The notes under the pieces: generated by a model | What the model was told of the DNA's origin: nothing | The model's database searches: none | The model's input: only the letters and a program-made list of their open reading frames with translations | Source: Clostridiales bacterium | GTDB taxonomy: Bacteria > Bacillota > Clostridia > Christensenellales > Borkfalkiaceae | Direction of reading: 5' to 3' | Assembly (NCBI GenBank): GCA_015071005.1 | Contig: SVIG01000001.1 | Location: forward strand, 1 to 64,000 | Length of the DNA stretch: 64,000 nucleotides | Shown here: piece after piece, positions 1-64,000 of the stretch | Layout: every line of letters starts with the position of its first letter | How positions within the stretch are numbered: position 1 is the stretch's first letter | Program-made: the position numbers and the translations under genes

Positions 1-94
1 TATTTGCTCCTCCCCGCAGCTTTTCGCAGCTTGTCACGTCCTTCTTCGGCGCCACGTACCAAGGCATTCTCCGTAAGCCCTTTGTAGCTTGATC
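1..94 (-). rRNA. rrl: 23S ribosomal RNA, 5' end only (continues beyond the window)
   Basis: On the minus strand the bases from 94 downward read like the 5' end of bacterial 23S rRNA, with recognisable blocks AAGGGC...ACGG, ATGCCTTGG, GCCGAAGAAGGACGTGAC and CTGCGAAAAGCTGCGGGGAG. These correspond to domain I of the E. coli and B. subtilis genes. The start at about 94 is placed by alignment from memory to GGTTAAG-type 5' ends. The rest of the gene lies outside the window. No 16S or tRNA is found upstream; protein genes begin within 700 bases. Confidence 0.9.
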
Positions 95-390
95 TTCTCT
101 TCATCTACTCGTCTTTACATTCTTTTTACAAGAAAATTCTATATTTCTTACTCGGCTAATCATTATTGCAGCTCAAGAGCCTTAAAATTGCTTTTAACGT
201 CTTATGCTTCATTAACCATTAGCTTTTTTATAACTAATATGAAAATTTCTTTTTGCCTTTCGTACTCGTCTTTATTGTTTCCACAATAAATACTTTTACT
301 ATTTGCTATGCAGTTGTTAATCTTCGCTTTCTCCATCTACAGATGAAGTTTGCCACCAAAATAACGCGCTCGTCAATTGACAGCTTAAAC
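95..390 (-). other. 23S rRNA leader, no 16S or tRNA in it
   Basis: About 300 bases separate the predicted promoter from the mature 23S 5' end. I find no tRNA cloverleaf, no 16S 3' end and no open frame of coding character. The string TAAAGACGAGTA occurs twice in the transcript direction, once in mid-leader and once just before the 23S start, and could take part in the processing stem. The region is AT-rich and resembles the 23S-proximal part of an internal transcribed spacer. Confidence 0.6.
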
Positions 391-419
391 ATAATACCAT
401 TTACAAAGGATATTGTCAA
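391..419 (-). promoter_or_regulatory. consensus sigma-A promoter of the 23S gene with an A-tract UP-like region
   Basis: Minus strand: TTGACA (414-419), 17-base spacer, TATTAT (391-396). Directly upstream, from about 420 to 490, are five or more A/T tracts in near-helical phase, typical of an UP element of a strong rRNA promoter. It points at the 23S gene. Confidence 0.85.
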
Positions 420-547
420 GCGTTTTTTTTAATTTTTTGAAATTTTTTCAATTTTTTTTAACTTTTTTTATTTTTCATAAAATTGAGATTTCTATTCCAA
501 ATTCTCTTATAAATATATAATATATGTCGCGCGTGTACGCGTAGAAA

Positions 548-573
548 GAAAAAGGACGGGGCTTTCCCCGTCC
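548..573 (-). terminator. intrinsic terminator of the FmdB-like gene
   Basis: Minus-strand stem GGACGGGG / CCCCGTCC (554-561 with 566-573), tetraloop AAAG, followed by TTTTTCTTT. It lies 20 bases after the stop of the gene at 593. Confidence 0.85.
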
Positions 574-592
574 GTATTTTCTACGTTTTTTC

Positions 593-790
593 TCACTTGC
601 AACCGCTGCAGGTTTTGCAGTTTCCCGAGCATTTTTTGCTTTGCGCGCCCGTGGAAGAGTACATCGCGCCCGTATAGTCGCGCTCCGTCTCGCCGCCGCA
701 GTCGGGGCAAACCACTTTATCCGTATATACTTTTACAAGCTCGTCGAATTTCTTTCCGCAAGCCTTACACTTGTACTGTAAAAAAGGCAT
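593..790 (-). CDS. FmdB-type zinc-ribbon protein with a C-terminal cysteine cluster
   Basis: A 65-residue protein beginning MPFLQYKCKACGKKF, the usual start of the FmdB/CxxC_CxxC_SSSS regulatory-type zinc ribbon. Cys8/Cys11 and Cys28/Cys31 form the two knuckles of a single zinc site. The tail has four further cysteines (CSGNC, KTC, SGC), common in this family. I chose the ATG at 790 because AAGGA lies 8 bases before it; a longer frame upstream has no ribosome site. The family's role is unsettled, with links to transcription of amidase/formamidase genes in some bacteria, so no function is assigned. It is followed by its own terminator. Confidence 0.8.
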   Translation of the reverse strand: MPFLQYKCKACGKKFDELVKVYTDKVVCPDCGGETERDYTGAMYSSTGAQSKKCSGNCKTCSGCK

Positions 791-873
791 TTCTCTCTCG
801 TCCTTATTGTTTTCTTCTATAATTATACCTTCAGCGCGAAAAATTTGCAAGCGTTTTCAAGCAAAATCCTACA

Positions 874-2328
874 CTACAATATCCCCTTTCCGCTTAAAAA
901 TCCGTCGAATAGACCGTGCACGTCCGCGCCCGATTTTTCAAACGCACCGATCAAATGCCCCGAGTTCACCGTTTTGAAACGGTTTGTTTTATAATATTTT
1001 CGCAACGCCGCAAAAAACTTTTTATTCCCGACGCTTTTTCGTGCCGTATCAAATAACAGCACCGCCTTATCATAGCTCAAACACCGATACTCATACTCAT
1101 TGACGTACTCGGACAAATGCCGCACCATTCGCGTGTCCGTCCGACCAAGGACGCTTCCATATACGTCGTAATAGGAGCGGTACTCCTTCAACGCCGCCGT
1201 AACCTCGTCCTCGCGCTTTATCTCGTACTTTTCGTGATTTTCAAAGAAACAAATCGCCGAATACTCCGCCAAACCCTCGTCCTGCCAAGCATTTTCAATC
1301 GGGTTATTTCCCACGGCGTTTCCCCACCATTGATGCGCCGTTTCGTGCGCAACCGCACGGATTCTCGTCTTATCCTGCACGTTATCCGAAAGCATCGTCA
1401 AGCAGGGATAACTCGCCCCGTCGTAGCAAAGCCCCGTTTCTACCACCGTATAACTATCATACGGATAACCGCCGAACGTCTTTTCGTAGTACGCAAAAGT
1501 TTCTTTGACCGCGTCAAACGTTCGATTCGGCTCTTTATCCGCATAGTAGTAATAATACAGCTCCACACCACCTAAAACGGCGTGCAAAACGCGAAAGCTT
1601 TTCGAGAGCACGATCGCAAAGTCGCGCACATTCAACGCGGACATGGTGCAGACCTTTTTACTTTCCAGCACCCGCTCTTCCTGCGCTGCGCCCGTCGCGG
1701 CGACCGTGTAGTCCTTGGGCAAGGTCAACCGCACTTTATAGTCCGCAACGTCGCTATAAAAGGGATCGCCGATGGAAAAATAATTCGTTTCGTAAAAGCC
1801 ACCGCTTCCATAACCACACAAAATCGGAAAGAAATTTCCTAAATTGACCGTTTTTTGCGTAACGCCTGTACGGTGTGCGACCTTGGCGAGTTTGGTTAAA
1901 AAACTAATATCTATCACCGTCTTATCCCCAGGGTAAAGAGTTTCGAGCAAGTCCACCTGCAAAATATTCTCATCCTCGCCGACGATTTCCCAATTTTTCG
2001 AGCCGTTGACGGACGAAATGGACGTTTCTCCATAGCTTTCGCCTGCGTAGTATGCAACGTCGCGAACGGATGAAGAAATCGGAGAATAAAGTGCATTTTC
2101 GCGGTACGCGTTCGCGTAAAGCTGAAATTTTAACGTAGAAATCGCATTTTCCGTGCCATTTTGAAAAACCACCTTCGCCGTACCGGCGAGCGTGCAATTC
2201 TCAGGTGCATATTCCGCCGTAATCTCGTACCTGGTATAGGCTTTTGGTTCTTTTTTACAACCAACAAGCGGAAAAATACCCATGATCGTAAGACAAATCA
2301 AACAAAGCCGCGCGACGAATTTTTTCAT
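874..2328 (-). CDS. M1-family zinc metallopeptidase, lipoprotein
   Basis: A 484-residue protein with a lipoprotein signal: basic start, hydrophobic stretch and lipobox LVGC with the lipidated Cys at residue 24. It is therefore expected on the outer face of the membrane. The gluzincin motif HETAH is near residue 330, followed about 19 residues later by DEGLAEY, which gives the third zinc ligand Glu. A Tyr in CLSYDKA near residue 411 fits the catalytic Tyr of M1 aminopeptidases. The usual substrate-reading GxMEN motif appears only as a weaker ETGLCYDGASYP stretch, so specificity is unclear. It stands alone between the FmdB-like gene and the M23 gene and starts after GGGGGA. Confidence 0.85.
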   Translation of the reverse strand: MKKFVARLCLICLTIMGIFPLVGCKKEPKAYTRYEITAEYAPENCTLAGTAKVVFQNGTENAISTLKFQLYANAYRENALYSPISSSVRDVAYYAGESYGETSISSVNGSKNWEIVGEDENILQVDLLETLYPGDKTVIDISFLTKLAKVAHRTGVTQKTVNLGNFFPILCGYGSGGFYETNYFSIGDPFYSDVADYKVRLTLPKDYTVAATGAAQEERVLESKKVCTMSALNVRDFAIVLSKSFRVLHAVLGGVELYYYYYADKEPNRTFDAVKETFAYYEKTFGGYPYDSYTVVETGLCYDGASYPCLTMLSDNVQDKTRIRAVAHETAHQWWGNAVGNNPIENAWQDEGLAEYSAICFFENHEKYEIKREDEVTAALKEYRSYYDVYGSVLGRTDTRMVRHLSEYVNEYEYRCLSYDKAVLLFDTARKSVGNKKFFAALRKYYKTNRFKTVNSGHLIGAFEKSGADVHGLFDGFLSGKGIL

Positions 2329-2404
2329 AACTATCCCCCGTGCTAAAATCGCTATATATTCTATGCCCGTTCATAAAACAATATGCCGATTTTGAATTAT
2401 AGAA

Positions 2405-2434
2405 AAAAGCCGACGGCTATAGCCGTCGGCTTTT
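2405..2434 (-). terminator. terminator after the M23 peptidase gene
   Basis: A perfect 30-base palindrome with stem AAAAGCCGACGGCT and two central bases, five bases past the stop at 2439. The terminal A/T runs would let it work in both directions. Confidence 0.85.
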
Positions 2435-2438
2435 ATTC

Positions 2439-3098
2439 TTACTTTTCATCAAGGGTTAAGTGCAATGCAGGATCCACGCTCTTGCCGTCCTTCAAAATTT
2501 CAAAATGCAAGTGCGCGCCATCCTTATACTCGTTCCCCGTCGCTTCCGCGACCGTCGCAATCACGTCCCCCTTCTTCACCTGCGAGCCGACCTTCAATCC
2601 CTCGGCTTCCGTGACAAAGCGGTAAACGGATTTTAAGCCGTCCGCATGGCTTACGGTGATTTCCGTACCCGAAAGTAAATCATCTTTATAGATGCTTTCT
2701 ACCACGCCGTCCTCTACCGCGAACACGTCCGCGCCTGCCGTTGCTGCAAAGTCCATACCGCTATGCGCATAATAGCTATTCAGCGTTTGATTGTGATAGA
2801 AACCAAAATCGTTCGATACGTTTGCCGCACCGACAGGAGAAATCATTCCGTCGGGCAAACCGCCAACCGGTTTTTCATCCTCGGGCTTGTTCCCTTCAGG
2901 CTCACTCGTGCCTGCGTCTTCACTCGTCACGGGCGGACGCAAAGCTTCGTTTTCCGTTCTTCTTTCCCCCGTCACGGCGATTGCAACGACGATAATCGCA
3001 ATCAATGCCGCCGCGCAAGCAATCGCTGTAAACAAATAAAACTTCTTCTCGCGGTTCATACGCGGTTTCTTCTTTTCGTTTTCGTTTTGTTCTTTCAT
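2439..3098 (-). CDS. spoIIQ: membrane-anchored M23 (LytM) peptidase, SpoIIQ-like
   Basis: A 219-residue protein with a basic cytosolic start, one membrane helix (about residues 22-43), a Pro/Glu-rich linker and a C-terminal LytM domain. The zinc residues look intact: HSGMD for the first His and Asp, HLHFE for the HxH pair. In clostridial SpoIIQ, the forespore partner of SpoIIIAH in the engulfment channel, the zinc site is kept, whereas B. subtilis SpoIIQ has lost part of it. Size and topology match SpoIIQ, and the window carries other sporulation genes. A vegetative cell-wall endopeptidase is the alternative. The SD is AGGAT before the ATG. Confidence 0.7.
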   Translation of the reverse strand: MKEQNENEKKKPRMNREKKFYLFTAIACAAALIAIIVVAIAVTGERRTENEALRPPVTSEDAGTSEPEGNKPEDEKPVGGLPDGMISPVGAANVSNDFGFYHNQTLNSYYAHSGMDFAATAGADVFAVEDGVVESIYKDDLLSGTEITVSHADGLKSVYRFVTEAEGLKVGSQVKKGDVIATVAEATGNEYKDGAHLHFEILKDGKSVDPALHLTLDEK

Positions 3099-3196
3099 AT
3101 TAGATCCTCCGAAAGTTCTTTTCTATGTAAATATTTCCCTCGCCACGAGTTTTTTATACCCTCGAGCTTAAAAAACTTTCCTAATATATCCGCGCG

Positions 3197-3634
3197 TTAA
3201 AACCCATCGAAAATAATCGGCGTACCAACGGTGCACCGCTCGTTAGAAAGGGCGATATGCAAATTCACCGCATACCCCCCTACCCCAATTTCGTTGTCCC
3301 ACTCGTTTGTATGGCAATAATAGGAACGCGTGTCGCACGCCTCTTCCGTGAATAAAACGCGCGCGTGATAAATCTTCAAAATCTCTTGCAGCGCCGTTTC
3401 GCCATCTTTACCGTCTAAGGCAAACGTCACGCTTTCCCCCTTGACCTTCGCATAGTCGCGCACGGAAAGCGTCGTCTTTCGCAAGCCCTGCGAGGATGCC
3501 GACTCCAAATAAAAAACTCTCTCCCCCTCGATATCGGAGAGCTTGACCACTTTCACGCTCCACGCGAGCAAGAGTATCCCCAAAACCAAGCCAAGGGAAA
3601 AAAGCTCGGCGAATAGTTTTTTGAAAAAACGCAT
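3197..3634 (-). CDS. predicted secreted or anchored protein, possibly YwmB-like
   Basis: A 145-residue protein with one N-terminal membrane helix or signal anchor (about residues 8-28) and a small soluble domain. The region YLESASSQGLRKTTLSVRDY and the ending VNLHIALSNERCTVGTPIIF recall YwmB-like proteins, which neighbour murA-spoIID-spoIIQ in Bacillus. The gene directly upstream of the SpoIIQ-like peptidase, on the same strand, fits that setting. The assignment is from memory of the family pattern and is weak. The start codon at 3634 follows GGAGGG, which is buried in a hairpin. Confidence 0.5.
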   Translation of the reverse strand: MRFFKKLFAELFSLGLVLGILLLAWSVKVVKLSDIEGERVFYLESASSQGLRKTTLSVRDYAKVKGESVTFALDGKDGETALQEILKIYHARVLFTEEACDTRSYYCHTNEWDNEIGVGGYAVNLHIALSNERCTVGTPIIFDGF

Positions 3635-3641
3635 AAAAAAT

Positions 3642-3665
3642 CCCTCCGTGAAAGTCCACGGAAGG
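3642..3665 (-). promoter_or_regulatory. terminator-like hairpin that covers the SD of the gene at 3634
   Basis: Minus strand: CCTTCCGTG (3665-3657) pairs over nine positions, one of them G-U, with CACGGAGGG (3650-3642), then ATTTTTT runs into the ATG. The SD GGAGGG is inside the stem. It can serve as the terminator of hinT, as a block to translation of the next gene, or both. Confidence 0.6.
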
Positions 3666-3695
3666 ATTATTGCCGAATTTTTTAATTTTATACCG

Positions 3696-4031
3696 TTAGA
3701 AATCGGAAAGTTTTTCGCCGCCGAGCAAATGAATATGCAAGTGATGCACCGTTTGACCGCCGTTTTCTCCTTGGTTAATAATCACGCGATAGCCCTCTTC
3801 CAAGCCAAGCGTTTTTTCAAGCGTGGGAATCGTTTGAAATACGTGCTTTACAAGTTCCGCGCGCGCTTCGTCCATTTCGGAAAGCAAGGCAAAGTGCGTT
3901 TTTGGAATGCACAAATAATGCAATTTTGCTTTCGGCTCAATATCTCGAATCACGATCATTTTATCGTCCTCGTACAGTCTCGGCGAAGGAATCACGCCTG
4001 CTACAATTTTACAAAAAATACAGTTTTCCAT
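3696..4031 (-). CDS. hinT: HIT-family nucleotide hydrolase (HinT type)
   Basis: A 111-residue protein, the standard length of HinT/PKCI proteins. The N-terminus has CIFCKIVAGVIPS, typical of the family. The histidine triad HHLHIH near residue 97 carries the nucleophilic His that attacks phosphoramidates such as aminoacyl-AMP. It is cytosolic and usually dimeric. It starts 17 bases after mtaB, so it is probably in the prmA-rsmE-mtaB operon, which is a common arrangement. Confidence 0.93.
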   Translation of the reverse strand: MENCIFCKIVAGVIPSPRLYEDDKMIVIRDIEPKAKLHYLCIPKTHFALLSEMDEARAELVKHVFQTIPTLEKTLGLEEGYRVIINQGENGGQTVHHLHIHLLGGEKLSDF

Positions 4032-4048
4032 CTCTATACTCCTACATC

Positions 4049-5320
4049 TTAAAATTTTTTATTCGTTTTCGTTGCCAACACGCCGTCCAAGAAATTTCCC
4101 TGCACGCATACGCGAATAGGCTCTTTCTTATCGTACTCCCCATCGATATACACGCGGATATAGTTTTCGGAATACCCGACGGTCATACCGTGGTAATAGC
4201 TCTCGGGAATAACGATGAGCCCGCGTCCCAAAAACCGATTCAAGTAGCGCGCTTTCATGTGCTCCCCTTCTTCCAAAATCCGCTCCACGCGCTCTTTTTT
4301 TACCGCAAACGGGAGCTCTTTGTACCGTTTATAGGCGTTCGTACCCTCACGCGGCGAGTAGGGAAAAGCATGGATTTGCGAGAAACCCGCTTCCTTGACA
4401 ATCCGCAGAGAATCGAGAAAATCCTCTTCCGTTTCCGTCGGAAAACCGACGATAATATCCGTCGTAATCGCGGCATTAGGAAAACTATCGTATAAAAGCT
4501 TACACTTTTCCAAGTACTCCTCGCGCGTGTAATGTCGATTCATACTTTTCAACACCTTATTCGAACCGCTTTGTAGGGACAAGTGGAACTGCGGCGCAAA
4601 GTTTTTCAATAAATACAAATTCTCGATGAGTCGCGGCGTGATTACGCTCACTTCGAGCGAGCCCAAACGGATACGGGTGTCCGCATACCGAATTGCGTAA
4701 ATTAAATCCGCCAAATCCCTGCCCTGCTCGTCTTTATAATCGGAAATATCAATCCCCGTAATCACCGTTTCGAGCGCCGTGCTTGCCAAAATTTCTTTTG
4801 CCGCACTCTCTACCGAACGAGAACGGCTTCTTCCGCGCAAATAGGGAATCACGCAATAGGAACAAAACCGATTGCAACCGTCTTGAATCTTCACGAAATT
4901 CCGTGTTTTCAAACACTCGGGCAAGGGCATTTCTTCGTAAGCTTTTTCCTGCTCAATACAAATTCCTCGCGGCGATTTTTCCAATCCATCCTTGACGATT
5001 TCCAGCACGGAATTTTTTCTTTGTGCGCCCGCCACCGCGTACACGGTAGTCCCTTTTTCCATAAAAGCCTGCGGGCTTTTCTCCGACGCACAACCGCAAA
5101 CAATAATTTTTGCTTCGGGATTGCACTTGATCGCCTTGCCAATGGTTTGGCGGCTTTTTCTTTCCGCTTCCGCCGTCACCGCGCAGGTGTTAATGATATA
5201 CAAATTCGCCTTTTCCATTTCACGGGAAACACAATAGCCCATATCTTCCAAACCACGGATGATCGAACCGCTTTCCACGTCGTTGACCTTACAGCCAAGC
5301 GTATATACGACAGCTTTCAT
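4049..5320 (-). CDS. mtaB: tRNA t6A37 methylthiotransferase
   Basis: A 423-residue radical SAM enzyme that adds a methylthio group to t6A at position 37 of ANN-reading tRNAs. The N-terminal UPF0004 domain carries three cysteines for the second FeS cluster (GCKVN, INTCAVT, VCGCAS). The radical SAM motif CNRFCSYC follows near residue 150. The C-terminus is TRAM-like. I chose the ATG at 5320 because AAAGGGGGAAAC precedes it and the protein then starts MKAVVYTLGCKVN as usual. It lies in a run with rsmE and prmA, a widespread clostridial arrangement around RNA modification. Confidence 0.93.
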   Translation of the reverse strand: MKAVVYTLGCKVNDVESGSIIRGLEDMGYCVSREMEKANLYIINTCAVTAEAERKSRQTIGKAIKCNPEAKIIVCGCASEKSPQAFMEKGTTVYAVAGAQRKNSVLEIVKDGLEKSPRGICIEQEKAYEEMPLPECLKTRNFVKIQDGCNRFCSYCVIPYLRGRSRSRSVESAAKEILASTALETVITGIDISDYKDEQGRDLADLIYAIRYADTRIRLGSLEVSVITPRLIENLYLLKNFAPQFHLSLQSGSNKVLKSMNRHYTREEYLEKCKLLYDSFPNAAITTDIIVGFPTETEEDFLDSLRIVKEAGFSQIHAFPYSPREGTNAYKRYKELPFAVKKERVERILEEGEHMKARYLNRFLGRGLIVIPESYYHGMTVGYSENYIRVYIDGEYDKKEPIRVCVQGNFLDGVLATKTNKKF

Positions 5321-5369
5321 TTTTATGTTTCCCCCTTTCCGTCCTTTCGACGGGTATTTTTCAAGCAAC

Positions 5370-6089
5370 TTATTTCAATTCGTCCAAATGGAACATGACC
5401 ACGCTCGTCAAAGCGACCGCCGCCGTTTCCGCACGCAAAATCCGTTTCCCGAGCGTGACGGACGAATAGCCAAGCGCGCTCGCGCGTTCTTCTTCCGCGC
5501 GAGAAAAACCACCTTCGCTACCGATCACGATTGCGGTGCTGCCCTGTAATTTTTCAATATCACACTTACTTTCCGTGGAAAACTCACACGCAAAGAGCTT
5601 GTTTTCATACTCCTGCGCCCAAACGAGTGCCTTTCCCAACGAATCGAAGTATTCCACCTTGGGCGCGACCGCGCGCAAGCATTGCTTTGCCGATTCCTTG
5701 GAAATCTTATTCAAGCGTTCGAGCTTATTCGCGTTCATGTACGCCGACGAATATTCAGACGAGAATACGCCGATTTTCTTCACGCCGAGCTCCACCGCTT
5801 TTTGCACGATAAACTCGTTTTTATCCGCATTTTTTAAGTACCCGAACAGCAAGCAAACGTCCGCTTTCGCTTCCCGCCCACCGACTTCTTCACGCACGAC
5901 GTTCAAAAGCATACGCTTCTTTTCCACCGCCGCAATCACGGCGGTGTATTCCTTGCCGCTGTTATCGAGCAGAATCACTTCGTCGCCCACGGCAAGACGG
6001 AGCACGTTCTTCGCGTGCTCAAATTCTTCCCCGATAAGCTCGGTTTCTTGATGTACTTGTTCCACAAAAAAACGTTTCAACGCAGACAT
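5370..6089 (-). CDS. rsmE: 16S rRNA m3U1498 methyltransferase
   Basis: A 239-residue SPOUT-class methyltransferase with an N-terminal PUA-like domain (FFVEQ... HAKNVLRLAVGD) and a C-terminal knot with VIGSEGGFS and LGKRILRAETA, the SAM-binding signature. It methylates N3 of U1498 in 16S rRNA. The start at 6089 gives the usual MSALKRFFV beginning and follows AAGGAA. It begins 11 bases after the prmA stop, so the two are probably cotranscribed. Confidence 0.93.
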   Translation of the reverse strand: MSALKRFFVEQVHQETELIGEEFEHAKNVLRLAVGDEVILLDNSGKEYTAVIAAVEKKRMLLNVVREEVGGREAKADVCLLFGYLKNADKNEFIVQKAVELGVKKIGVFSSEYSSAYMNANKLERLNKISKESAKQCLRAVAPKVEYFDSLGKALVWAQEYENKLFACEFSTESKCDIEKLQGSTAIVIGSEGGFSRAEEERASALGYSSVTLGKRILRAETAAVALTSVVMFHLDELK

Positions 6090-6100
6090 GGTAGTTCCTT

Positions 6101-7060
6101 TTATTGATGTTTCAAAACGAGTGCGAACCACTCGCCCTTTCTTTTTTCGAATACGACCTGCATACCGACCGCTTCGTACGCCGCCTTAACCATTTCCAAA
6201 CGACTCTCAATAATACCGCTTAAAATGAGTACGCCGTCCTTTTTCAAGTTCTTCGGGATAGAAGGCGCGAGCATTTTCAAGACCTCGCCCGTGATGTTCG
6301 CCATCATAATATCCCCTTGCACGTCGGTGTTTTCCAAAAGATTAGAGTGCGCCACCACCGTTTTTTCCGCAACGCCGTTGAGCTCGCTATTGTGCAACGA
6401 GCTTTCCACCGCGATGGGGTCAATGTCCGTCAAATAAGCTTTTGCCGCGCCGAGCTTGATAGCGGAAATCCCTAAAATACCGCTGCCGCAGCCAACGTCA
6501 ATACACACCGATTCCGGGGTGATATATTCTTGCATCAATTCCACGCACATGGACGTCGTTTCGTGTTCTCCCGTCCCAAAAGCCATATTGGAATCAAGCA
6601 AAACCACGTGTTCGTGGGGGGCAGGTGCGTATTCAATCCATTCGGGTACGACCACAATCGAGCCGAGATGAATGGGACGGAAATGTTTTTTCCACACGTC
6701 AATCCAGTCGTCGCCGTCCACCGTACGCTTGGTGTCTTCCAACGTACCGAACGGGATAAAGCCTTCGCTACGCTCCTTCGCGTCCGCAACGTCATTCAAA
6801 ATCGCAGGCAGGACTTCCTTGGCAACGTCTTCCGCCACGTAGCATTTTACAAGTACGTCGGAAGGCTTTTCCGAGAGCAAGCCTTCTTCTAATTCATCGT
6901 CCATATAATCCCAAAAGGTGGATTCCTTTGCCGTTTGCAAGGCGATGATATCCGCGCGATCGCAAATCGTCACGCCGTAATCGGTATATTGCCACATAAT
7001 ATCGGAAATAATTTCACTCGCTTCCGTCGTGGTATGAATCGTCAATTCAATGTATTTCAT
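6101..7060 (-). CDS. prmA: ribosomal protein L11 methyltransferase
   Basis: A 319-residue SAM-dependent methyltransferase. The N-terminal substrate-recognition domain (about 1-90) is followed by the Rossmann domain with motif I VCIDVGCGSGILGIS and the downstream LTDIDPIAVE and MMANITGEVL stretches. It trimethylates ribosomal protein L11. The start at 7060 follows GAGAGGTG. The gene heads the prmA-rsmE-mtaB-hinT run, with its own sigma-A promoter at 7082-7110. Confidence 0.93.
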   Translation of the reverse strand: MKYIELTIHTTTEASEIISDIMWQYTDYGVTICDRADIIALQTAKESTFWDYMDDELEEGLLSEKPSDVLVKCYVAEDVAKEVLPAILNDVADAKERSEGFIPFGTLEDTKRTVDGDDWIDVWKKHFRPIHLGSIVVVPEWIEYAPAPHEHVVLLDSNMAFGTGEHETTSMCVELMQEYITPESVCIDVGCGSGILGISAIKLGAAKAYLTDIDPIAVESSLHNSELNGVAEKTVVAHSNLLENTDVQGDIMMANITGEVLKMLAPSIPKNLKKDGVLILSGIIESRLEMVKAAYEAVGMQVVFEKRKGEWFALVLKHQ

Positions 7061-7081
7061 AATCAGCACCTCTCAAACAAC

Positions 7082-7110
7082 ATTATAACACACCGCCGCC
7101 GCTTTTGCAA
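7082..7110 (-). promoter_or_regulatory. sigma-A promoter of prmA
   Basis: Minus strand: TTGCAA (7105-7110), 17-base spacer, TATAAT (7082-7087), with the SD and prmA start about 20 bases on. Confidence 0.75.
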
Positions 7111-7126
7111 GTGTTTCCATAGAAAA

Positions 7127-7155
7127 ACGCCGCGCGAGTAATACTCGCGCGGCGT
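7127..7155 (-). terminator. terminator of fucI
   Basis: A 14-bp GC-rich stem (7127-7140 with 7142-7155), ending on the minus strand in TTTTTCT, 15 bases after the fucI stop. Confidence 0.85.
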
Positions 7156-7170
7156 AAAATCCGTCAAGAA

Positions 7171-8973
7171 TTATTTAATGTTCTTATACATAGGTCCGTA
7201 CGTCTGACAAGCACGGTAGTCTTGCCCTTCCTTGTCCATACCAAACGCATTCCAAGCCGCAGGGCGATAAATCTTGTCCTCGTCTACGTTGTGCATACAT
7301 ACGGGAATACGAAGCATCGAACACATCGTAATAAGGTCCGCGCCGATATGTCCGTAAGAAATCGCGCCGTGGTTCGCGCCCCAGTTATTCATAACGTCGT
7401 AAGCGGTCTTGAACGCGCCCTTACCCGTCACTCTCGGAGCAAACCAAGTGCAGGGCCACGTGTAGTCCGTTCTCTTCCAAAGCTTATGCGTCACTTCATC
7501 GGGGATTTGCACCGTCCAGCCTTCCGCAATTTGCATTACGGGACCAAGCCCTTTGACCATATTCAATCTCATCATTGTGACAGGCATTTCCGCACGCGTA
7601 ACGAAACGGGAAGAATAACCGCCGCCACGGAAGTAACCGAGGTCGGCATACGGCCAAGTGGTCGCCGCCATACAAGCGTCGATGTCCTTATCCGTCATAT
7701 CCCACCATTTCTTCATGATTGCGTTGCCGTTTTCGTCCTTCACTTCGCCGCAAGCGTCTACACACGCCGCACCCGAGTTAATCAAATGAATGAAACCGTC
7801 CGATTCCTTTGCTTTGCCTTCGATATCATAACCCGTCACGCGCTTGATCGCGTCGCCCGACCAGTACGTTCTTACGTCCGCGAAGATTTGTGCGCGCCCA
7901 GTCAAAAGCTTCCCAAAGAGCATACATACGCCGTTGAGCGTATCGTTTTCCGTTGCGAGAATATACGGTTCTCTCGCACCGTTCCAGTCAAACGTCGAGT
8001 TGAGAATGGATTCGGGGAAATCGCAGTTCGGATAGAAATCCGTCCATTGTCTTTGACCTTGGAAACCGCCCGCAATCGCGTTATGCCCAACCGCTTCTTC
8101 TTCCGCACCTTTAGGCAAGTTTTTGTTGCCGTTGAAAAGGTCTTTGATGATACACGCCATCTTCGCCGTGAATTCCCAATCCTTTTCTTTTTCTTCCGCC
8201 GTTCTTTGCAGTTCGGGGGGATTCTTGTCAAAGTCCGCATTGCACTTCGCCTTTACCCACGCAAGCGCCTTTTGATATTCCTTTTCGTCGTAAATACCTT
8301 CCGTCATTCGGCGGATAATTTCCACTTCGTCCACCGATTCCACGCGCATACCAAGATACTCTTCGAACATTTCCACGTTCACGATCGAGCCTGCAATCCC
8401 CATACAAATCGAACCGATTTGCAAATACGATTTACCGCGCATCGTCGCTACCGCAACTGCCGCTCTTGCAAAGCGCAAAATCTTCTCGGAAACGTCCGCA
8501 GGGATCGACGTATCGTCAAGGTCCTGTACGTCGTGACCGTAAATACCGAATGCAGGCAAGCCTTTTTGCGCGTGACCTGCAAGCACCGCCGCCAAATATA
8601 CCGCGCCGGGGCGTTCCGTACCGTTAAAGCCCCACACCGCTTTGATGGTCATAGGATCCATATCCATCGTTTCGCTACCGTAGCACCAGCAAGGGGTGAC
8701 GGTGAGCGTAATATCCACGCCTTCCTTTTTGAACTTATCCGCGCAAGCCGCCGCTTCGGCAACACGGCCGATGGTGGTATCCGCGATAACGACCTTTACG
8801 GGCTCGCCGTTGGAATAGAAAACGTTTTTGGAAATCAGCTCCGCCGCGTTTTTCGCCATATTCATCGTTTGCACTTCGAGGGACTCGCGAACCTTCAAAG
8901 GTCCTCTTCTGCCGTCGATGGTGGGTCTAATACCGATTACGGGATAGCTCCCGATCAATCTCGATTCTGCCAT
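7171..8973 (-). CDS. fucI: L-fucose isomerase
   Basis: A 600-residue cytosolic enzyme that converts L-fucose to L-fuculose (and D-arabinose to D-ribulose in some members), with Mn2+. Expected active-site elements are present: END in [10 protein letters not shown], the Asp of FADVRTYWS, and His in the C-terminal [12 protein letters not shown] region. Length matches the family. The ATG at 8973 is chosen because GGAGGAAAA sits 9 bases before it. It is divergent from an AraC regulator, which suggests sugar-responsive control. No fucK, fucA or fucose transporter is in this window, so the rest of the pathway must be elsewhere. Confidence 0.93.
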
Positions 8974-9010
8974 AAAATATTTTCCTCCGAATATTTTTAT
9001 TGATAGCATA

Positions 9011-9049
9011 ATTATATACTTGATTTTTCTCTATTACAAGTGATATAAT
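9011..9049. promoter_or_regulatory. overlapping divergent promoters of fucI and the AraC regulator
   Basis: Toward fucI (minus): TTGTAA (9034-9039), 17 bases, TATAAT (9011-9016). Toward araC (plus): TTGATT (9020-9025), 18 bases, TATAAT (9044-9049). The two overlap almost completely, so a protein bound here could control both. Confidence 0.7.
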
Positions 9050-9088
9050 AGGAAAAAAGTATAATTATTTTCACTTTTTGGTGGTAAA

Positions 9089-9925
9089 ATGATCTATAAC
9101 GAACTCAAACAGCACGGGACGGAAGATTTCCCCTTCGAATTATACCGCGTAAACGCTCTGCATCCCAAGTATGAAATGGCATTCCATTGGCACAGCTCTC
9201 TAGAGCTGATCCGCGTATTAAAAGGCTCGCTTTCCCTTACGCTCGACAATCATACTCACGCCTTGCAAGCAGGCGATGTCGCGTTTATCAATAGCGAAAT
9301 CGTACACGGCGCAACCCCGAAAGACTGCGAATACGAATGTATCGTTTTCAATCTCGCCTTCCTAAAAACGGGCAACGCGCTTTGCGATCGTTTTATCGAC
9401 GACCTTTTGTCCCACACGTCCTATTTAACGGAATTTCCGAGCGATCAAGACGTACTCGCCCTTATCGAAAAACTCTTTATACAAATTCGTGACACGGCAA
9501 CGGGCACCCCTTTTAAGGTGATCGGACTTTTCCACAAGCTACTCGGTGAAATGCAGGCAAAAAATTTTTTCAACTCGCACCTGCCCCCCTCGTCCATGCA
9601 CGACGAGAAAAAAGTGGTCAAGCTGAAAACGGTCTTAAAATACATTCGCGAAAACTTCGCGACCGACATCACACTCGACGATATGTCGGCGGTGGCAGGA
9701 CTTTCCTGCAAATATTTTTGCAAGTTCTTTAAGGATATGACGGGTGCAACGCCCGTGAATTATCTCATGGCGTACCGCATTGAACGCGCCGCGCGAAAAC
9801 TGCTCGGTTCCGATTTATCCGTAACGAAAATCGCCTACGATTGCGGCTTTAACGATTTGAGCTATTTTATCAAAACCTTCAAAACCTTCAAAGGCGTTTC
9901 CCCCAAGGAATACCGTAAAAGATAA
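9089..9925 (+). CDS. AraC-family transcription regulator with cupin sensor domain
   Basis: A 278-residue regulator. The N-terminal cupin (about 1-140) contains the HWHSSLELIRVLKGS pattern typical of sugar-binding AraC_binding domains. The C-terminal AraC DNA-binding domain (about 175-278) has two helix-turn-helices, with YFIKTFKTFKGVSPKEYRK as the second. It is divergent from fucI over a 115-base shared control region. By that position it probably controls fucI in response to L-fucose or a related sugar; this is inference. The SD is GGTGG. Confidence 0.9.
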   Translation: MIYNELKQHGTEDFPFELYRVNALHPKYEMAFHWHSSLELIRVLKGSLSLTLDNHTHALQAGDVAFINSEIVHGATPKDCEYECIVFNLAFLKTGNALCDRFIDDLLSHTSYLTEFPSDQDVLALIEKLFIQIRDTATGTPFKVIGLFHKLLGEMQAKNFFNSHLPPSSMHDEKKVVKLKTVLKYIRENFATDITLDDMSAVAGLSCKYFCKFFKDMTGATPVNYLMAYRIERAARKLLGSDLSVTKIAYDCGFNDLSYFIKTFKTFKGVSPKEYRKR

Positions 9926-9938
9926 CCCCTATTTCCGC

Positions 9939-10271
9939 CTATTCTTCAAAGAAATCGGCGGATTTTTTATCACTTAAAAGATTCCGCAATTCCGTTTGCG
10001 CCGTAAACAGCTTTTTAATCGCATTTAGAAGCGTATGCGGATAAATTTTGTCAAAATTATGCACGTAATATAAAAGCTGAAGGTCCGTTCGATTCATTTC
10101 TTCGAACGTTTGTAATAGTGCCTTTCGTTTTTGCTTCAATTCTTCTACGCCCACGCTCTTCCCTTCTATCGGCGAAAAGGTTTTGATTGTCCTATCCATC
10201 TCTTGAAAATAATCTTTCAACCTCGGCGCTCCGCAAAAAAGTTCATTTATAGTAAATTGTTTTCTTTTCAT
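9939..10271 (-). CDS. hypothetical 110-residue protein paired with a divergent HTH gene
   Basis: I do not recognise the family. The product is soluble, charged and mostly helical by appearance, with a Lys/Glu-rich middle and no membrane segment or metal motif. It starts after AAGGAGT and has a perfect sigma-A promoter (10307-10335) that overlaps the control region of the HTH gene at 10369. Base use is more AT-rich than the flanking fucI and dnaJ genes. Position and layout suggest it is controlled by the neighbouring repressor-like HTH protein. It could be one half of a small regulatory, phage-derived or toxin-antitoxin-like pair; nothing in the sequence decides this. Confidence 0.7.
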   Translation of the reverse strand: MKRKQFTINELFCGAPRLKDYFQEMDRTIKTFSPIEGKSVGVEELKQKRKALLQTFEEMNRTDLQLLYYVHNFDKIYPHTLLNAIKKLFTAQTELRNLLSDKKSADFFEE

Positions 10272-10293
10272 GTTTTATTTTACTCCTTAAAAA

Positions 10294-10339
10294 AATTAGC
10301 AAACTAATTATAACATTAGTATACTAATTTGTCAATTAG
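10294..10339. promoter_or_regulatory. five phased operator half-sites between divergent genes
   Basis: Half-sites of CTAATT/AATTAG type begin at 10294, 10304, 10315, 10323 and 10334, roughly one helical turn apart. They form three overlapping inverted repeats: 10294-10309, the perfect 14-base palindrome ATTAGTATACTAAT at 10315-10328, and 10324-10339. They cover both promoters and are the likely binding site of the HTH protein encoded at 10369. Confidence 0.7.
10307..10335 (-). promoter_or_regulatory. consensus sigma-A promoter of the 9939-10271 gene
   Basis: Minus strand: TTGACA (10330-10335), 17 bases, TATAAT (10307-10312). The -35 box overlaps the plus-strand TTGTCA (10329-10334) used by the HTH gene. 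Confidence 0.8.
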
Positions 10340-10368
10340 TTTTTTAATATTTATGTTATAATAATTGT

Positions 10369-10578
10369 ATGAAAAATTTTGGCGTAAGATTAAAAGAATT
10401 AAGAAAAGAAAAAGGACTCTCTCAAAAAGCGTTAGCCCAGCAGTTAGGCTATAATCAATCTATGATTTGTTTTTGGGAAAATGGAGTAAATGAACCAACG
10501 GAAAGTGCAATTAGAAAAACCGCAATATTTTTTAACGTTTCCGCTGACTACCTTTTAGGCTTAACAGACGAATATTAA
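10369..10578 (+). CDS. small XRE-type HTH regulator, probably leaderless
   Basis: A 69-residue protein that is essentially one Xre/Cro HTH domain: the first helix region VRLKELRKEKGLSQKALAQQ, recognition region YNQSMICFWENGVNEP, and ending VSADYLLGLTDEY. There is no SD. TATAAT at 10357-10362 is followed by exactly six bases and the ATG, so the transcript probably starts at or next to the start codon. The operator array upstream suggests autorepression and control of the divergent gene. It is bounded downstream by a strong bidirectional terminator shared with dnaJ. Confidence 0.85.
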   Translation: MKNFGVRLKELRKEKGLSQKALAQQLGYNQSMICFWENGVNEPTESAIRKTAIFFNVSADYLLGLTDEY

Positions 10579-10612
10579 GCTTTCAACGCGTACATGTCCC
10601 TATTGAATAGAG

Positions 10613-10642
10613 AAAACCGCGGCTCGCAAGAGCCGCGGTTTT
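10613..10642. terminator. bidirectional terminator between the HTH gene and dnaJ
   Basis: A 13-bp stem AAAACCGCGGCTC (10613-10625) with a GCAA loop and its complement to 10642, with A/T runs on both sides. Confidence 0.9.
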
Positions 10643-10647
10643 ATTCT

Positions 10648-11790
10648 TTAATAAGGTTTTTTGCCGTACAATGCTTCTACGCTGTCTGCGTACCGTTTCA
10701 TACGGTCGCATTGTTTCATTTCGAAATCGTTATCCAGCTTTTCGATATGTTTCTTTTGTTCCTTGGAAAGCTTCGTGGGGATTTCCACCAAGACCTTGAT
10801 AATCAAGTTCCCCACTTCCCCTCTTGCCGAGCGGATACCCTTGCCGCGAATGGTAAATACCGTGCCGTTTTGCGTACCTTCGGGGATTGTGAAATCAATC
10901 GCGTCGTCCACAGTCGGCACTTTCACGACGCCGCCAAGCGCCGCCGTCTTAAAGGAAATGGGCAATTCCAACATAAGGTTGAAGCGGTCGCGCTTCAAAA
11001 TCTTATGCGGCTCTACGCGGAATACCACGATCAAATCGCCCGGCTGACCGCCGTTCGGCGCCGCTTGCCCCATGCCACGTTTTTTCATATAGCTATTGTT
11101 GTCCACGCCAGCGGGAATATCGAGCGTGACCGTCGTTTCCTTGCGTTGTGCGCCGCGACCTTTACAATCGGGACATTTTTCCTTAATCGTTCTACCGCTG
11201 CCGCCGCAATCAGGACAAGGCATTTGACGAATCGTGCGCCCAAACATGGTGTTTTGTACCTGTTGAATAATCCCCTTGCCTTGACACTTAGAACAAGTGC
11301 TGTATGCCGTACCGTCCTTTGCACCCGTACCGCGACAAGCCCCGCAAGGCTCGTTGCGCGTATACGAAAAGGTCTTTTTACAGCCCTTCGCCGCATCCAT
11401 AAAGGAAAGGGTCATTTCTCGCTGTATATCTTCGCCGACCGCCGATTGCTGCGCTCTTGCGCCGCCGCCAAAGCCACCGCCGAAAAAGCTGCTGAAAATA
11501 TCCGAAATATCTTCAAAACCGCCAAAGCCGCCTGCACCGCCGCCGAAACCGCCGAAGCCACCCATGCCAGGGTGCTCTAATTCGTAATCGTACGCCGCGC
11601 GTTTTTGCTGATCGGAAAGAGTCTCGTGCGCTTCGTTCACTTCCTTGAACTTTTCTGCCGCCACTTCATCCCCCTGATTTCTATCGGGATGATATTGCAT
11701 TGCAAGCTTTCTATACGCTTTTTTAATCTCGTCCGCGCTCGCTTTTTTGTCTACGCCAAGAATGTCGTAATAGTTCTTTTTATCTGCCAT
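10648..11790 (-). CDS. dnaJ: chaperone DnaJ
   Basis: A 380-residue type I Hsp40. The J domain carries HPD (MQYHPDRNQ), followed by a Gly/Phe-rich linker (about 75-115) and four CxxCxGxG-type repeats ([32 protein letters not shown]) that bind two zincs. Then come the two substrate-binding beta domains. It stimulates DnaK ATPase and delivers clients. It lies 99 bases downstream of dnaK, with SD AGGTG. A hairpin sits in the gap between them. Confidence 0.97.
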
Positions 11791-11865
11791 AACCGCACCT
11801 AAATAGCGTAATAGGGTTTGGTTTTACCCAAACCCGTCTACGTTGTCTTTTTGTTAATTTGCCCT

Positions 11866-11879
11866 ACCCGTGTACGGGT
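11866..11879 (-). other. small hairpin between dnaK and dnaJ
   Basis: ACCCG-TGTA-CGGGT, starting 10 bases past the dnaK stop, with no strong U-run. It may cause partial termination or protect the dnaK 3' end. The 17 bases 11868-11884 recur at 50391-50407. Confidence 0.45.
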
Positions 11880-11889
11880 TGAAACATCG

Positions 11890-13812
<1,923 letters not shown>

Positions 13813-13840
13813 TCAGCCCACAGGAAAACCCAAATGATAT

Positions 13841-13873
13841 AACAAGCCAAGCTTTTGAAGAGCTTGGCTTGTT
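13841..13873. terminator. hairpin between dnaK and the small membrane gene
   Basis: A 12-bp stem AACAAGCCAAGC (13841-13852) with 13862-13873. The U-runs are weak, so termination is probable rather than certain. Confidence 0.55.
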
Positions 13874-13874
13874 A

Positions 13875-14222
13875 TTAAATAATCATAAGCAACGTAATTA
13901 TATTCAATCCCAACACAACGTATGAACACACGCTAGAAAGAAAAATCCACATTTCCCAATTCCCTAATTTTTGTTTATTGACAAGATTTGCCACAAAAGA
14001 TGCAACCGCCGCAAAAAAACCAAAAACAATCCCTGCATATACCCAAAATTGAGAAAATGCAATTTCCCCCATTTCTATGTTCCCTATTATGTATCTGGTA
14101 TAACCTAGAAATAAAAAAACAAACGATAAGGCTATAAAAAATATACTTATCATTAACGTCACTTCTAATAAAAATCGTTTTCCCAAATAATTTTTATCTT
14201 TTTTTGCTTTTTTATTACTCAT
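13875..14222 (-). CDS. small three-helix membrane protein paired with a divergent HTH gene
   Basis: A 115-residue protein of unrecognised family. After a Lys-rich start (KKAKKDKN) there are three hydrophobic segments, at about 18-42, 58-82 and 92-115, the last running to the C-terminus. It is AT-rich compared with its neighbours. Its promoter (14230-14259) overlaps that of the divergent HTH gene at 14292 and is covered by a palindromic operator. The module sits between two hairpin terminators inside the dnaK-grpE region, which suggests a recent insertion. SD is weak. Confidence 0.7.
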   Translation of the reverse strand: MSNKKAKKDKNYLGKRFLLEVTLMISIFFIALSFVFLFLGYTRYIIGNIEMGEIAFSQFWVYAGIVFGFFAAVASFVANLVNKQKLGNWEMWIFLSSVCSYVVLGLNIITLLMII

Positions 14223-14229
14223 AAATAAT

Positions 14230-14259
14230 ATTATAAAGGCACAGTATGCCTTTTGTCAA
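14230..14259 (-). promoter_or_regulatory. sigma-A promoter of the small membrane gene
   Basis: Minus strand: TTGACA (14254-14259), 18 bases, TATAAT (14230-14235). The plus strand has TTGTCA at 14253-14258, so the two divergent genes share the -35 region. Confidence 0.75.
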
Positions 14260-14282
14260 GCAAAAAAGGCACAATATGCTAT
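14236..14282. promoter_or_regulatory. two operator copies between divergent genes
   Basis: AAGGCA-CAGTA-TGCCTT at 14236-14252 is a perfect-arm inverted repeat. AAGGCA-CAATA-TGCTAT at 14266-14282 is a weaker second copy 30 bases on (three helical turns). Copy 1 covers the space between the minus -10 and -35 boxes; copy 2 covers the plus -10. The likely ligand is the HTH protein at 14292. Confidence 0.65.
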
Positions 14283-14291
14283 TATTTAAGT

Positions 14292-14501
14292 ATGAATAGA
14301 GTAGAAGAAATCCATCAACGTTTATCCGAAGCAATCAGATACAGTTCTCTTTCGCAAAAGGAAATTGCAGAAAAACTCGGCATTAGTCCGTCAACCGTAA
14401 GCAAGTATACGCGCTTAAACGTATTCCCTGCTTTGGAAACTTTTGCAGAGCTTTGCGAAATTCTCGACGTTTCCGCTGACGACATTTTAGGGTTAAAATA
14501 A
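14292..14501 (+). CDS. small XRE-type HTH regulator, probably leaderless
   Basis: A 69-residue protein dominated by an HTH (LSQKEIAEKLGISPSTVSKY) and ending VSADDILGLK, like the regulator at 10369. A start 13 codons upstream is possible but lies inside the operator and lacks an SD. I prefer the ATG at 14292, where TATTAT (14280-14285) precedes the ATG by exactly six bases. It is probably autorepressing and controls the divergent membrane protein. The module layout copies that at 9939-10578. Confidence 0.8.
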   Translation: MNRVEEIHQRLSEAIRYSSLSQKEIAEKLGISPSTVSKYTRLNVFPALETFAELCEILDVSADDILGLK

Positions 14502-14513
14502 ATTTGATAAAAC

Positions 14514-14549
14514 AAATCGGCTTGGCGAAGTTCGCCAAGCCGATTTTTA
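14514..14549. terminator. bidirectional terminator between the HTH gene and the SDR gene
   Basis: A 16-bp stem AAATCGGCTTGGCGAA (14514-14529) with 14531-14546, flanked by T-rich sequence on both strands. Confidence 0.85.
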
Positions 14550-14562
14550 ATTTTTGATACGA

Positions 14563-15324
14563 TTACGGTCTTAAACCGCTGCCACCTTGCAAGGTGATGG
14601 TTTCGCCCGTCACGTATTTTGCCAAATCCGAGCAAAGGAATACGCACATGCCGCCGATATCTTCTTCAGGGTCGGCAAATCTACCCATCGGTACGGCTTT
14701 AATCGTTTGTTCGTAGCGGTCGGGATATTCTTCCTTGAATTTCTTCAAGCCTTCCGTCATCGCCAAAGGACAAATGACGTTTACGCGCACGCCGTCAGGA
14801 CCCCATTCCGTCGCCGCTACACGCGAAAGTCCGCGAATGCCTTCCTTCGCCGCCGCATAGGACGATTGCGCAACGCGCCCAAACAAACCCGCGCCGCTTG
14901 CAAAATTGACAACGCAGCCCTTCGTTTGTTTCAAGTACGGATACGCCTTTTGCATATAGAAGAAGGTCGCGTAAATACCCGAATAAATCGCAAGGTCAAG
15001 GTCTTCCTTCGTATGGTCGATAAGCATTTTGCCCGAAGCGGAAGCCTGCGCGTTATTTACTACCGCATCGATACGGCCGTATTTTTCCACCGTTTTGTCG
15101 ATTACGTTTTGGATTGCCGCTTCGTCCGCGCCGTCCGCCGCCACGCAAAGCACTTCACAGCCGTGCGCCGCTTCCAATTTTTCCTTCGCCGCCAAAAGCG
15201 TCGATTCCGTTCTACCCGTAATCACGAGCTTCGCGCCCGCTTTTGCAAACGCCGTCGAAAGCCCAAAACCAATACCTCTGCCGCCGCCCGTAATGATTAC
15301 CACTTTATCTTTCAAACTAATCAT
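14563..15324 (-). CDS. short-chain dehydrogenase/reductase
   Basis: A 253-residue classical SDR. The N-terminal Rossmann motif is GGGRGIGFG, with Thr/Arg downstream (VITGRTEST) suggesting NADP(H). The catalytic set is Ser in NFASGAG, and Tyr/Lys in SYAAAKEG. It ends TGETITLQGGSGLRP. It resembles FabG-type 3-ketoacyl reductases and glucose-dehydrogenase-like SDRs; the substrate cannot be told from sequence. ATG at 15324 follows AGGAGTG. It is monocistronic, with its own consensus promoter and terminator. Confidence 0.88.
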   Translation of the reverse strand: MISLKDKVVIITGGGRGIGFGLSTAFAKAGAKLVITGRTESTLLAAKEKLEAAHGCEVLCVAADGADEAAIQNVIDKTVEKYGRIDAVVNNAQASASGKMLIDHTKEDLDLAIYSGIYATFFYMQKAYPYLKQTKGCVVNFASGAGLFGRVAQSSYAAAKEGIRGLSRVAATEWGPDGVRVNVICPLAMTEGLKKFKEEYPDRYEQTIKAVPMGRFADPEEDIGGMCVFLCSDLAKYVTGETITLQGGSGLRP

Positions 15325-15367
15325 ATTTTTCACTCCTATTTTTGGCGGTTTTCCGCCTTTTTTCTAT

Positions 15368-15396
15368 ATTATATATAAAAATTCTTTACTTGTCAA
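15368..15396 (-). promoter_or_regulatory. consensus sigma-A promoter of the SDR gene
   Basis: Minus strand: TTGACA (15391-15396), 17 bases, TATAAT (15368-15373). Confidence 0.85.
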
Positions 15397-15418
15397 GATT
15401 CAATCCCAAAAAAATAAA

Positions 15419-15450
15419 AAAGACCCGAAATTTTTTTTCGAGCCTTTTCG
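15419..15450 (-). terminator. terminator of the zinc-ribbon membrane protein
   Basis: Minus strand: CTCGAAA / TTTCGGG stem with A-rich loop, then TCTTTTTT. Nearly identical in sequence to the grpE terminator at 15949-15980. Confidence 0.7.
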
Positions 15451-15458
15451 GTTAAAAC

Positions 15459-15866
15459 TTAAAGGAAAAATACGGGACAGAAGAAACTAAAAATCGAACC
15501 GATAAAGATAATCGTAGAAATATACTTCACTACAAGATCTTTTTGCTTGCTGGACTGTACAAAGCAAGTAATCCCAAAAGCAAGCGCCACCCAAGAAAAT
15601 ACCCAAGCCGCACCAAATTGACTTTCATCGTACAATTCATACGCGCTTTCACCGATGGTTGAAAGTCCCGAGAACATAAACAGCAAAACGGTAAAAATAA
15701 AGGATATGCTTAACGTCCCGAAAAGCTTCGCGCGTTTTTTCGCCTTCAATTCTTTTTGCTCAGCCGTTTCCGCGGGTTGTACTTCCATATTTTTTACAGG
15801 TACGCCACAATGCGGACAAATCACCGCTTCATCAAAAATTTCCTTACCACATTTACTACAAAACAT
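15459..15866 (-). CDS. zinc-ribbon membrane protein of unknown function
   Basis: A 135-residue protein. It opens with a zinc_ribbon_2 motif (CSKCGK...CPHCGV, Cys3/6 and Cys17/20), then a charged linker (ETAEQKELKAKKRAK) and three hydrophobic segments near 50-70, 84-103 and 113-133. This architecture is common in Firmicutes for small uncharacterised membrane proteins. It has its own promoter (15909-15936) and a terminator, so it is a single-gene unit set between grpE and the SDR gene. Confidence 0.75.
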   Translation of the reverse strand: MFCSKCGKEIFDEAVICPHCGVPVKNMEVQPAETAEQKELKAKKRAKLFGTLSISFIFTVLLFMFSGLSTIGESAYELYDESQFGAAWVFSWVALAFGITCFVQSSKQKDLVVKYISTIIFIGSIFSFFCPVFFL

Positions 15867-15908
15867 TTTCTTTTCTCCTTCGCATTTATAAACATTGTCG
15901 TTTTAATT

Positions 15909-15936
15909 ATTATAGCATATTCCGTGCGTATGTCAA
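15909..15936 (-). promoter_or_regulatory. sigma-A promoter of the zinc-ribbon gene
   Basis: Minus strand: TTGACA (15931-15936), 16 bases, TATAAT (15909-15914). Confidence 0.8.
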
Positions 15937-15948
15937 GAGTTAAAATAA

Positions 15949-15980
15949 AAAAGACCCGAAATTTTTTTCGAGTCTTTTTG
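15949..15980 (-). terminator. terminator of grpE
   Basis: Minus strand: GACTCGAAA / TTTCGGGTC stem (with G-U pairs) followed by TTTTTTA, seven bases beyond the grpE stop. A near copy lies at 15419-15450. Confidence 0.75.
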
Positions 15981-15986
15981 TTATCC

Positions 15987-16520
15987 TTATTGCGTGACGA
16001 TAACTTGCGCGTAGCGTAAAACCTTTTCGCCTTTTTTATAGCCCTTTACGTACACCTGCTTGACGATTCCGCTTTCTTCGCCGTCCGCGGCAGGCATCGC
16101 CATAATCGCTTCCATCGTATCCGCGTCAAAAGCTTGACCGATGGGATCGATTTCTTCCACGCCTTCCCCTTCGAGTACCTTCTTATAGGATTTCAAAATC
16201 ATATCCAAGCCTTGCTTGGTGTTCTCGTCCGAGCAAGCGCCCATCGCGCGTTCCAAGTTGTCCCCGATCGGGAAAAGGGAGGCGATTACGTCGTTTCTAC
16301 CCTCTTGGTATCTTTGTGCGGACTGATTTTGCGTGCGGCGGCGGTAGTTTTCGTATTCCGCTGTCACCGCGTACCATTTACGCTTATTTTCTTCCGCTTC
16401 GGCAAGCGCGGTTTCCAACTCTTCCTGCTTTTTATTGCACTTTTTCTTGGCGGTTTTTTCTTCTTTTTTCGTTTCTTGCGTTTCTTCGCAAACGTTTTCT
16501 ACTTTTTCTTCGTTTTCCAT
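15987..16520 (-). CDS. grpE: nucleotide exchange factor GrpE
   Basis: A 177-residue protein. The N-terminal third is a charged Glu/Lys-rich tail and long helix (coiled-coil dimer stem). The conserved core NYRRRTQNQ...VIASLFPIGDNLERAM leads to the C-terminal beta domain with YVKGYKKGEKVLRYAQVIV. It releases ADP from DnaK. It is not next to dnaK and not preceded by hrcA, unlike the standard hrcA-grpE-dnaK-dnaJ order. yhbY and obgE lie upstream. Confidence 0.95.
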   Translation of the reverse strand: MENEEKVENVCEETQETKKEEKTAKKKCNKKQEELETALAEAEENKRKWYAVTAEYENYRRRTQNQSAQRYQEGRNDVIASLFPIGDNLERAMGACSDENTKQGLDMILKSYKKVLEGEGVEEIDPIGQAFDADTMEAIMAMPAADGEESGIVKQVYVKGYKKGEKVLRYAQVIVTQ

Positions 16521-16589
16521 TTTTACGACCTCACACTGCGTTTTCGTTTTATTTATAACGCAAAACCAAGTTTCTTAAACACTTTTTTC

Positions 16590-16901
16590 TCAAACTTCCA
16601 AATGTGCAAACTTTTCGCGGCTGGAATAACGGTAAAAAATCGCTTTTCTACCGATAACGGTCACGCAAACCGCACCCAAAAGCTCGGCAACGTTTTCCGC
16701 AATCGCACGGGGAGTGTCTTCCGCGTTGTCCAAAACGGTCACCTTGACAAGCTCTTTCGCCTCCAAAGCGTCGGAAATCGTCTTCAAAAGATTGTCCGTA
16801 ATCCCGCCCTTGCCGATTTGGGTAATCGGGGAAAGGGTAGACGCTAACGAGCGGAGCTTGCTGCGTTGTTTGCTTGTAATATTTTCGTTGGTAATAATCA
16901 T
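16590..16901 (-). CDS. yhbY: CRM-domain RNA-binding protein YhbY
   Basis: A 103-residue protein made of one CRM (CRS1-YhbY) domain: SKQRSKLRSLAS at the start, QIGKGGITDNLL with the GxGG-type RNA-binding loop, and VIGRKAIFYR near the end. It associates with pre-50S particles. Its position near obgE is the common Firmicute arrangement. SD AAGGAA. Confidence 0.93.
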   Translation of the reverse strand: MIITNENITSKQRSKLRSLASTLSPITQIGKGGITDNLLKTISDALEAKELVKVTVLDNAEDTPRAIAENVAELLGAVCVTVIGRKAIFYRYSSREKFAHLEV

Positions 16902-17029
16902 AATTGCTGTTCCTTAAATAATTGAATGTAATTTTTATAAAGCCTTCCCAAAGCTCCTTCTTAAAATCCGATGCTCGAAGCAAGACGGGCTATCTTGAAA
17001 AACGTATGGAAAGACACTAAAGTTTGCCC

Positions 17030-17044
17030 GCCGAGGCCCTCGGC
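17030..17044 (-). terminator. hairpin at the obgE stop codon
   Basis: GCCGAG-GGC-CTCGGC on the minus strand, directly after the TAA. It lacks a clear U-run. The remaining ~130 bases to yhbY show no gene. Confidence 0.5.
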
Positions 17045-18325
17045 TTAAGGGATGAAATCGAATTCTACGTCGCCGATAGAAACCGTATCCCCTTCTTGAC
17101 AACCCATCTTCGTTAGTTCCTTGATGACGCCGCGAAGACGGAGTATTTTTTGGAAATACATCATGGAATCGGGATTATTCAAAACAACGTTACGGCAAAG
17201 CATATCCACCAAGCCGCCGACAACCACGTACACGCCCTCTTCGTCCTTGAAAATTTCGAAGCCCAAATCGTCGTTCGCCTTGTACTCGAATTCCTCTTCG
17301 ACGGGCACGGGTTCTACGGGCGGAAGCTCGTTGAGCACCGCAAAAATCCCTTCAATCAACTCTCTCGTGCCTTCGCCCGAAATCGCCGTTATGGGGAAAA
17401 TCTTGTATTTTCTGCCGTACTTTTTCTTAAACGCTTTTAAGTTCTCTTCCGCGCCGTACACGTCGCACTTGTTGCAAACAATGATTTGCGGACGGGAAGC
17501 AAGTTCTTCGCTAAACTCTTTGAGCTCGGCGTTGATTTTTTTGAAATCTTCAATCGGATCGCGGCCTTCACAGCCGGAAATATCGATCACGTGGCAAAGC
17601 ATACGCGTACGCTCGATATGGCGCAAGAAATCGTGCCCCAAGCCTGCGCCCTGCGCCGCACCCTCGATAAGACCGGGAATATCCGCCGCCACGAAGGATT
17701 TTTCATAATAGCGCACTACGCCCAGGTTGGGAGAAAGGGTCGTGAAATGGTAGTTAGCAATCTTCGGTCTTGCCGCCGAAATCTTGGAAAGCAAGGTACT
17801 CTTCCCCACGTTCGGGAACCCGACAAGCCCGACGTCGGCTATTACTTTCATTTCCAAAATAACGGTGTGCTGCTTCACCTTTTCGCCCTTTTGCGCGAAA
17901 TTCGGCGCGTGCCGTCTTGCCGTAGTAAAACGCACGTTCCCCTTGCCGCCGTTGCCGCCGCGCGCAACGAGTACTTCCTGCCCGTCCTCAAAGACGTCGC
18001 AAATCAGTCTGCCCGTTTCCTCGTCGCGGACAAGCGTACCCAAAGGCACTTTGATATATAAATTTTTCCCGCTCTTGCCAAAGCATTTGTTCGTCCCGCC
18101 GACTTCGCCGTTTTCCGCAAAATAGCGGGATTGAAAACGGAAAGGGAATAAGTCGTTCATATCCTTATCGCCGACGAAATACACGTCGCCGCCCTTACCA
18201 CCGTCGCCGCCGTCCGGTCCGCAGGCAGGCTTACCCTTGAACGCCTTGAAAGAGTTCATACCGTCGCCGCCGTCCCCAGCTCTTATGAGTATTTTCACTT
18301 TATCGGTAAATTCACCCGTAGCCAT
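17045..18325 (-). CDS. obgE: Obg family GTPase
   Basis: A 426-residue GTPase for late 50S assembly and stress control. It has the Gly-rich Obg fold (1-158, with CGPDGGDGGKGGD), the G domain (GFPNVGKST, DIPGLIEGA, NKCD) and a C-terminal OCT domain (about 340-426). The ATG at 18325 gives the usual MATGEFTDKVKI start after AGGAGA. Promoter at 18356-18384. No rpmA/rplU neighbours are present. Confidence 0.96.
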   Translation of the reverse strand: MATGEFTDKVKILIRAGDGGDGMNSFKAFKGKPACGPDGGDGGKGGDVYFVGDKDMNDLFPFRFQSRYFAENGEVGGTNKCFGKSGKNLYIKVPLGTLVRDEETGRLICDVFEDGQEVLVARGGNGGKGNVRFTTARRHAPNFAQKGEKVKQHTVILEMKVIADVGLVGFPNVGKSTLLSKISAARPKIANYHFTTLSPNLGVVRYYEKSFVAADIPGLIEGAAQGAGLGHDFLRHIERTRMLCHVIDISGCEGRDPIEDFKKINAELKEFSEELASRPQIIVCNKCDVYGAEENLKAFKKKYGRKYKIFPITAISGEGTRELIEGIFAVLNELPPVEPVPVEEEFEYKANDDLGFEIFKDEEGVYVVVGGLVDMLCRNVVLNNPDSMMYFQKILRLRGVIKELTKMGCQEGDTVSIGDVEFDFIP

Positions 18326-18355
18326 AGTTTTATGTCTCCTACTTGATTCCTGTTT

Positions 18356-18384
18356 AGTATAGCAAAAAAACAAAGAAAAATCAA
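18356..18384 (-). promoter_or_regulatory. sigma-A promoter of obgE
   Basis: Minus strand: TTGATT (18379-18384), 17 bases, TATACT (18356-18361). Confidence 0.75.
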
Positions 18385-18444
18385 TAAATTATGTGAGTGA
18401 TATGTAAAATTTTCGTTAAGCTTATCCCTTTCTTTCGTTTTCGG

Positions 18445-18473
18445 TTGACTTTCCTATCGCAAAATGATACAAT
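18445..18473 (+). promoter_or_regulatory. sigma-A promoter of the plus-strand membrane gene
   Basis: TTGACT (18445-18450), 17 bases, TACAAT (18468-18473), about 40 bases before the start codon. Confidence 0.75.
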
Positions 18474-18515
18474 TAGCATTGTATTGATTAACAGAACGGA
18501 TAAAGGAGTTTCACT

Positions 18516-19370
18516 ATGGAACTTAAATCGATGAAAAAGGGAGACATTTTTCGGCTTGTACTCCTTTGCTGTGCGCTTGCTTTTTGCTTGGTCACGGGTG
18601 TATTAGGCTTAATTAAAAGGAATACCAACAACGCGTTTATGAGCTTGCTTTCCGTGCTCTACGTATTCATTCCGACAATCGCAGAAAAACTCTTCAAATT
18701 CCGTATTCAAAACTCTTTGTACGTTTTTATTTTAATCTATACCATTTGTCCGTTGCTCGGCTATGCGTATAATTTTTATCATCTCGTACATTGGTGGGAC
18801 GACATTTTGCACGGCTTTGCGGGGGTAATTTTCGCCATGCTCGGCGCATACCTTCCCTACGTTTTAAGTAAGAAAAAACGTTGCAGCGTCGCGCTTTGCG
18901 CTTTTTGCGCGTTCTTCTTCTCCGTTGCTATTTCAGGGCTTTGGGAGCTTTGGGAATTCACGAGCGACTCCTTATTCCACACCGATATGCAAAAGGATAC
19001 GATTCTTAACGAACTCCCCCCCTCCTACGTCATTAGCGATCTTTTAGACGGTAAAGTCGGCGAACTAATCCCCGTCGACGACGTACAAATCGTTGTCAAC
19101 GGGGAAGCTTTTAATCATTACGTCGACCTTGGCTTAATCGACTCGATGAGAGACGTCTTGGTGGAAACGGCGGGCGCGGCTATCTACACGCTTATTTACG
19201 TAATCGTACGCGGCAAATATTTCGTATTCGTGCCCGTGAAAAAAGAAACTGCTTTGGTTTTAGATGCCGAGCCCATTCTCGAAACGGAAACGGACGACGA
19301 GGCATTGGACGAGGCGGCGATTTCCGAAAGTATAGACGAAGAAAGAGATTCTAACGATATTGAAAACTAA
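18516..19370 (+). CDS. polytopic membrane protein, YjdF/DUF2238-like
   Basis: A 284-residue protein with about six hydrophobic segments between residues 12 and 245 and an acidic cytosolic tail (ETDDEALDEAA...ERDSNDIEN). Motifs HWWDDILHGFAG, GLWELWEF and DSMRDVLVETAGAAI, with Asp, His and Glu in or next to membrane segments, recall the YjdF/DUF2238 family, whose function is unknown. It is one of the few plus-strand genes and forms a single-gene unit with promoter, SD AAAGGAG and a strong terminator. Confidence 0.7.
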   Translation: MELKSMKKGDIFRLVLLCCALAFCLVTGVLGLIKRNTNNAFMSLLSVLYVFIPTIAEKLFKFRIQNSLYVFILIYTICPLLGYAYNFYHLVHWWDDILHGFAGVIFAMLGAYLPYVLSKKKRCSVALCAFCAFFFSVAISGLWELWEFTSDSLFHTDMQKDTILNELPPSYVISDLLDGKVGELIPVDDVQIVVNGEAFNHYVDLGLIDSMRDVLVETAGAAIYTLIYVIVRGKYFVFVPVKKETALVLDAEPILETETDDEALDEAAISESIDEERDSNDIEN

Positions 19371-19386
19371 AACAAAATAATCAATT

Positions 19387-19420
19387 CCCCCGAAAGCAGT
19401 CGCTTTCGGGGGATTTTTTT
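19387..19420 (+). terminator. intrinsic terminator of the membrane gene
   Basis: An 11-bp stem CCCCCGAAAGC / GCTTTCGGGGG with AGTC loop, then ATTTTTTT. The reverse strand could also terminate ddl. Confidence 0.92.
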
Positions 19421-20549
19421 ATTTACCTTGCCAACGCACCGAGCGCAAAATACCCGTTGTGACGAGCTGTTTGCTTTTCACATTCCCACGCCGCAAGGCG
19501 TCTTCCAAAAGATCGGAAAAGAAATTTTTCGCGTCCACAATCCGCTCGCAAAACAGGTAATATGCAAGCGAGCCGGGAACGGTGTTCACCTCGCAAAGAT
19601 AGACGTTTTTGCCGCTGATTAAAAAATCCATCCGCACCACGCCTCGCAAATCCATCCGCTTATACACCGTCCGTGTGTACGAGCGGATTTTTTCGCGTAA
19701 TTCACCGCTCAACGCGCACCTGCTTTGTCCTTTTTCCTGATTTACAGTACTCTCGCCATCCCGTTTTCGCTTGACGTACTTTTCTTCAAAGGAATAAATC
19801 CCGTCCCCAAACGCCTGCTCCGCCTCGGAAACGAAAATCTCGCCGTTTAGGGAATAGGCGGCGCAGTTTACGTCCTGTTTTTCTTCCAAATATTTCTCGA
19901 TAATCACCCGATCGTCGAGCGTGAACGCCCTTTCAATCGCCCCTCTCGCTTCCCCCTCGTCCTTCGCCACCGAAATTCCGATAGACGAGCCTAAATGAGA
20001 CGGCTTTATCACGACGGGGTATTTGAGTCGGCTTTCAATGCTTTTGAGCAAAAACGCGCCCCGTTTTTCATAATCCTTTTCGTTCACTCGTATGTAATCG
20101 ACCGTGGGTACGTTCAAAGCGCGCATAATCAGCTTTGTCGTGTACTTATCCATAAATACGCCCGACGCCGTTAAATCAGGGGAAGCCAAGGGGATATTAT
20201 TCCATTCCATCAGCGCGGAAACGCCGCCCCCTTCCCCAAGTCCGCCATGACAGCAGTTGAGCGCAACGTCCACCCTTCCAAGCCGTTTTATCTTGCGCTT
20301 TAAGCCGTTCAACGCGTACACGCTCCCTCCGTCGAAGAAAATCCGTTCGAAAGAAACATACCGTTTTTCCTTGAACGTATCCAAGCTAAACATCTTCGGC
20401 GAAGTATACGCGCCGCCGTCCGTGTGAATATAGACGGGCAACACGGAATATTTCTCTTTATCGAGTAAATTCATCACGAATATGCCCGTCAATATGGAAA
20501 TTTCGTTTTCACAGGACTTTCCCCCGAAAAACACCGCCACCTTCCGCAT
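19419..20549 (-). CDS. ddl: D-alanine--D-alanine ligase family protein
   Basis: A 376-residue ATP-grasp enzyme that joins two D-Ala for the peptidoglycan stem. The N-terminal domain starts VAVFFGGKSCENEIS, as in Ddl. The grasp domain has PSHLGSSIGISVAK and the metal-binding DFL...EVNTVPG region. The start at 20549 follows GGAGGTG. Directly after murF, its substrate user, it completes the D-Ala-D-Ala branch. D-Ala-D-Lac activity cannot be excluded from sequence reading. A hairpin covers its SD. Confidence 0.88.
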   Translation of the reverse strand: MRKVAVFFGGKSCENEISILTGIFVMNLLDKEKYSVLPVYIHTDGGAYTSPKMFSLDTFKEKRYVSFERIFFDGGSVYALNGLKRKIKRLGRVDVALNCCHGGLGEGGGVSALMEWNNIPLASPDLTASGVFMDKYTTKLIMRALNVPTVDYIRVNEKDYEKRGAFLLKSIESRLKYPVVIKPSHLGSSIGISVAKDEGEARGAIERAFTLDDRVIIEKYLEEKQDVNCAAYSLNGEIFVSEAEQAFGDGIYSFEEKYVKRKRDGESTVNQEKGQSRCALSGELREKIRSYTRTVYKRMDLRGVVRMDFLISGKNVYLCEVNTVPGSLAYYLFCERIVDAKNFFSDLLEDALRRGNVKSKQLVTTGILRSVRWQGK

Positions 20550-20553
20550 AAAA

Positions 20554-20590
20554 AAACACCTCCGCAAAGTTTTTCTTTGCTTTGGTGTTT
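20554..20590 (-). promoter_or_regulatory. terminator-like hairpin over the ddl ribosome site
   Basis: Minus strand: AAACACC (20590-20584) pairs with GGTGTTT (20560-20554), and GCAAAG with CTTTGC inside. The SD GGAGGTG is in the stem, and a run of seven T leads into the ATG. It could act as a murF terminator or a translation switch. Confidence 0.55.
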
Positions 20591-20614
20591 CTTTCGTTTG
20601 CAATCCCTAATCAG

Positions 20615-22216
20615 TTAGGGAATATAGACATCGGGTAAATCGTTCATAAAAAGCACGCAATCCCCCGCTTTAATCCACTTGGAAAGCTCTACTTGCGCCA
20701 AATCTAACGTTTTAACAACAGACAGTTTTTCCGCTTCGCCGCCTGCTATCGCGTAGCCGCTCTTGACCGCGCCGACCAACGTATCGCCGACCAAAATCAC
20801 TTTATCTAAGTTTGCTTTGGCGATTTGCAGACCAAGCGTTTCGTTGATTTTTTCTTCCAAAACGCCGCACTCGACAATCCCTGGCGTGACGATACATTTC
20901 CCCCCTTCGAAACGGGAAAGCGCCGCAAGCGCTTCCTGCGCTCCGACAGGATTGCAGTTGTAGCCGTCGTCCAAAATATACACGCCGTTTTGCTCGATAA
21001 GCGCAAGCCTATGGGGAATGCTTTGCAAGGCGGAAATACCGCGTTGAATTTCTTCCGCCGTTAAGCCAAGCTCTTTTGCAAGCGCCGCGGCAAGCGCGAT
21101 ATTTTCCACCGCCGCTTTGCCCAAAAGCCTCGTTTTGGCGTGCACTTCTTCCTTGTCAAGTTTCAAAACGAATTCCGTTTCCGTTGCTCCGAGCGAAACG
21201 TTTTCCGCATCCAACGCATACGCGATATTTTCTTTATGAAATTCACCGTTTTCAATGAAAGATTTCAAGCTCTTACCGCAGATAACTTTTTTATCAACGT
21301 TGCTTAAAATAACGCTCTTTTCCTGCCAAACCGCGTCCAAGCTTTCAAAAGTCGCGATATGTTGCTCGCATACGCCCGTAAAGATTGCATAATCGGGCTT
21401 TACAAGCGCGCAAAGCTCGGAAATATCCCCTGTCTTTCTCGCCCCCATCTCCGCAATAAATACTTGCTTTTTCGCAAACTCGGGCGAAAATACCGTTTTC
21501 GCAATCCCCATCGGAGTATTGTAGGATTCGGGCGTTTCCACCACGGAATATTTCTCTGAAAGAATGGTTTTTAAGATATTTTTCACGGAAGTTTTGCCGT
21601 AACTACCGACAATCCCCACGCGGATAATTTCCGTTTCGCTTAATACCTGCCCCGCGCGTTTTACAAATTTACGGTTTCTCGCGTTCTCGAAAATACTTGT
21701 AATCGCATTGGCGAGCATCAACGTAGTCGGCAAACAAATGGGCAATAACGCAAGCGGTGCATAGGCAATCAAAGCGTAAATTTGAGAGCCGTTCCAATCG
21801 GCAAGCGCTTTCAAACCCCAAAACGCCGCAACCGCAAGAACTTGATTCAAAACAGCGAACAGTACGTACAGCCGAATCACTCTGCCCGACCGTTTCAGCC
21901 CCACCTTCAACGCGTATTTTTTACTCGCTAAAATAAAGAGCAGGCAAAGGAAAAGATAGGTCGCCGCCGCAAGTCCAATAGACCAAGCATAGCTCAAAAA
22001 GGAAAAGCAAAGGGAAACGACGGTCGTTGCGAGCGCAAGCATCAACGCGAGCACGGAAAGACGGTTGAAAAACAAATTGTCTTTTCTACGCAGCCAGCGC
22101 CAATAGCCGCCGTTTTTATAGCCGCATTGTTGCATGATGCCAAGGCTGCTTTTCGCCGCCACGCTCAAGACAATTCCGCAACAAGCCGCAATTAAACTTC
22201 CTATAATTTCAAACAT
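20615..22216 (-). CDS. murF: MurF-type Mur ligase with an N-terminal five-helix membrane domain
   Basis: A 533-residue protein. Residues ~1-170 contain about five membrane helices (near 3-22, 51-75, 78-98, 112-135, 147-170) in place of the soluble uridine-binding domain of standard MurF. The Mur ligase core then begins with VGIVGSYGKTSVKNIL (ATP loop), ETPESYNTPMG and EMGARKTGDI, and ends in a C-terminal domain containing LDDGYNCNP. It would add D-Ala-D-Ala to UDP-MurNAc-tripeptide, supported by ddl directly downstream. The upstream hydrolase gene overlaps its start by 8 bases. Another D-amino-dipeptide ligase role is possible. Confidence 0.82.
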   Translation of the reverse strand: MFEIIGSLIAACCGIVLSVAAKSSLGIMQQCGYKNGGYWRWLRRKDNLFFNRLSVLALMLALATTVVSLCFSFLSYAWSIGLAAATYLFLCLLFILASKKYALKVGLKRSGRVIRLYVLFAVLNQVLAVAAFWGLKALADWNGSQIYALIAYAPLALLPICLPTTLMLANAITSIFENARNRKFVKRAGQVLSETEIIRVGIVGSYGKTSVKNILKTILSEKYSVVETPESYNTPMGIAKTVFSPEFAKKQVFIAEMGARKTGDISELCALVKPDYAIFTGVCEQHIATFESLDAVWQEKSVILSNVDKKVICGKSLKSFIENGEFHKENIAYALDAENVSLGATETEFVLKLDKEEVHAKTRLLGKAAVENIALAAALAKELGLTAEEIQRGISALQSIPHRLALIEQNGVYILDDGYNCNPVGAQEALAALSRFEGGKCIVTPGIVECGVLEEKINETLGLQIAKANLDKVILVGDTLVGAVKSGYAIAGGEAEKLSVVKTLDLAQVELSKWIKAGDCVLFMNDLPDVYIP

Positions 22217-22925
22217 AGAAAAATTCCTCTACCATGAGATTAAATAACGTGGGATTTTCCGCAAACGCGAAATGCCCACCCGATATCGTTTGTAAATGAC
22301 ATTGCGGAAAACACTCCGCATACGCCTGCGCTTCGCGCATAGGCGTCGTTTTATCTTCTTCCCCTTCGATAATAAATACGGGGTTTTCGACTTGTTTTGC
22401 GCATTCGCGCAAATCCTCGTTGACAATCTTTTTGTAGCTCTCTTTCATAATCGGCGAAAGAGAACGATATTCCGCGCTTCCGAATTTTCGCTCGGCATAC
22501 TTTGGCGCAAAACGTTTGACAAAGCGGTACGCACCCACCTTCCATTTATACCGAAAACCGCGATTCATAATCACGCCGGCAGGACCGGTCAAAACGATTT
22601 TATCAAACGCGTTTTCGTCGCCCGACGCCAGTTTCACCGCCACTCGGCACCCGAAAGAATGAGCGATTACGTGCGGTCTTTCCACTCCCAACAGCCGCAA
22701 AACGGACTTCGTCCAAGCGGCATAGTCGCCGACGGAAAAGGGTTTTTCTAGCGGTTTACTTTTCCCAAACCCTAAAAAATCCAAGGCGGTCACGCGGTAA
22801 AATTTTGAAAAATACGCAACTTGCGCCGCGAAGGCTTCCTTCGAAGAAAGATAGCCGTGCAAAAATAGTAAGTCCTTCCCTTTCCCCTTTTGTAAAAACG
22901 AAATATCGGAAAGCTGAACGGTCAT
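22209..22925 (-). CDS. alpha/beta hydrolase
   Basis: A 238-residue alpha/beta-fold hydrolase. The oxyanion region is LLFLHGYLSS, the nucleophile elbow HSFG (AHSFGCR), the acid is probably Asp in EGEEDKTTP, and the His is in SGGHFAFAENP. There is no signal peptide, so it is cytosolic. The substrate is unknown. Translational coupling with murF (8-base overlap) hints at envelope-related work, but such genes also travel with tsaB-rimI without known reason. Confidence 0.85.
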   Translation of the reverse strand: MTVQLSDISFLQKGKGKDLLFLHGYLSSKEAFAAQVAYFSKFYRVTALDFLGFGKSKPLEKPFSVGDYAAWTKSVLRLLGVERPHVIAHSFGCRVAVKLASGDENAFDKIVLTGPAGVIMNRGFRYKWKVGAYRFVKRFAPKYAERKFGSAEYRSLSPIMKESYKKIVNEDLRECAKQVENPVFIIEGEEDKTTPMREAQAYAECFPQCHLQTISGGHFAFAENPTLFNLMVEEFFYV

Positions 22926-22931
22926 ATTCTC

Positions 22932-23360
22932 CTAAAAGATCTTTTTCATCGTCAAAGCGTTTTCGCCGTCTTCGTAGTAATTTTTTCGTATTCCGTACTG
23001 TAAAAAACCATATTTTGTGTACAATGCTATCGCCGCCGCGTTGCTTTCGCGCACCTCTAAAAAGCATTGTGTTGCACCCAAAGCGCGCGCCCTTTCGAGC
23101 ATATTTTCCATCAAAAGTCCGCCGTAGTCTTTTTTGCGGTACTCTTTCGATACTGCAATATTCAAAACTTCCGCGTCTTCAAAAAGTACGGATAAAATGC
23201 AATAACCGCATACCTGCCCCTTATCTTCGATTAAAAAACAATGAGAAAAGGGCAAGGTGAAGCTTGAAAAAAGCGCCTGCTCGTTCCACGGATCGGAAAA
23301 ACATTCCCTTTCAAGCTCCGCGATTTTCGGCAGGTCCTTTTCTTCCCAAGCGCGAATCAT
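22932..23360 (-). CDS. rimI: ribosomal protein S18 alanine N-acetyltransferase
   Basis: A 142-residue GNAT. It starts MIRAWEEKDLPKIAELERECF as RimI proteins do, with acetyl-CoA loop VSKEYRKKDYGGLLM (Q/RxxGxG/A-like) and the ending LEVRESNAAAIALYTKYGF, the RimI signature. It acetylates the N-terminal Ala of S18, or works with the t6A machinery neighbourhood. It overlaps tsaB by 4 bases. Confidence 0.92.
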   Translation of the reverse strand: MIRAWEEKDLPKIAELERECFSDPWNEQALFSSFTLPFSHCFLIEDKGQVCGYCILSVLFEDAEVLNIAVSKEYRKKDYGGLLMENMLERARALGATQCFLEVRESNAAAIALYTKYGFLQYGIRKNYYEDGENALTMKKIF

Positions 23361-23986
23361 TTCGCGCCCCCTTCGAGGTTGAGCTCCGCCGAGCTTTTGC
23401 GGACGTACAAAGCCGTCAGCTCGCCAAACTCCCCTTTCTTCGCTTTCTCTATCGCCGCGTTTTTCATGCCCGTCGCCGCGTCCACAATCGTAAGCGAGGC
23501 TTTTTCCGCAATGGGCGCGGTCGCGGAAGAAACAAGCTCGAAGCCCTGCGCCGCCAATTCCAAAACTTCCGCTTCCGTCAAGTAGGCGGGCGGAACAACG
23601 ATTTGCCCCTTTTCATAGCCGCAGGCATAGTACGAGCCGTGCAATGCGTCGATAATACAAAGCTGTTTTTTCTCTATCGTATTATATGCAATCGTATCGA
23701 AAGAAGTGATAGGCAAAGTCTTTTTTCCGTGCGCCAAGGCAAACCCTTTCGCAACCGAGATCGCAATACGAATCCCCGTAAACGAGCCTGCGCCCACCGC
23801 CGCCGCGAAAAAGTCGCACTCCGCCGTGGTCAACTCCGCTCTTTTCAAGGTTTCGTCGATAACGCCCATCAAAGAAGTCGAGTGCTTCATCGCGCAATTT
23901 TCAATTTTTCCGAAGAAGGTCTCTCCGTTTTTATAAACGACCACCGCAAGATGATTTCCGCTCGTATCTATTGCCAAAAAGTTCAT
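23357..23986 (-). CDS. tsaB: tRNA t6A synthesis protein TsaB
   Basis: A 209-residue ASKHA-fold scaffold protein for t6A37 synthesis with TsaD and TsaE. The start MNFLAIDTSGNHLAVV and the GAGSFTGIRIAISVAKGFA motif are diagnostic. The ATG at 23986 is 10 bases beyond the tsaE stop and follows AAAGGGTG. The usual tsaD partner is not in this cluster. Confidence 0.95.
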   Translation of the reverse strand: MNFLAIDTSGNHLAVVVYKNGETFFGKIENCAMKHSTSLMGVIDETLKRAELTTAECDFFAAAVGAGSFTGIRIAISVAKGFALAHGKKTLPITSFDTIAYNTIEKKQLCIIDALHGSYYACGYEKGQIVVPPAYLTEAEVLELAAQGFELVSSATAPIAEKASLTIVDAATGMKNAAIEKAKKGEFGELTALYVRKSSAELNLEGGAK

Positions 23987-23996
23987 AAAACACCCT

Positions 23997-24398
23997 TTAA
24001 TACTCGATTTCCCGTTCGTTTTCACTCAATTTACGAATCACCACACGCTTACAATACGGCGGCAACAGCGGCGCAATGTTCTGCGCCCATTCGATCAAGC
24101 AAATACCGCCCATTTCGAAATAGTCGGCAAGTCCCAAATTTTCCGCTTGTGCAACGCTCTCGATGCGGTAGCAGTCATAATGGAAAAGCCGCCCGTCATA
24201 ATCGTTCATGTACGCATAGGTAGGGCTCGTCACTTCTTCTTCAATGCCCAAGCCTTTCGCTACGCCCTTGGAAAAAACGGTCTTCCCAGCGCCCATATCC
24301 CCATCGAGCAGGACAACGTCGCCTGCCTGCAAGGTCTTAGCATATTCTCTCGCGAAGCTTTCCGTTTCTTCGCGTGTTTTCGTAATAATCTTTGCCAT
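23997..24398 (-). CDS. tsaE: tRNA t6A synthesis ATPase TsaE, probably leaderless
   Basis: A 133-residue P-loop ATPase. The Walker A is GDMGAGKT, followed by TSPTYAYMNDY and HYDCYRIES as in TsaE. It energises the TsaBD complex. No SD is present: TATAAT (24405-24410) with TTGCAA 17 bases upstream is followed by exactly six bases and the ATG at 24398, so the mRNA is predicted to start at or next to the ATG. It is first in the tsaE-tsaB-rimI-hydrolase-murF-ddl run. Confidence 0.95.
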   Translation of the reverse strand: MAKIITKTREETESFAREYAKTLQAGDVVLLDGDMGAGKTVFSKGVAKGLGIEEEVTSPTYAYMNDYDGRLFHYDCYRIESVAQAENLGLADYFEMGGICLIEWAQNIAPLLPPYCKRVVIRKLSENEREIEY

Positions 24399-24404
24399 AG
24401 TTTT

Positions 24405-24433
24405 ATTATAATACCAAATCGGAAATTTTGCAA
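24405..24433 (-). promoter_or_regulatory. sigma-A promoter of tsaE with no 5' leader
   Basis: Minus strand: TTGCAA (24428-24433), 17 bases, TATAAT (24405-24410), AAAACT, ATG. The spacing leaves no room for an SD. Confidence 0.8.
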
Positions 24434-24452
24434 TCCTTTCTAGGAAATTTGT

Positions 24453-25103
24453 TTAGATTTTCCACTTTTTTAAGAAATTTGAGAGCCGTTTGTAGAGTAA
24501 TATCGTCAAAAGGGCGACTCCCACCGTTTTAACTACGTTAAAAATCAGCACCGCGCCCCAAAATTTCTCGAACGCTTCCTGCACCGTCATACCGAAAATC
24601 GAGCCGCCGAAAAGATGCGCATACGTCGGGAAAATAATGAAACGGTTTGCAAGCAGCGCCACGCCCGTCGCAATCACCGACGCGATACACAACGTACAAA
24701 TAACCGTCTTCAAATTCTTGCGGTACTGATACAAAATCGCAGGCAAGAGCAAAAACGAGCTCGTAATCAAGAAATTCGCAAGCTCGCCCGCGCAAAGGGA
24801 AGACGAACTAATACAGCGCAAGCTCTCTTTCAAAAAGCATACGATCACCCCTTCCACAGGCCCTAACAAAAAGGAAATGAGCAGGATAAACACGTTACCA
24901 AAATCGAGCTTCAAAAATTCCGCACCGAAAATCGGCATAGGGATTTCTAAAAAGCTGACCGCATAGGAAAGGGCGACGAAAATCGCCATAAACGCAATCC
25001 GTTTCGCTGTAAACCGTCTTTTTAATCGGTCTTTAAGGGATTTTTTCGGCACTAAACTCGTACCTGCCCCCGTCTTTTCTATATTTTTCTCGTTTTCTTG
25101 CAT
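24453..25103 (-). CDS. ribU: ECF transporter S component for riboflavin
   Basis: A 216-residue membrane protein with about five to six helices after a basic cytosolic N-terminus (KKSLKDRLKRRF). The segment FLKLDFGNVFILLISFLLGP followed by a Lys/Glu-bearing region (CFLKESLR) matches the S-component pattern in which substrate is captured. The FMN riboswitch upstream identifies the ligand as riboflavin. It works with shared EcfA/A'/T subunits, which are not in this window. The ATG at 25103 is preceded by GGGAG, held in a hairpin. Confidence 0.88.
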   Translation of the reverse strand: MQENEKNIEKTGAGTSLVPKKSLKDRLKRRFTAKRIAFMAIFVALSYAVSFLEIPMPIFGAEFLKLDFGNVFILLISFLLGPVEGVIVCFLKESLRCISSSSLCAGELANFLITSSFLLLPAILYQYRKNLKTVICTLCIASVIATGVALLANRFIIFPTYAHLFGGSIFGMTVQEAFEKFWGAVLIFNVVKTVGVALLTILLYKRLSNFLKKWKI

Positions 25104-25108
25104 AAAGA

Positions 25109-25134
25109 AACGCTCCCTTGTCCTTGGGAGCGTT
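25109..25134 (-). promoter_or_regulatory. SD-sequestering hairpin of the ribU riboswitch
   Basis: Minus strand: AACGCTCCC (25134-25126) pairs with GGGAGCGTT (25117-25109). The second arm contains the ribU SD, and TCTTTATG follows. On the minus strand there is no proper U-run after the stem, so control of translation is more likely than termination. Confidence 0.65.
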
Positions 25135-25197
25135 TTTTGTCAAAATCCACATTTTAAGATTGTTTCGTGCGCGCTTTTGCGCGCAAAAACACCGAAA

Positions 25198-25337
25198 AAC
25201 CGTCTTTTCACATCCGGACTTTGCAAACGCTGTTTGCTTCACCGTCGGTATCGGAATCACGCCGATTCGGGAACGGAAAACCGTTCTTCGCAGACTGTAC
25301 TGCCGGTAAGGAATTACACCTTGCCCCAAAGACTTAT
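25198..25337 (-). ncRNA. FMN riboswitch (RFN element)
   Basis: Minus strand shows the RFN consensus blocks: GGGGCAAGGTGTAATTCC, ACCGGCAGTACAGTC, GTGATTCCGATACCGACGGT and AGTCCGGATG, closed by GTCTTT with AAAAGAC (P1). It senses FMN and represses in its presence. It sits between a consensus promoter and the ribU start. Confidence 0.95.
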
Positions 25338-25349
25338 TCATTTTTTATT

Positions 25350-25378
25350 ATTATATCCAAACGCCGTGATTCTGTCAA
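25350..25378 (-). promoter_or_regulatory. consensus sigma-A promoter of the riboswitch-ribU transcript
   Basis: Minus strand: TTGACA (25373-25378), 17 bases, TATAAT (25350-25355). The -35 box overlaps the last codons and stop of the histidine kinase gene. Confidence 0.88.
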
Positions 25379-26883
25379 GCGTTTTTATCCACTAACGGGA
25401 AAAGGACGTAGAAAACGCTTCCCTTCCCCACTTCGCTTTCCACACCGAAAACAAAGCGGTGGCATTCCAAAATCGATTTCACAATCGAGAGCCCGAGTCC
25501 CGTACCCTTTACAGGGCGTTTGTGCATTTCTTGGGAGCGGTAATACCGATCCCAAATTCCATTCAACTCGTCCCTGGGTATGCCCGAGCCGCTATCACGC
25601 ACTTCGAAACGGAAATACTCGTCGCTTTCCTTTTTCATACGGATATAGACGTTTTTATCCTCGCCCGTATAGTTGACGGCGTTGCCGATTAGGTTATAGA
25701 GCACCTGCCCGATTTTCCCTTCGTCCGCCATAGTGTATAACCCCTCTTCCACGTCCACGTGGAATTTGTAGCCTTGCGTTTCCGTCAAGTACTGGAATCT
25801 GCTTAAAACCTCGTCGACGTACCCGCTCATATCCACACGCGTCATTTTCAGCTCCGCCAAGCCTGCGCTTATCTTCGATAAATCGAGCACGTCGTTGACC
25901 AACGAAGTCAAGCGGTCCGCCTCGTCCACGATAACCTGCGCGTGCTTATTGCGCTTTTCGGGGTTCGCGCCCGAGATTTCCATAATCATCGAAGCATACG
26001 CCTTGATCATGGTCAAAGGGGTCTTGAAATCATGTGAAACGTTTGCAATCAATTCCTTTTGCATGCGGTCGGTCTTGGAAAGCTCGTCCCGCGCAAAATT
26101 CAAAGTCGACGCCAACGCCACCATTTCTTCCCCGTAATTCGCGCCGTGGAAGTCTACGTTGAAATCCCCTTCCGCGAGCTTACGCGCCTTGTCCGTCATT
26201 TCCGAAATCGGCTTAGTCAGCCAACCGGAAAGCGCGCTCGAAACGGCAAACGCCACCACCAAAACGAATATGCCCGTGACAATCGTTCGCACCATCAAAA
26301 GATTCGTCGTCGAGCCAAGCACACTCAAAGATTTTCCGACGTAGAGATATACGTTCTCACCGCCTTGGATCTCAATTTCCGCACCATAGACGTAGGTGTT
26401 TTTTTCCTCGTACACGACCGCGTTCCCGTCGTGGTCGGCAAGTTCCTTTTTCATGCGCGCCAATTTTTTCGAGAAATCGTAATGTTCCTCAATTTCAGGC
26501 GCGTTCTCGTCAAAATTCGGTTCTTGGGGGAATTCCACCTTCCCTTCCCCATTGATGATTGCAATTTGTACGTCGTGCGTATCGGAAAGGAAATGCAAAA
26601 AGCCGCTATAATTGCCACCGAAGGAATCGGACGGCCCTTCCAAAATCGCCCGCTCGACTTCCTTGCCCGTGCGCGTGACTTCGTGCGCCGCTTCATCCTT
26701 ATACGATTGACGGATAATCACTTGTTGAGAAATCCCCAACCCCAACACGATAAAAAGAGAAAAAATCGAGAAAATCGACCAGAGCAAGAAGAAAATACTC
26801 GCGCTTTTCCGCTTGCGAATAAAGCCACGCGGTCGGCGTGGCTGTTTGGGGGTATTCCGTTGTGTGCTACCGCCCTTTTTCAT
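25375..26883 (-). CDS. membrane sensor histidine kinase
   Basis: A 502-residue kinase. The N-terminus is basic, followed by a first helix (about 28-52), an extracytoplasmic sensor of ~140 residues and a second helix (about 197-220). Then come HAMP, HisKA with phospho-acceptor His in NVSHDFKTPLTMIKAYA, and HATPase_c with the N box NLIGNAVNYTG and a DSGSGIP G1 box. It is the partner of the response regulator whose stop is 3 bases before its start. The signal is unknown; layout resembles PhoR/WalK-type kinases without a PAS domain. Confidence 0.93.
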   Translation of the reverse strand: MKKGGSTQRNTPKQPRRPRGFIRKRKSASIFFLLWSIFSIFSLFIVLGLGISQQVIIRQSYKDEAAHEVTRTGKEVERAILEGPSDSFGGNYSGFLHFLSDTHDVQIAIINGEGKVEFPQEPNFDENAPEIEEHYDFSKKLARMKKELADHDGNAVVYEEKNTYVYGAEIEIQGGENVYLYVGKSLSVLGSTTNLLMVRTIVTGIFVLVVAFAVSSALSGWLTKPISEMTDKARKLAEGDFNVDFHGANYGEEMVALASTLNFARDELSKTDRMQKELIANVSHDFKTPLTMIKAYASMIMEISGANPEKRNKHAQVIVDEADRLTSLVNDVLDLSKISAGLAELKMTRVDMSGYVDEVLSRFQYLTETQGYKFHVDVEEGLYTMADEGKIGQVLYNLIGNAVNYTGEDKNVYIRMKKESDEYFRFEVRDSGSGIPRDELNGIWDRYYRSQEMHKRPVKGTGLGLSIVKSILECHRFVFGVESEVGKGSVFYVLFPLVDKNA

Positions 26884-26886
26884 GCT

Positions 26887-27552
26887 TTATTCCTCGAATT
26901 TGTATCCAAGCCCGCGCAGGGTCACGATAAATTTACGGTAATCCTTCAAGTTTCCGCGCAGCATTTTGATATGGGTATCGACCGTGCGGTCGTCGCCGTA
27001 AAAGTCAAAGCCCCAAACGTCGTACAAAAGCTTTTCACGCGTGAGCGCGATGCCCTTGTTGCGGACCAAATAGAACAACAACTCATATTCTTTGGGCGTA
27101 AGCTCCGCTTTCGCGCCGTCCACGTACACGTTTCTGCCTGCCATATCGATCTCCAAGCCCTCGAACTTCAAAATCTCGTTCCCGTTCGGTTTGCTCGCGC
27201 GGCGTTTGGTGACCGCGTTGATGCGCGCCATCACTTCCTTGGGCGAGAAGGGCTTGGTCACGTAATCGTCCACGCCAAGCTCGAAAGCAAAAAGCTTATC
27301 GTATTCTTCGCTACGCGCGGAAAGCATAATCACGGGGATATCCTTCGTCTTTTTGATTTCCTTGACCGCCGAAAAGCCGTCCAAGTGCGGCATCATCACG
27401 TCCATCAAAATCAAATCGTACTCGTTTTCACGGCAAAGCTTCACCGCTTCCATTCCATCCACCGCTTCAAACGCTTCGTTCCCTTCGAATTCCACGTATT
27501 CGCGGAGTACGTCGCGGATCATTTCTTCATCATCTACTATCAAAATCTTCAT
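26887..27552 (-). CDS. OmpR/PhoB-family response regulator
   Basis: A 221-residue regulator. The receiver domain starts MKILIVDDEEMIRDVL, has phospho-acceptor Asp in LILMDVMMPHLDG, Ser/Thr switch in IMLSARSEE, and Lys in VTKPFSPKE. The C-terminal winged helix (about 125-221) has ELTPKEYELLFYLVRNKG and DDRTVDTHIKMLRGNL. The ATG at 27552 is preceded by AAGGAG. It is transcribed with the kinase from the promoter at 27690-27718. Confidence 0.94.
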   Translation of the reverse strand: MKILIVDDEEMIRDVLREYVEFEGNEAFEAVDGMEAVKLCRENEYDLILMDVMMPHLDGFSAVKEIKKTKDIPVIMLSARSEEYDKLFAFELGVDDYVTKPFSPKEVMARINAVTKRRASKPNGNEILKFEGLEIDMAGRNVYVDGAKAELTPKEYELLFYLVRNKGIALTREKLLYDVWGFDFYGDDRTVDTHIKMLRGNLKDYRKFIVTLRGLGYKFEE

Positions 27553-27689
27553 ATCTTGTAAAAACTCCTTTGTCCCACCCTTATATATACCCAATTTTTG
27601 TCAATTTTAAGGCATAACCGAGTGAAAAATCGGTGAAATTTTCCAAATATAGGTATAAACTCCGTCTTTTTCGGTTATTTCATGGCATT

Positions 27690-27718
27690 ATTATAACACG
27701 GGCGCGCGCGTTTGTCAA
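27690..27718 (-). promoter_or_regulatory. consensus sigma-A promoter of the two-component operon
   Basis: Minus strand: TTGACA (27713-27718), 17 bases, TATAAT (27690-27695), giving a leader of ~130 bases that contains a second TTGACA. Confidence 0.82.
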
Positions 27719-27775
27719 TATCCGCTTTTGGAAACGCGCCTTTGAGCCGCAATTAAAAGTCAATGGACCTGCGTC

Positions 27776-27817
27776 AAAAAAGCGCGGCTCGGAAATTTTC
27801 CGAGCCGCGCTTTTTTT
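27776..27817. terminator. strong terminator of ylmC
   Basis: A stem of about 18 bp, AAAAGCGCGGCTCGGAAA with its complement, flanked by A- and T-runs; it abuts the ylmC stop. Confidence 0.9.
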
Positions 27818-28151
27818 ATTCAAATTCCTCGTAATTCCTGCCCCCGCCGACGTTTTGCGGCGGGCACTGCGGCGGTATATTCGCACCCCCGCGCTCGTTC
27901 TTGCACGCGCTTTGCTTGCGCGGCAGACCGATGTTCACCAAAATCACGTCCTCACCAATCTTGACGATGTGTTTTAGGTCGATGAAAAGCTCGTTTTTCT
28001 TGAACGCAAACCCGCGTCCGTTCGGTACGACGATTCCCAACCACTTGTTTTCAGGATAACAAAGCGCAACGTCGCATACCTTGCCCAATTTTTTACCGTC
28101 CTGCGTGTTTACCACTTCTTTTGCGCGAAGCTCCGAAAAACTCAATTCCAT
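27816..28151 (-). CDS. ylmC: PRC-barrel protein, YlmC/YmxH family
   Basis: A 111-residue protein with a PRC-barrel core (ELRAKEVVNTQDGKKLGKVCDV ... FIDLKHIVKIGEDVILV), followed by a polar tail with Pro/Gly repeats. This family is strongly linked to sporulation gene sets in Clostridia and Bacilli, and here it follows sigG, as expected. It has no known enzymatic activity. Confidence 0.88.
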   Translation of the reverse strand: MELSFSELRAKEVVNTQDGKKLGKVCDVALCYPENKWLGIVVPNGRGFAFKKNELFIDLKHIVKIGEDVILVNIGLPRKQSACKNERGGANIPPQCPPQNVGGGRNYEEFE

Positions 28152-28223
28152 AAAAGTCCGTCCTTGCGAATATTGCTATTATATTATATGCGCAAGAAAT
28201 TTTTTGGTGACTGTTTTTCAATA

Positions 28224-28991
28224 TTACGAAATATTCAAGCGAATATTTTGCAGAGCATTCTTTTCCAATCGGGAAACCTGCGCCTGCGAAATGCCCACTT
28301 CTTCGGAAATTTCCGTTTGCGTTTTTCCTTCAAAGTACCGCAAAAATAAAATTTTCCGTTCTCTATCCCCCAAACGCCCCATCGCTTCCGAAAGCGCGAC
28401 GTGCTCCGTCCAAATTTCGTCCGTATTTTTCGAATCGGCAAGCTGATCCATCAAAAGCAGAGTATCGCCCGACTTATTATATACGGGCTCGTAAAGGGAT
28501 ACGGGATCGGAAATGGCGTCCAAAGCGTACACCACTTCCCTTTGTGCGACCTGCAATTCCTGCGCGATTTTCTCAATCGTCGCCTCTTCGTCGCGCCCCT
28601 CGATTTCCTCACGCGCTTTGAGTACCCTATACGCCATATCGCGGATACTGCGCGAAACGCGTAAGGAATTCCCATCTCGAAGATAGCGCTTGATTTCCCC
28701 AACGATCATCGGCACGGCATAGGTGGAAAATTTCACGCCCACGCTAATATCGAAGCCGTCAATCGCTTTGATAAGTCCCACGCAACCGGCTTGAAAAACG
28801 TCGTCCGCACCAAGATTTTTGATGCGAAACCGTTTCACGAGCGAAAGTACCAAGCGCATATTTCCCACGATAAATTTATCACGCGCTTGCTTATCCCCTG
28901 CTTTAAGTCGCTGCATAAGCTCTTCGCTTTCCTTTGCCGTCAGCTTGGGTAAGCCGGACGTGTCCACGCCACAAATTTCTACTTTTTGCAT
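28224..28991 (-). CDS. sigG: late forespore sigma factor SigG
   Basis: A 255-residue sigma factor. It begins MQKVEICGVDTSGLPKL, the SigG hallmark. Region 2 has DKFIVGNMRLVLSLVKRF and DVFQAGCVGLIKAID, region 3 follows, and the region 4 HTH is KTQTEISEEVGISQAQVSRLEK. The ATG at 28991 follows AAGGGGGT. It directs late forespore genes. sigE lies 126 bases upstream, which leaves room for its own sporulation promoter; I could not identify a convincing SigF site. Confidence 0.96.
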   Translation of the reverse strand: MQKVEICGVDTSGLPKLTAKESEELMQRLKAGDKQARDKFIVGNMRLVLSLVKRFRIKNLGADDVFQAGCVGLIKAIDGFDISVGVKFSTYAVPMIVGEIKRYLRDGNSLRVSRSIRDMAYRVLKAREEIEGRDEEATIEKIAQELQVAQREVVYALDAISDPVSLYEPVYNKSGDTLLLMDQLADSKNTDEIWTEHVALSEAMGRLGDRERKILFLRYFEGKTQTEISEEVGISQAQVSRLEKNALQNIRLNIS

Positions 28992-29117
28992 ACGTTTACC
29001 CCCTTCTAGACGGCGTTGAACGTTCATCAAACCGTCTATGTAATAAGGCAAAACAAGGGGGCAGGGTCGCGTTGAATGGCTACGCGATGAGTTGAGTATG
29101 CGCCAAAGAAGAAGTTT

Positions 29118-29831
29118 TTATTCCATTTTCGCGATTTCCTTTTTCAAGCGAAGAATAATTTTCTTTTCCAATCGAGATATGTAGCTTTGGGAAATACCAA
29201 GCAAATCCGCAACGTCCTTTTGCGTCATTTCTTCCCCGCTTTCTAATCCAAACCGCAAAAACATAATTTTTCGTTCACGCTCGGAAAGCTTCTTCAACGC
29301 CTCTTTGAGCTGTTCCCTCTCCGCATTCGCTTCCACGTCCCCATAAACGCTTTCCGCGGACGTGCCGAGTACGTCGGAGAGCAAAAGCTCGTTCCCTTCA
29401 AAATCGGTGTTTAGCGGTTCGTCGAAAGAAATTTCCGTTTTCAGGCGGGAAGTGCGACGAAGATACATCAAAATCTCGTTCTCGATACACCGCGAAGCAT
29501 AAGTGGCAAGCTTGATATTCTTGTCCGCGCGGAAGGAATTGATTGCCTTAATCAAGCCGATCGTGCCAATAGAAACAAGATCGTCGTTGTCCACGCCCGT
29601 GTTTTCGAATTTTCGCGCGATATAGACGACCAATCGCAAGTTGTGCTGTATAAGCGCCGTCCGCGCGCGTTCTTTTTCCCGTTCCTCATTCAGCAATAAA
29701 AGCATTTCGTTTTCCTCTTCCGCAGACAAGGGTAAGGGCAAAGCTTCCCCATTGCCGCAAACGTAATCCACGACGTCTTTATCCGAAATAATCCTTTGTA
29801 AAAAAATCCGCAAAACTTCCTTAAAACTCAT
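29118..29831 (-). CDS. sigE: early mother-cell sigma factor SigE precursor
   Basis: A 237-residue sigma-70 family protein. The N-terminal ~20 hydrophobic/basic residues are the pro-sequence removed by SpoIIGA. Region 2 has [26 protein letters not shown], and region 4 has [23 protein letters not shown]. It starts 3 bases after the spoIIGA stop. Together with sigG this is the standard clostridial order. Confidence 0.96.
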
Positions 29832-29834
29832 AGC

Positions 29835-30629
29835 TTATCCTTCAAACGTTCTTGCATTAAGAAGTATTTTATACTCTCGGCGTATCATATTCGCGCTCGA
29901 CGCAAAATATACCGTTTTTTTTATTTTTATCCGTCTATCAAAGACGTACAATTCCCCTAAATATAAAGGGATTTTCTTTACGCCCGACATTGTCCGAATT
30001 TCCATTTCATCGCGCACCTGCCCCCCTTCTTTTCCTTTTTTATTCAAAAATAAATCGTAGATAAGGTCGGGGGAAAGAAAGCAAATCGGCACGCCGTTTT
30101 TCGTCGCTTGATTGCCGCTGTCGAAAAAGCCGTCCGCACGCGCGCTTTTGCCGTTTACGTGTATTTCGCATGGGTAGATATATTGATATAACGCCTTCCG
30201 TGCGTATAATTTTCGCGTGCAGTAAATCGCGAGAAAAGAAAACGCACAAACGCACAAAAAAACAATCCAAGACGGAATTTTTCGCGCAAATGCGCCCCTT
30301 GCAAGCGCAAGTAGCGTACCGCCGAAGCCAAAGGAAAATAGAAAGAAGAAAAGACTTGTCAATAGGTATCTTCTCCAATCTTTTTTTGTCTTTATCCGTC
30401 CAAAGGCGAGCATACAAAGCAAAAAGCCGACGGCAATTTTTAATACTATCCCTAAAAAAATCGGTAGAATTACAAGTGGATATACAAGCGCAAACGCCGC
30501 CCCGACCGCCGCCGAAAAAAGGAGTTTTCCCCATCGTATTTTCTCGCGCGCCGCGTATAGAGCAAGGCTTAAAAAAATCCCGTCGTATAAAAAATTTTCC
30601 GCAAGCGCGTACTCGATATATACCGTCAT
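29835..30629 (-). CDS. spoIIGA: sporulation sigma-E processing peptidase SpoIIGA
   Basis: A 264-residue protein with five N-terminal membrane helices (about 5-140) and a C-terminal aspartic-protease-like domain with catalytic Asp in FFDSGNQ. It cleaves pro-SigE at the sporulation septum after a signal from SpoIIR. ATG at 30629 gives MTVYIEYALAENFLYD, the family start, after GAAAGGGAA. It is coupled to sigE. Confidence 0.93.
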   Translation of the reverse strand: MTVYIEYALAENFLYDGIFLSLALYAAREKIRWGKLLFSAAVGAAFALVYPLVILPIFLGIVLKIAVGFLLCMLAFGRIKTKKDWRRYLLTSLFFFLFSFGFGGTLLALARGAFARKIPSWIVFLCVCAFSFLAIYCTRKLYARKALYQYIYPCEIHVNGKSARADGFFDSGNQATKNGVPICFLSPDLIYDLFLNKKGKEGGQVRDEMEIRTMSGVKKIPLYLGELYVFDRRIKIKKTVYFASSANMIRREYKILLNARTFEG

Positions 30630-30664
30630 TTCCCTTTCATTATAAAGAGTAGCGGGCATAAAAT

Positions 30665-30695
30665 AAACGGGGGTTTTGTAAAACCCCCGTTTTTC
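30665..30695 (-). terminator. terminator after yraN
   Basis: Stem AACGGGGGTTTT / AAAACCCCCGTT with flanking A/T-runs, between yraN and spoIIGA. Confidence 0.88.
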
Positions 30696-30712
30696 TTGTC
30701 GAAATCCGTGCC

Positions 30713-31072
30713 TTAAAAGGCGTATTTGATATATTCAATTGTGCCGTCCGCATACACTTCCGCCACGTCGAAGCGCGCGTTGGGCTCTTTGCCCGTTTTC
30801 AGCCAATAGGCTTGTGCAATTTGTCGATAGCGGCGCTGTTTATCCGCGCCGACCGCTTCCGCAGGCGTTCCGTAAGCAGTCCCCGTCCGCGTCTTTACTT
30901 CCACAAAGGCAATTTCATCGCCGTCTAACACGATTAAATCCGCTTCACCGAAAGGCGTTTTGTAGTTCTTTTCAAGAATCTTACAGCCCTGCGTTTTCAG
31001 GTATTTTTCAACGAGCTGTTCGCCCTTTTTGCCTAAAACTTTTTTGTGAAGGTCCTGCGGTGAATTTTGCAT
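30713..31072 (-). CDS. yraN: UPF0102/YraN endonuclease-like protein
   Basis: A 119-residue protein of the YraN family with a restriction-endonuclease-like core: GEQLVEKYLKTQG, GEADLIVLDGDEIAFVEVKTR (the D...ExK motif) and the ending IEYIKYAF. No firm cellular role is known. It overlaps the 3' end of rnhB by 40 bases, the usual neighbour. Confidence 0.93.
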   Translation of the reverse strand: MQNSPQDLHKKVLGKKGEQLVEKYLKTQGCKILEKNYKTPFGEADLIVLDGDEIAFVEVKTRTGTAYGTPAEAVGADKQRRYRQIAQAYWLKTGKEPNARFDVAEVYADGTIEYIKYAF

Positions 31073-31659
31073 AACCCGTGCTCCTTAATCCCTTGGATAT
31101 GCGCCGCCGTGCCGTAGCCCATATTCTTTTCAAACCCGTAATGGGGATATTCTTTCGCAAACTCAACCATTAAGTTATCCCGATACACCTTCGCGATAAT
31201 GCTCGCCGCGCCGATGGAATAGGAAAGCGCGTCGCCGTGGACAACGCTATGCTGAGGCAGGGAAATATCAATCGTCATATTCCCATCCGTAAGCACAATA
31301 TCGGGCGTAATTTCGAGACCTTCAATCGCCTTTTTCATACCTAACTTCGTCGCTTCGAGAATGTTGATTCGATCGATCTCTTCTTCACTCACCTCGACCA
31401 CGGTATAGGCTAATGCCTTATTTTTGATTTCTTCGGCAAGCTGTTCGCGTTTTTTTGCGGAGAGTTTTTTGCTATCGTCCACGCCGATGACAAGACTCTC
31501 GTCATCAAGCGGCATAATTACCGCCGCGCACACGACGGGCCCAGCCAAAGGTCCGCGCCCCACTTCGTCTACGCCTGCAATAAAGCGACAACCCTTCGCT
31601 TGCAACACCTTTTCATATTGCAGTTTTTCTTCTTTGTTCCAAACCTTTTTCGCTGCCAT
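31033..31659 (-). CDS. rnhB: ribonuclease HII
   Basis: A 208-residue RNase HII. The signature GVDEVGRGPLAGPVV has the first Asp and Glu; further metal ligands lie in LTDGNMTID and SIIAKVYRDN. It cuts RNA at single ribonucleotides in DNA. It starts 2 bases beyond the rbgA stop with no SD of its own, so it is translationally coupled. Confidence 0.96.
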   Translation of the reverse strand: MAAKKVWNKEEKLQYEKVLQAKGCRFIAGVDEVGRGPLAGPVVCAAVIMPLDDESLVIGVDDSKKLSAKKREQLAEEIKNKALAYTVVEVSEEEIDRINILEATKLGMKKAIEGLEITPDIVLTDGNMTIDISLPQHSVVHGDALSYSIGAASIIAKVYRDNLMVEFAKEYPHYGFEKNMGYGTAAHIQGIKEHGLCKIHRRTFTKKF

Positions 31660-31661
31660 GA

Positions 31662-32522
31662 TTAAAATTCAAAATCGGTGTAGTCGCTCGCTTTTTCAAG
31701 CGTAATTTTGCCGATTCTGCCCTTTCTAAAATCGTCGATAATCGCTTTCGCGCCGCGCTCGTAATCAAAATCGCCGCCGCGAAGCATAAAGCCCCTACGC
31801 TTACAAACTGCCTCGTACATACCGAGTTTTTCGGAAAAATCGGTGATACCGTAGCGCTCGGTCAAGCATTCAGGATAGTTTTCCGCAAGCTCACTCAAAA
31901 GCTCGAGCGCCACGTCGTCCATATCCAAAATATCGTCGTTGATACTGCCGATATACGCCAAATGCCGCGCGTGGTATTGATTGTCAAAGGACGGGGGCAT
32001 CGTGCCAGGGGTATCGAGCAAATCAAAACCGCCGCATTTAAGCCAACGCACGTCGCGCGTGACCCCTGCCTTATCGCCCGTCTTGGCGCGTTTTTGTCCG
32101 CTCAAAAGATTGACGATCGTGCTTTTGCCCGTATTCGGAATCCCTGCGACCATAAACCGAAAAGTACGGTTTAAGCCTTTTGCGAGCGCTCTTTCGCGCT
32201 TTTCTTCGGTGATGGCGTTAAGCTTTTGCAATAAAATACGTTTCGTGGAAATATTCGTCGAATCGCATTTCACCGCGTACCTGCCCCTACCTTCAAAGAA
32301 TTTTAAGAAGGCATCTACCTTAGCATTGTCGGCAAGGTCGGCTTTATTGAGCACGTATAAAATCGGCTTTTCACCGAAAATCTTTTTTAAGTTTTTATTC
32401 ACCGTGGCAATCGGCGCGCGCGCGTCCAAAACGCAAATTACGCCGTCGCATAAATCGCGCTTGGCTTCCATATCACGCATCGCGCGGGTCATGTGCCCGG
32501 GAAACCATTGTATATTTTTCAT
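31662..32522 (-). CDS. rbgA: ribosome biogenesis GTPase RbgA/YlqF
   Basis: A 286-residue circularly permuted GTPase: G4 (LNKADL) comes first, then G1 (GIPNTGKST) and G3 (DTPG). The N-terminus QWFPGHMTRAMRDM is diagnostic. It is needed for late 50S assembly. In many Firmicutes it lies between trmD/rplS and rnhB; here the gap to trmD is filled by a hairpin repeat array. Confidence 0.95.
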   Translation of the reverse strand: MKNIQWFPGHMTRAMRDMEAKRDLCDGVICVLDARAPIATVNKNLKKIFGEKPILYVLNKADLADNAKVDAFLKFFEGRGRYAVKCDSTNISTKRILLQKLNAITEEKRERALAKGLNRTFRFMVAGIPNTGKSTIVNLLSGQKRAKTGDKAGVTRDVRWLKCGGFDLLDTPGTMPPSFDNQYHARHLAYIGSINDDILDMDDVALELLSELAENYPECLTERYGITDFSEKLGMYEAVCKRRGFMLRGGDFDYERGAKAIIDDFRKGRIGKITLEKASDYTDFEF

Positions 32523-32540
32523 GATTTTTTCCTTGTGAAT

Positions 32541-33304
32541 AACGCGTTATGCGTATATAGACCGCGTTGTGACGTCGCAAACAAAGTTTGCTTGATTTTT
32601 TGGGAGAAAGATATGTACACGGTTTGCGTGTATAGACCGCGTTGCGGTATGGCGCAAGCAGAACTTGCTTAGAGATTAGAGTTGGTATTTACACGCGGAG
32701 CGTGTATAGACCGCTGCGCGGTGTGGCGCAAGCAAAGCTTGCTTGGGGGTGGGCTGTTTTTCGCCGTTCGGCGACAACTGACGTTGAGTCTTTAAGGCGC
32801 TGCCTTAAAAATCCGCAAGAAACTCAGTTTCTTGACTTCCTATTATGGATTCTATACACGTTTTGCGTGTATAGACCGCGTTGCGGTATGGCGCAAGCGA
32901 AGCTTGCTTACAGTTTGGCTTAGTTTCGCCGTTCGGCGACAACTGACGTTGGGTCTTTAAGGCGCTGCCTTAAAAATCCGCAAGAAACTGAGTTTCTTGA
33001 CTTCCTATTATGGATTCTGTACACGTTTTGCGTGTATAGACCGCGTTGCGGTGTGGCGCAAGCAAAGCTTACTTGGGGTTGGGCTGTTTTTCGCCCTTCG
33101 GCGACAACTGACGTTGGGCCTTTAAGGCGCTGCCTTAAAAATCCGCAAGAAACTCAGTTTCTTGACTTCCTATTATGGGTTGTATACACGGTTTACGTGT
33201 ACATACCGCGTTGCGGTATGGCGCAAGCAAAGCTTGCTTAGGGTTTGGCTTTATTTGTGGGCGCTGCCCACACCCGCAAGAAACTGAGTTTCTTGACTTC
33301 CTGA
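32541..33304. repeat. tandem array of 165-bp hairpin units (family 1)
   Basis: This 764-base gap holds no gene. Three full units begin at 32690, 32855 and 33020, exactly 165 bases apart. A variant of 120 bases begins at 33185, a shortened unit of 74 at 32616 and a degenerate one at 32547. Each full unit is a string of small palindromes: ACACG-CGTGT, CCGC-GCGG, GCAAGC-GCTTGC, CGCCG-CGGCG, CAAC-GTTG, TTTAAGGC-GCCTTAAA and CAAGAAACT-AGTTTCTTG. Loops vary more than stems. The variant unit swaps three modules for GTGGGC-GCT-GCCCAC. The array ends at the trmD stop codon. Confidence 0.95.
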
Positions 33305-33305
33305 C

Positions 33306-33968
33306 TTACAGTAGGTCGGGACGGTTCTTTTTCGTGATTTCTAACGCTTTTTCCCTGCGCCATGCGTCTACCTTCGCATGGTCGCCGCTGCGAAGTACGT
33401 CCGGCACTGTTAAACCCCTGTATTCCTGCGGACGAGTGTATTGCGGATATTCCAAAAGATTCTCGGAAAAGCTCTCGTCTACAAGCGACGACGTGTTTAT
33501 AACGCCGTCTACGTACCGAGAAACACAGTCCGTCACCACCATCGCAGGCAGTTCGCCGCCTGTTAAAACGTAATCGCCGATCGAGATTTCTTCGTCGATA
33601 AATAAATCTAAAACGCGCTGATCTACCCCTTCGTAATGTCCGCAAAGCAAAATCAAATGCTCGTATTCCAAAAGCTCGAATACCTTTTGTTGCTTGAATA
33701 CTTGACCCTTAGGAGACATATAAATGCGCCGCGCTTTATGCTCGGGATCAATCGCTTCAATCGCGTTCCCGATCGGGGGCGCCATCATTACCATTCCCGC
33801 GCCGCCGCCAAACGGATAATCGTCGCACTTCAAGTGCTTATCTTCCGTATAATCGCGGATATTCACGATATTGATTTGTATTTTTCCCGTTTTTTGCGCT
33901 CTACCGATGATGCTTTCCTGCATCGCCGAGAACATCTCGGGAAATAACGTTAAAATATCAATTCTCAT
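33306..33968 (-). CDS. trmD: tRNA m1G37 methyltransferase
   Basis: A 220-residue SPOUT enzyme. Starts MRIDILTLFPEMF, with LLCGHYEGVDQRV and ISIGDYVLTGGELPAMV forming the SAM knot, and the family's Asp in the C-terminal half. It methylates N1 of G37 and prevents frameshifting. The usual partners rpsP, rimM and rplS are not adjacent. SD is a modest AGGTAA. The 120 bases upstream to ftsY contain no gene. Confidence 0.96.
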   Translation of the reverse strand: MRIDILTLFPEMFSAMQESIIGRAQKTGKIQINIVNIRDYTEDKHLKCDDYPFGGGAGMVMMAPPIGNAIEAIDPEHKARRIYMSPKGQVFKQQKVFELLEYEHLILLCGHYEGVDQRVLDLFIDEEISIGDYVLTGGELPAMVVTDCVSRYVDGVINTSSLVDESFSENLLEYPQYTRPQEYRGLTVPDVLRSGDHAKVDAWRREKALEITKKNRPDLL

Positions 33969-34088
33969 AACGATTACCTATATAACTTTTGGAAAAAATG
34001 TGTTAAGCAGACCAAGAATTTACTTGCCGCACGTGACCAAGAAGCGCGGATATGGGCGCAGTATTTCGCCGTGGATTCTTCGTTTTTT

Positions 34089-34985
34089 TTATAAAATAGC
34101 TTCTACAAAGCTCTTACTATCAAACATTTCCAAATCGTCGATCTTCTCGCCGACCCCTGCAAAAATAACGGGCAAGGAAAGTTCCTCGGCAAGCGAGAAT
34201 ACAAAGCCGCCCTTTGCCGTACCGTCGAGCTTCGTCAACACGATACCGTCCAATTCCACCGCTTCGTCAAAGACACGGGCTTGGTTGACGGCGTTTTGCC
34301 CCGTCGTCGCATCCAAGACCAAAAGCTTCAAAAAGTCCGCTTCGGGGTATTCGCGCGTGACCACGCGGTCCATCTTTCGAAGCTCGTTCATTAAGTTGTC
34401 TTTTACGTGCAAACGACCAGCCGTGTCCACGATGACCACGTCCGTATTCTTCGCTTTTGCGGATGAAACCGTGTCGAAAATAACCGCCGAAGGATCGCTC
34501 CCCTCTTCGTGCTTGACGATACGGACTTTCGCTCGATCCGCCCACACGGAAAGCTGTTCGCTCGCCGCCGCGCGGAAGGTGTCCGCCGCCGCAACGGTGA
34601 CCGTCTTACCCTGCGAAAGGAAATACTTTGCAAGCTTGCCAACCGTCGTCGTTTTGCCTACGCCGTTTACGCCAACGAGCATAATTACGCAAGGATATTC
34701 GGGCGGTTCGACTTCGCTTTCTTCCAAAATGTCCGTCAAAACGCCGCGCAAAAGCTCGGTGACGTACCCTTCGTCTTTGAGCCGTTCGTCCATCGCTTGT
34801 TTTTTCACGCGCGCAACCACTTCCTGCGCCGTCGTATAAGAAACGTCCGCGGAAATGAGAATTTCCTCTAATTCTTCGTAAAATTCGTCGCCTAATTTAT
34901 TTTTGGAAAAGAGCACGCGGAGCTTGGACGAAAGATTGTCCTTCGTCTTTTTCAAAGCCCCGAAAAGTTTTCCGAATAAACCCAT
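34089..34985 (-). CDS. ftsY: signal recognition particle receptor FtsY
   Basis: A 298-residue SRP GTPase with an N-terminal helical N domain, G1 GVNGVGKTTTVGKLA, G3 DTAGRLHVKDNLMNEL, G4 TKLDGTAKGG. It lacks the long acidic A domain, as in many Firmicutes. It docks SRP-ribosome complexes at the membrane. SD AAAGGAG lies just before the ATG; a family 2 repeat element fills the space to smc. Confidence 0.97.
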   Translation of the reverse strand: MGLFGKLFGALKKTKDNLSSKLRVLFSKNKLGDEFYEELEEILISADVSYTTAQEVVARVKKQAMDERLKDEGYVTELLRGVLTDILEESEVEPPEYPCVIMLVGVNGVGKTTTVGKLAKYFLSQGKTVTVAAADTFRAAASEQLSVWADRAKVRIVKHEEGSDPSAVIFDTVSSAKAKNTDVVIVDTAGRLHVKDNLMNELRKMDRVVTREYPEADFLKLLVLDATTGQNAVNQARVFDEAVELDGIVLTKLDGTAKGGFVFSLAEELSLPVIFAGVGEKIDDLEMFDSKSFVEAIL

Positions 34986-35002
34986 AATATTACTCCTTTA
35001 AG

Positions 35003-35227
35003 AGTGAATTATGACGGCTTTGCCGTCGTGAATTGCGTTGCTATGCAACGCGTGAATTTTCGCTTCGCGTTCGTGAATTGCATTACTACGTAATGCGTTG
35101 CGGAATATTTTATATATATTTCAATAATGAATTGCTTTCCGCGAAAACAATTCAATTCACGCGCTGTCAGGCGCAATTCACGCCGACTCCGTCGGTAATT
35201 CACGTTTTCGTTAGAAAACAATTCACT
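35003..35227. repeat. hairpin-array element, family 2, copy A
   Basis: A 225-base element filling the smc-ftsY gap, bounded by AGTGAATT and AATTCACT. Left part: stem-loops (ACGGC-GCCGT, GCGTTGC-GCAACGC, CGC-GCG, GCATTAC-GTAATGC) separated by GTGAATT. Core: an AT-rich stretch of about 30 bases, then AATTGCTTT...CGAAAACAATT. Right part: GCGCT-GGCGC, CCGAC-GTCGG and GTTTTC-GAAAAC hairpins separated by AATTCAC. Confidence 0.93.
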
Positions 35228-35246
35228 TTAATCGATATCCCGCTAC

Positions 35247-38200
35247 TTACTGCACTACGTCCGTGCCGAGCTTGCTTTCCACTTCCGCAAGCTTAACGGA
35301 AACAATCTTAGATACGCCCTTTTCTTGCATCGTGACGCCGAAAAGAGTATCCGCTTGGTTCATCGTCGGCTTTCTGTGCGTGATGACAATAAACTGCGTA
35401 TCGAAGGTAAACTTCTTCAAGTACGACGCAAATCTATCCACGTTTGCATCGTCGAGCGCCGCTTCGATTTCGTCGAGAATACAGAAGGGCATCGGACGGG
35501 ATTTCAAGATTGCGAACAAGATCGCAATCGCCGTCAAAGCACGTTCGCCACCCGACAAAAGGGAAATCTTCGTGAGCTTCTTGCCCGGGGGACAAGCCAC
35601 AATTTCCACGCCTGCCGCAAGCGGATCTTCCGTGTTTTCGTAGTCGAGCTGCAATTCTGCTTTACCGCCGCCAAAGAGCTCTTTGAAGGTGGTTTTGAAG
35701 TTTTCGTTGATTTCTTCGAACCCTGCGTCGAAGATACGGAGCATTTCGCCGCGGATTTCGTCGAGCGCCGCCTGCAAATCGTCGAGCGCTTTTTGCAAGT
35801 CTTCACGCTGCGTGACCATTTCGTCGCAACGGCTGCGTTCGTATTCGTATTCTTCCACCGCATTGGGGTTGACCGCGCCAAGCATCGTGATTTTGCGTTT
35901 GAGCGTCGCAATCAACGTCGCGCCCTCTTCCGCGTTGTAATTTTCCTGACGGTAAACCAAACAACCCTCATAGTCGAGCTCGTATGCTTCTTCCATACGT
36001 TGACGGGTGTTCTCCAAGTTGGTGTCGATTTTGCTGACTTCAATTTCGCACTTATAACGCTTGTCGCTGCTCTTGGTGAGCTTTTCTTGCATCTCGGTCT
36101 TTTCTTCTTCGAGCTGCATTTGCGCCGCGTTGATTTCTTCCTTTTCCTTGGTGAGCGCGGCAATCTTATCCATAATTTCTTCGACGGCTTTACGTTCCTC
36201 TTCCGTCAATTCCTTATCCTGCGCTTCCGATTCCAACGCATTGAGCTTCGTTTGCGTTTCCGTCTTTTCAAACTCGACGTCAAAAATACGCTTTACAAGC
36301 TCTTCTTTTTCCGCCGTGATACGCTCTACCGTTTCCGCGTCCTTCTTTAAGTCCGCCGTCAACGCCGCGTATTCTACTTCCAAATTTTGCAAGTTCGCGC
36401 TCTTTGCCGCGCGTTCTTCTTTATAAACTTCGCATTGGTTGCGTTGATTTTCCATCTCCGCTTCCGCGTTCTTTCTACGCGCCGCAAGCTGTTCTTCGGA
36501 AAGGGAGCTATTTGCTTCCTCTTCTTCCAGATCTTTCAGCTTCGCTTGCACCGTACCGCGCGCCGCGATATACGTTTCGATATTGATATCCGCTTCTTCG
36601 ATTTGCTGCAAAAGCCCCGTTTCGCGTTGCGCCAAAGCCGCGATTTCACTATTCGCGCCTTGGTATTTTTCGCGGAGCTCTTCTACCGCTTCTTCCGCTT
36701 CCTTGCGCGCTTTTTCGCTGTCCGCAATCGCCGTCTTTAACTTTTCAATGTATTTTTGTTTCTTGACAATATTGTCCTTACATTCTTGAATCTTACGTTC
36801 GTTCGCCATGAGCGACGCCGAGCCCTTGCTACGGCTACCGCCCGTCATTGCGCCGCTCGTTGCGATCGTGTCGCCGTCGAGGGTGACGATTTTGAAGGTG
36901 TTGCCGTACTTTTTCGCAATCGTCGTACCATTGGCAATCGTGTCGCAAATCAACGTGTTGCCAAGCAAGTAGCTGACGACGTTTTCATAACGGGAATTAT
37001 AACGGACAAGCTCGGTCGCAAGCCCCATCGCGCCGCGTTCGTCCAATGCGCGTTGAATTTCACGGGAGTTGGGACGGGGGCGCATCGCGTTGACGGGCAA
37101 GAAGGTCGCAACGCCGCCACCCGTGCGTTTCAAGTATTCGATCAAATATCTCGCGTCGTCCGCAGTCGGCGTGAGAATGTTTTGCGTTGCCGTGCCGATC
37201 GCCGTTTCAATCGCCGTTTCATATCTTTGCTCGGTCGTGATCGCGTCCGCTACCGTACCGTAATGATGCTTTGCAACGTCGGGATTGGTCTTGGAAATGG
37301 AAAGCAAGCGGCGTACCGAATCACGGTAGCCTTCGTAGCGGTTTTTCATGCTCTCGAACATTTCCAAGTTCTCTTTGAGCGCCGCAAGCTGTGCGTTCGC
37401 GTTGAACAGCTCTTGGTTAAAATCGTTCACCGTGAGCTGCATTTCGCGCGCTTCTTCCTGTCTTTCTTCAAACTCGCGCATTTCGTTGGACGTTTGGGCG
37501 CGGAGTACCGCCATGTCCTTACGAACCGATTTCAGCTCGTCCAAAATACGTTCTTTTCTATCTTCTTCCTTTTTCAGAGCGTCGGTAAGCTCGGCAATTT
37601 TTTCCTTCGTCGCTTCCATACGCGCCGCAAGCGTACCGAGATTTTTCTTCATTTCGGCAAGGTTGTCCGCGTCCGAAAGTTGGTTCATACGCGTTTCGTC
37701 GGAAAGCTTTTCAAAAACTTCAATTTTCTTATCCAACGCCGAAATCGCAGAGCGCAATACGTCCGTTTGCGTTTCAATTTCCACAATGCGCTTGTTGTCT
37801 TCCTCGCTCTTATTGGCAATCAACGCAAGCTCGTTATCGATTTCGCCGATACGGACTTTGCTGCCTTCCAAAAATTCCGCAGCCGCCGCGATTTGCGAAC
37901 GGTAGGTATTGATTCGCTCGCGCGCGAGCTTCAATTCCCCGTCCTTTCTTTCGTTGCCGACGGAAAGCTCTACGCGGCGGTCGTTGAGCTCGGAAAGCTC
38001 GCCGTCCGCTCTTGCGATTTTACCGCGGTTTTCTTCAAGCTTGCGATTGACAAGCTCGATTTGCGTATTCAAGGAAATAATTTCTTGCGAAATGCGAGCA
38101 ATGTCCTTTAAGAACTTGCTCTTTTCATTTTCCGCGTTTTCGTTGCGGTATATGTACATATTCGCTTCTTGGATTTTCAAAGCTTCGGAATGCTCTTTAT

Positions 38201-38843
38201 ACTCCTTCGCTTTTTCCGCTTCCCCTTTCATACGCCCCAAGAAGCGTTCGCTTTCGTCGATACGCTGCGAGTATACGGAAAGATTCGAAAGGGAGTCCGC
38301 AATCTTTCTTTCTACGTCTTCCTTGCGGTTCTTATAAATCATAAGCCCAAGCGCTTCTTCGAAGATCAAACGTCTATCTTCGGGGCGCGCGTTCATGATT
38401 TTTTCCACTTGACCTTGGCTGATAATCGAATACCCTTCTTTCCCCAAACCGATCGTATGGAAAAGCGCGACGATGTCCTTTAATCGACTCGTCTGATTGT
38501 TAATAAGGTATTTACTTTCCCCCGTGCGGTAAAGTCTACGCGTCATGGAAACTTCCGCGTCGTCCATATCAAAGATACGCTGCGAATTATCGAACACGAG
38601 CGTGACTTCACAAAACGACTGCTGTTTTCTCGCTTCCGTACCGCCAAAAATGACGTCCTGCATGTTCGAGCCGCGCAGGTTCTTGGCGGACTTTTCACCA
38701 AGCACCCAACGCACCGCGTCGGCAATGTTGCTCTTACCGCATCCGTTAGGGCCTACGATACAGGTAACCCCTTGATCAAAGCGAATCACCGTTTTGTCGG
38801 CAAAGGACTTAAACCCGACAAGTTGTATTTCTTTCAGATCCAA
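35247..38843 (-). CDS. smc: chromosome segregation ATPase SMC, TTG start
   Basis: A 1198-residue SMC. Walker A is GPNGCGKSNIADAVRWVLG near residue 33. Two long coiled coils (about 170-500 and 660-1010) flank a hinge containing GVATFLPVN. The C-motif LLSGGERALTAIA and Walker B FCILDEIEAALDD are at the C-terminus. It organises and segregates the nucleoid with ScpA/ScpB. The start codon is TTG, chosen because AAAGGAG lies 6 bases upstream and the protein then starts MDLKEIQLVGFKSFADKT. It follows rnc, as in most Firmicutes. Confidence 0.98.
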   Translation of the reverse strand: MDLKEIQLVGFKSFADKTVIRFDQGVTCIVGPNGCGKSNIADAVRWVLGEKSAKNLRGSNMQDVIFGGTEARKQQSFCEVTLVFDNSQRIFDMDDAEVSMTRRLYRTGESKYLINNQTSRLKDIVALFHTIGLGKEGYSIISQGQVEKIMNARPEDRRLIFEEALGLMIYKNRKEDVERKIADSLSNLSVYSQRIDESERFLGRMKGEAEKAKEYKEHSEALKIQEANMYIYRNENAENEKSKFLKDIARISQEIISLNTQIELVNRKLEENRGKIARADGELSELNDRRVELSVGNERKDGELKLARERINTYRSQIAAAAEFLEGSKVRIGEIDNELALIANKSEEDNKRIVEIETQTDVLRSAISALDKKIEVFEKLSDETRMNQLSDADNLAEMKKNLGTLAARMEATKEKIAELTDALKKEEDRKERILDELKSVRKDMAVLRAQTSNEMREFEERQEEAREMQLTVNDFNQELFNANAQLAALKENLEMFESMKNRYEGYRDSVRRLLSISKTNPDVAKHHYGTVADAITTEQRYETAIETAIGTATQNILTPTADDARYLIEYLKRTGGGVATFLPVNAMRPRPNSREIQRALDERGAMGLATELVRYNSRYENVVSYLLGNTLICDTIANGTTIAKKYGNTFKIVTLDGDTIATSGAMTGGSRSKGSASLMANERKIQECKDNIVKKQKYIEKLKTAIADSEKARKEAEEAVEELREKYQGANSEIAALAQRETGLLQQIEEADINIETYIAARGTVQAKLKDLEEEEANSSLSEEQLAARRKNAEAEMENQRNQCEVYKEERAAKSANLQNLEVEYAALTADLKKDAETVERITAEKEELVKRIFDVEFEKTETQTKLNALESEAQDKELTEEERKAVEEIMDKIAALTKEKEEINAAQMQLEEEKTEMQEKLTKSSDKRYKCEIEVSKIDTNLENTRQRMEEAYELDYEGCLVYRQENYNAEEGATLIATLKRKITMLGAVNPNAVEEYEYERSRCDEMVTQREDLQKALDDLQAALDEIRGEMLRIFDAGFEEINENFKTTFKELFGGGKAELQLDYENTEDPLAAGVEIVACPPGKKLTKISLLSGGERALTAIAILFAILKSRPMPFCILDEIEAALDDANVDRFASYLKKFTFDTQFIVITHRKPTMNQADTLFGVTMQEKGVSKIVSVKLAEVESKLGTDVVQ

Positions 38844-38891
38844 AATGTACTCCTTTAACGATATTCTCTATATCCGTTCTAATTATTTTCC

Positions 38892-39566
38892 TTATTTCTT
38901 TTTGCGGGCTTGACGTTTTCCCGTCAGCTCCGCAAGCAAGCGACCGGCAGCAATCGCCTTCGCTTCCTTTTTGCTCCTACCCTCGCCAAGCGATCTTTCG
39001 CCGAGCGCGCGCGCTTCGCACTTAAAAATCGGCGCGTGATCCTTGCCCGTTTGCCAAAAATCGTACGACGCGTCCGCTTTACCCAAGCTTTCCAAGTATT
39101 CTTTCAGCGCGCCGATGGAGTTTTCCGCCGCCGTCACGACGTTAAGATTCCCGTGCGCGTAGACAAACTTTTTCGCTTGCTCGTAGCCGCCGTCCAAATA
39201 AATCGCCGCCGTCACTGCTTCAAATAAGCTCGATTTCGCTTTCTCGCCGATATTATACTCCCCGCCCGCCGCGAGAAGATATTGCATAATATCCAAAGCG
39301 TCCACCGCTGAATCCAGCGCGTCCTTGCAAACGAGCTTTTGCCGCTCGGCAGTCAGCCTGCCTTCGGTCGCTTCGCGATTGCGCAAAAACTGCCATTCGG
39401 TCACGACAAGCTGCAATACGCTGTCCCCCAAATACTCCAAACGCTCGTTGTTTTTTCCACCGTAGGTATTCGCGTAGGACGAATGAGTAAACGCGATTTT
39501 GAGTAGGTCTTTATTTTGAAACTCGTAGCCGAGTTTGTTTTCTATTTCTTGGATTGGGAACGACAT
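38892..39566 (-). CDS. rnc: ribonuclease III
   Basis: A 224-residue double-strand RNA endonuclease. The catalytic domain has NERLEYLGDSVLQLVVTEW with the metal-binding Glu and Asp, and a C-terminal double-strand RNA-binding domain (about 155-222) ends SKKEAKAIAAGRLLAELT. It processes rRNA precursors. SD GGGGGAAAC. It is 19 bases downstream of plsX; the acpP gene normally between them is absent. Confidence 0.96.
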   Translation of the reverse strand: MSFPIQEIENKLGYEFQNKDLLKIAFTHSSYANTYGGKNNERLEYLGDSVLQLVVTEWQFLRNREATEGRLTAERQKLVCKDALDSAVDALDIMQYLLAAGGEYNIGEKAKSSLFEAVTAAIYLDGGYEQAKKFVYAHGNLNVVTAAENSIGALKEYLESLGKADASYDFWQTGKDHAPIFKCEARALGERSLGEGRSKKEAKAIAAGRLLAELTGKRQARKKK

Positions 39567-39585
39567 AGTTTCCCCCTATCTAAAT

Positions 39586-40638
39586 TTAAGCTTCTGCTGT
39601 TTCTTCCGCTTCCGCCGCTTTTGCCGCAAGCTTCGCGTTGGCGTCGTCGATCATCACTTTAATCTTGTCGACCAAACCGCCGCGCGCCGCCTTCGCCGCC
39701 TGTGCGATACAAATCGCAAACGCGCTCGCCTTCGAGTTGCCATGGCCTTTTACGACCGCTTTGTTGAGCCCCAAGAACATCGCGCCGCCGATCTTTTCAT
39801 AGTCCATACTGCCCTTAATGCTCTTGATGATCCCTTTCGACATAATCGCACAAATCAAACGCCAAAGGTTTTTCTTGTACTCTCTCTTCATGATCGTGGA
39901 AATGGTCTTGCCGCAGCCTTCCACCGATTTCATGGCGATGTTCCCCGTGAAACCGTCGCAAACCATGACGTCGATATCCCCGAACATCAAATCTCTGCCT
40001 TCGACGTTGCCGACGTAGTTAATTACGTCCGTTTGTTTCAAAAGCTCGTTGGCTTCTTGCTGCAAGGGCAAGCCCTTATGGTCTTCCGTACCGTTATTCA
40101 AAAGCCCTACCTTCGGGCTTTCCAAACCGTAAACGGTTTGCGCGTACGCGGACGCCATGATCGCAAAGTGCTGTAAGTAGGTGGGTTTACATTCCAAGTT
40201 CGCGCCGCAGTCGCAAAGGAACGTACCCGTGCCGCGATGGTTGGGGATAATCGGACAAAGCGCAGGACGCGCCACCCCTTTCAATCTACCCAAAACCAAA
40301 ACGCCGGCGGTGAGCACTGCGCCCGTCGAGCCGGACGTGACTAAGCCGTCCGCTTCGTTTTCTTTGAGCAAGCGGAACGCCACAACCGTAGACGAATCCT
40401 TTTTCGTTTTTACCGCTTTCGTCGGCACTTCTTCCATGCCGATTACTTCCGTCGTGTGACGGATTTCCAAACGGGATTTATCGTACTTGCATTCTGCAAG
40501 CACTTCTTCGATTTGCGTTTTATCGCCGCAAAGAATTAAGTACAAATCTTTGTCTTTTTTCAAGGCTTCTACCGAGCCTAATACTTGCTGTCTAGGCGCG
40601 AAATCGCCGCCCATCGCGTCAATTACAATTTTCGTCAT
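39586..40638 (-). CDS. plsX: phosphate acyltransferase PlsX
   Basis: A 350-residue enzyme that makes acyl-phosphate from acyl-ACP for phospholipid synthesis with PlsY. It starts MTKIVIDAMGGDFAPRQQV, with SGSTGAVLTAG and DCGANLECKPTYL in the middle, all typical. Peripheral membrane protein. Neighbours rnc and smc match the usual order, but fabD/fabG/acpP are missing here and a repeat region lies upstream. Confidence 0.96.
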   Translation of the reverse strand: MTKIVIDAMGGDFAPRQQVLGSVEALKKDKDLYLILCGDKTQIEEVLAECKYDKSRLEIRHTTEVIGMEEVPTKAVKTKKDSSTVVAFRLLKENEADGLVTSGSTGAVLTAGVLVLGRLKGVARPALCPIIPNHRGTGTFLCDCGANLECKPTYLQHFAIMASAYAQTVYGLESPKVGLLNNGTEDHKGLPLQQEANELLKQTDVINYVGNVEGRDLMFGDIDVMVCDGFTGNIAMKSVEGCGKTISTIMKREYKKNLWRLICAIMSKGIIKSIKGSMDYEKIGGAMFLGLNKAVVKGHGNSKASAFAICIAQAAKAARGGLVDKIKVMIDDANAKLAAKAAEAEETAEA

Positions 40639-40724
40639 TGTCGTTTGTTTCCTTATGTTTGATTAAGGCGCGCTAACGCCTAATGAGTTACACTATGAAT
40701 ATTTACCCCACGTAAGTAAAACGC

Positions 40725-40877
40725 GGAGATGCGAGCAAGACAAGGAGCACCGAGCAGCTCGGAGCGTAGCAACGTGACGTTGCATCCAAGTCGCGCCACA
40801 CGCCGCCAAAAAATGGAGATACGAGCAGTTCAAGGCGCCGCGAGGGAGCGTACCGAGTAGTACGTGACTGAGCGGCA
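40725..40877. repeat. degenerate tandem duplicate between asnS and plsX
   Basis: The gap 40639-40905 has no gene. Two related units of ~65 bases begin at 40725 and 40815, sharing GGAGAT(G/A)CGAGCA, CAAGG, CCGAG/GCGAG, GAGCGTA and ACGTGAC. They contain palindromes such as CCGAG-CAG-CTCGG and CAACGT-GACGTTG. They do not resemble families 1 or 2. Confidence 0.6.
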
Positions 40878-40905
40878 ACGAAGAAATGCGACGCATATAC
40901 GCGTT

Positions 40906-42297
40906 TTAATATTTGAGATCGCCGAACGTGCGGGGATACGGGAGCACGTCACGAATATTCGAAATACCCGTAAGGTACATAATCATACGTTCAAAGCCCA
41001 TTCCGAAACCGCTGTGGGTCGTACCGCCGTAGCGACGCAAATCCAAATACCAGGAATAATCTTCGGGGTTCATGCCGAGTTCCTTGATTCGGTTGACGAG
41101 TTTTTCGTAGTCGTCTTCTCTTTGCGAGCCGCCGCAAAGCTCCCCGATGCCGGGCACGAGCAAGTCTGCCGCAGCAACCGTCTTTCCATCCGCGTTTTGC
41201 TTCATATAGAACGCCTTAATTTCTTTCGGATAGTCGGTCAAGAATACGGGTTTTTGATATACCGTTTCCGTCAAGAAACGTTCGTGTTCGCTTTGTAAAT
41301 CCTTGCCCCAAAAAATATTTTTATCGTCGAATTTGTCCGCGTTTTGCTTCAAAATCTCGATTGCGTCGGTGTAGGTCAAGCGCACGAACGCGTTTTCGGA
41401 TACGTTCTTCAAACGTTCAAGCAAGCCCTTGTCTACAAACTGATTCAAGAAGTTCAGCTCGTCTTTGCAGGTTTCGGAAACGTAGTTAATGATGTATTTT
41501 ACCATCGCTTCTTGTACGTCCATATCCCCTGCCAAATCGCAGAACGCCATTTCCGGCTCGATCATCCAAAATTCTGCCGCGTGACGTGCCGTGTTGGAAT
41601 GCTCCGCACGGAAAGTGGGCCCAAAGGTGTATACGTTGCCGAACGCCATTGCGTACGTTTCCGCACTCAACTGCCCCGACACCGTCAAGGATACCTTTTG
41701 ACCGAAGAAGTCTTCTTTATAATCGACCTTCTTGCCCTTCGCCACTTCGTCCAAGTCCAGCGTAGTTACTTGGAACATTGCACCTGCGCCTTCGCAGTCG
41801 CTACCCGTCAAAATGGGGGTATGCACGTAGACGAAACCGCGGTCGTTGAAGAATTTATGAATCGCAATCGCCGCTTCGGAGCGGATTCTAAACGCCGCGC
41901 CGAAAAGATTCGTTCTCGGACGAAGGTAGGCGATTTCACGCAAAAATTCTACGCTGTGGCGTTTCTTTTGCAAGGGATAATCGGGAGTCGATTCCCCTTC
42001 CACGTCAATTTTCGTCGCCTTGATTTCATAGGGTTGTTTATTTTCGGGGGTAAGCACCACCACGCCCGTGACAATCAACGCACAGCCGACGTTTTCCTTT
42101 GCGATTACGTCGTAATTTTCCAAATTTTCACGTTCGAAAACGATTTGCGTGTTCTTGAAACAGCTACCGTCGTTAAGCTCGATAAACCCAAACGCTTTGG
42201 AATCGCGAATGGTTCTCGCCCAGCCTGCTACGGTGACCGTCTTTCCGCCGTAAACGGCGGTGTTTTCATTCAGTTCTTTAAGCTTGATTCTATCCAT
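40906..42297 (-). CDS. asnS: asparaginyl-tRNA synthetase
   Basis: A 463-residue class II synthetase with an N-terminal OB-fold anticodon domain (about 10-115), motif 2 [19 protein letters not shown] and motif 3 [15 protein letters not shown]. It charges tRNA-Asn. The start at 42297 follows GAGGCTTACG; a longer frame upstream has no SD. There is no T-box or other obvious leader control in the ~90 bases to vanW. It lies downstream of the VanW and recF genes on the same strand. Confidence 0.96.
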
Positions 42298-42384
42298 CGT
42301 AAGCCTCATTCTCTCCATGGAAAAGCGCTATTTTCGTCTTTCGACTCTTTTCCTCAATGGTTATACCTTTGGTATACCATTGTA

Positions 42385-43227
42385 TTATAACATTTTTTCC
42401 CGCAAAAGACAAGCGTTGGAAGGCATTTTCTTTGTCGTATCGGCATTTTTTTTGACGATTATGCCCTGAATCGGTCGATATTCGTCCACACGAATGCGTT
42501 TTCTTTCCACGAGTTTCTCCCCAAAATACCGCTCCAAATACGCCTCGCTTCTCGCGCCATTCTTCTCTTGCCGTAAAATCCCCTCTTCTTCCCCCAACTT
42601 CACAATGGGCGTGGGCGGCGGCAATTCTTCGAGTAAATTTGCGGTAATCTCGTACCTGTACCCGTCCTTTTTGCCGTAAAAGCAAACTTTTATCCCGCCC
42701 TTAAAGGTCTTTGCGGAAAGATAAATCGCGTGGTTTCGGCGATTCCAAAAGCGCAAATCACTCGACGAAGACACCATCGCGTCGCGCGACGGCGGAATAT
42801 ACCCCACGCGCAAGGAATGGGGATGGTATTCTAAAATCTCTTGCCCTGCTTTGAGCGCGGCGTTATAAAGGGTTGTGCTCACTTGACAAACGCCGCCGCC
42901 CACCCCTTGCACGTACTCGCCGTTGACAATGATTTTCGCTTGCTGAAACCCCGCCTCTTCCGTGCGTTTCCCCACTACGCCGTTAAAGGAAAATTCCCCG
43001 TAGGCTTGCACGGTCACGCCGTCAATCAGGGACGCGGCAATCGCGATATTTTCACTTCTTCCTACGTCCTTTTCATTGAAATAGGTCGTGTATGCCGAAA
43101 TCAATTCCCAGCCGTATGGATTGTCCGTTTCCGCTTGCGCGTTTTTGTTTGCAAACCTCTTTCCGCCACAAAGAAAAAGGACGCCCACAACAAGGAGCGT
43201 CCAAGCCATTCGTATTGCTTTTTTCAC
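42385..43227 (-). CDS. VanW-family secreted protein, probable GTG start
   Basis: About 280 residues: basic start, signal peptide/anchor helix (near 5-24 in this numbering), then a VanW domain with GEFSFNGVVGKRTEEAGF, GVGGGVCQVSTTLYNAAL and HPHSLRVGYIPPSRDAM. VanW proteins are extracytoplasmic and often near cell-wall genes; biochemical role unknown. I prefer the GTG at 43227, which follows GGACGGGG, over an ATG at 43287 with no SD. The C-terminal ~60 residues are basic. Confidence 0.85.
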   Translation of the reverse strand: MKKAIRMAWTLLVVGVLFLCGGKRFANKNAQAETDNPYGWELISAYTTYFNEKDVGRSENIAIAASLIDGVTVQAYGEFSFNGVVGKRTEEAGFQQAKIIVNGEYVQGVGGGVCQVSTTLYNAALKAGQEILEYHPHSLRVGYIPPSRDAMVSSSSDLRFWNRRNHAIYLSAKTFKGGIKVCFYGKKDGYRYEITANLLEELPPPTPIVKLGEEEGILRQEKNGARSEAYLERYFGEKLVERKRIRVDEYRPIQGIIVKKNADTTKKMPSNACLLREKML

Positions 43228-43299
43228 TATTTCCCCGTCCTTTCGCTCTATGTATTTTGCCGCCAAAACACTTTTCAACGCGGACATGGGTGCTTGTTT

Positions 43300-44124
43300 T
43301 TACAAAATGCTCAGTTTTTCGAGCAAATCTCTCGATGGGCTAAACTGCGGTGAGCCAATTGCGCGTACTCCGTCTTCATAGTGAGTGTCCGAGCCGCCCG
43401 TTTCCAAAATCGCATACTTTTGCGCAAGTGCGCGGAAATATGCTACATCCTTTTCAGTATGCGTAGGATAGGTGGATTCTATACCGTCCGCGCCATGCTT
43501 AAAAAGGCTGATGAGCAAGCGTTCTCGCTCGTCAAAATCAAGCGTGATGCGCCCAGGATGCGCTATCACGGCGATTCCACCTGCCGCGTGAATACAATCG
43601 ATCGCTTGATAGGGCGAAGGCCTGCCGATATTCGAATTCGCAGGCTTTCTAGGCGCAAGATACCGCTCATAGACTTCCCCTTGGAAGATTCCTAAATACC
43701 GATTCGCAGCACGCGCAATATGCATGGTATGCACGGGCAAATCGGGACTTGACCGCTCGGCAAGCACTTCGTCGAGCGTGACGGGCACACCGATTTTTTG
43801 GAACTTCTCCACGCTGTCCTTCGCGCGCAAAAAAGAGGCTTCCGCACGTTCTTTAACAAAGGTTTCGTACGCAGCGCCCATTTTACAGCCATAGCCAAGC
43901 ACGTGCACCTTCACCCTTCCTTCGTACGCGGAAACTTCCCAACCCGAAAGATAGGAAAGGCCGTATTTTTCCGCACAAGTGCGCTTTGCTTCCATACCCG
44001 CAAGCGTATCGTGATCGGTAATAGAAATCAAGCCGATACCGCGAGAAGCGGCTCGGCGACAAATTTCATCGGGAGAATAGCTCCCATCCGAATATACGCT
44101 GTGAATATGCAAATCAGCAAGCAT
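43300..44124 (-). CDS. PHP-domain phosphoesterase
   Basis: A 274-residue PHP-family metal-dependent phosphoesterase. Metal motifs: DLHIHSVYSDGS, SITDHDTLAG, the Glu in GWEVSAYEG, AHPGR and the C-terminal GSDTHYE. Related proteins hydrolyse nucleoside 3',5'-bisphosphates or short RNAs (YciV/RnmAM type). The ATG at 44124 follows AGGGGT; the open frame further upstream is only repeat sequence. It lies downstream of recF across a family 2 element. Confidence 0.9.
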   Translation of the reverse strand: MLADLHIHSVYSDGSYSPDEICRRAASRGIGLISITDHDTLAGMEAKRTCAEKYGLSYLSGWEVSAYEGRVKVHVLGYGCKMGAAYETFVKERAEASFLRAKDSVEKFQKIGVPVTLDEVLAERSSPDLPVHTMHIARAANRYLGIFQGEVYERYLAPRKPANSNIGRPSPYQAIDCIHAAGGIAVIAHPGRITLDFDERERLLISLFKHGADGIESTYPTHTEKDVAYFRALAQKYAILETGGSDTHYEDGVRAIGSPQFSPSRDLLEKLSIL

Positions 44125-44140
44125 AGAAACCCCTAAATGT

Positions 44141-44358
44141 AGTGAATTGCGTTGCTTTGCAACGCGTGAATTGGCTTCGCCGTGAATTGAACGCTCCGCG
44201 TTCATGAATTGCGTTGCTTTACAACGCATTGTGGAAATATTTATATATTTTTCAATAACGAATTGCTTTTAACGAAAGCAATTCAATGCGCGCAAGGCTT
44301 TGTCTTGCAATTCGCGCGCCTACGGCGCAATTCATATTTCGTTAGAAAACAATTCACT
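44141..44358. repeat. hairpin-array element, family 2, copy B
   Basis: A 218-base element in the recF-PHP gap, same orientation as the copy at 35003. It starts AGTGAATTGCGTTGC and ends GAAAACAATTCACT. Left stems: GCGTTGC-GCAACGC, GGC-GCC, GAACGC-GCGTTC and GCGTTG-CAACGC. The core has ATTGTGGAAATATTTATA and AATTGCTTT...GAAAGCAATT. Right: GCAAG-CTTGC, GCGCC-GGCGC, and the terminal hairpin. Confidence 0.93.
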
Positions 44359-44366
44359 TGCAAGGC

Positions 44367-45455
44367 TCAGCCTTGCTTAGCCTTACCGTTTTCGATGCGG
44401 ATTTTCTTACACTCCGCCCCATACAGCACTCTTTCCGTGTGTGTACACGTCAAAATCGTCTGCAACTCCGCAATACATTGCACGAGCTTCTTTCTTCTCT
44501 TCAAGTCCAGCTCGCTCATGACGTCGTCTAAGACCAAAATCGGGTATTCCCCCGAAAGACTCTTAAAAATTTGTACTTCCGCAAGTTTCAAGGCAAGTGC
44601 CGCCGTCCGAGTCTGTCCCTGCGAAGCATACGCTTTTGCGTCAATGCCGCCGATTGTCACGTCCAAATCGTCGCGGTGCGGTCCAACCGTCGTAAAGCCC
44701 AAGCGCAAATCCTTTTCATAGTTATTTTCCAAGCGCCGAAGCAAGGTCTTGGCGATTTCCGTCTCGTCCCCCTCGTACTTTTTGTCCGGCTTGATGAGCA
44801 ATTCTTCCCTGCCGTCCGTTAAAAATGCGTGGTATTCCTTGGCATAAGGCGCGAGCTTTTCCAAAAACTCCGCGCGTTTTTTCACAATCACCGCCGCGTA
44901 CTTACAAAGCTGCTCGTCCCACACGGGTAACGTATCCAAAATCAAGGACGAATCGTGGTTTTTCAAAAGGGTGTTTCGCTGATCTAATATCTTATTATAG
45001 CGCAAAAGCGCGGTATAATACGCAGGCGAGGTTTGCGAAATGGAAATATTCATAAACCGACGTCTTTCGTCCGGTCCGTCTTGAATGAGCCGCAATTCCC
45101 CCGGCGAGAAAAATACGCTATTGATATGCCCCATCAAGTCCGCATTCTTGGCGATTTTACTGCCGTTGACACGGATTTCCCGCTTATTTTCAAAAATCAA
45201 AGCTTCAATGGTGACTTTCCCGTAGCGATTCACCGCTTCGGCGGTGATTTTGGCGTGGTCCGCACCGATACGGATGAGCTGCTTATCGTGGCGGATACGG
45301 AGCGAAGCGCCCGTACATAAATAGAAAACGGCTTCGGCGCAGTTGGTTTTCCCCTGCGCATTCTTCCCAAACAGGACGTTTAACCCGTCGGAAAATTCGA
45401 AAACTTCGTTTTCGTAATTTCTAAAATTTTGAAGGAATAATTTTTTTATTTGCAT
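44367..45455 (-). CDS. recF: DNA repair protein RecF
   Basis: A 362-residue SMC-like ATPase. The N-terminus KKLFLQNFRNYENEVFEF and Walker A GKNAQGKT are typical; signature YASQGQTRTAALALKLAE and Walker B PILVLDDVMSELD near the end. It loads RecA at gaps. It is divergent from dnaA, with a consensus promoter between them, and dnaN and gyrB are absent. The last codons overlap a GCAAGGCT-AGCCTTGC hairpin at the edge of the repeat. Confidence 0.96.
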   Translation of the reverse strand: MQIKKLFLQNFRNYENEVFEFSDGLNVLFGKNAQGKTNCAEAVFYLCTGASLRIRHDKQLIRIGADHAKITAEAVNRYGKVTIEALIFENKREIRVNGSKIAKNADLMGHINSVFFSPGELRLIQDGPDERRRFMNISISQTSPAYYTALLRYNKILDQRNTLLKNHDSSLILDTLPVWDEQLCKYAAVIVKKRAEFLEKLAPYAKEYHAFLTDGREELLIKPDKKYEGDETEIAKTLLRRLENNYEKDLRLGFTTVGPHRDDLDVTIGGIDAKAYASQGQTRTAALALKLAEVQIFKSLSGEYPILVLDDVMSELDLKRRKKLVQCIAELQTILTCTHTERVLYGAECKKIRIENGKAKQG

Positions 45456-45478
45456 AATCCTTAAAAAACCCGCCGAAA

Positions 45479-45508
45479 TTGCTTTCTTTTCCTCGAAATT
45501 TGTATTAT
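45479..45508 (+). promoter_or_regulatory. probable promoter of dnaA
   Basis: TTGCTT (45479-45484), 18 bases, TATTAT (45503-45508). No DnaA-box cluster (TTATNCACA) is visible in this 121-base gap. Confidence 0.5.
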
Positions 45509-45509
45509 A

Positions 45510-45538
45510 ATTATATCAAATAATTCACCAAAAGACAA
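45510..45538 (-). promoter_or_regulatory. sigma-A promoter of recF
   Basis: Minus strand: TTGTCT (45533-45538), 17 bases, TATAAT (45510-45515). Confidence 0.7.
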
Positions 45539-45542
45539 GTAG

Positions 45543-45570
45543 TTAGGAAAATTAATTTCCTAAAGGGGGT
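45543..45570 (+). promoter_or_regulatory. hairpin abutting the dnaA Shine-Dalgarno site
   Basis: TTAGGAAA-ATTAA-TTTCCTAA (45543-45563), directly followed by the SD AGGGGGT and the start codon 6 bases later. It may limit ribosome access or act as an operator. Confidence 0.5.
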
Positions 45571-45576
45571 AAATTT

Positions 45577-46911
45577 ATGGCTGAAAACGCCCAACTTCAA
45601 TTCTTGTGGAAGCAAATTAGTGAACGCGCGGAGAAAATTATCAATCCCGTGTCCTTTAATCACTTGATCAAGGATCTTGAACCCGTCGATTTGATGGGAC
45701 GAAAAATCGTCTTGAAATGCTCGTCCGATATCAATGCGAACAGCATTATGAAAAAGTTTTCCGATAAACTCAAGGACGCCATCGTAAAATGCGACATCGG
45801 TCTTTCCGACTTCCGTTTGGTCGTAGACGGAAGCGACGTTTTCACGCCCGATTTTGAAGAGGACGCGGCGGAAACTTTCCGCGTTTCCCCGATCAATAAG
45901 ACGTTCACCTTCGATTCGTTCGTTGCAGGCTCGGGCAGTAAGTTTGGCTACGCGGCGGCAAAAGCAGTCGCGGAAAACCCCGGCGAAACCTTCAACCCCC
46001 TGTTTATCTATGGGGAATCGGGTTTGGGGAAAACCCATCTTATGCACGCGATTGCGAACTATATCTCGCAAAACCACCCCGATAAAAAGGTGCTTTACAC
46101 GACAAGCGAGAACTTTTTGAACGATCTCATCGACTCGATTGCACAAAAGAACGGCGCGAAATTCCGCTACCACTACCGCAACGTGGACGTTTTGATGATC
46201 GACGATATCCAGTTCTTGAAAGGTAGAACGCAGCTCCAAGAAGAGTTTTTCCACACTTTCAACGAGCTTTCCTCGCAAAATAAGCAAATCGTTTTGACGT
46301 CCGACCGTCCCCCGAAGGAAATCGCGACCCTCGAAGAGCGTCTTCGTACCCGTTTTGAAGGGGGTATGATCGTCGACATTCAACCGCCCGACACCGAAAC
46401 GAAGATTGCGATCTTGAAACGCAAAGCGCTCGATAGAAAGTGCCCCGTTTCCGACGAAGTGTTGGAATTCTTGGCGCGCGACTCTGGTCACGACGTAAGA
46501 ATGCTCGAAGGCAGACTTACAAAAGTCATCTTTGCCAGCAAACTCCACGAAGAAGCGATTACTTTGGAGCTTGCAAGAAAGGCGCTCAACGAATCGGTCA
46601 GCGAAGAAGAATCGCAAGAAGACGTCACGCCCGAAAAGATTCTTTCGGCGGTTTGCTCCTATTTCAAGCATAGAAAGGACGATTTGATCGGCAAAGGCAA
46701 GAAAGCGGAGCTTGTAAAAGCGCGCCAAATTTGTGCGTATCTTATGTGCGACATGCTGTCTATGCCCCTCGTTGCCGTTGGGAATATGCTCGGCGGCCGC
46801 GACCATACGACAATTATGTACGCACGCGATAAGATGGAAAAGCTCGCAAAGCTTAACGACCGTATCGCCAAGGAAATCGACGATATTAAGAACATTGTAT
46901 TGAAGAAGTAA
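45577..46911 (+). CDS. dnaA: chromosomal replication initiator DnaA
   Basis: A 444-residue initiator. Domain I is residues ~1-75; domain II is short. Domain III is AAA+ with Walker A YGESGLGKTHLMHAI, Walker B VLMIDDIQFL and sensor residues in LEERLRTRFEGG. Domain IV ends with the DnaA signature GGRDHTTIMYARDKM. It opens oriC and regulates initiation. It is on the plus strand, divergent from recF, with mnmG downstream. No dnaN follows. Confidence 0.98.
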   Translation: MAENAQLQFLWKQISERAEKIINPVSFNHLIKDLEPVDLMGRKIVLKCSSDINANSIMKKFSDKLKDAIVKCDIGLSDFRLVVDGSDVFTPDFEEDAAETFRVSPINKTFTFDSFVAGSGSKFGYAAAKAVAENPGETFNPLFIYGESGLGKTHLMHAIANYISQNHPDKKVLYTTSENFLNDLIDSIAQKNGAKFRYHYRNVDVLMIDDIQFLKGRTQLQEEFFHTFNELSSQNKQIVLTSDRPPKEIATLEERLRTRFEGGMIVDIQPPDTETKIAILKRKALDRKCPVSDEVLEFLARDSGHDVRMLEGRLTKVIFASKLHEEAITLELARKALNESVSEEESQEDVTPEKILSAVCSYFKHRKDDLIGKGKKAELVKARQICAYLMCDMLSMPLVAVGNMLGGRDHTTIMYARDKMEKLAKLNDRIAKEIDDIKNIVLKK

Positions 46912-46919
46912 GGCTTAAA

Positions 46920-47143
46920 AGTGAATTGTTTTCTAACGAAAACGTGAATCGAAGACCAAAGGCTTTCGTGAATTGCGCCTGACGGCGCGTGAATTGAATT
47001 GCTTTCGCTGAAAACAATTCGTTATTGAAAGATATATAAATAATTCCACAACGCATTGCGTAGCAATGCAATTCACGAATGCAAAGCGTTCAATTCACTG
47101 AGCGAAGCGAAAATTCATGCGTTGCAAAGCAACGCAATTCACT
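46920..47143. repeat. hairpin-array element, family 2, copy C (inverted)
   Basis: A 224-base element in the dnaA-mnmG gap, in the opposite orientation to the copies at 35003 and 44141. It starts AGTGAATTGTTTTCTAACG and ends GCAACGCAATTCACT. All parts of the family are present: terminal GTTTTC hairpin, GCGCC-GGCGC, the AATTGCTTT core stem, AT-rich core, GCATTGC-GCAATGC, GAAYGC-GCRTTC and GCGTTGC-GCAACGC. The 289-base gap holds no gene. Confidence 0.93.
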
Positions 47144-47160
47144 CTATCTACACGCTTATA

Positions 47161-47180
47161 AACGCGGCAATTGCCGCGTT
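47161..47180. other. 20-base perfect palindrome upstream of mnmG
   Basis: AACGCGGCAATTGCCGCGTT is its own reverse complement and ends 20 bases before the mnmG start. There is no U-run after it. It may be a dnaA terminator, a binding site, or an mRNA hairpin. Confidence 0.6.
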
Positions 47181-47200
47181 ATCTATTGACAGAAACCATT

Positions 47201-49084
47201 ATGATAGAAACCAAGCACACGTTTATTGAATATGAAGCGGAAGCAGTCGTTGTAGGCGCGGGGCACGCAGGTTGCGAAGCGGCGCTCGCGTTAGCGCGCA
47301 CAGGCATCAACACCGCCCTTTTGACACTCAATCTCGACAGCATCGCCTTTTTACCCTGCAACCCCTCTATCGGGGGGACGGCGAAGGGGCATTTGGTCCG
47401 CGAAATCGACGCGCTCGGCGGCGAAATGGGGATTGTGGCGGACAAGACCGCCCTGCAAATCCGCATGCTCAACGTCGGCAAAGGTGCGGCAGTACAATCC
47501 CTGCGCGCGCAATCGGATAAAAACGCCTACCACGCGGAAATGAAACGCGTGCTCGAAAATACGAAAAACTTGCGCATTATCCAGGCGGAAGCTTCGGAAA
47601 TTTTGACCGAAAACGGAAAATGTACGGGGGTCAAAACCACTTACGGCGGCATTATCACCTGTAAGGCGGTCATTCTTTGTACAGGCGTGTACTTAAACGG
47701 CGAAACGATCACCGGTCACGTGGTACAAAAAGCGGGTCCGAACGGTTTTGCGTCTGCGAATTATTTGACGGAAAGCCTTGTCAAGCTCGGCTTTAACGTA
47801 CGCCGTTTCAAAACGGGTACGCCTGCACGCGTGGACGGTCGGACGATCGATTATTCCAAGTGCGAGGTGCAAAACGGGGACACGGATATTTATCCCTTTT
47901 CCTTTATGCACGATACGCCGCCCGAAAACAAGCTCCCCTGCTATTTGACCTATACCAACTTAAAAACCCACGAAATTATTACGGACAATCTCGATCGCTC
48001 CCCCTTATACGACGGAACGATTCTCTCAACCGGACCGAGATACTGTCCGTCCATTGAAACGAAGGTGGTCCGTTTTAAGGACAAGGACCGCCATCAAATC
48101 TTTTTAGAACCGGAAGGCGCGGACACGCTCGAAGTGTACGTGCAAGGTATGTCCACGTCCATGCCCCACGACGTACAAAGACAAATGTACGCCTCGGTGG
48201 CAGGGCTTGAAAATGCGGACATTATGCGCTACGGCTATGCGATTGAATACGACTGTATCGATACGCTCGACGTACTTCCCACCCTTGAATTTAAGAAGGT
48301 GGAAGGGATTTACACAGCAGGGCAAATCAACGGTACTTCAGGTTACGAAGAGGCGGCGGCGCAAGGGCTTATGGCAGGCTTGAACGCCTCGCTCAAGCTC
48401 CGCGGACTCCCCCCTTTCACACTCCGCCGCGACGAAGCGTATATCGGCGTTTTGATCGACGATTTGGTAACAAAAGGCACGGACGAACCGTATAGAATGA
48501 TGACCTCTCGCGCCGAGCACCGTATTTGTTTGCGCCAAGACAACGCCGATTTCCGTTTGACGGAAAAGGGAAAAGAGGTCGGCTTGGTAAGCGAAGAACG
48601 CTACGCGCGGTATTTGGAAAGAAAGGCAAAATACGAAGAATTATTGGCTTCGTTGCAGACACGGGTACCCCAAAAGGACGCAACGGCGTTTTTAGCCGAG
48701 TACGGCTACGGCGCGCCGAACGGCGGCGTTTCCTATTCGGATATGCTCAAACGCTCCATTCCGCTCAAAGATATTATGGCTCGTTTTAACGTTTTCTACG
48801 AATATCCGAAAAACGTACTCGAAACGGCGGAAATCACCGTCAAGTACGAAGGCTACTTAAAACAGGGCTTGGAAATTATTGAGCGCGCCAAACGCTTGGA
48901 AGAAAAAGTATTGCCTGCGGACATTGACTATCACTCGATTGCAGGCTTACGCTTGGAAGCGCGTGAAAAGCTCGATCGTATTCGTCCATTCAATTTAGGT
49001 CAAGCAGGAAGAATTTCAGGGGTAAACCCTGCGGATATTTCCGTGCTTATGGTTTGGCTGTCCACACACAAAACAGAATCTTAA
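47201..49084 (+). CDS. mnmG: tRNA uridine-5-carboxymethylaminomethyl modification enzyme MnmG
   Basis: A 627-residue FAD enzyme that with MnmE makes the cmnm5U34 wobble base. FAD motif VVGAGHAGCEAA, PCNPSIGGTAKGHLVREID, and TAGQINGTSGYEEAAAQG are diagnostic. The ATG at 47201 gives the normal N-terminus, but there is no recognisable SD, only AACCATT before it. A TTG at 47171 is possible but begins inside a palindrome. mnmE, normally adjacent, is not here. Downstream is a family 1 repeat copy, then a terminator. Confidence 0.96.
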   Translation: MIETKHTFIEYEAEAVVVGAGHAGCEAALALARTGINTALLTLNLDSIAFLPCNPSIGGTAKGHLVREIDALGGEMGIVADKTALQIRMLNVGKGAAVQSLRAQSDKNAYHAEMKRVLENTKNLRIIQAEASEILTENGKCTGVKTTYGGIITCKAVILCTGVYLNGETITGHVVQKAGPNGFASANYLTESLVKLGFNVRRFKTGTPARVDGRTIDYSKCEVQNGDTDIYPFSFMHDTPPENKLPCYLTYTNLKTHEIITDNLDRSPLYDGTILSTGPRYCPSIETKVVRFKDKDRHQIFLEPEGADTLEVYVQGMSTSMPHDVQRQMYASVAGLENADIMRYGYAIEYDCIDTLDVLPTLEFKKVEGIYTAGQINGTSGYEEAAAQGLMAGLNASLKLRGLPPFTLRRDEAYIGVLIDDLVTKGTDEPYRMMTSRAEHRICLRQDNADFRLTEKGKEVGLVSEERYARYLERKAKYEELLASLQTRVPQKDATAFLAEYGYGAPNGGVSYSDMLKRSIPLKDIMARFNVFYEYPKNVLETAEITVKYEGYLKQGLEIIERAKRLEEKVLPADIDYHSIAGLRLEAREKLDRIRPFNLGQAGRISGVNPADISVLMVWLSTHKTES

Positions 49085-49105
49085 TTGAAAAAACATTTTT
49101 AATAA

Positions 49106-49262
49106 TGGGAAGTCAAGAAACTCAGTTTCTTGCGGATTTTTAAGGCAGCGCCTTAAAGCCCCAACGTCAGTTGTCGCTGATAGGCGAAACCATACCCAAC
49201 AAAAGCAAGCTTCGCTTGCGCCACACTCCCTCGAGGTCTATACACGCAAAGCGTGTACAAAC
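49106..49262. repeat. inverted single copy of the family 1 hairpin unit
   Basis: Read on the minus strand this segment matches the 165-bp unit at 32690-33184 through all modules in order, from TACACG-CGTGTATAGACC to CAAGAAACT-AGTTTCTTGACTTCC. Two modules differ: CCGC-GCGG is replaced by the palindrome CCTCGAGG, and CGCCG-CGGCG is degraded. It fills the gap after mnmG. Confidence 0.92.
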
Positions 49263-49266
49263 TATA

Positions 49267-49299
49267 AAATCCACCCAAATATTTGGGTGGATTTCTTTA
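49267..49299 (+). terminator. terminator downstream of mnmG
   Basis: A perfect 28-base palindrome with arm AAATCCACCCAAAT, followed by TTCTTTAT. Confidence 0.8.
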
Positions 49300-49303
49300 T
49301 ACA

Positions 49304-49335
49304 AAAACGCGCCATCAATTGATGGCGCGTTTTTT
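49304..49335 (-). terminator. terminator of the HTH gene at 49334
   Basis: A 30-base palindrome with arm AAAACGCGCCATCAA and A/T-runs, just past the stop codon; works in both directions. Confidence 0.85.
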
Positions 49336-49537
49336 ACATATCGGTAATACCAAATAATTCCTCTATGGTTATATCATAGTACTTCGCAAGTTTCACACAA
49401 AAATCTATATTTGGCAAAACCTCATTCCTTTCCCAACGCGAAAGATTCTGATAAGAAATCCCCGTTTCGTTTGCCACTTCCACTAACGATTTTCCAGTCG
49501 CTAAACGTTGTCGTTTTAATGCACTTCCATATTCCAT
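49334..49537 (-). CDS. small XRE-type HTH regulator
   Basis: A 67-residue protein, one Xre domain: SALKRQRLATGKSLVEVANETGIS is the first half and YQNLSRWERNEVLPNIDF the recognition half, ending ITIEELFGI. The ATG at 49537 sits 7 bases after GAGG; two upstream in-frame ATGs are too close to or before it. Upstream is TCACAAATATGTGA (49561-49574), a probable own operator. The gene lies in an accessory pocket with a second HTH gene and family 1 repeats. Targets unknown. Confidence 0.85.
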   Translation of the reverse strand: MEYGSALKRQRLATGKSLVEVANETGISYQNLSRWERNEVLPNIDFCVKLAKYYDITIEELFGITDM

Positions 49538-49560
49538 AGCCATACCTCTATATAAATATA

Positions 49561-49574
49561 TCACAAATATGTGA
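49561..49574. promoter_or_regulatory. palindromic operator upstream of the HTH gene
   Basis: TCACA-AATA-TGTGA, perfect five-base arms, 24 bases upstream of the start codon. Confidence 0.55.
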
Positions 49575-49663
49575 AATCTATTTGCTAATTGGACGGTTTT
49601 CTTCCTTTATCATCAAAAAGCAATGTCCGTTCTTGCTAAATGGTGAAACTATCACCCGAGCCA

Positions 49664-49720
49664 GTAAGCTTCGCTTGCGCAAGCTCGTCCCGCAGTCTAT
49701 ACACGCAAAGCGTGTACAAC
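49664..49720. repeat. fragment of the family 1 hairpin unit
   Basis: In minus orientation: TACACGCTTTGCGTGTATAG, a changed central module, then GCAAGCGAAGCTTAC. These are modules 1 and 3 of the family 1 unit; the rest is missing. The surrounding 49575-49772 shows no gene. Confidence 0.8.
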
Positions 49721-49725
49721 AAAAT

Positions 49726-49764
49726 AACTATACAAAGAATCCTCGCAAGCACACTTGTATAGTT
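49726..49764 (-). terminator. possible terminator of the HTH gene at 49773
   Basis: Arms AACTATACAA and TTGTATAGTT with a 19-base loop and T-rich ends on both sides. Confidence 0.45.
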
Positions 49765-49772
49765 TCTTTATA

Positions 49773-49985
49773 TTATAACCAATTGTTCTTAACCTCGCGC
49801 CCAATCAATTCATCAAGGGATATCCCATAAAAATCAGCAAGCATAACACATTGCTGTATATTTTCTATCCCTTGGTTGCTTTCAATCCAACTAATTGTTT
49901 TTTGCGGTATTCCTGTTGCTTTAGACAACTTATCTTGCGATAAGTTTCTTTGCTTTCTCCAATTTTTTATTTGTTCACCATACAT
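49773..49985 (-). CDS. small XRE-type HTH regulator, divergent from a DUF6809-like gene
   Basis: A 70-residue Xre protein: GEQIKNWRKQRNLSQDKLSKAT, recognition helix region IPQKTISWIESNQG, end YGISLDELIGREV. SD AGGAG. It is divergent from the gene at 50086; two 16-base operator-like repeats lie between them. It is probably the repressor of both. AT-rich compared with mnmG and the glycosyltransferase gene on either side. Confidence 0.85.
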   Translation of the reverse strand: MYGEQIKNWRKQRNLSQDKLSKATGIPQKTISWIESNQGIENIQQCVMLADFYGISLDELIGREVKNNWL

Positions 49986-50010
49986 ATTTTTTCTCCTATA
50001 TTCTATATTT

Positions 50011-50055
50011 TAGCAAAATATTACTAAAAATACTTGACCTAGCAAGATATTGCTG
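50011..50055. promoter_or_regulatory. two operator copies between divergent genes
   Basis: TAGCAAAATATTACTA (50011-50026) and TAGCAAGATATTGCTG (50040-50055) share the pattern TAGCAA-RATA-TTRCTR and lie 29 bases apart. The second falls between the -35 and -10 boxes of the plus-strand promoter. Confidence 0.7.
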
Positions 50056-50062
50056 ATATAAT
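50034..50062 (+). promoter_or_regulatory. sigma-A promoter of the DUF6809-like gene
   Basis: TTGACC (50034-50039), 17 bases containing an operator, TATAAT (50057-50062). Confidence 0.82.
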
Positions 50063-50085
50063 TTACTCATAAAAGGAGCAAAGCT

Positions 50086-50358
50086 ATGGAATCTATCATT
50101 TTGACTTTATTGTATGACAAAATGTTTGAGCAAAAATGCACACAAGACCCAGAACAAAAAGAACGATACGAAGTATTAGGAAAATTAGAAGACAACTTAT
50201 TAAAAACGCTTTCCCCTGAACAAAAAAAGCTTTTTGATTCGTACGTAGACGTATACAGCGCTTGTTGGTCTTTTGAAACCGACTGCGCTTATGAATGCGG
50301 TTTCAAAATCGGCGGTCGACTGGTCTCGGAAATGTATCATTTGAATTTGGATAAATAA
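50086..50358 (+). CDS. small hypothetical protein, DUF6809-like
   Basis: A 90-residue acidic, helical protein: LLYDKMFEQKCTQDPEQKER, a middle LLKTLSPEQKKLFDSYVD, and ending YECGFKIGGRLVSEMYHL. This pattern (LY..., L...L...F..., F..G...G..L..E) recalls DUF6809-type small proteins, common next to Xre genes in mobile regions of Firmicutes; function unknown. It has a consensus promoter, SD AAAGGAG and a strong terminator, and is probably repressed by the divergent HTH protein. Confidence 0.75.
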   Translation: MESIILTLLYDKMFEQKCTQDPEQKERYEVLGKLEDNLLKTLSPEQKKLFDSYVDVYSACWSFETDCAYECGFKIGGRLVSEMYHLNLDK

Positions 50359-50393
50359 AAAAAGCGACGGTAAAACCGTCGCTTTTTTATTTT
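50357..50393. terminator. terminator after the DUF6809-like gene
   Basis: Stem AAGCGACGGT / ACCGTCGCTT with AAA loop, with A- and T-runs on the two sides. Confidence 0.9.
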
Positions 50394-50395
50394 CA

Positions 50396-50416
50396 ACCCG
50401 TACACGGTACGGGGTT
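50396..50416 (-). other. small hairpin after the glycosyltransferase gene
   Basis: Minus strand: ACCCCGTAC-CGT-GTACGGGT, close to the stop at 50421. Bases 50391-50407 repeat 11868-11884 (opposite strand). Confidence 0.4.
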
Positions 50417-50420
50417 TTTG

Positions 50421-51359
50421 CTATTTGGCGTCCTCTTTATTGCTCTCGGATATAATATAAATCGGCCGTTTCTTTGTTTCTCGGAATATTTTGGAAATAT
50501 ACTGCCCCATAATCCCCAAACAGAATAATTGTATCCCGCCGATAAACAAAATAATACAAATCGTCGAGGGCCAGCCTGCTACGTTATCACCGAACAAAAG
50601 TGCACGGATAAAGACGAAAAACATGGCAATCACCGACGCAAAGGTAAAGAAAATCCCGCTCCAAGAAGCGATTTTCAACGGCGTATCGGAAAAGTTGGTG
50701 ACCCCTTCCAAGGAGTATTTGAAAAGCTTCCAAAAGCTCCACTTCGTTTCCCCTGCGACTCGTTCAACGTTTTCATATTCCAGCCAATAGGTCTTAAACC
50801 CAATCCAACCGAAAATCCCTTTCGAAAAACGGTTAGTTTCCCCCATCGAAACGATCGCATCCACCATTTTACGCTTCATCAATCGAAAATCACGTGCGCC
50901 GTCTACGATGTCCGCATCGGAAATTCTACCCATCAGTTTATAGAACATACGCGCGAAGAAAGAACGAATTTTCGGCTCGCCCTTGCGGTTTACGCGGCGG
51001 GTTGCAACGCTGTCGTACTCGCCGCTTTCAATCAGCTCGAGCATCTTCGGCAATAACGACGGCGGATCTTGCATATCCGCGTCCATCACCGCAACAAGAT
51101 CTCCGCTGGCATTGCAAAAACCGGCGTACATCGCCCCCTCTTTCCCGAAATTCCTCGAAAAAGACAGGTATTTTACCCGCTCGTCCTTTTCAGCAAAGCC
51201 TTTAATCACCGAAAGCGTGTTGTCCTTCGAGCCGTCGTTGACGAATAAAAGCTCCGTTTCATAATTCAGTTCGCCTACCACACGGCACACTTCCTCATAG
51301 AAATAAGGCAGCGCCTCTTCTTCATTGTAGCAAGGCACAATCAAAGTCAATTTTTCCAT
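50421..51359 (-). CDS. family 2 glycosyltransferase, GtrB/DPM1-like, probably leaderless
   Basis: A 312-residue GT2 enzyme. Catalytic part: VPCYNEEEALPYFYEEV, VMDADMQDPPSLLPKML (DxD-like). Two C-terminal membrane helices (about 235-260 and 270-292) and a basic end. Such proteins transfer a sugar to undecaprenyl or dolichol phosphate. The start codon follows TATAAT (51366-51371) by exactly six bases and has no SD, so the mRNA is predicted to be leaderless. Confidence 0.9.
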   Translation of the reverse strand: MEKLTLIVPCYNEEEALPYFYEEVCRVVGELNYETELLFVNDGSKDNTLSVIKGFAEKDERVKYLSFSRNFGKEGAMYAGFCNASGDLVAVMDADMQDPPSLLPKMLELIESGEYDSVATRRVNRKGEPKIRSFFARMFYKLMGRISDADIVDGARDFRLMKRKMVDAIVSMGETNRFSKGIFGWIGFKTYWLEYENVERVAGETKWSFWKLFKYSLEGVTNFSDTPLKIASWSGIFFTFASVIAMFFVFIRALLFGDNVAGWPSTICIILFIGGIQLFCLGIMGQYISKIFRETKKRPIYIISESNKEDAK

Positions 51360-51365
51360 ACGTTT

Positions 51366-51394
51366 ATTATACTACGCGTTTTGCGCTTTGTCAA
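51366..51394 (-). promoter_or_regulatory. consensus sigma-A promoter without leader
   Basis: Minus strand: TTGACA (51389-51394), 17 bases, TATAAT (51366-51371), AAACGT, ATG. Confidence 0.87.
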
Positions 51395-51446
51395 TAGAAA
51401 TTCCTTTTTTTGGCGCATTCGTGACAGTATCAAATCCACACTTACG

Positions 51447-51483
51447 CAAAAAAAGACTCCCGTAAAATTACGGAAGTCTTTCT
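51447..51483 (-). terminator. terminator of pnp
   Basis: Stem AAAGACT(T)CCGTAA with its complement, then TTTTTTTG on the minus strand. Confidence 0.88.
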
Positions 51484-51494
51484 ATTCGACTAAA

Positions 51495-53594
51495 TTAGTC
51501 CATTTTTTCAAGAAGTTTCAAATCGATACCTTTTTCGGTAATCTTAATGATTTCTACTTTTACCTTATCGCCAACGTTTACGACGTCTTCGATCTTCGAA
51601 ACTCTCTTATCGGAAAGCTTGGAAATGTGGATTGCGCCGTCCTTGCCGGGTGCGAATTCTACGAATGCAAATTTATCGGAAAGGATACGAACGACAACGC
51701 CTACGAACATATCGCCAACTTCGGGATCGTGTGCGATCGATTCCACGATTGCTTGCGCGCGTTTTGCGTTTGCAACGTCGCCGAAGCATGCGATACATAC
51801 CGTACCGTCTTCTTCGATGTCAATCTTCGTGCCCGTTTGTTCGATAATCTTGTTGATAACCTTACCTTGTTTACCAACAACGTCGCCAATCTTTTCAGGG
51901 TTAATCTTGAAGGTAACGATCTTGGGTGCATAAACGGAAAGTTCTTCGCTAACCGTAGGAATACATTCAAGCATCTTGCCCAAAATGTGCTTTCTTGCTT
52001 CTTGTGCTTGCGCGATTGCGTCGAGCATGATTTGTTCGGAAATACCTTTGATCTTGATATCCATTTGGATAGCCGTGATACCCTTGTCCGTACCAGCTAC
52101 CTTGAAGTCCATATCGCCGAGGAAGTCTTCAAGACCTTGAATGTCGGTCATGATAACGTACTTGCCCGTTTCTGCATCTTTAACAAGACCCATTGCGCAG
52201 CCTGCTACGGGAGCGGTGATGGGAACACCTGCGTCCATGAGCGCCATCGTCGAACCGCAAACGGACGCCATCGAGGACGAACCGTTGGACGAATAGATAT
52301 CCGATACCACGCGGATTGCGTAAGGGAATACGGAAGGATCGGGAATTACGGGAACGAGCGCACGTTCAGCAAGCGCACCGTGACCGATTTCACGACGGCC
52401 GGGGCTTCTCAAAGCCTTTGCTTCGCCCGTGCAGTAGCCGGGGAAGTTGTATTGGTGCATATATCTCTTTTCTTCCTCTTCGTCAAGACCTTCCATTCTT
52501 TGCGCTTCGCCGAGCATACCAAGCGTACAGGTCGTCAAAGCCTGCGTTTGACCGCGGGTGAATACCGCCGAGCCGTGTACTCTGGGAAGAATGCCGTGTT
52601 CGCACCAGATAGGACGAACTTCGGTGAGTTTTCTACCGTCAGGACGAACGCCGTCGAAGATCTTCGCGCGAACGATGCCTTTAACGATGTAGTAGATGGA
52701 GTCCTTTACTTCACGGATTTGGTCGGGATAGATTTCGGAGAAGTGTTCTACAATTTCCGCTTCCGCTGCCGCTTGTTTTGCTTGTCTTTCTTGACGATCG
52801 AAGGTATCGAGCGCTGCATAGAGCTTGTCGTAGCCGTATGCTTTTACCGCTGCGTCAAGGTCTTCGGGAATATGGTAGAATTCCATTTCCTTCTTTGCTT
52901 TGCCTGCTGCGGGAACGATTTCTTCTTCAATCCAAGCGCAAATTTTCTTGATTTCTTCGTGACCGTACATGATCGCGCCAACCATTTCCGCGTCCGTAAC
53001 TTCGTTCGCGCCAGCTTCGATCATAAGGATTGCATCTTTCGTACCAGCGAGGTTCAAGTGAATCGCACTTTTTGCTCTTTCTTCTACGTTGGGGTTGATG
53101 AGATATTTACCGTCTACCATACCAACGACTACCGAACCGGTAGGGCCAGCCCAAGGAATATCGGATACCGAAAGCGCAACGGACGAACCGATCATTGCAA
53201 GGGGTTCGGGCGAAATATCGGGATCAACCGAAAGCGCCGTCGCCGTCACAACAACGTCGTTGAAGATTCCCTTCGGGAACAAGGGACGGATAGGCCTATC
53301 GATAAGACGGCTTGTCAAAATCGCTTTATCCGACGCTCTACCTTCACGCTTTTTGAAACCGCCGGGAATTTTACCTACGGCGAACATCTTTTCTTCATAG
53401 TCAACGGAGAGGGGGAAGAAGTCCATCCCTTCTCTTGCGCTTTCCGACATACATACGGAAACGTGTACTGCGGTTTCGCCACAACGTACCATACATGCGC
53501 CGTTTGCTTGTTCCGCATACTTACCGATTTCAACGATAAGCTCTTTGCCTGCGTAGTCTGTTTTGAATACTTTGTAATTGCTTAAATCTGGCAT
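51495..53594 (-). CDS. pnp: polyribonucleotide nucleotidyltransferase (PNPase)
   Basis: A 699-residue 3'-5' phosphorolytic exoribonuclease. Two RNase PH domains (about 10-230 and 310-540) flank a helical region, followed by KH (IVTFKINPEKIGDVVGKQGK) and S1 (VGDMFVGVVVRIL...KEKGIDLKLLEK region). The second PH domain holds FMDAGVPITAPVAG-like catalytic sequence (MALMDAGVPITAPVAG). It follows rpsO as in most bacteria. SD AAAGGAG. Its leader contains a strong hairpin. Confidence 0.98.
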   Translation of the reverse strand: MPDLSNYKVFKTDYAGKELIVEIGKYAEQANGACMVRCGETAVHVSVCMSESAREGMDFFPLSVDYEEKMFAVGKIPGGFKKREGRASDKAILTSRLIDRPIRPLFPKGIFNDVVVTATALSVDPDISPEPLAMIGSSVALSVSDIPWAGPTGSVVVGMVDGKYLINPNVEERAKSAIHLNLAGTKDAILMIEAGANEVTDAEMVGAIMYGHEEIKKICAWIEEEIVPAAGKAKKEMEFYHIPEDLDAAVKAYGYDKLYAALDTFDRQERQAKQAAAEAEIVEHFSEIYPDQIREVKDSIYYIVKGIVRAKIFDGVRPDGRKLTEVRPIWCEHGILPRVHGSAVFTRGQTQALTTCTLGMLGEAQRMEGLDEEEEKRYMHQYNFPGYCTGEAKALRSPGRREIGHGALAERALVPVIPDPSVFPYAIRVVSDIYSSNGSSSMASVCGSTMALMDAGVPITAPVAGCAMGLVKDAETGKYVIMTDIQGLEDFLGDMDFKVAGTDKGITAIQMDIKIKGISEQIMLDAIAQAQEARKHILGKMLECIPTVSEELSVYAPKIVTFKINPEKIGDVVGKQGKVINKIIEQTGTKIDIEEDGTVCIACFGDVANAKRAQAIVESIAHDPEVGDMFVGVVVRILSDKFAFVEFAPGKDGAIHISKLSDKRVSKIEDVVNVGDKVKVEIIKITEKGIDLKLLEKMD

Positions 53595-53637
53595 AGTGTT
53601 TTTTCTCCTTTTGTCTCAAATTCTTTTTTGGTTCTTG

Positions 53638-53667
53638 TCCGAGATTCGTTCAGCTGAACGAGTCGGA
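53638..53667 (-). promoter_or_regulatory. hairpin in the pnp leader
   Basis: CGTTCAG-CTGAACG core (53647-53660) extended by TCCGA/TCGGA (53638-53642 with 53663-53667), about 45 bases before the pnp start. Position and structure resemble the RNase III-processed pnp leader of E. coli. Confidence 0.5.
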
Positions 53668-53738
53668 TTAACGAGCGGAGTTCGCTTCATGCCAAAAGCT
53701 TGTCCGCATTATTGCCTTCCCCTTTGCGCCATACTCGC

Positions 53739-53770
53739 AAAAAAGGGCGAGTTAAAACAACCCGCCCTTT
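53739..53770 (-). terminator. terminator or attenuator after rpsO
   Basis: Minus strand: GGGCGGGTT-GTTTT-AACTCGCCC with one mismatch, then TTTTTT. Ten bases after the rpsO stop; read-through may feed pnp. Confidence 0.8.
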
Positions 53771-53780
53771 CGTGCTTGCA

Positions 53781-54035
53781 TTACTTTCTAAGACCCAACG
53801 CTTCGATGATCGCTCTGTATCTTTCGATATCTTTTGCTTTCAAATAGTCGAGAAGACCACGACGCTTACCTACCATCTTCAAAAGGCCGCGGCGGGAATG
53901 GTTATCCTGCTTGTGTTCCTTGAGGTGTTCGTTCAAGTGGTTGATTCTCTTCGTCAAAAGAGCGATTTGTACTTCGGGCGAACCGGTGTCGCCTTCGTGG
54001 GTTGCATACTGCGCAATGATTTCTTTCTTTTCCAT
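53781..54035 (-). CDS. rpsO: 30S ribosomal protein S15
   Basis: An 84-residue S15, a few residues shorter at the N-terminus than the usual 88-89. It has [40 protein letters not shown], and ends in the typical [21 protein letters not shown] region lies upstream (TAGGAGGAT). It binds the central domain of 16S rRNA. The 5' leader (54036-54120) is GC-rich and might carry autoregulatory structure. Confidence 0.97.
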
Positions 54036-54120
54036 TTTCTTTATCCTCCTATATGGAAATTGTTATTCGTACCGCCGAGCAAGTCGTGGAGAATCGCTCC
54101 GCCCAGACAGCCGTTAGTAT

Positions 54121-54149
54121 TATTCTACCACATTCTTTTAAGAATGTAA
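54121..54149 (-). promoter_or_regulatory. promoter of rpsO with an overlapping 18-base palindrome
   Basis: Minus strand: TTTACA (54144-54149), 17 bases, TAGAAT (54121-54126). ACATTCTT-TT-AAGAATGT (54129-54146) fills the spacer. Confidence 0.6.
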
Positions 54150-54186
54150 AACAAAAACACGCAAAATTTTACGATTTCTTTACCTT

Positions 54187-55563
54187 TTACGCAAAAAATT
54201 CGCGTTTTTTCACAATAATGTCATCCACGTGCGCGATATACGTGGGCAAATCCTTTTGCGAAGCAAACCGCGTAATCAAACCCTTATCGTTAAACACGCG
54301 CTTAGACACCGCGTTCGCGCCGACCGCAAGATTGTCCGCCGTTTCCTCCATAATGTCGATATTGTAAACGCACGCTTTTCCCTTTTTTGTCCAGCCGACG
54401 TTTTCATTGTTTCCCACTTGGTATTTTTGGCGGTACATATAATAGGGTGCATACCCGTTATTGCTCAAAATTTCTCTTGAAGAGGCCACCATGTCCGAGA
54501 TGAAATCGTTTTCAAGATAGTCCGTTTCTTCTTTGAGCTTCGCGCCCGATTTCAAAGAAAGACAATGCACCGTGATATTATCCGCACCCGTTTCGACTGC
54601 TTTTTCCACACTCTTGATAAAGGTTTCCACGCGCTCGTCCGTCAAGCCTGCAATCAAATCCACGTTGATATCAAAATGGTATTTCTCACTCATTTCAAAC
54701 GCGCGATAAATGTCCTTTTCCGTGTGTTTTCTACCAATTTTTTGTAAGGTTTCATCCGAAAAACTTTGCGGATTGATACAAATTCTCGTCACGCCGTAGT
54801 CCTTCAAAAGGGCGAGTTTTTCGTCTGTAAACACGTCGGGTCTACCTGCTTCCACCGTGTATTCCGCGCCAGGATTAAGCCCCTTGAAAATGGGGGCTAT
54901 CCCTTCCAACACCCTTTTTAAGTCGGGGGCATCCAAGGCAAACGGCGTACCACCGCCAATATACACGCTGCGCAAATTTCCAACGCTCTCTTTCGCCGCC
55001 TGCAATTCCTTGTCTAAACAATCAAGATAGTTCGGCAAGAAATGACGAGTCTTGTCAATCGGCGCGGTGATAAAGGAGCAATAAGCGCATTTGGTCGGGC
55101 AAAAGGGTATGGATACAAATAAATCGGTGTTACCGTCCTTTTTCTCATAAATCCCTTCTTGCGTTTTCAAAATTTCCGCAACGAGTTGAATATTTTCCTC
55201 CTTGACGCGCATTAAGCGGAAGAGCTCGCGAAAATCCTTACCCTTTTCGATCTCGCCGTAGGCAAGCTTGGTCGGACGGATACCCGTGAGCGCGCCCCAA
55301 GGCATATTTTCGCCGTATAAATCACTCAAAATCCCATAAAGACGGAGCTTGGCAAAGCGGCGTTCCAATCTCTTAAATTCGAGTTCGTCGCATACCTGCC
55401 CCCTGTCTTGATAGGAATATTCCGCACCGTCAATCACAAACGTATTAGAAAAAACGCCCCCTTCAAAAGCAAAAGAGTGCGCAATGCTTTCGGGTCTGCG
55501 CTTGAATAAACGCACGACGTCGAGTAGCTCGTTTTCTAAAAATTTGCAATCGGTCGTAAACAT
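54187..55563 (-). CDS. hemZ: HemZ-type radical SAM protein (coproporphyrinogen dehydrogenase-like)
   Basis: A 458-residue protein. N-terminal ~150-residue HemZ-specific domain (GALTGIRPTKLAY), then a radical SAM core with CPTKCAYCSF (CxxxCxxC) and SVYIGGGTPFAL, and a C-terminal HemN-like domain (YMYRQKYQVGNNENVGW). B. subtilis HemZ is reported to act in oxygen-independent haem synthesis, but in Clostridia without haem genes the role is uncertain. SD AAGGCGG. It follows the MBL hydrolase by 12 bases. Confidence 0.9.
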   Translation of the reverse strand: MFTTDCKFLENELLDVVRLFKRRPESIAHSFAFEGGVFSNTFVIDGAEYSYQDRGQVCDELEFKRLERRFAKLRLYGILSDLYGENMPWGALTGIRPTKLAYGEIEKGKDFRELFRLMRVKEENIQLVAEILKTQEGIYEKKDGNTDLFVSIPFCPTKCAYCSFITAPIDKTRHFLPNYLDCLDKELQAAKESVGNLRSVYIGGGTPFALDAPDLKRVLEGIAPIFKGLNPGAEYTVEAGRPDVFTDEKLALLKDYGVTRICINPQSFSDETLQKIGRKHTEKDIYRAFEMSEKYHFDINVDLIAGLTDERVETFIKSVEKAVETGADNITVHCLSLKSGAKLKEETDYLENDFISDMVASSREILSNNGYAPYYMYRQKYQVGNNENVGWTKKGKACVYNIDIMEETADNLAVGANAVSKRVFNDKGLITRFASQKDLPTYIAHVDDIIVKKREFFA

Positions 55564-55575
55564 AAAACCGCCTTA

Positions 55576-56199
55576 TTATAAATCCAAAAGAAAGGGATTC
55601 GTTCTTTTTTCGTTTTCTATCGTCGTTTCGTCGTTGTGTCCAGGGTAGACGGTCAACTGCCCGTCAAGCGTGCAAAGCTTGCGCAAGCTCTCTCGCATTT
55701 GCCCGATATTTCCCGTCGGGAAATCCGTTCTGCCGATACTGCCGTTAAACAGCGTATCCCCCGTAAACAATGCCCTGCTCCCGTCCTTTGCCGTAAAAAG
55801 ATAGCAGCAGCTCCCCTTCGTATGCCCGGGCGTGAGCAGCATTTTTACCGTAAGATCACCCAGCGTTTTTTCTTCGCCGTCATAAAAGGTTTCATCGACA
55901 GTGTAAGACTTTCGCGGCGCACCGAATAGAGAAAATAAGTCCGCTCCCGTGCCGATAAGCGCCTTTTCTTCCGCCGAGCATAATACCTTCGCGCCGCTTT
56001 CCTGCAATACGGAAACGCCGCCGACGTGGTCAAAATGACAATGGGTTAAAAGGACGTGCGTCACTTTTAACCCACGTTTGATGAGTTCGCTTTCTACACG
56101 CGGTTGCGACGGGTCGAGTACGATCGCCGTTTGACCGTCTACGGTAACTGCGTATGTGTTCGCGCCGAAACCGCGCGGATAAATCGTGATAATTTCCAT
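55576..56199 (-). CDS. MBL-fold metallo-hydrolase, glyoxalase II-like
   Basis: A 207-residue metallo-beta-lactamase-fold hydrolase. Zinc motif LLTHCHFDHVGG, further ligands in LTPGHTKGSCCYL, FTGDTLFNGSIGRTD and VYPGHNDETTI. The GRTD element and length match YcbL/glyoxalase-II-like thioesterases of Firmicutes. It begins 3 bases after relA, so the relA-MBL-hemZ order is probably one operon, common in this phylum. Confidence 0.92.
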   Translation of the reverse strand: MEIITIYPRGFGANTYAVTVDGQTAIVLDPSQPRVESELIKRGLKVTHVLLTHCHFDHVGGVSVLQESGAKVLCSAEEKALIGTGADLFSLFGAPRKSYTVDETFYDGEEKTLGDLTVKMLLTPGHTKGSCCYLFTAKDGSRALFTGDTLFNGSIGRTDFPTGNIGQMRESLRKLCTLDGQLTVYPGHNDETTIENEKRTNPFLLDL

Positions 56200-56202
56200 A
56201 AT

Positions 56203-58350
56203 TTACGAAAGAGTCGTGATACGGTGGACGTCGTAAATGCGCTTGTCCGCCTGCATTTTCTTAATCAATAAGTCGACGTCGGAAATGTCCGACAAGGAAA
56301 TGGACGCCTCCAAAATCGCGTCTTGGTTTTTATCGATTCTACCGTTGACAGCCGTAATCGAAAGTTTCAAATCGGCAACAACAAAGGAAAGAACGGACAA
56401 CGCCGCGCCTTGGTCGGTCGCACGAATGGAAATATTCGCGTTGAAACGTTGCTTACCGCCCGCTTCGATTTGCCACGAGGCAGGAAGTAAACGGTTACTT
56501 TCCATCCCCTTGACGTTCGAGCAGTCACATCGATGAATCACCACGCCGCGGCCGCGCGACGTATAACCCACGATTTGATCCCCAGGAACGGGCGAACAGC
56601 AGCCTGCAAAACGCAAAAGCATTCCTGCTTGACCGTTGACAAGTACGCCGCCCGTACTACGGCTTCCGCCGCCAGTATGCACGTCGAACGAAGCCATGGG
56701 TACTTCCTTTCGGTAAAAATCGATGAGTTTGAACAGGATTTGGTTGACGGAAATCGAGCCGTAACCAACCGCGGCGAACATTTCTTCTTGCTCGTTGAAA
56801 GAGAATCTTTCACAAATGCGCTTGAAACTTTCGGGCGTCAAAATCGTGGAAAGAGAATACCCCTTTTTCTTCGCTTCTTCTTCGAGCTTTAACTGCCCGA
56901 CGCGGATATTTTCTTCCTTTAACTCGTTCTTATAAAAGTTTCGAATCTTCGCTTTCGCACTCGACGATTTAATGAATTTCAACCAATCGCGTGAAGGGCC
57001 TTTGGAGTTTGGCGAGGTGATAATCTCGACCACGTCCCCCACCTCGAGCGTCGTTGTAAGCGGTACGATTTTAGAATTGACACGCGCGCCTGTACAATGA
57101 TTACCGACTTCCGAGTGAATCGCATACGCGAAATCGACGGGAGTTGCTTCCGGGGGCAGGGAAATGACCTTCCCACGCGGCGTGAATACCAAAAGCTCGT
57201 GGCTGTAAAGCTCGGTTTTTAAGGCGGAAATAAATTCCTTGGAGTCCTTCAAGTCCCCCTGCCATTCCATCACTTCACGAAGCCAAGCAAGACGGTTTTC
57301 AAAGTTGCTATTTTCTTCTTCCGTCTTTCCTTCCTTATATTTCCAATGCGCCGCGATACCGAATTCCGCTACGCGGTGCATTTCTTCCGTACGGATTTGA
57401 ATTTCTACCGGTTGACCGTACATCGTCATAACCGTCGTATGCAAGGATTGATATTTATTCGGCTTCGGCGTTGCGATGTAGTCCTTAATGCGCCCAGGGA
57501 TCGGTTTCCACTTCTCGTGGATACGACCAAGCACCGTGTAGCATTGATTGATGTCCTTTACGATGACGCGGACAGCCGATAAATCGTAGATTTGGTCCAA
57601 GGTCTTACCCTTGTTTTTCATCTTTTTATAGATGGAATAGAAGTGCTTGGGTCTACCGAAAACGTCCCCTTCCACCTTGTCGCGAATCATAAGCTCACGG
57701 ATTTCTTCTACAAACCCGTTGACAAACTCCTTACGCTCGGACAAACGTTCGCGCACGTTATATAAAAGGTATTCGTAGGACTCAGGATCGAGATATTTCA
57801 AGCACAAGTCTTCCAGCTCGCACTTAATTTGCGAGACGCCGAGTCGGCCAGCCAAGGGCGCGTAGATATCGAGCGTTTCGTTCGCCATACGTTGCTGGCG
57901 TTCTTGCGAAAGGAAATTTAACGACCGCATATTATGCAATCTATCGGCAAGCTTGATGATGATAACGCGCACGTCCTTCGCCATTGCAACGAAAATTTTA
58001 CGGAAATTCTCCGCATTTTCGTCTTCTTTGGACTTGAACACAATCTTTTCAAGCTTGGTGACGCCGCCCACCAAATTGAGAACTTCTTCGCCGAACTCTT
58101 TGCGGATATCTTCCGCCGTGGAATCGGTGTCCTCGATGACGTCGTGCAAAAGCGCAGCGGCAATCGTCGCTTTATCCAAGCCCAAGTCCATCAAAATTTC
58201 CGCAACGGCACAAGGATGGATAAAATACGGTTCTCCGGAGGCGCGTTTTTGGTTTGCATGCGCAGCTTGAGCATAGTCGTATGCCTTTTGCAGCATCGAC
58301 CGCTCTTCTTCGCCATACAATTCTTGAATTTTTTTCAACGTGCTTTCCAT
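56203..58350 (-). CDS. relA: bifunctional (p)ppGpp synthetase/hydrolase
   Basis: A 715-residue Rel. The N-terminal HD hydrolase domain has AALLHDVIEDT and DRLHNMRSLNFL. The synthetase domain has KVEGDVFGRPKHFYSIYKKM and YIATPKPNKYQSLHTTVM. TGS (LLVFTPRGKVISLPPEATPVDFAYAIH) and a C-terminal ACT domain follow. HD residues look intact, so both activities are expected. SD GGAG. It follows recJ on the same strand. Confidence 0.97.
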   Translation of the reverse strand: MESTLKKIQELYGEEERSMLQKAYDYAQAAHANQKRASGEPYFIHPCAVAEILMDLGLDKATIAAALLHDVIEDTDSTAEDIRKEFGEEVLNLVGGVTKLEKIVFKSKEDENAENFRKIFVAMAKDVRVIIIKLADRLHNMRSLNFLSQERQQRMANETLDIYAPLAGRLGVSQIKCELEDLCLKYLDPESYEYLLYNVRERLSERKEFVNGFVEEIRELMIRDKVEGDVFGRPKHFYSIYKKMKNKGKTLDQIYDLSAVRVIVKDINQCYTVLGRIHEKWKPIPGRIKDYIATPKPNKYQSLHTTVMTMYGQPVEIQIRTEEMHRVAEFGIAAHWKYKEGKTEEENSNFENRLAWLREVMEWQGDLKDSKEFISALKTELYSHELLVFTPRGKVISLPPEATPVDFAYAIHSEVGNHCTGARVNSKIVPLTTTLEVGDVVEIITSPNSKGPSRDWLKFIKSSSAKAKIRNFYKNELKEENIRVGQLKLEEEAKKKGYSLSTILTPESFKRICERFSFNEQEEMFAAVGYGSISVNQILFKLIDFYRKEVPMASFDVHTGGGSRSTGGVLVNGQAGMLLRFAGCCSPVPGDQIVGYTSRGRGVVIHRCDCSNVKGMESNRLLPASWQIEAGGKQRFNANISIRATDQGAALSVLSFVVADLKLSITAVNGRIDKNQDAILEASISLSDISDVDLLIKKMQADKRIYDVHRITTLS

Positions 58351-58375
58351 ACCGTTTACTCCGTGAATGAAAGAA

Positions 58376-60700
58376 TTAGTTTTCCTTCAAAAAACATACT
58401 TTTTGATAAATTTTCGAATCGGTCAACTCCACTCTAATACCGCGGTAGATAGTCAATCTACCTTCCGCAAAAGACAAGAGCCCAAGCTCCTCGAAAACGT
58501 TGATTGCAAAGATAAATTCTCGCATATCAAACCCGAGCGCATTGCAGGAAAAGGCAAGCTCTTCCGCGGTTTGACCGCGCAGGTTGTTCACTTCACGGCG
58601 CAACGCCGAGAAAATCGCGAGCAGGCTTTCGCGCTGTACGTCCAAGCCTTCAAACATTTTATAACCGCAAATATCGCGGTTTACGTACACGTTCTTGTCC
58701 ACTATGCTGGGGATATTGAAATCGGACGGCATATCCAAGAACACGATATCCTTAAAGCCCGATAAATCCGCGTCCGGCGCAGGCGATACGATGAGCGTAT
58801 TGGAAAGATTCCTCGATGAAGGATAAAACAAATCGCACCCGAATTCTTCCAAGCCTTCGTATGCGCGAAGCGTTCTTCTATCCGACGCAATCAAGCAAAG
58901 ACCGTACGCGCATTCCGCTTGTTTTTCTTTGATAAGCGAGAGAATTTCCGCCGTGGACAACTCTTCGGGATACACGCCAACCCCTTCGTTATGGGCGCGC
59001 GCTATCGCGTTTGCAAAAATACTTTCCGCCGCGCTTTTACCCGTCCGTCCGTCATACAAAAGATCGCGGACGTGTCCTTTGATCGTTTCCCTGCCTCTAT
59101 ATTTAGAAAGGATAATTTCAAAGACGAAATGCTTTTTAACGTCGCTTTCGATAATCTTCAAATTCTTCGCGCCAGAAAAATACATCAGCTCTAAATAATC
59201 GCTTCTCACCGAGAGGTGGGGCGACATCGCTTTTACCGGTCGAGCCGTACATGCCCCCGCCGAAATGGCAAAAAGCGGTCTTCTATGCCCTACGCCGTAA
59301 GGCTCCATTTGATTGAGCTCACGGGCGAATTTTTCGCTCACGAAACCGTCGATTTCTTCACTAACGGGAATCGTTTGTTCAAAGTCCGCCTTGGTGTACG
59401 TCTTGCCGATTTCTTCGTTTAACGCGCACTCTAACGCTTGGAAGTTCTCCACGCGGATATTGATCCCCGCCGCTTGCGCGTGTCCGCCAAATTCTTCAAT
59501 ATACTCCGAACAATTTTTAAGCGCCGTAAAAATATTTACGCTCTCGATACTTCTCGCGCTCCCTTTGAGCATATCTCCGTGGTGCACGAAAAGCAAGGTG
59601 GGACGATTGTATTCTTCGGCAATTCTCGCCGCTACGATCCCGACAAAACCTGTATTCCAGCTCTCGTCGGAAAGCATAATTACGTTCCCATACGCGCCCT
59701 TTTCTTTCAGCTTTTGCTTTGCGGAAAGGTACAGCTCGTCGCAGCATTTTTGACGCTCGGTGTTGTAAAGACAAAGCTTGGTGGAAAGCTCGTAAATTTC
59801 CGATTCCTTTTCGGAAATGAAGAGCTGGAACGCCGCTTGCGCGTCCCCCATTCTCCCTGCCGCATTCACGCGCGGCGCGATATTGAACGCCAAGTTTTGC
59901 GCCGTAATCCCGTCGTACACCTTCCCCAAAAGCTGGGCAAAGCAAGGACGAAGCTTATGATTAAAAAGCTTGAGACCTTCCGTCACAATGTCACGATTTT
60001 CCCCCAAAAGAGGCACGCTGTCCGCCACCGTCGCAAGCGTCGCAAAGTCAAGATATTGATACGCCTTCTCGCCAATGAGCGCGCAAGCGAGCTTGAACGC
60101 CACCCCCGCGCCGCAAAGATTATCGTAGGGATAATCGTCTTGGAGCTTGGGATTGACAATGATACAATCGGGCAAAACCTCGGGCAATTCGTGATGGTCG
60201 GTGACGATCACGTCCGAGCCGAGCTCGTAAATATATTGCGCTTCTTTGGCGCAGGAAATACCGCAGTCTACCGTGATAAAAAGCTCGGGATTGCAGTCCT
60301 CAAAAATGCGGTCGATGGCTTCTTCGGAAAGTCCGTAGCCGTCCACGCGCTCAGGCACGTAAACGTGCGCTTCAATCCCAAAATCGCGCAACGCGTGATA
60401 CATAATCGCCGACGCGCAAATACCGTCCGCGTCGTAATCGCCAAACACGACGACGGTCCTGCCTTCGTCGCGGGCTTGCGTAATGAGCTCCACCGCCTCG
60501 CGCATCCCTTGCATTAAGAAGGGGGAAAGGAAATTCTTTTCCGACGGGTGCATAAAACGGCGAATCTTTTGCGCGTCGTCAATCCCACGCGCGTACAAAA
60601 TACGCGTGATTTGCTCCGTCAACCCCGTTTCTTTCGCAAGAAGGGCAATCGTATTCAATTGTTCTTCCGAAAAAGAGTATTCGGGGACGATTTTTTTCAT
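58376..60700 (-). CDS. recJ: single-strand DNA exonuclease RecJ
   Basis: A 774-residue DHH-family 5'-3' exonuclease. DHH motifs: VVVFGDYDADGICASAI, DCGISCAKEA and VIVTDHHELPE. DHHA1 region has GHAQAAGI. The C-terminal ~200 residues form an additional domain (STAEILSLIKEKQAECAYGL ...) found in Firmicute RecJ. SD AAGGAAA. Its neighbours secF upstream and relA downstream are typical of Clostridia. Confidence 0.95.
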   Translation of the reverse strand: MKKIVPEYSFSEEQLNTIALLAKETGLTEQITRILYARGIDDAQKIRRFMHPSEKNFLSPFLMQGMREAVELITQARDEGRTVVVFGDYDADGICASAIMYHALRDFGIEAHVYVPERVDGYGLSEEAIDRIFEDCNPELFITVDCGISCAKEAQYIYELGSDVIVTDHHELPEVLPDCIIVNPKLQDDYPYDNLCGAGVAFKLACALIGEKAYQYLDFATLATVADSVPLLGENRDIVTEGLKLFNHKLRPCFAQLLGKVYDGITAQNLAFNIAPRVNAAGRMGDAQAAFQLFISEKESEIYELSTKLCLYNTERQKCCDELYLSAKQKLKEKGAYGNVIMLSDESWNTGFVGIVAARIAEEYNRPTLLFVHHGDMLKGSARSIESVNIFTALKNCSEYIEEFGGHAQAAGINIRVENFQALECALNEEIGKTYTKADFEQTIPVSEEIDGFVSEKFARELNQMEPYGVGHRRPLFAISAGACTARPVKAMSPHLSVRSDYLELMYFSGAKNLKIIESDVKKHFVFEIILSKYRGRETIKGHVRDLLYDGRTGKSAAESIFANAIARAHNEGVGVYPEELSTAEILSLIKEKQAECAYGLCLIASDRRTLRAYEGLEEFGCDLFYPSSRNLSNTLIVSPAPDADLSGFKDIVFLDMPSDFNIPSIVDKNVYVNRDICGYKMFEGLDVQRESLLAIFSALRREVNNLRGQTAEELAFSCNALGFDMREFIFAINVFEELGLLSFAEGRLTIYRGIRVELTDSKIYQKVCFLKEN

Positions 60701-60774
60701 AAAATTTCCTTATCTAAACAATCGGGCAGGAAGAGTATTTTCCCCCGTCCTGCCCTTCGTTTCGTTAATAAAAA

Positions 60775-61941
60775 TTAGTCGTTGTTTTCTTCTTCCGTTT
60801 CTTCCGCTACCGTTTCTTCAACGGGTGCTTCTTCAACATCTTCTTCTACGGATTCTTCTTCCGTTTCTTCCGCTACCTCTTCAGCAGCTTCTTCTACGGG
60901 AGCTTCTACCGCTACTTCTTGTTCTTCTACGACTTCTTTCTTTGCCGCTTTCTTCGTTTTGGTGGAAGTCTTTTCCGCACCCTTATAACGAACGGTCTTA
61001 TTCGCGATCTTCGCGTCAACTACGCCCTTCAAGGGAATGCAAACTGCAGGCACGTAAAGGATACCGATGAACGCCGCCATAACGATACCTACGAGCGCGC
61101 TGAGCGCGAACCAAATACCTGCTTTACCAACAAGGATGCCGGTGAAAAGCGTTGCAACCGCAAGGATTGCGCAAAGGGAAACGATTTCTTTCCAAGCAAT
61201 CGCGTTTGTCACGATTTCCGCAGCGGATTTATTCTTTGCGTCTTCTTCTTTCGAAGCCAAACGAACTCTATGCAACGTCATGATTGCCGTAATCGTAGCG
61301 AGCAAGCCAGCGCCTGCAATCGCGTAAACGGTGGACGCCGTAACGGGAATACGAACGAGCGCGATGATCGCGGTCGTGAAGCCAACGCCGAGCACGATTG
61401 CGAGCACGACGAGCAAGCCCATATCCCATCTTCTAAAGCGAAGGGTCACGTAAACGAATGCAAGGATTGCGAAAATTACGCTTGCGATGATTGCGCGAGA
61501 TACGTAATTTTTTGCAAGATAGCTAACGTTGCTTTCTTGATGCCAAGTAATATTGACTACTACGTCGTTGATTGCCAATTCGTCGTTTGCATCGTTCTTT
61601 CTTGCTTCGAAGTGCGCCTTTATTTCAGCTACGGTTTCTTCCAAATCCGCATCCGCCGAGAACACGTATACGTGCTCGATAATATCTTCATACAATACCG
61701 TACTGTCGATTTCATAGAGAATCTTATCTTCGAAGATGTCTTCGCAGTCGCTCATGATATCGTCGAGATAAGCTTCGTTATGCTTATACGTGGAAATAGT
61801 CACCGTTTGGTTACTCTTTACCGTAGCGTCTTTATTGAAGCCGAACAGGGTACCAACCACAATCGCCGCCGCAAGGATAATTGCGAGAATTACGGAGAGC
61901 AGGGTTACTTTCTTTACAGATTTCGTCAAAAACTTACTCAT
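60775..61941 (-). CDS. secF: SecF-like subunit with an acidic C-terminal tail
   Basis: A 388-residue protein. One helix (about 12-35), an extracytoplasmic P4-like domain (40-140), then about five helices (145-320). The conserved intramembrane SecF region (NDTVVVFDRIRE in others) reads ATITAIMTLHRVRL here, so the key Asp is missing. The last ~75 residues are a cytosolic tail of Lys then Glu/Val/Ala repeats. It overlaps secD by 8 bases; its SD GAGGAGG lies in the acidic secD tail codons. Confidence 0.85.
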   Translation of the reverse strand: MSKFLTKSVKKVTLLSVILAIILAAAIVVGTLFGFNKDATVKSNQTVTISTYKHNEAYLDDIMSDCEDIFEDKILYEIDSTVLYEDIIEHVYVFSADADLEETVAEIKAHFEARKNDANDELAINDVVVNITWHQESNVSYLAKNYVSRAIIASVIFAILAFVYVTLRFRRWDMGLLVVLAIVLGVGFTTAIIALVRIPVTASTVYAIAGAGLLATITAIMTLHRVRLASKEEDAKNKSAAEIVTNAIAWKEIVSLCAILAVATLFTGILVGKAGIWFALSALVGIVMAAFIGILYVPAVCIPLKGVVDAKIANKTVRYKGAEKTSTKTKKAAKKEVVEEQEVAVEAPVEEAAEEVAEETEEESVEEDVEEAPVEETVAEETEEENND

Positions 61942-63499
61942 CGTCGTCCTCCTCTCTTACAAAGCGGTAGAATTTATATTTGTTCTTATTCGTGGAGCTC
62001 AAAATCACGTTCAACGCACGACCCCAAAGCAAATTACAGAACGCACCCGTGAGTACGCAGATAATCGCTTGGATTGCAAGCATGTGCAAGCCTGCTACGC
62101 CGATCAACGCCGCTACTGCACCGATAAGGAGCACCGCATAAACGTCAAGCATACCCCAGAAGGTCTTCTTGTAGCCGCCCTTAACCGAAGAAGCAATCGT
62201 CTTACCGAGCGCGAATTCCGCTTTGATTGCCGAATATACACGCGCTTGGAATACGTTGGTGAGCACAAGCCCCAAAAGGAAGATAAGCACCGTACCCATC
62301 GTTACGACCAAAACGCCCTTCGTGATGAACGCGAAGCAGAACGTCGTGATAACGAAATAGGTGAGCGTCGTGAAAAGATTTACCACGCCGAAGCCGCCCA
62401 TCTTTACGATTGCCAAAGCAAGCAATACGATCAAGGTAACGCCGACTGCGATAAAGAGCATATTCAAAGCGTTGCTTCTATATACGGATTCAAATTTATA
62501 AACGTCCGTTTGACTGCTCACGTTTTGGAACGCAAAGATTACGTCGCTTTCCCCGATAAAGATTTCCCCATCGTTCATAAGGGAGTTCAGCAAAAGGGAA
62601 AGGGTTTCCACGTAACGGATTTCTCCATCTTCCGTGTTACCGGGGAGAATTTCCACGTTGTTATTGCTGTTGATATGTCCGGTTTGAATCGACAAAAGCT
62701 TGTGTACGCCCGTCCCCGCACTATTTTCCAAAACGAGATCAAGCGTCGTCGCGCTGCTACCCGAAGAACTTTCCGACTTAAACGTCTTCAACATATCCTT
62801 ACCTTTCGACGTGAAGTTAATCTTCAAGTAGGATTGATCGTACTTCATCTTCGAGCTAACGCTGCTAATGATATCGTTGATATCCGCGTCTTCATCTTTC
62901 AGCTCGCTGACCGTTTCACCGTTCTTTTGGAAGGTGAGCTTACCAACGCTCGCAAAAAGGGAAAGCACTTGCGCTGCATTCTCTTCCGAATTGATGTTTT
63001 CCATGTTTTCGGAATCGGGAATTTCCACGCGAAGCGCAACGCCGTCTACGACCGAAACGCGGTATTCCGTAAAGCCCTTCTTTGCAAAACGAGCTTTTAC
63101 CTGCGCAACCGCTTCGTTGAACGCCGCTTGGAAATCTTCGTTCAATACGTATTCAATCGCCCCGTTTTCCCCTGCTACTTCGGAAACGACCTTCAAGTCT
63201 TCATCCGTCGAGAGATAGAAATCGGTATCCCCGTAACGAACGTAATCTTCTGCTTTGATGTCACCGCTAAGAAGATCTTCTTCGTAGTCCGTTTCGGTGA
63301 TTACGCCGTTAGGATAGTAGTAGGTGTAGTACCCACCGCCAAAATCCGAGTTCAAGTCATATTGCAAGACCGTAGGATTCCACTTCTTCACGCCGTTCGA
63401 ACCGGGGATCGTGAATACGGGGAAAGCTATGATTCCGCACAATACAACGAGTACGATGGTAATCAATACTGTCAATACCACCGATTTTTTCTTGCCCAT
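61934..63499 (-). CDS. secD: SecD-like subunit
   Basis: A 521-residue protein. One helix (about 7-30), a large extracytoplasmic domain (35-330), then about five helices. The canonical GLDLxGG motif is reduced to QYDLNSDFGGG, and the intramembrane GMAVDANVLIFER segment reads GLVLTNVFQARVYSAIK, without the proton-relay Asp. The downstream GKTIASSVKGGYKKTFWGMLD still aligns with SecD. ATG at 63499 follows AGGAGG. SecDF normally pulls exported proteins using proton flow. It lies next to the SCIFF maturase gene, as in other Clostridia. Confidence 0.85.
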   Translation of the reverse strand: MGKKKSVVLTVLITIVLVVLCGIIAFPVFTIPGSNGVKKWNPTVLQYDLNSDFGGGYYTYYYPNGVITETDYEEDLLSGDIKAEDYVRYGDTDFYLSTDEDLKVVSEVAGENGAIEYVLNEDFQAAFNEAVAQVKARFAKKGFTEYRVSVVDGVALRVEIPDSENMENINSEENAAQVLSLFASVGKLTFQKNGETVSELKDEDADINDIISSVSSKMKYDQSYLKINFTSKGKDMLKTFKSESSSGSSATTLDLVLENSAGTGVHKLLSIQTGHINSNNNVEILPGNTEDGEIRYVETLSLLLNSLMNDGEIFIGESDVIFAFQNVSSQTDVYKFESVYRSNALNMLFIAVGVTLIVLLALAIVKMGGFGVVNLFTTLTYFVITTFCFAFITKGVLVVTMGTVLIFLLGLVLTNVFQARVYSAIKAEFALGKTIASSVKGGYKKTFWGMLDVYAVLLIGAVAALIGVAGLHMLAIQAIICVLTGAFCNLLWGRALNVILSSTNKNKYKFYRFVREEDDDE

Positions 63500-63627
63500 G
63501 TATAGCCTCCTGTTGTGTTTCGGGGCGTAGCCCCGTGAACAATGTACCTTGTTATTATAGCTTATTTTCAACCGTGTAGTCAAGTCATAAATGCTTGGAT
63601 ATACGATTTTTTTCTTTTTTCATAGAA

Positions 63628-63660
63628 AAAAACCGCTTTTTTTAGCGATTTTTTCCTGTA
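63628..63660 (-). terminator. terminator of scfB
   Basis: Minus strand: TCGCT-AAAAAA-AGCGG stem followed by TTTTTTTC, ten bases after the stop. Confidence 0.75.
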
Positions 63661-63669
63661 TTTTTGGTT

Positions 63670-64000
63670 TTACTTGTTTTCCGCAAGCAATTTCTTTTCC
63701 GCAAGGATATGCATTGCGCATTCCACGCGCTTTTTCATCATCGCGCAGGTCACTTCGTAGGGATCGTTGATATCGCCGTTGAAGTTGTAGTTGTTCGCGC
63801 TGCAACCGCCCGAGCAAATGAATTTTGCAAAGCAATCTTCGCATTTCTTTCTCGTGAAAAGGCAGGAATTTTTGAAAAGCTCTCTCGTGTCCTCACGGGT
63901 AATCCCCTCGTACACGCTCCCCATGCGGAATTTCTCGTTGCCTGCAAATTGATGGCAGGGATACAAGTCGCCGTTCGGGGTCACCGAGAAATATTCGTTG
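63670..64000 (-). CDS. scfB: SCIFF peptide radical SAM maturase, C-terminal part (truncated by the window)
   Basis: The last 109 residues of a radical SAM/SPASM protein; the 5' part lies beyond 64000 and the frame is open to the edge (EYFSVTPNGDLYPCHQF). Cys motifs CHQF, CLFTRKKCEDC, CSGGC and VTCAMMKKRVECA form the SPASM iron-sulfur sites. The pattern closely fits the maturase of the six-cysteine SCIFF peptide, which makes Cys-Thr thioether links. The precursor gene scfA is expected just upstream, outside the window. secD follows, the known clostridial order. Confidence 0.9.
   Translation of the reverse strand, partial: NEYFSVTPNGDLYPCHQFAGNEKFRMGSVYEGITREDTRELFKNSCLFTRKKCEDCFAKFICSGGCSANNYNFNGDINDPYEVTCAMMKKRVECAMHILAEKKLLAENK

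Follow-up and report, generated by a model that had tools for sequence, protein, structure and literature searches.

MITEs are small, apparently noncoding elements with inverted ends that are found as many dispersed copies with unrelated flanks, and fungal mitochondria harbor double-hairpin elements, mobile hairpins whose stems vary under a conserved layout. In the GTAG/CGTC-type REPs and BIMEs, as portrayed in sections of Di Nocera et al. (2013; PMC3733652), a short tag accompanies a palindromic stem-loop, the units form inverted dimers, the repeats are intergenic and look mobile, different stems occur within one genome, and GT pairing is often observed. Gut-1 is typed by Rfam (RF01706) as an sRNA, a single arm of 77 bases whose consensus consists of three hairpins with GUGAAAU separators; sections of Weinberg et al. 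(2010; PMC2864571) note it as a noncoding RNA of the human gut only.

The element described here measures ∼220 bases and has two inverted arms, composed of modules of a 7-base tag plus a short hairpin, which flank an AT-rich core. It shares with MITEs the features listed above, in that its ends are inverted repeats and its copies lie scattered among unrelated flanks, and with the mitochondrial elements the varying stems and the constant layout, although the latter reside in a eukaryotic organelle and consist of two hairpins without constant tags or a two-armed plan. Compared to REPs and BIMEs, the tag has 7 bases and a different sequence (GTGAATT or a variant; neither GTAG nor CGTC was found beside a hairpin), and each element carries about eight different hairpins in two arms around a core.

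The first copy in our window, the 64,000-nucleotide stretch of clostridial DNA that was analyzed, occupies 35003..35227 (plus strand) between smc and ftsY, neighbors identified by Pfam. Read directly, its first bases are AGTGAATT at 35003 and its last bases AATTCACT at 35227. The initial annotation, made from the letters alone, had claimed hairpin arrays with a constant spacer, mirror-arranged about an AT-rich core, with GTGAATT to the left and AATTCAC to the right, and this is what we see. The left arm (35004..35079, plus strand) contains four GTGAATT tags (35004-35010, 35028-35034, 35052-35058, and 35073-35079) with hairpin modules between them at 35011-35027, 35035-35051, and 35059-35072, and the right arm (35154..35226, plus strand) contains four AATTCAC tags (35154-35160, 35175-35181, 35197-35203, and 35220-35226) with hairpins between them at 35161-35174, 35182-35196, and 35204-35219. 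Between the arms lie, all on the plus strand, a core-proximal hairpin, GCATTAC TAC GTAATGC (35080..35096), in a slot that covaries across 21 copies from the same genome; the AT-rich core (35097..35128), bordered in many other copies by GTTNNGG...CCNNAAC; and the core hairpin GAATTGCTTT...AAAACAATTC (35129..35153), likewise seen on direct reading and corresponding to the core stem of the initial annotation. That the segments between tags are palindromic holds in general but not for the third slot of copy 1 (35059-35072, TTCGCTTCGCGTTC), an imperfect palindrome which resembles a recurring nonpalindromic module, TTCGCTNNCGCTCA, of several relatives. This module (also in the form CTCGC...GCTCC) fills hairpin slots though it is nearer to mirror-symmetric than to palindromic; besides window positions 35059-35072, it was found at loci L040, L041, L059, L079, and L146.

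As annotated initially, there are two further copies in the window, at 44141..44358 (plus strand), flanked by a gene with a PHP domain and a recF-like gene, and at 46920..47143 (minus strand), between dnaA and mnmG/gidA; all three are intergenic. In the vicinity of copy 3, which follows directly after dnaA, the recF-like gene and dnaA are divergent (45455-46927) and separated by an AT-rich, partly palindromic gap. The GC skew is about zero at 44 to 49 kb, and thus a replication origin may be close. The window also contains a different repeat array (32540-33305) with a spacing of ∼165 bases, comprising three 237-nt copies that are 87 to 90% alike and carrying TACACG...CGTGTATAGA and CAAGAAACTSAGTTTCTTG palindromes. 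This array is possibly family 1 of the initial annotation, and palindromes resembling these are seen again at 49114-49132, 49162-49260, and 49621-49719.

The tag is more frequent than composition predicts. The window contains 27 GTGAATT versus 11.2 expected, a count reached by none of 100 shuffles, and the pattern GTGAATT-N6-30-GTGAATT occurs 111 times (56 forward, 55 reverse) in the whole genome (G000; 1.69 Mb in 12 contigs, 93.9% complete), compared to 0 and 0 for a reversed-pattern control. This genome holds ∼23 copies, i.e., the 3 of the window plus 20 at loci L031-L050, and one remnant (L051). Several copies are truncated, but all those read keep the spacer pattern; copies lacking it had been named initially as an observation that would speak against such a family. 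A de novo detector, which is supplied with no tag and asks for the same 7-mer at least three times with hairpins in between, found 2 arrays in the real window and none after dinucleotide shuffling of the window (640 kb in total). In the fetched loci, it reported 154 arrays with at least three tags, 152 of which carry a tag that fits RYKANNT or the complement of this pattern (137 distinct array sequences); as these loci were mostly fetched by tag- or model-based searches, the figure says that nothing else scores rather than how frequent the element is.

Individual hairpins are close to flawless. Among 586 scored hairpins, 558 are perfect, under a scoring filter that favors good stems; the loop has 3 bases in 372 and 4 bases in 184, and a C-G pair closes it in 497. 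Their sequences vary widely, with 396 distinct ones among 591. The idea of a CRISPR-like array could be discarded on these grounds: in CRISPR, constant repeats separate variable, nonpalindromic spacers, whereas here the variable parts are palindromic and the array changes its orientation at the core, the very opposite layout that the initial annotation had described, with constant separators and varying palindromes.

Under stricter filters, R1, a covariance model derived from the 88-base core in 21 own-genome copies, matched 23 of the 57 genomes that represent the genus, one of them G000. Other species retain the plan and the core with different hairpins. The tag itself varies among lineages, being GTGAATT, GTGAAAT, GTGATAT, GTGAAGT, GTTATAT, ATGAAAT, or GCGATAT; in one element of genome G032 (L056), for example, four GCGATAT face four ATATCGC. 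The repeat family is distributed across an order of gut Clostridia. Named relatives picked up through an SMC fragment (31 loci, 65 to 74% identity) are uncultured Clostridia, and the sources stated are the guts of sheep, roe deer, and water deer.

Tags change in concert on the two arms. In 66 of 86 two-armed elements, the tags of both arms are identical, and the remaining 20 differ by one base, such that 86/86 agree to within one base; shuffled arm pairings gave a mean of 43 identical (maximum 55) and a mean of 68 within one base (maximum 79 of 86), a comparison which yields no strict probability since related elements share genomes. Without duplicate elements, the figures are 63/82 identical and 82/82 within one base. 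Nine of the 20 mismatched elements belong to a GTGATAT/GTTATAT class in which the one-base mismatch is consistent, and G032 has elements whose two arms carry different tags, GTGAAAT and GTGAATT. One-armed arrays occur as well, e.g., in G568. We therefore rejected a strict left-right pairing of tags. Four plus four tags is the commonest layout (24/54 parsed rows, four genomes), as counted by a parser that drops arms where a tag mismatches for the second time or a mirror-type module occurs.

How does this family relate to Gut-1? The element has the three hairpins and the GUGAAAU-type spacer of that family, with GTGAATT in the place of the spacer, and in both the hairpins are free in sequence. 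None of the window copies reaches the Rfam gathering score of 50 bits: the right arm of copy 1 scores 29.1 bits on the minus strand and copy 3 scores 29.4 bits (46919-47000, plus strand), while copy 2 has no match at E ≤ 1. Scanning 15 of the 20 loci L031-L050 gave three matches, the best of 25.1 bits and thus below the cutoff of 50, and G000 had no match at E ≤ 0.001. Across the taxonomic family, Gut-1 was detected at E ≤ 0.001 in 91/301 genomes and 14/18 genera (48 above cutoff), and across the order in 74/297 genomes and 41/125 genera (46 above cutoff); of 14 control genomes for both surveys, one (Escherichia coli) matched, below cutoff.

To connect the two models, 11 chosen loci were run through both R1 (E ≤ 0.1) and cmscan. 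In 8 of the 11 (L137, L334, L336, L338 with two elements, L340, L115, L132, and L376), a window-type core matches R1 next to a Gut-1 match at or above gathering, the R1 match being weak in L132 (24.9 bits) and L376 (21.2 bits). Two loci (L056 and L339) matched R1 alone, and L367 matched Gut-1 alone. An example is L115, where facing Gut-1 matches at 1501-1582 (plus) and 1637-1718 (minus) surround an R1 core at 1571-1648. From these adjoining matches, we conclude that Gut-1 is one arm of a larger, two-armed element which behaves like mobile DNA. The family differs from the element described here in being a single 77-base sRNA arm; the latter usually has two inverted arms and a core, is dispersed, and contains few G·U pairs. 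A known MITE or small RNA family with the same ends and spacers had been considered initially as a finding that would undermine the reading of this locus. Gut-1 does have a near-identical spacer, but as one arm only it supplies a name and leaves the architecture unexplained. Conversely, an orphan family gains the context of a whole element and a likely different nature, that of mobile DNA instead of an sRNA. In searches of an open-license library, we found no account of the two-armed element.

If Gut-1 is one arm, could the whole still function at the RNA level? The tandem hairpins might be transcribed, with the tag binding a protein, or might stabilize or terminate transcripts. The typing of RF01706 as an sRNA and the description of Gut-1 as a noncoding RNA in the parts of Weinberg et al. 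cited above (PMC2864571) agree with such a role, as does the scarcity of elements in divergent gaps. By crude gene calls, 53 elements had enough flanking sequence, 12 of which were set aside for a long open reading frame running in; the others lie in 23 codirectional, 13 convergent, and 5 divergent gaps compared to 75, 29, and 40 other gaps (i.e., 5/41 elements versus 40/144 other gaps in divergent context). Moreover, the stems covary, and the sequence folds far better than shuffles as RNA. Base pairing, on the other hand, tells against it. With the stem requirement dropped, we evaluated 605 segments with 3109 pairs, 51 segments that were less than half paired being set aside (these include the mirror-type module as well as spurious matches in viral loci). 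On the tag strand, the pairs comprised 13 of the G·T/T·G type, 28 of the A·C/C·A type, and 59 of the T·C/C·T type; the recurring TTCGCTNNCGCTCA module would yield pairs of the T·C/C·T type.

Structured RNAs are normally rich in G·U pairs. Five tRNAs used as a control showed 4 G·T and no A·C in 35 pairs, too few to rely on. In the element, G·T is no commoner than A·C, and its rarity (13/3109) fits DNA better than an sRNA. This scarcity favors a function as DNA and is compatible with transcription; it also sets the element apart from REPs, in which GT pairing is often seen. In addition, the arms of two-armed elements are oppositely oriented, the copies are scattered and patchily distributed, and both strands are equivalent because the palindromes are perfect. 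Taken together, we consider a function as a small RNA or mRNA element unlikely.

Palindromes of this family stay perfect while their sequence changes. This can be seen in genome G013, where 14 of 17 parsed elements could be aligned (L077, L313, and L317 were omitted, their hairpin order being different). Both sides had changed in 8 of 85 pairs (15 cells), which none of 500 shuffles achieved, and sliding the partners against each other abolished the pairing. Change was mostly confined to hairpins; the four rungs, as we call the potential pairings between the tags of one arm and those of the other, were nearly invariant, with one compensated cell. The core-proximal slot in the genome of the window displayed both-sided changes as in G013. 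Such changes could result from compensatory selection or from template-switch correction of palindromes.

The latter mechanism would also suit a different reading, in which the tags are clustered sites for a DNA-binding protein, such as a chromosome-organizing or replication factor, and the hairpins are neutral filler that template-switch correction keeps palindromic. The constancy of tags within an arm alongside varying hairpins is as expected from this reading, and so are the both-sided palindrome changes with few intermediates; one protein binding both arms would likewise produce the co-changing tags. The tag-to-tag gap, however, ranges from 9 to 22 bases, which does not place the tags on one helical face, and the tags recur jointly with the core and the hairpins beside it. 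Furthermore, loops read along the tag strand of either arm begin more often with T, which makes the modules directional, and together with the C-G closing pair this indicates that hairpins are not mere filler. We regard the binding-site reading as decidedly improbable.

The preferred reading, a DNA element recognized by its fold, rests in part on structure prediction. The window element folds better than shuffles with a z score of −7.0 as DNA and −7.5 as RNA, and L035 reaches −9.95 as DNA. In the predicted minimum-energy DNA fold of the window element, the four rungs form with 7, 7, 7, and 6 of 7 pairs, compared to the outer rung alone when folded as RNA. Among the 24 elements with 4+4 tags, folded with unaltered sequence and counting a rung as present at 5 or more of 7 pairs, all four rungs appeared in the minimum-energy structures of 17 as DNA and 16 as RNA, the full ladder being absent from 7 and 8, respectively. 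As tag and hairpin abut, a full rung plus two hairpins makes a four-way junction without unpaired bases. The structure predicted for a single strand of the element is a ladder of four-way junctions. Given the one-base arm mismatches (20/86) and the one-armed arrays, rung pairing cannot be a universal requirement.

Several observations suggest that these elements move. Among 171 same-genome pairs that are at least 80% alike, both 50-base flanks have an identity of ≤0.60 in 114, where random flanks (200 pairs) gave a mean of 0.54 and a maximum of 0.66; L307 and L308, for instance, are 96% alike with flank identity at the random level. In most pairs, the likeness ends at the element ends, whereas some pairs share one flank, and the two copies of L305 have both flanks in common, suggestive of a duplication. 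The ftsY-smc flanks were matched in 57/57 genomes, and among 30 junctions fetched, a full element was present in two (G000 and G032, with hairpins mostly different between them), one arm in G017, and one GTGAAGT arm in G039; the detector reported none in the other 26. The unlike flanks and this one patchy site suggest insertion. Between genera, arm-bearing stretches are 93 to 100% identical in several of the listed pairs (100% over 163 bases in L126/L130) and 80 to 90% in most others, which could in part stem from contamination or binning errors in metagenome-assembled genomes.

The initial annotation had likened the ends to those of a MITE and suggested looking for target-site duplications and a helper transposase. 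Over 79 elements (L309 and L313 entered twice) and with 200 right-flank shuffles, we found no target-site duplication; the highest z score, 2.7, rested on one element. The first base outward of the element is T in 68% of 158 ends. Near-identical copies thus occupy unrelated sites without target-site duplication. For a helper, Y1_Tnp had no match in G000, and no helper with matching ends was identified; a Y2_Tnp search matched 0/57 genomes of the genus, but no control matched either. The suspicion of a MITE is therefore borne out by dispersed copies, inverted ends, and likeness that in most pairs stops at the ends; neither a target-site duplication nor, in the Y1_Tnp and Y2_Tnp searches, a helper was found, which is why we call the element MITE-like.

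Descent from REPs or BIMEs moved by an IS200/IS605-type HUH transposase (RAYT), with GTGAATT in the role of the GTAG tag, would account for the short tag plus hairpin, the inverted arrangement, the intergenic location, and the lack of target-site duplication. Yet the genome with ∼23 copies has no Y1_Tnp match, and the distributions differ: Y1_Tnp matches were obtained in 21/57 genus genomes and R1 matches in 23/57, with elements but no Y1 match in G000 and G015. Given that the G000 assembly is 93.9% complete, a Y1 gene may have been missed there. On this evidence, we judge such a descent to be very unlikely. An origin from phages or plasmids was rejected, as a blastn search with copy 1 matched none of 50,697 phage and 72,556 plasmid records. 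In viral contigs, the strict pattern had 0 matches, and a loose one hit at least 120 stretches that look chance-like, with one match each among the 80 listed except for two with two.

On balance, then, we lean toward a nonautonomous, REP/MITE-like mobile palindromic DNA element that is recognized by its fold. Its unit is the directional module of a 7-base tag and a short perfect hairpin, mostly with a loop of 3 to 4 bases, and two arms of such modules oppose each other around the AT-rich core. In the single-stranded state, the tags of one arm may pair with those of the other to give the four-rung ladder of four-way junctions, and a trans-acting enzyme would recognize this fold, not the hairpin sequence, when copying or moving the element, leaving hairpins free to change provided they remain self-complementary. 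The element would act as DNA rather than as a small RNA and be largely selfish, coming to lie in the gaps between genes and at times next to transcription terminators, those of tRNA genes among them. More tentatively, it might represent a class of mobile elements defined by shape, in which a strand forms four stacked, perfect four-way junctions with hairpins as side arms and tags as rungs, is recognized by a junction- or hairpin-specific enzyme, and has Gut-1 as one half. The family shows, in an order of gut Clostridia, a repeat whose sequence is free while its shape is kept. Should the ladder fold be real, it would constitute a natural multijunction DNA structure and a clean system for studying how palindromes diversify with their perfection kept and how enzymes recognize folds.

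As for the surroundings of the elements, a second repeat, CCGCTTGCCGTCCGAGATTCTTCG or similar, directly abuts several element ends (L305, L309, L316, and L381-L389, all in G013). Nine places of this repeat were inspected for an empty site, and no clean one was found: five lie beside an element (L382, L383, L384, L386, and L387), another two adjoin a collapsed remnant (L381 and L389), L385 lies near an R1 match, and L388 has no element and looks unrelated. There is a weak preference for the proximity of terminators (10/158 ends versus 32/5212 random and 141/7366 AT-rich positions). One own-genome copy lies beside a T-box leader (L038:182-408, minus strand, 93.9 bits). Lastly, 12 of 49 array loci fetched through Gut-1 (L112, L113, L117, L118, L356, L360, L367, L370, L374, L376, L379, and L380) are within 200 bases of a tRNA gene, all 12 on its 3′ side, and the tRNAs are of several kinds and from several families of the order.
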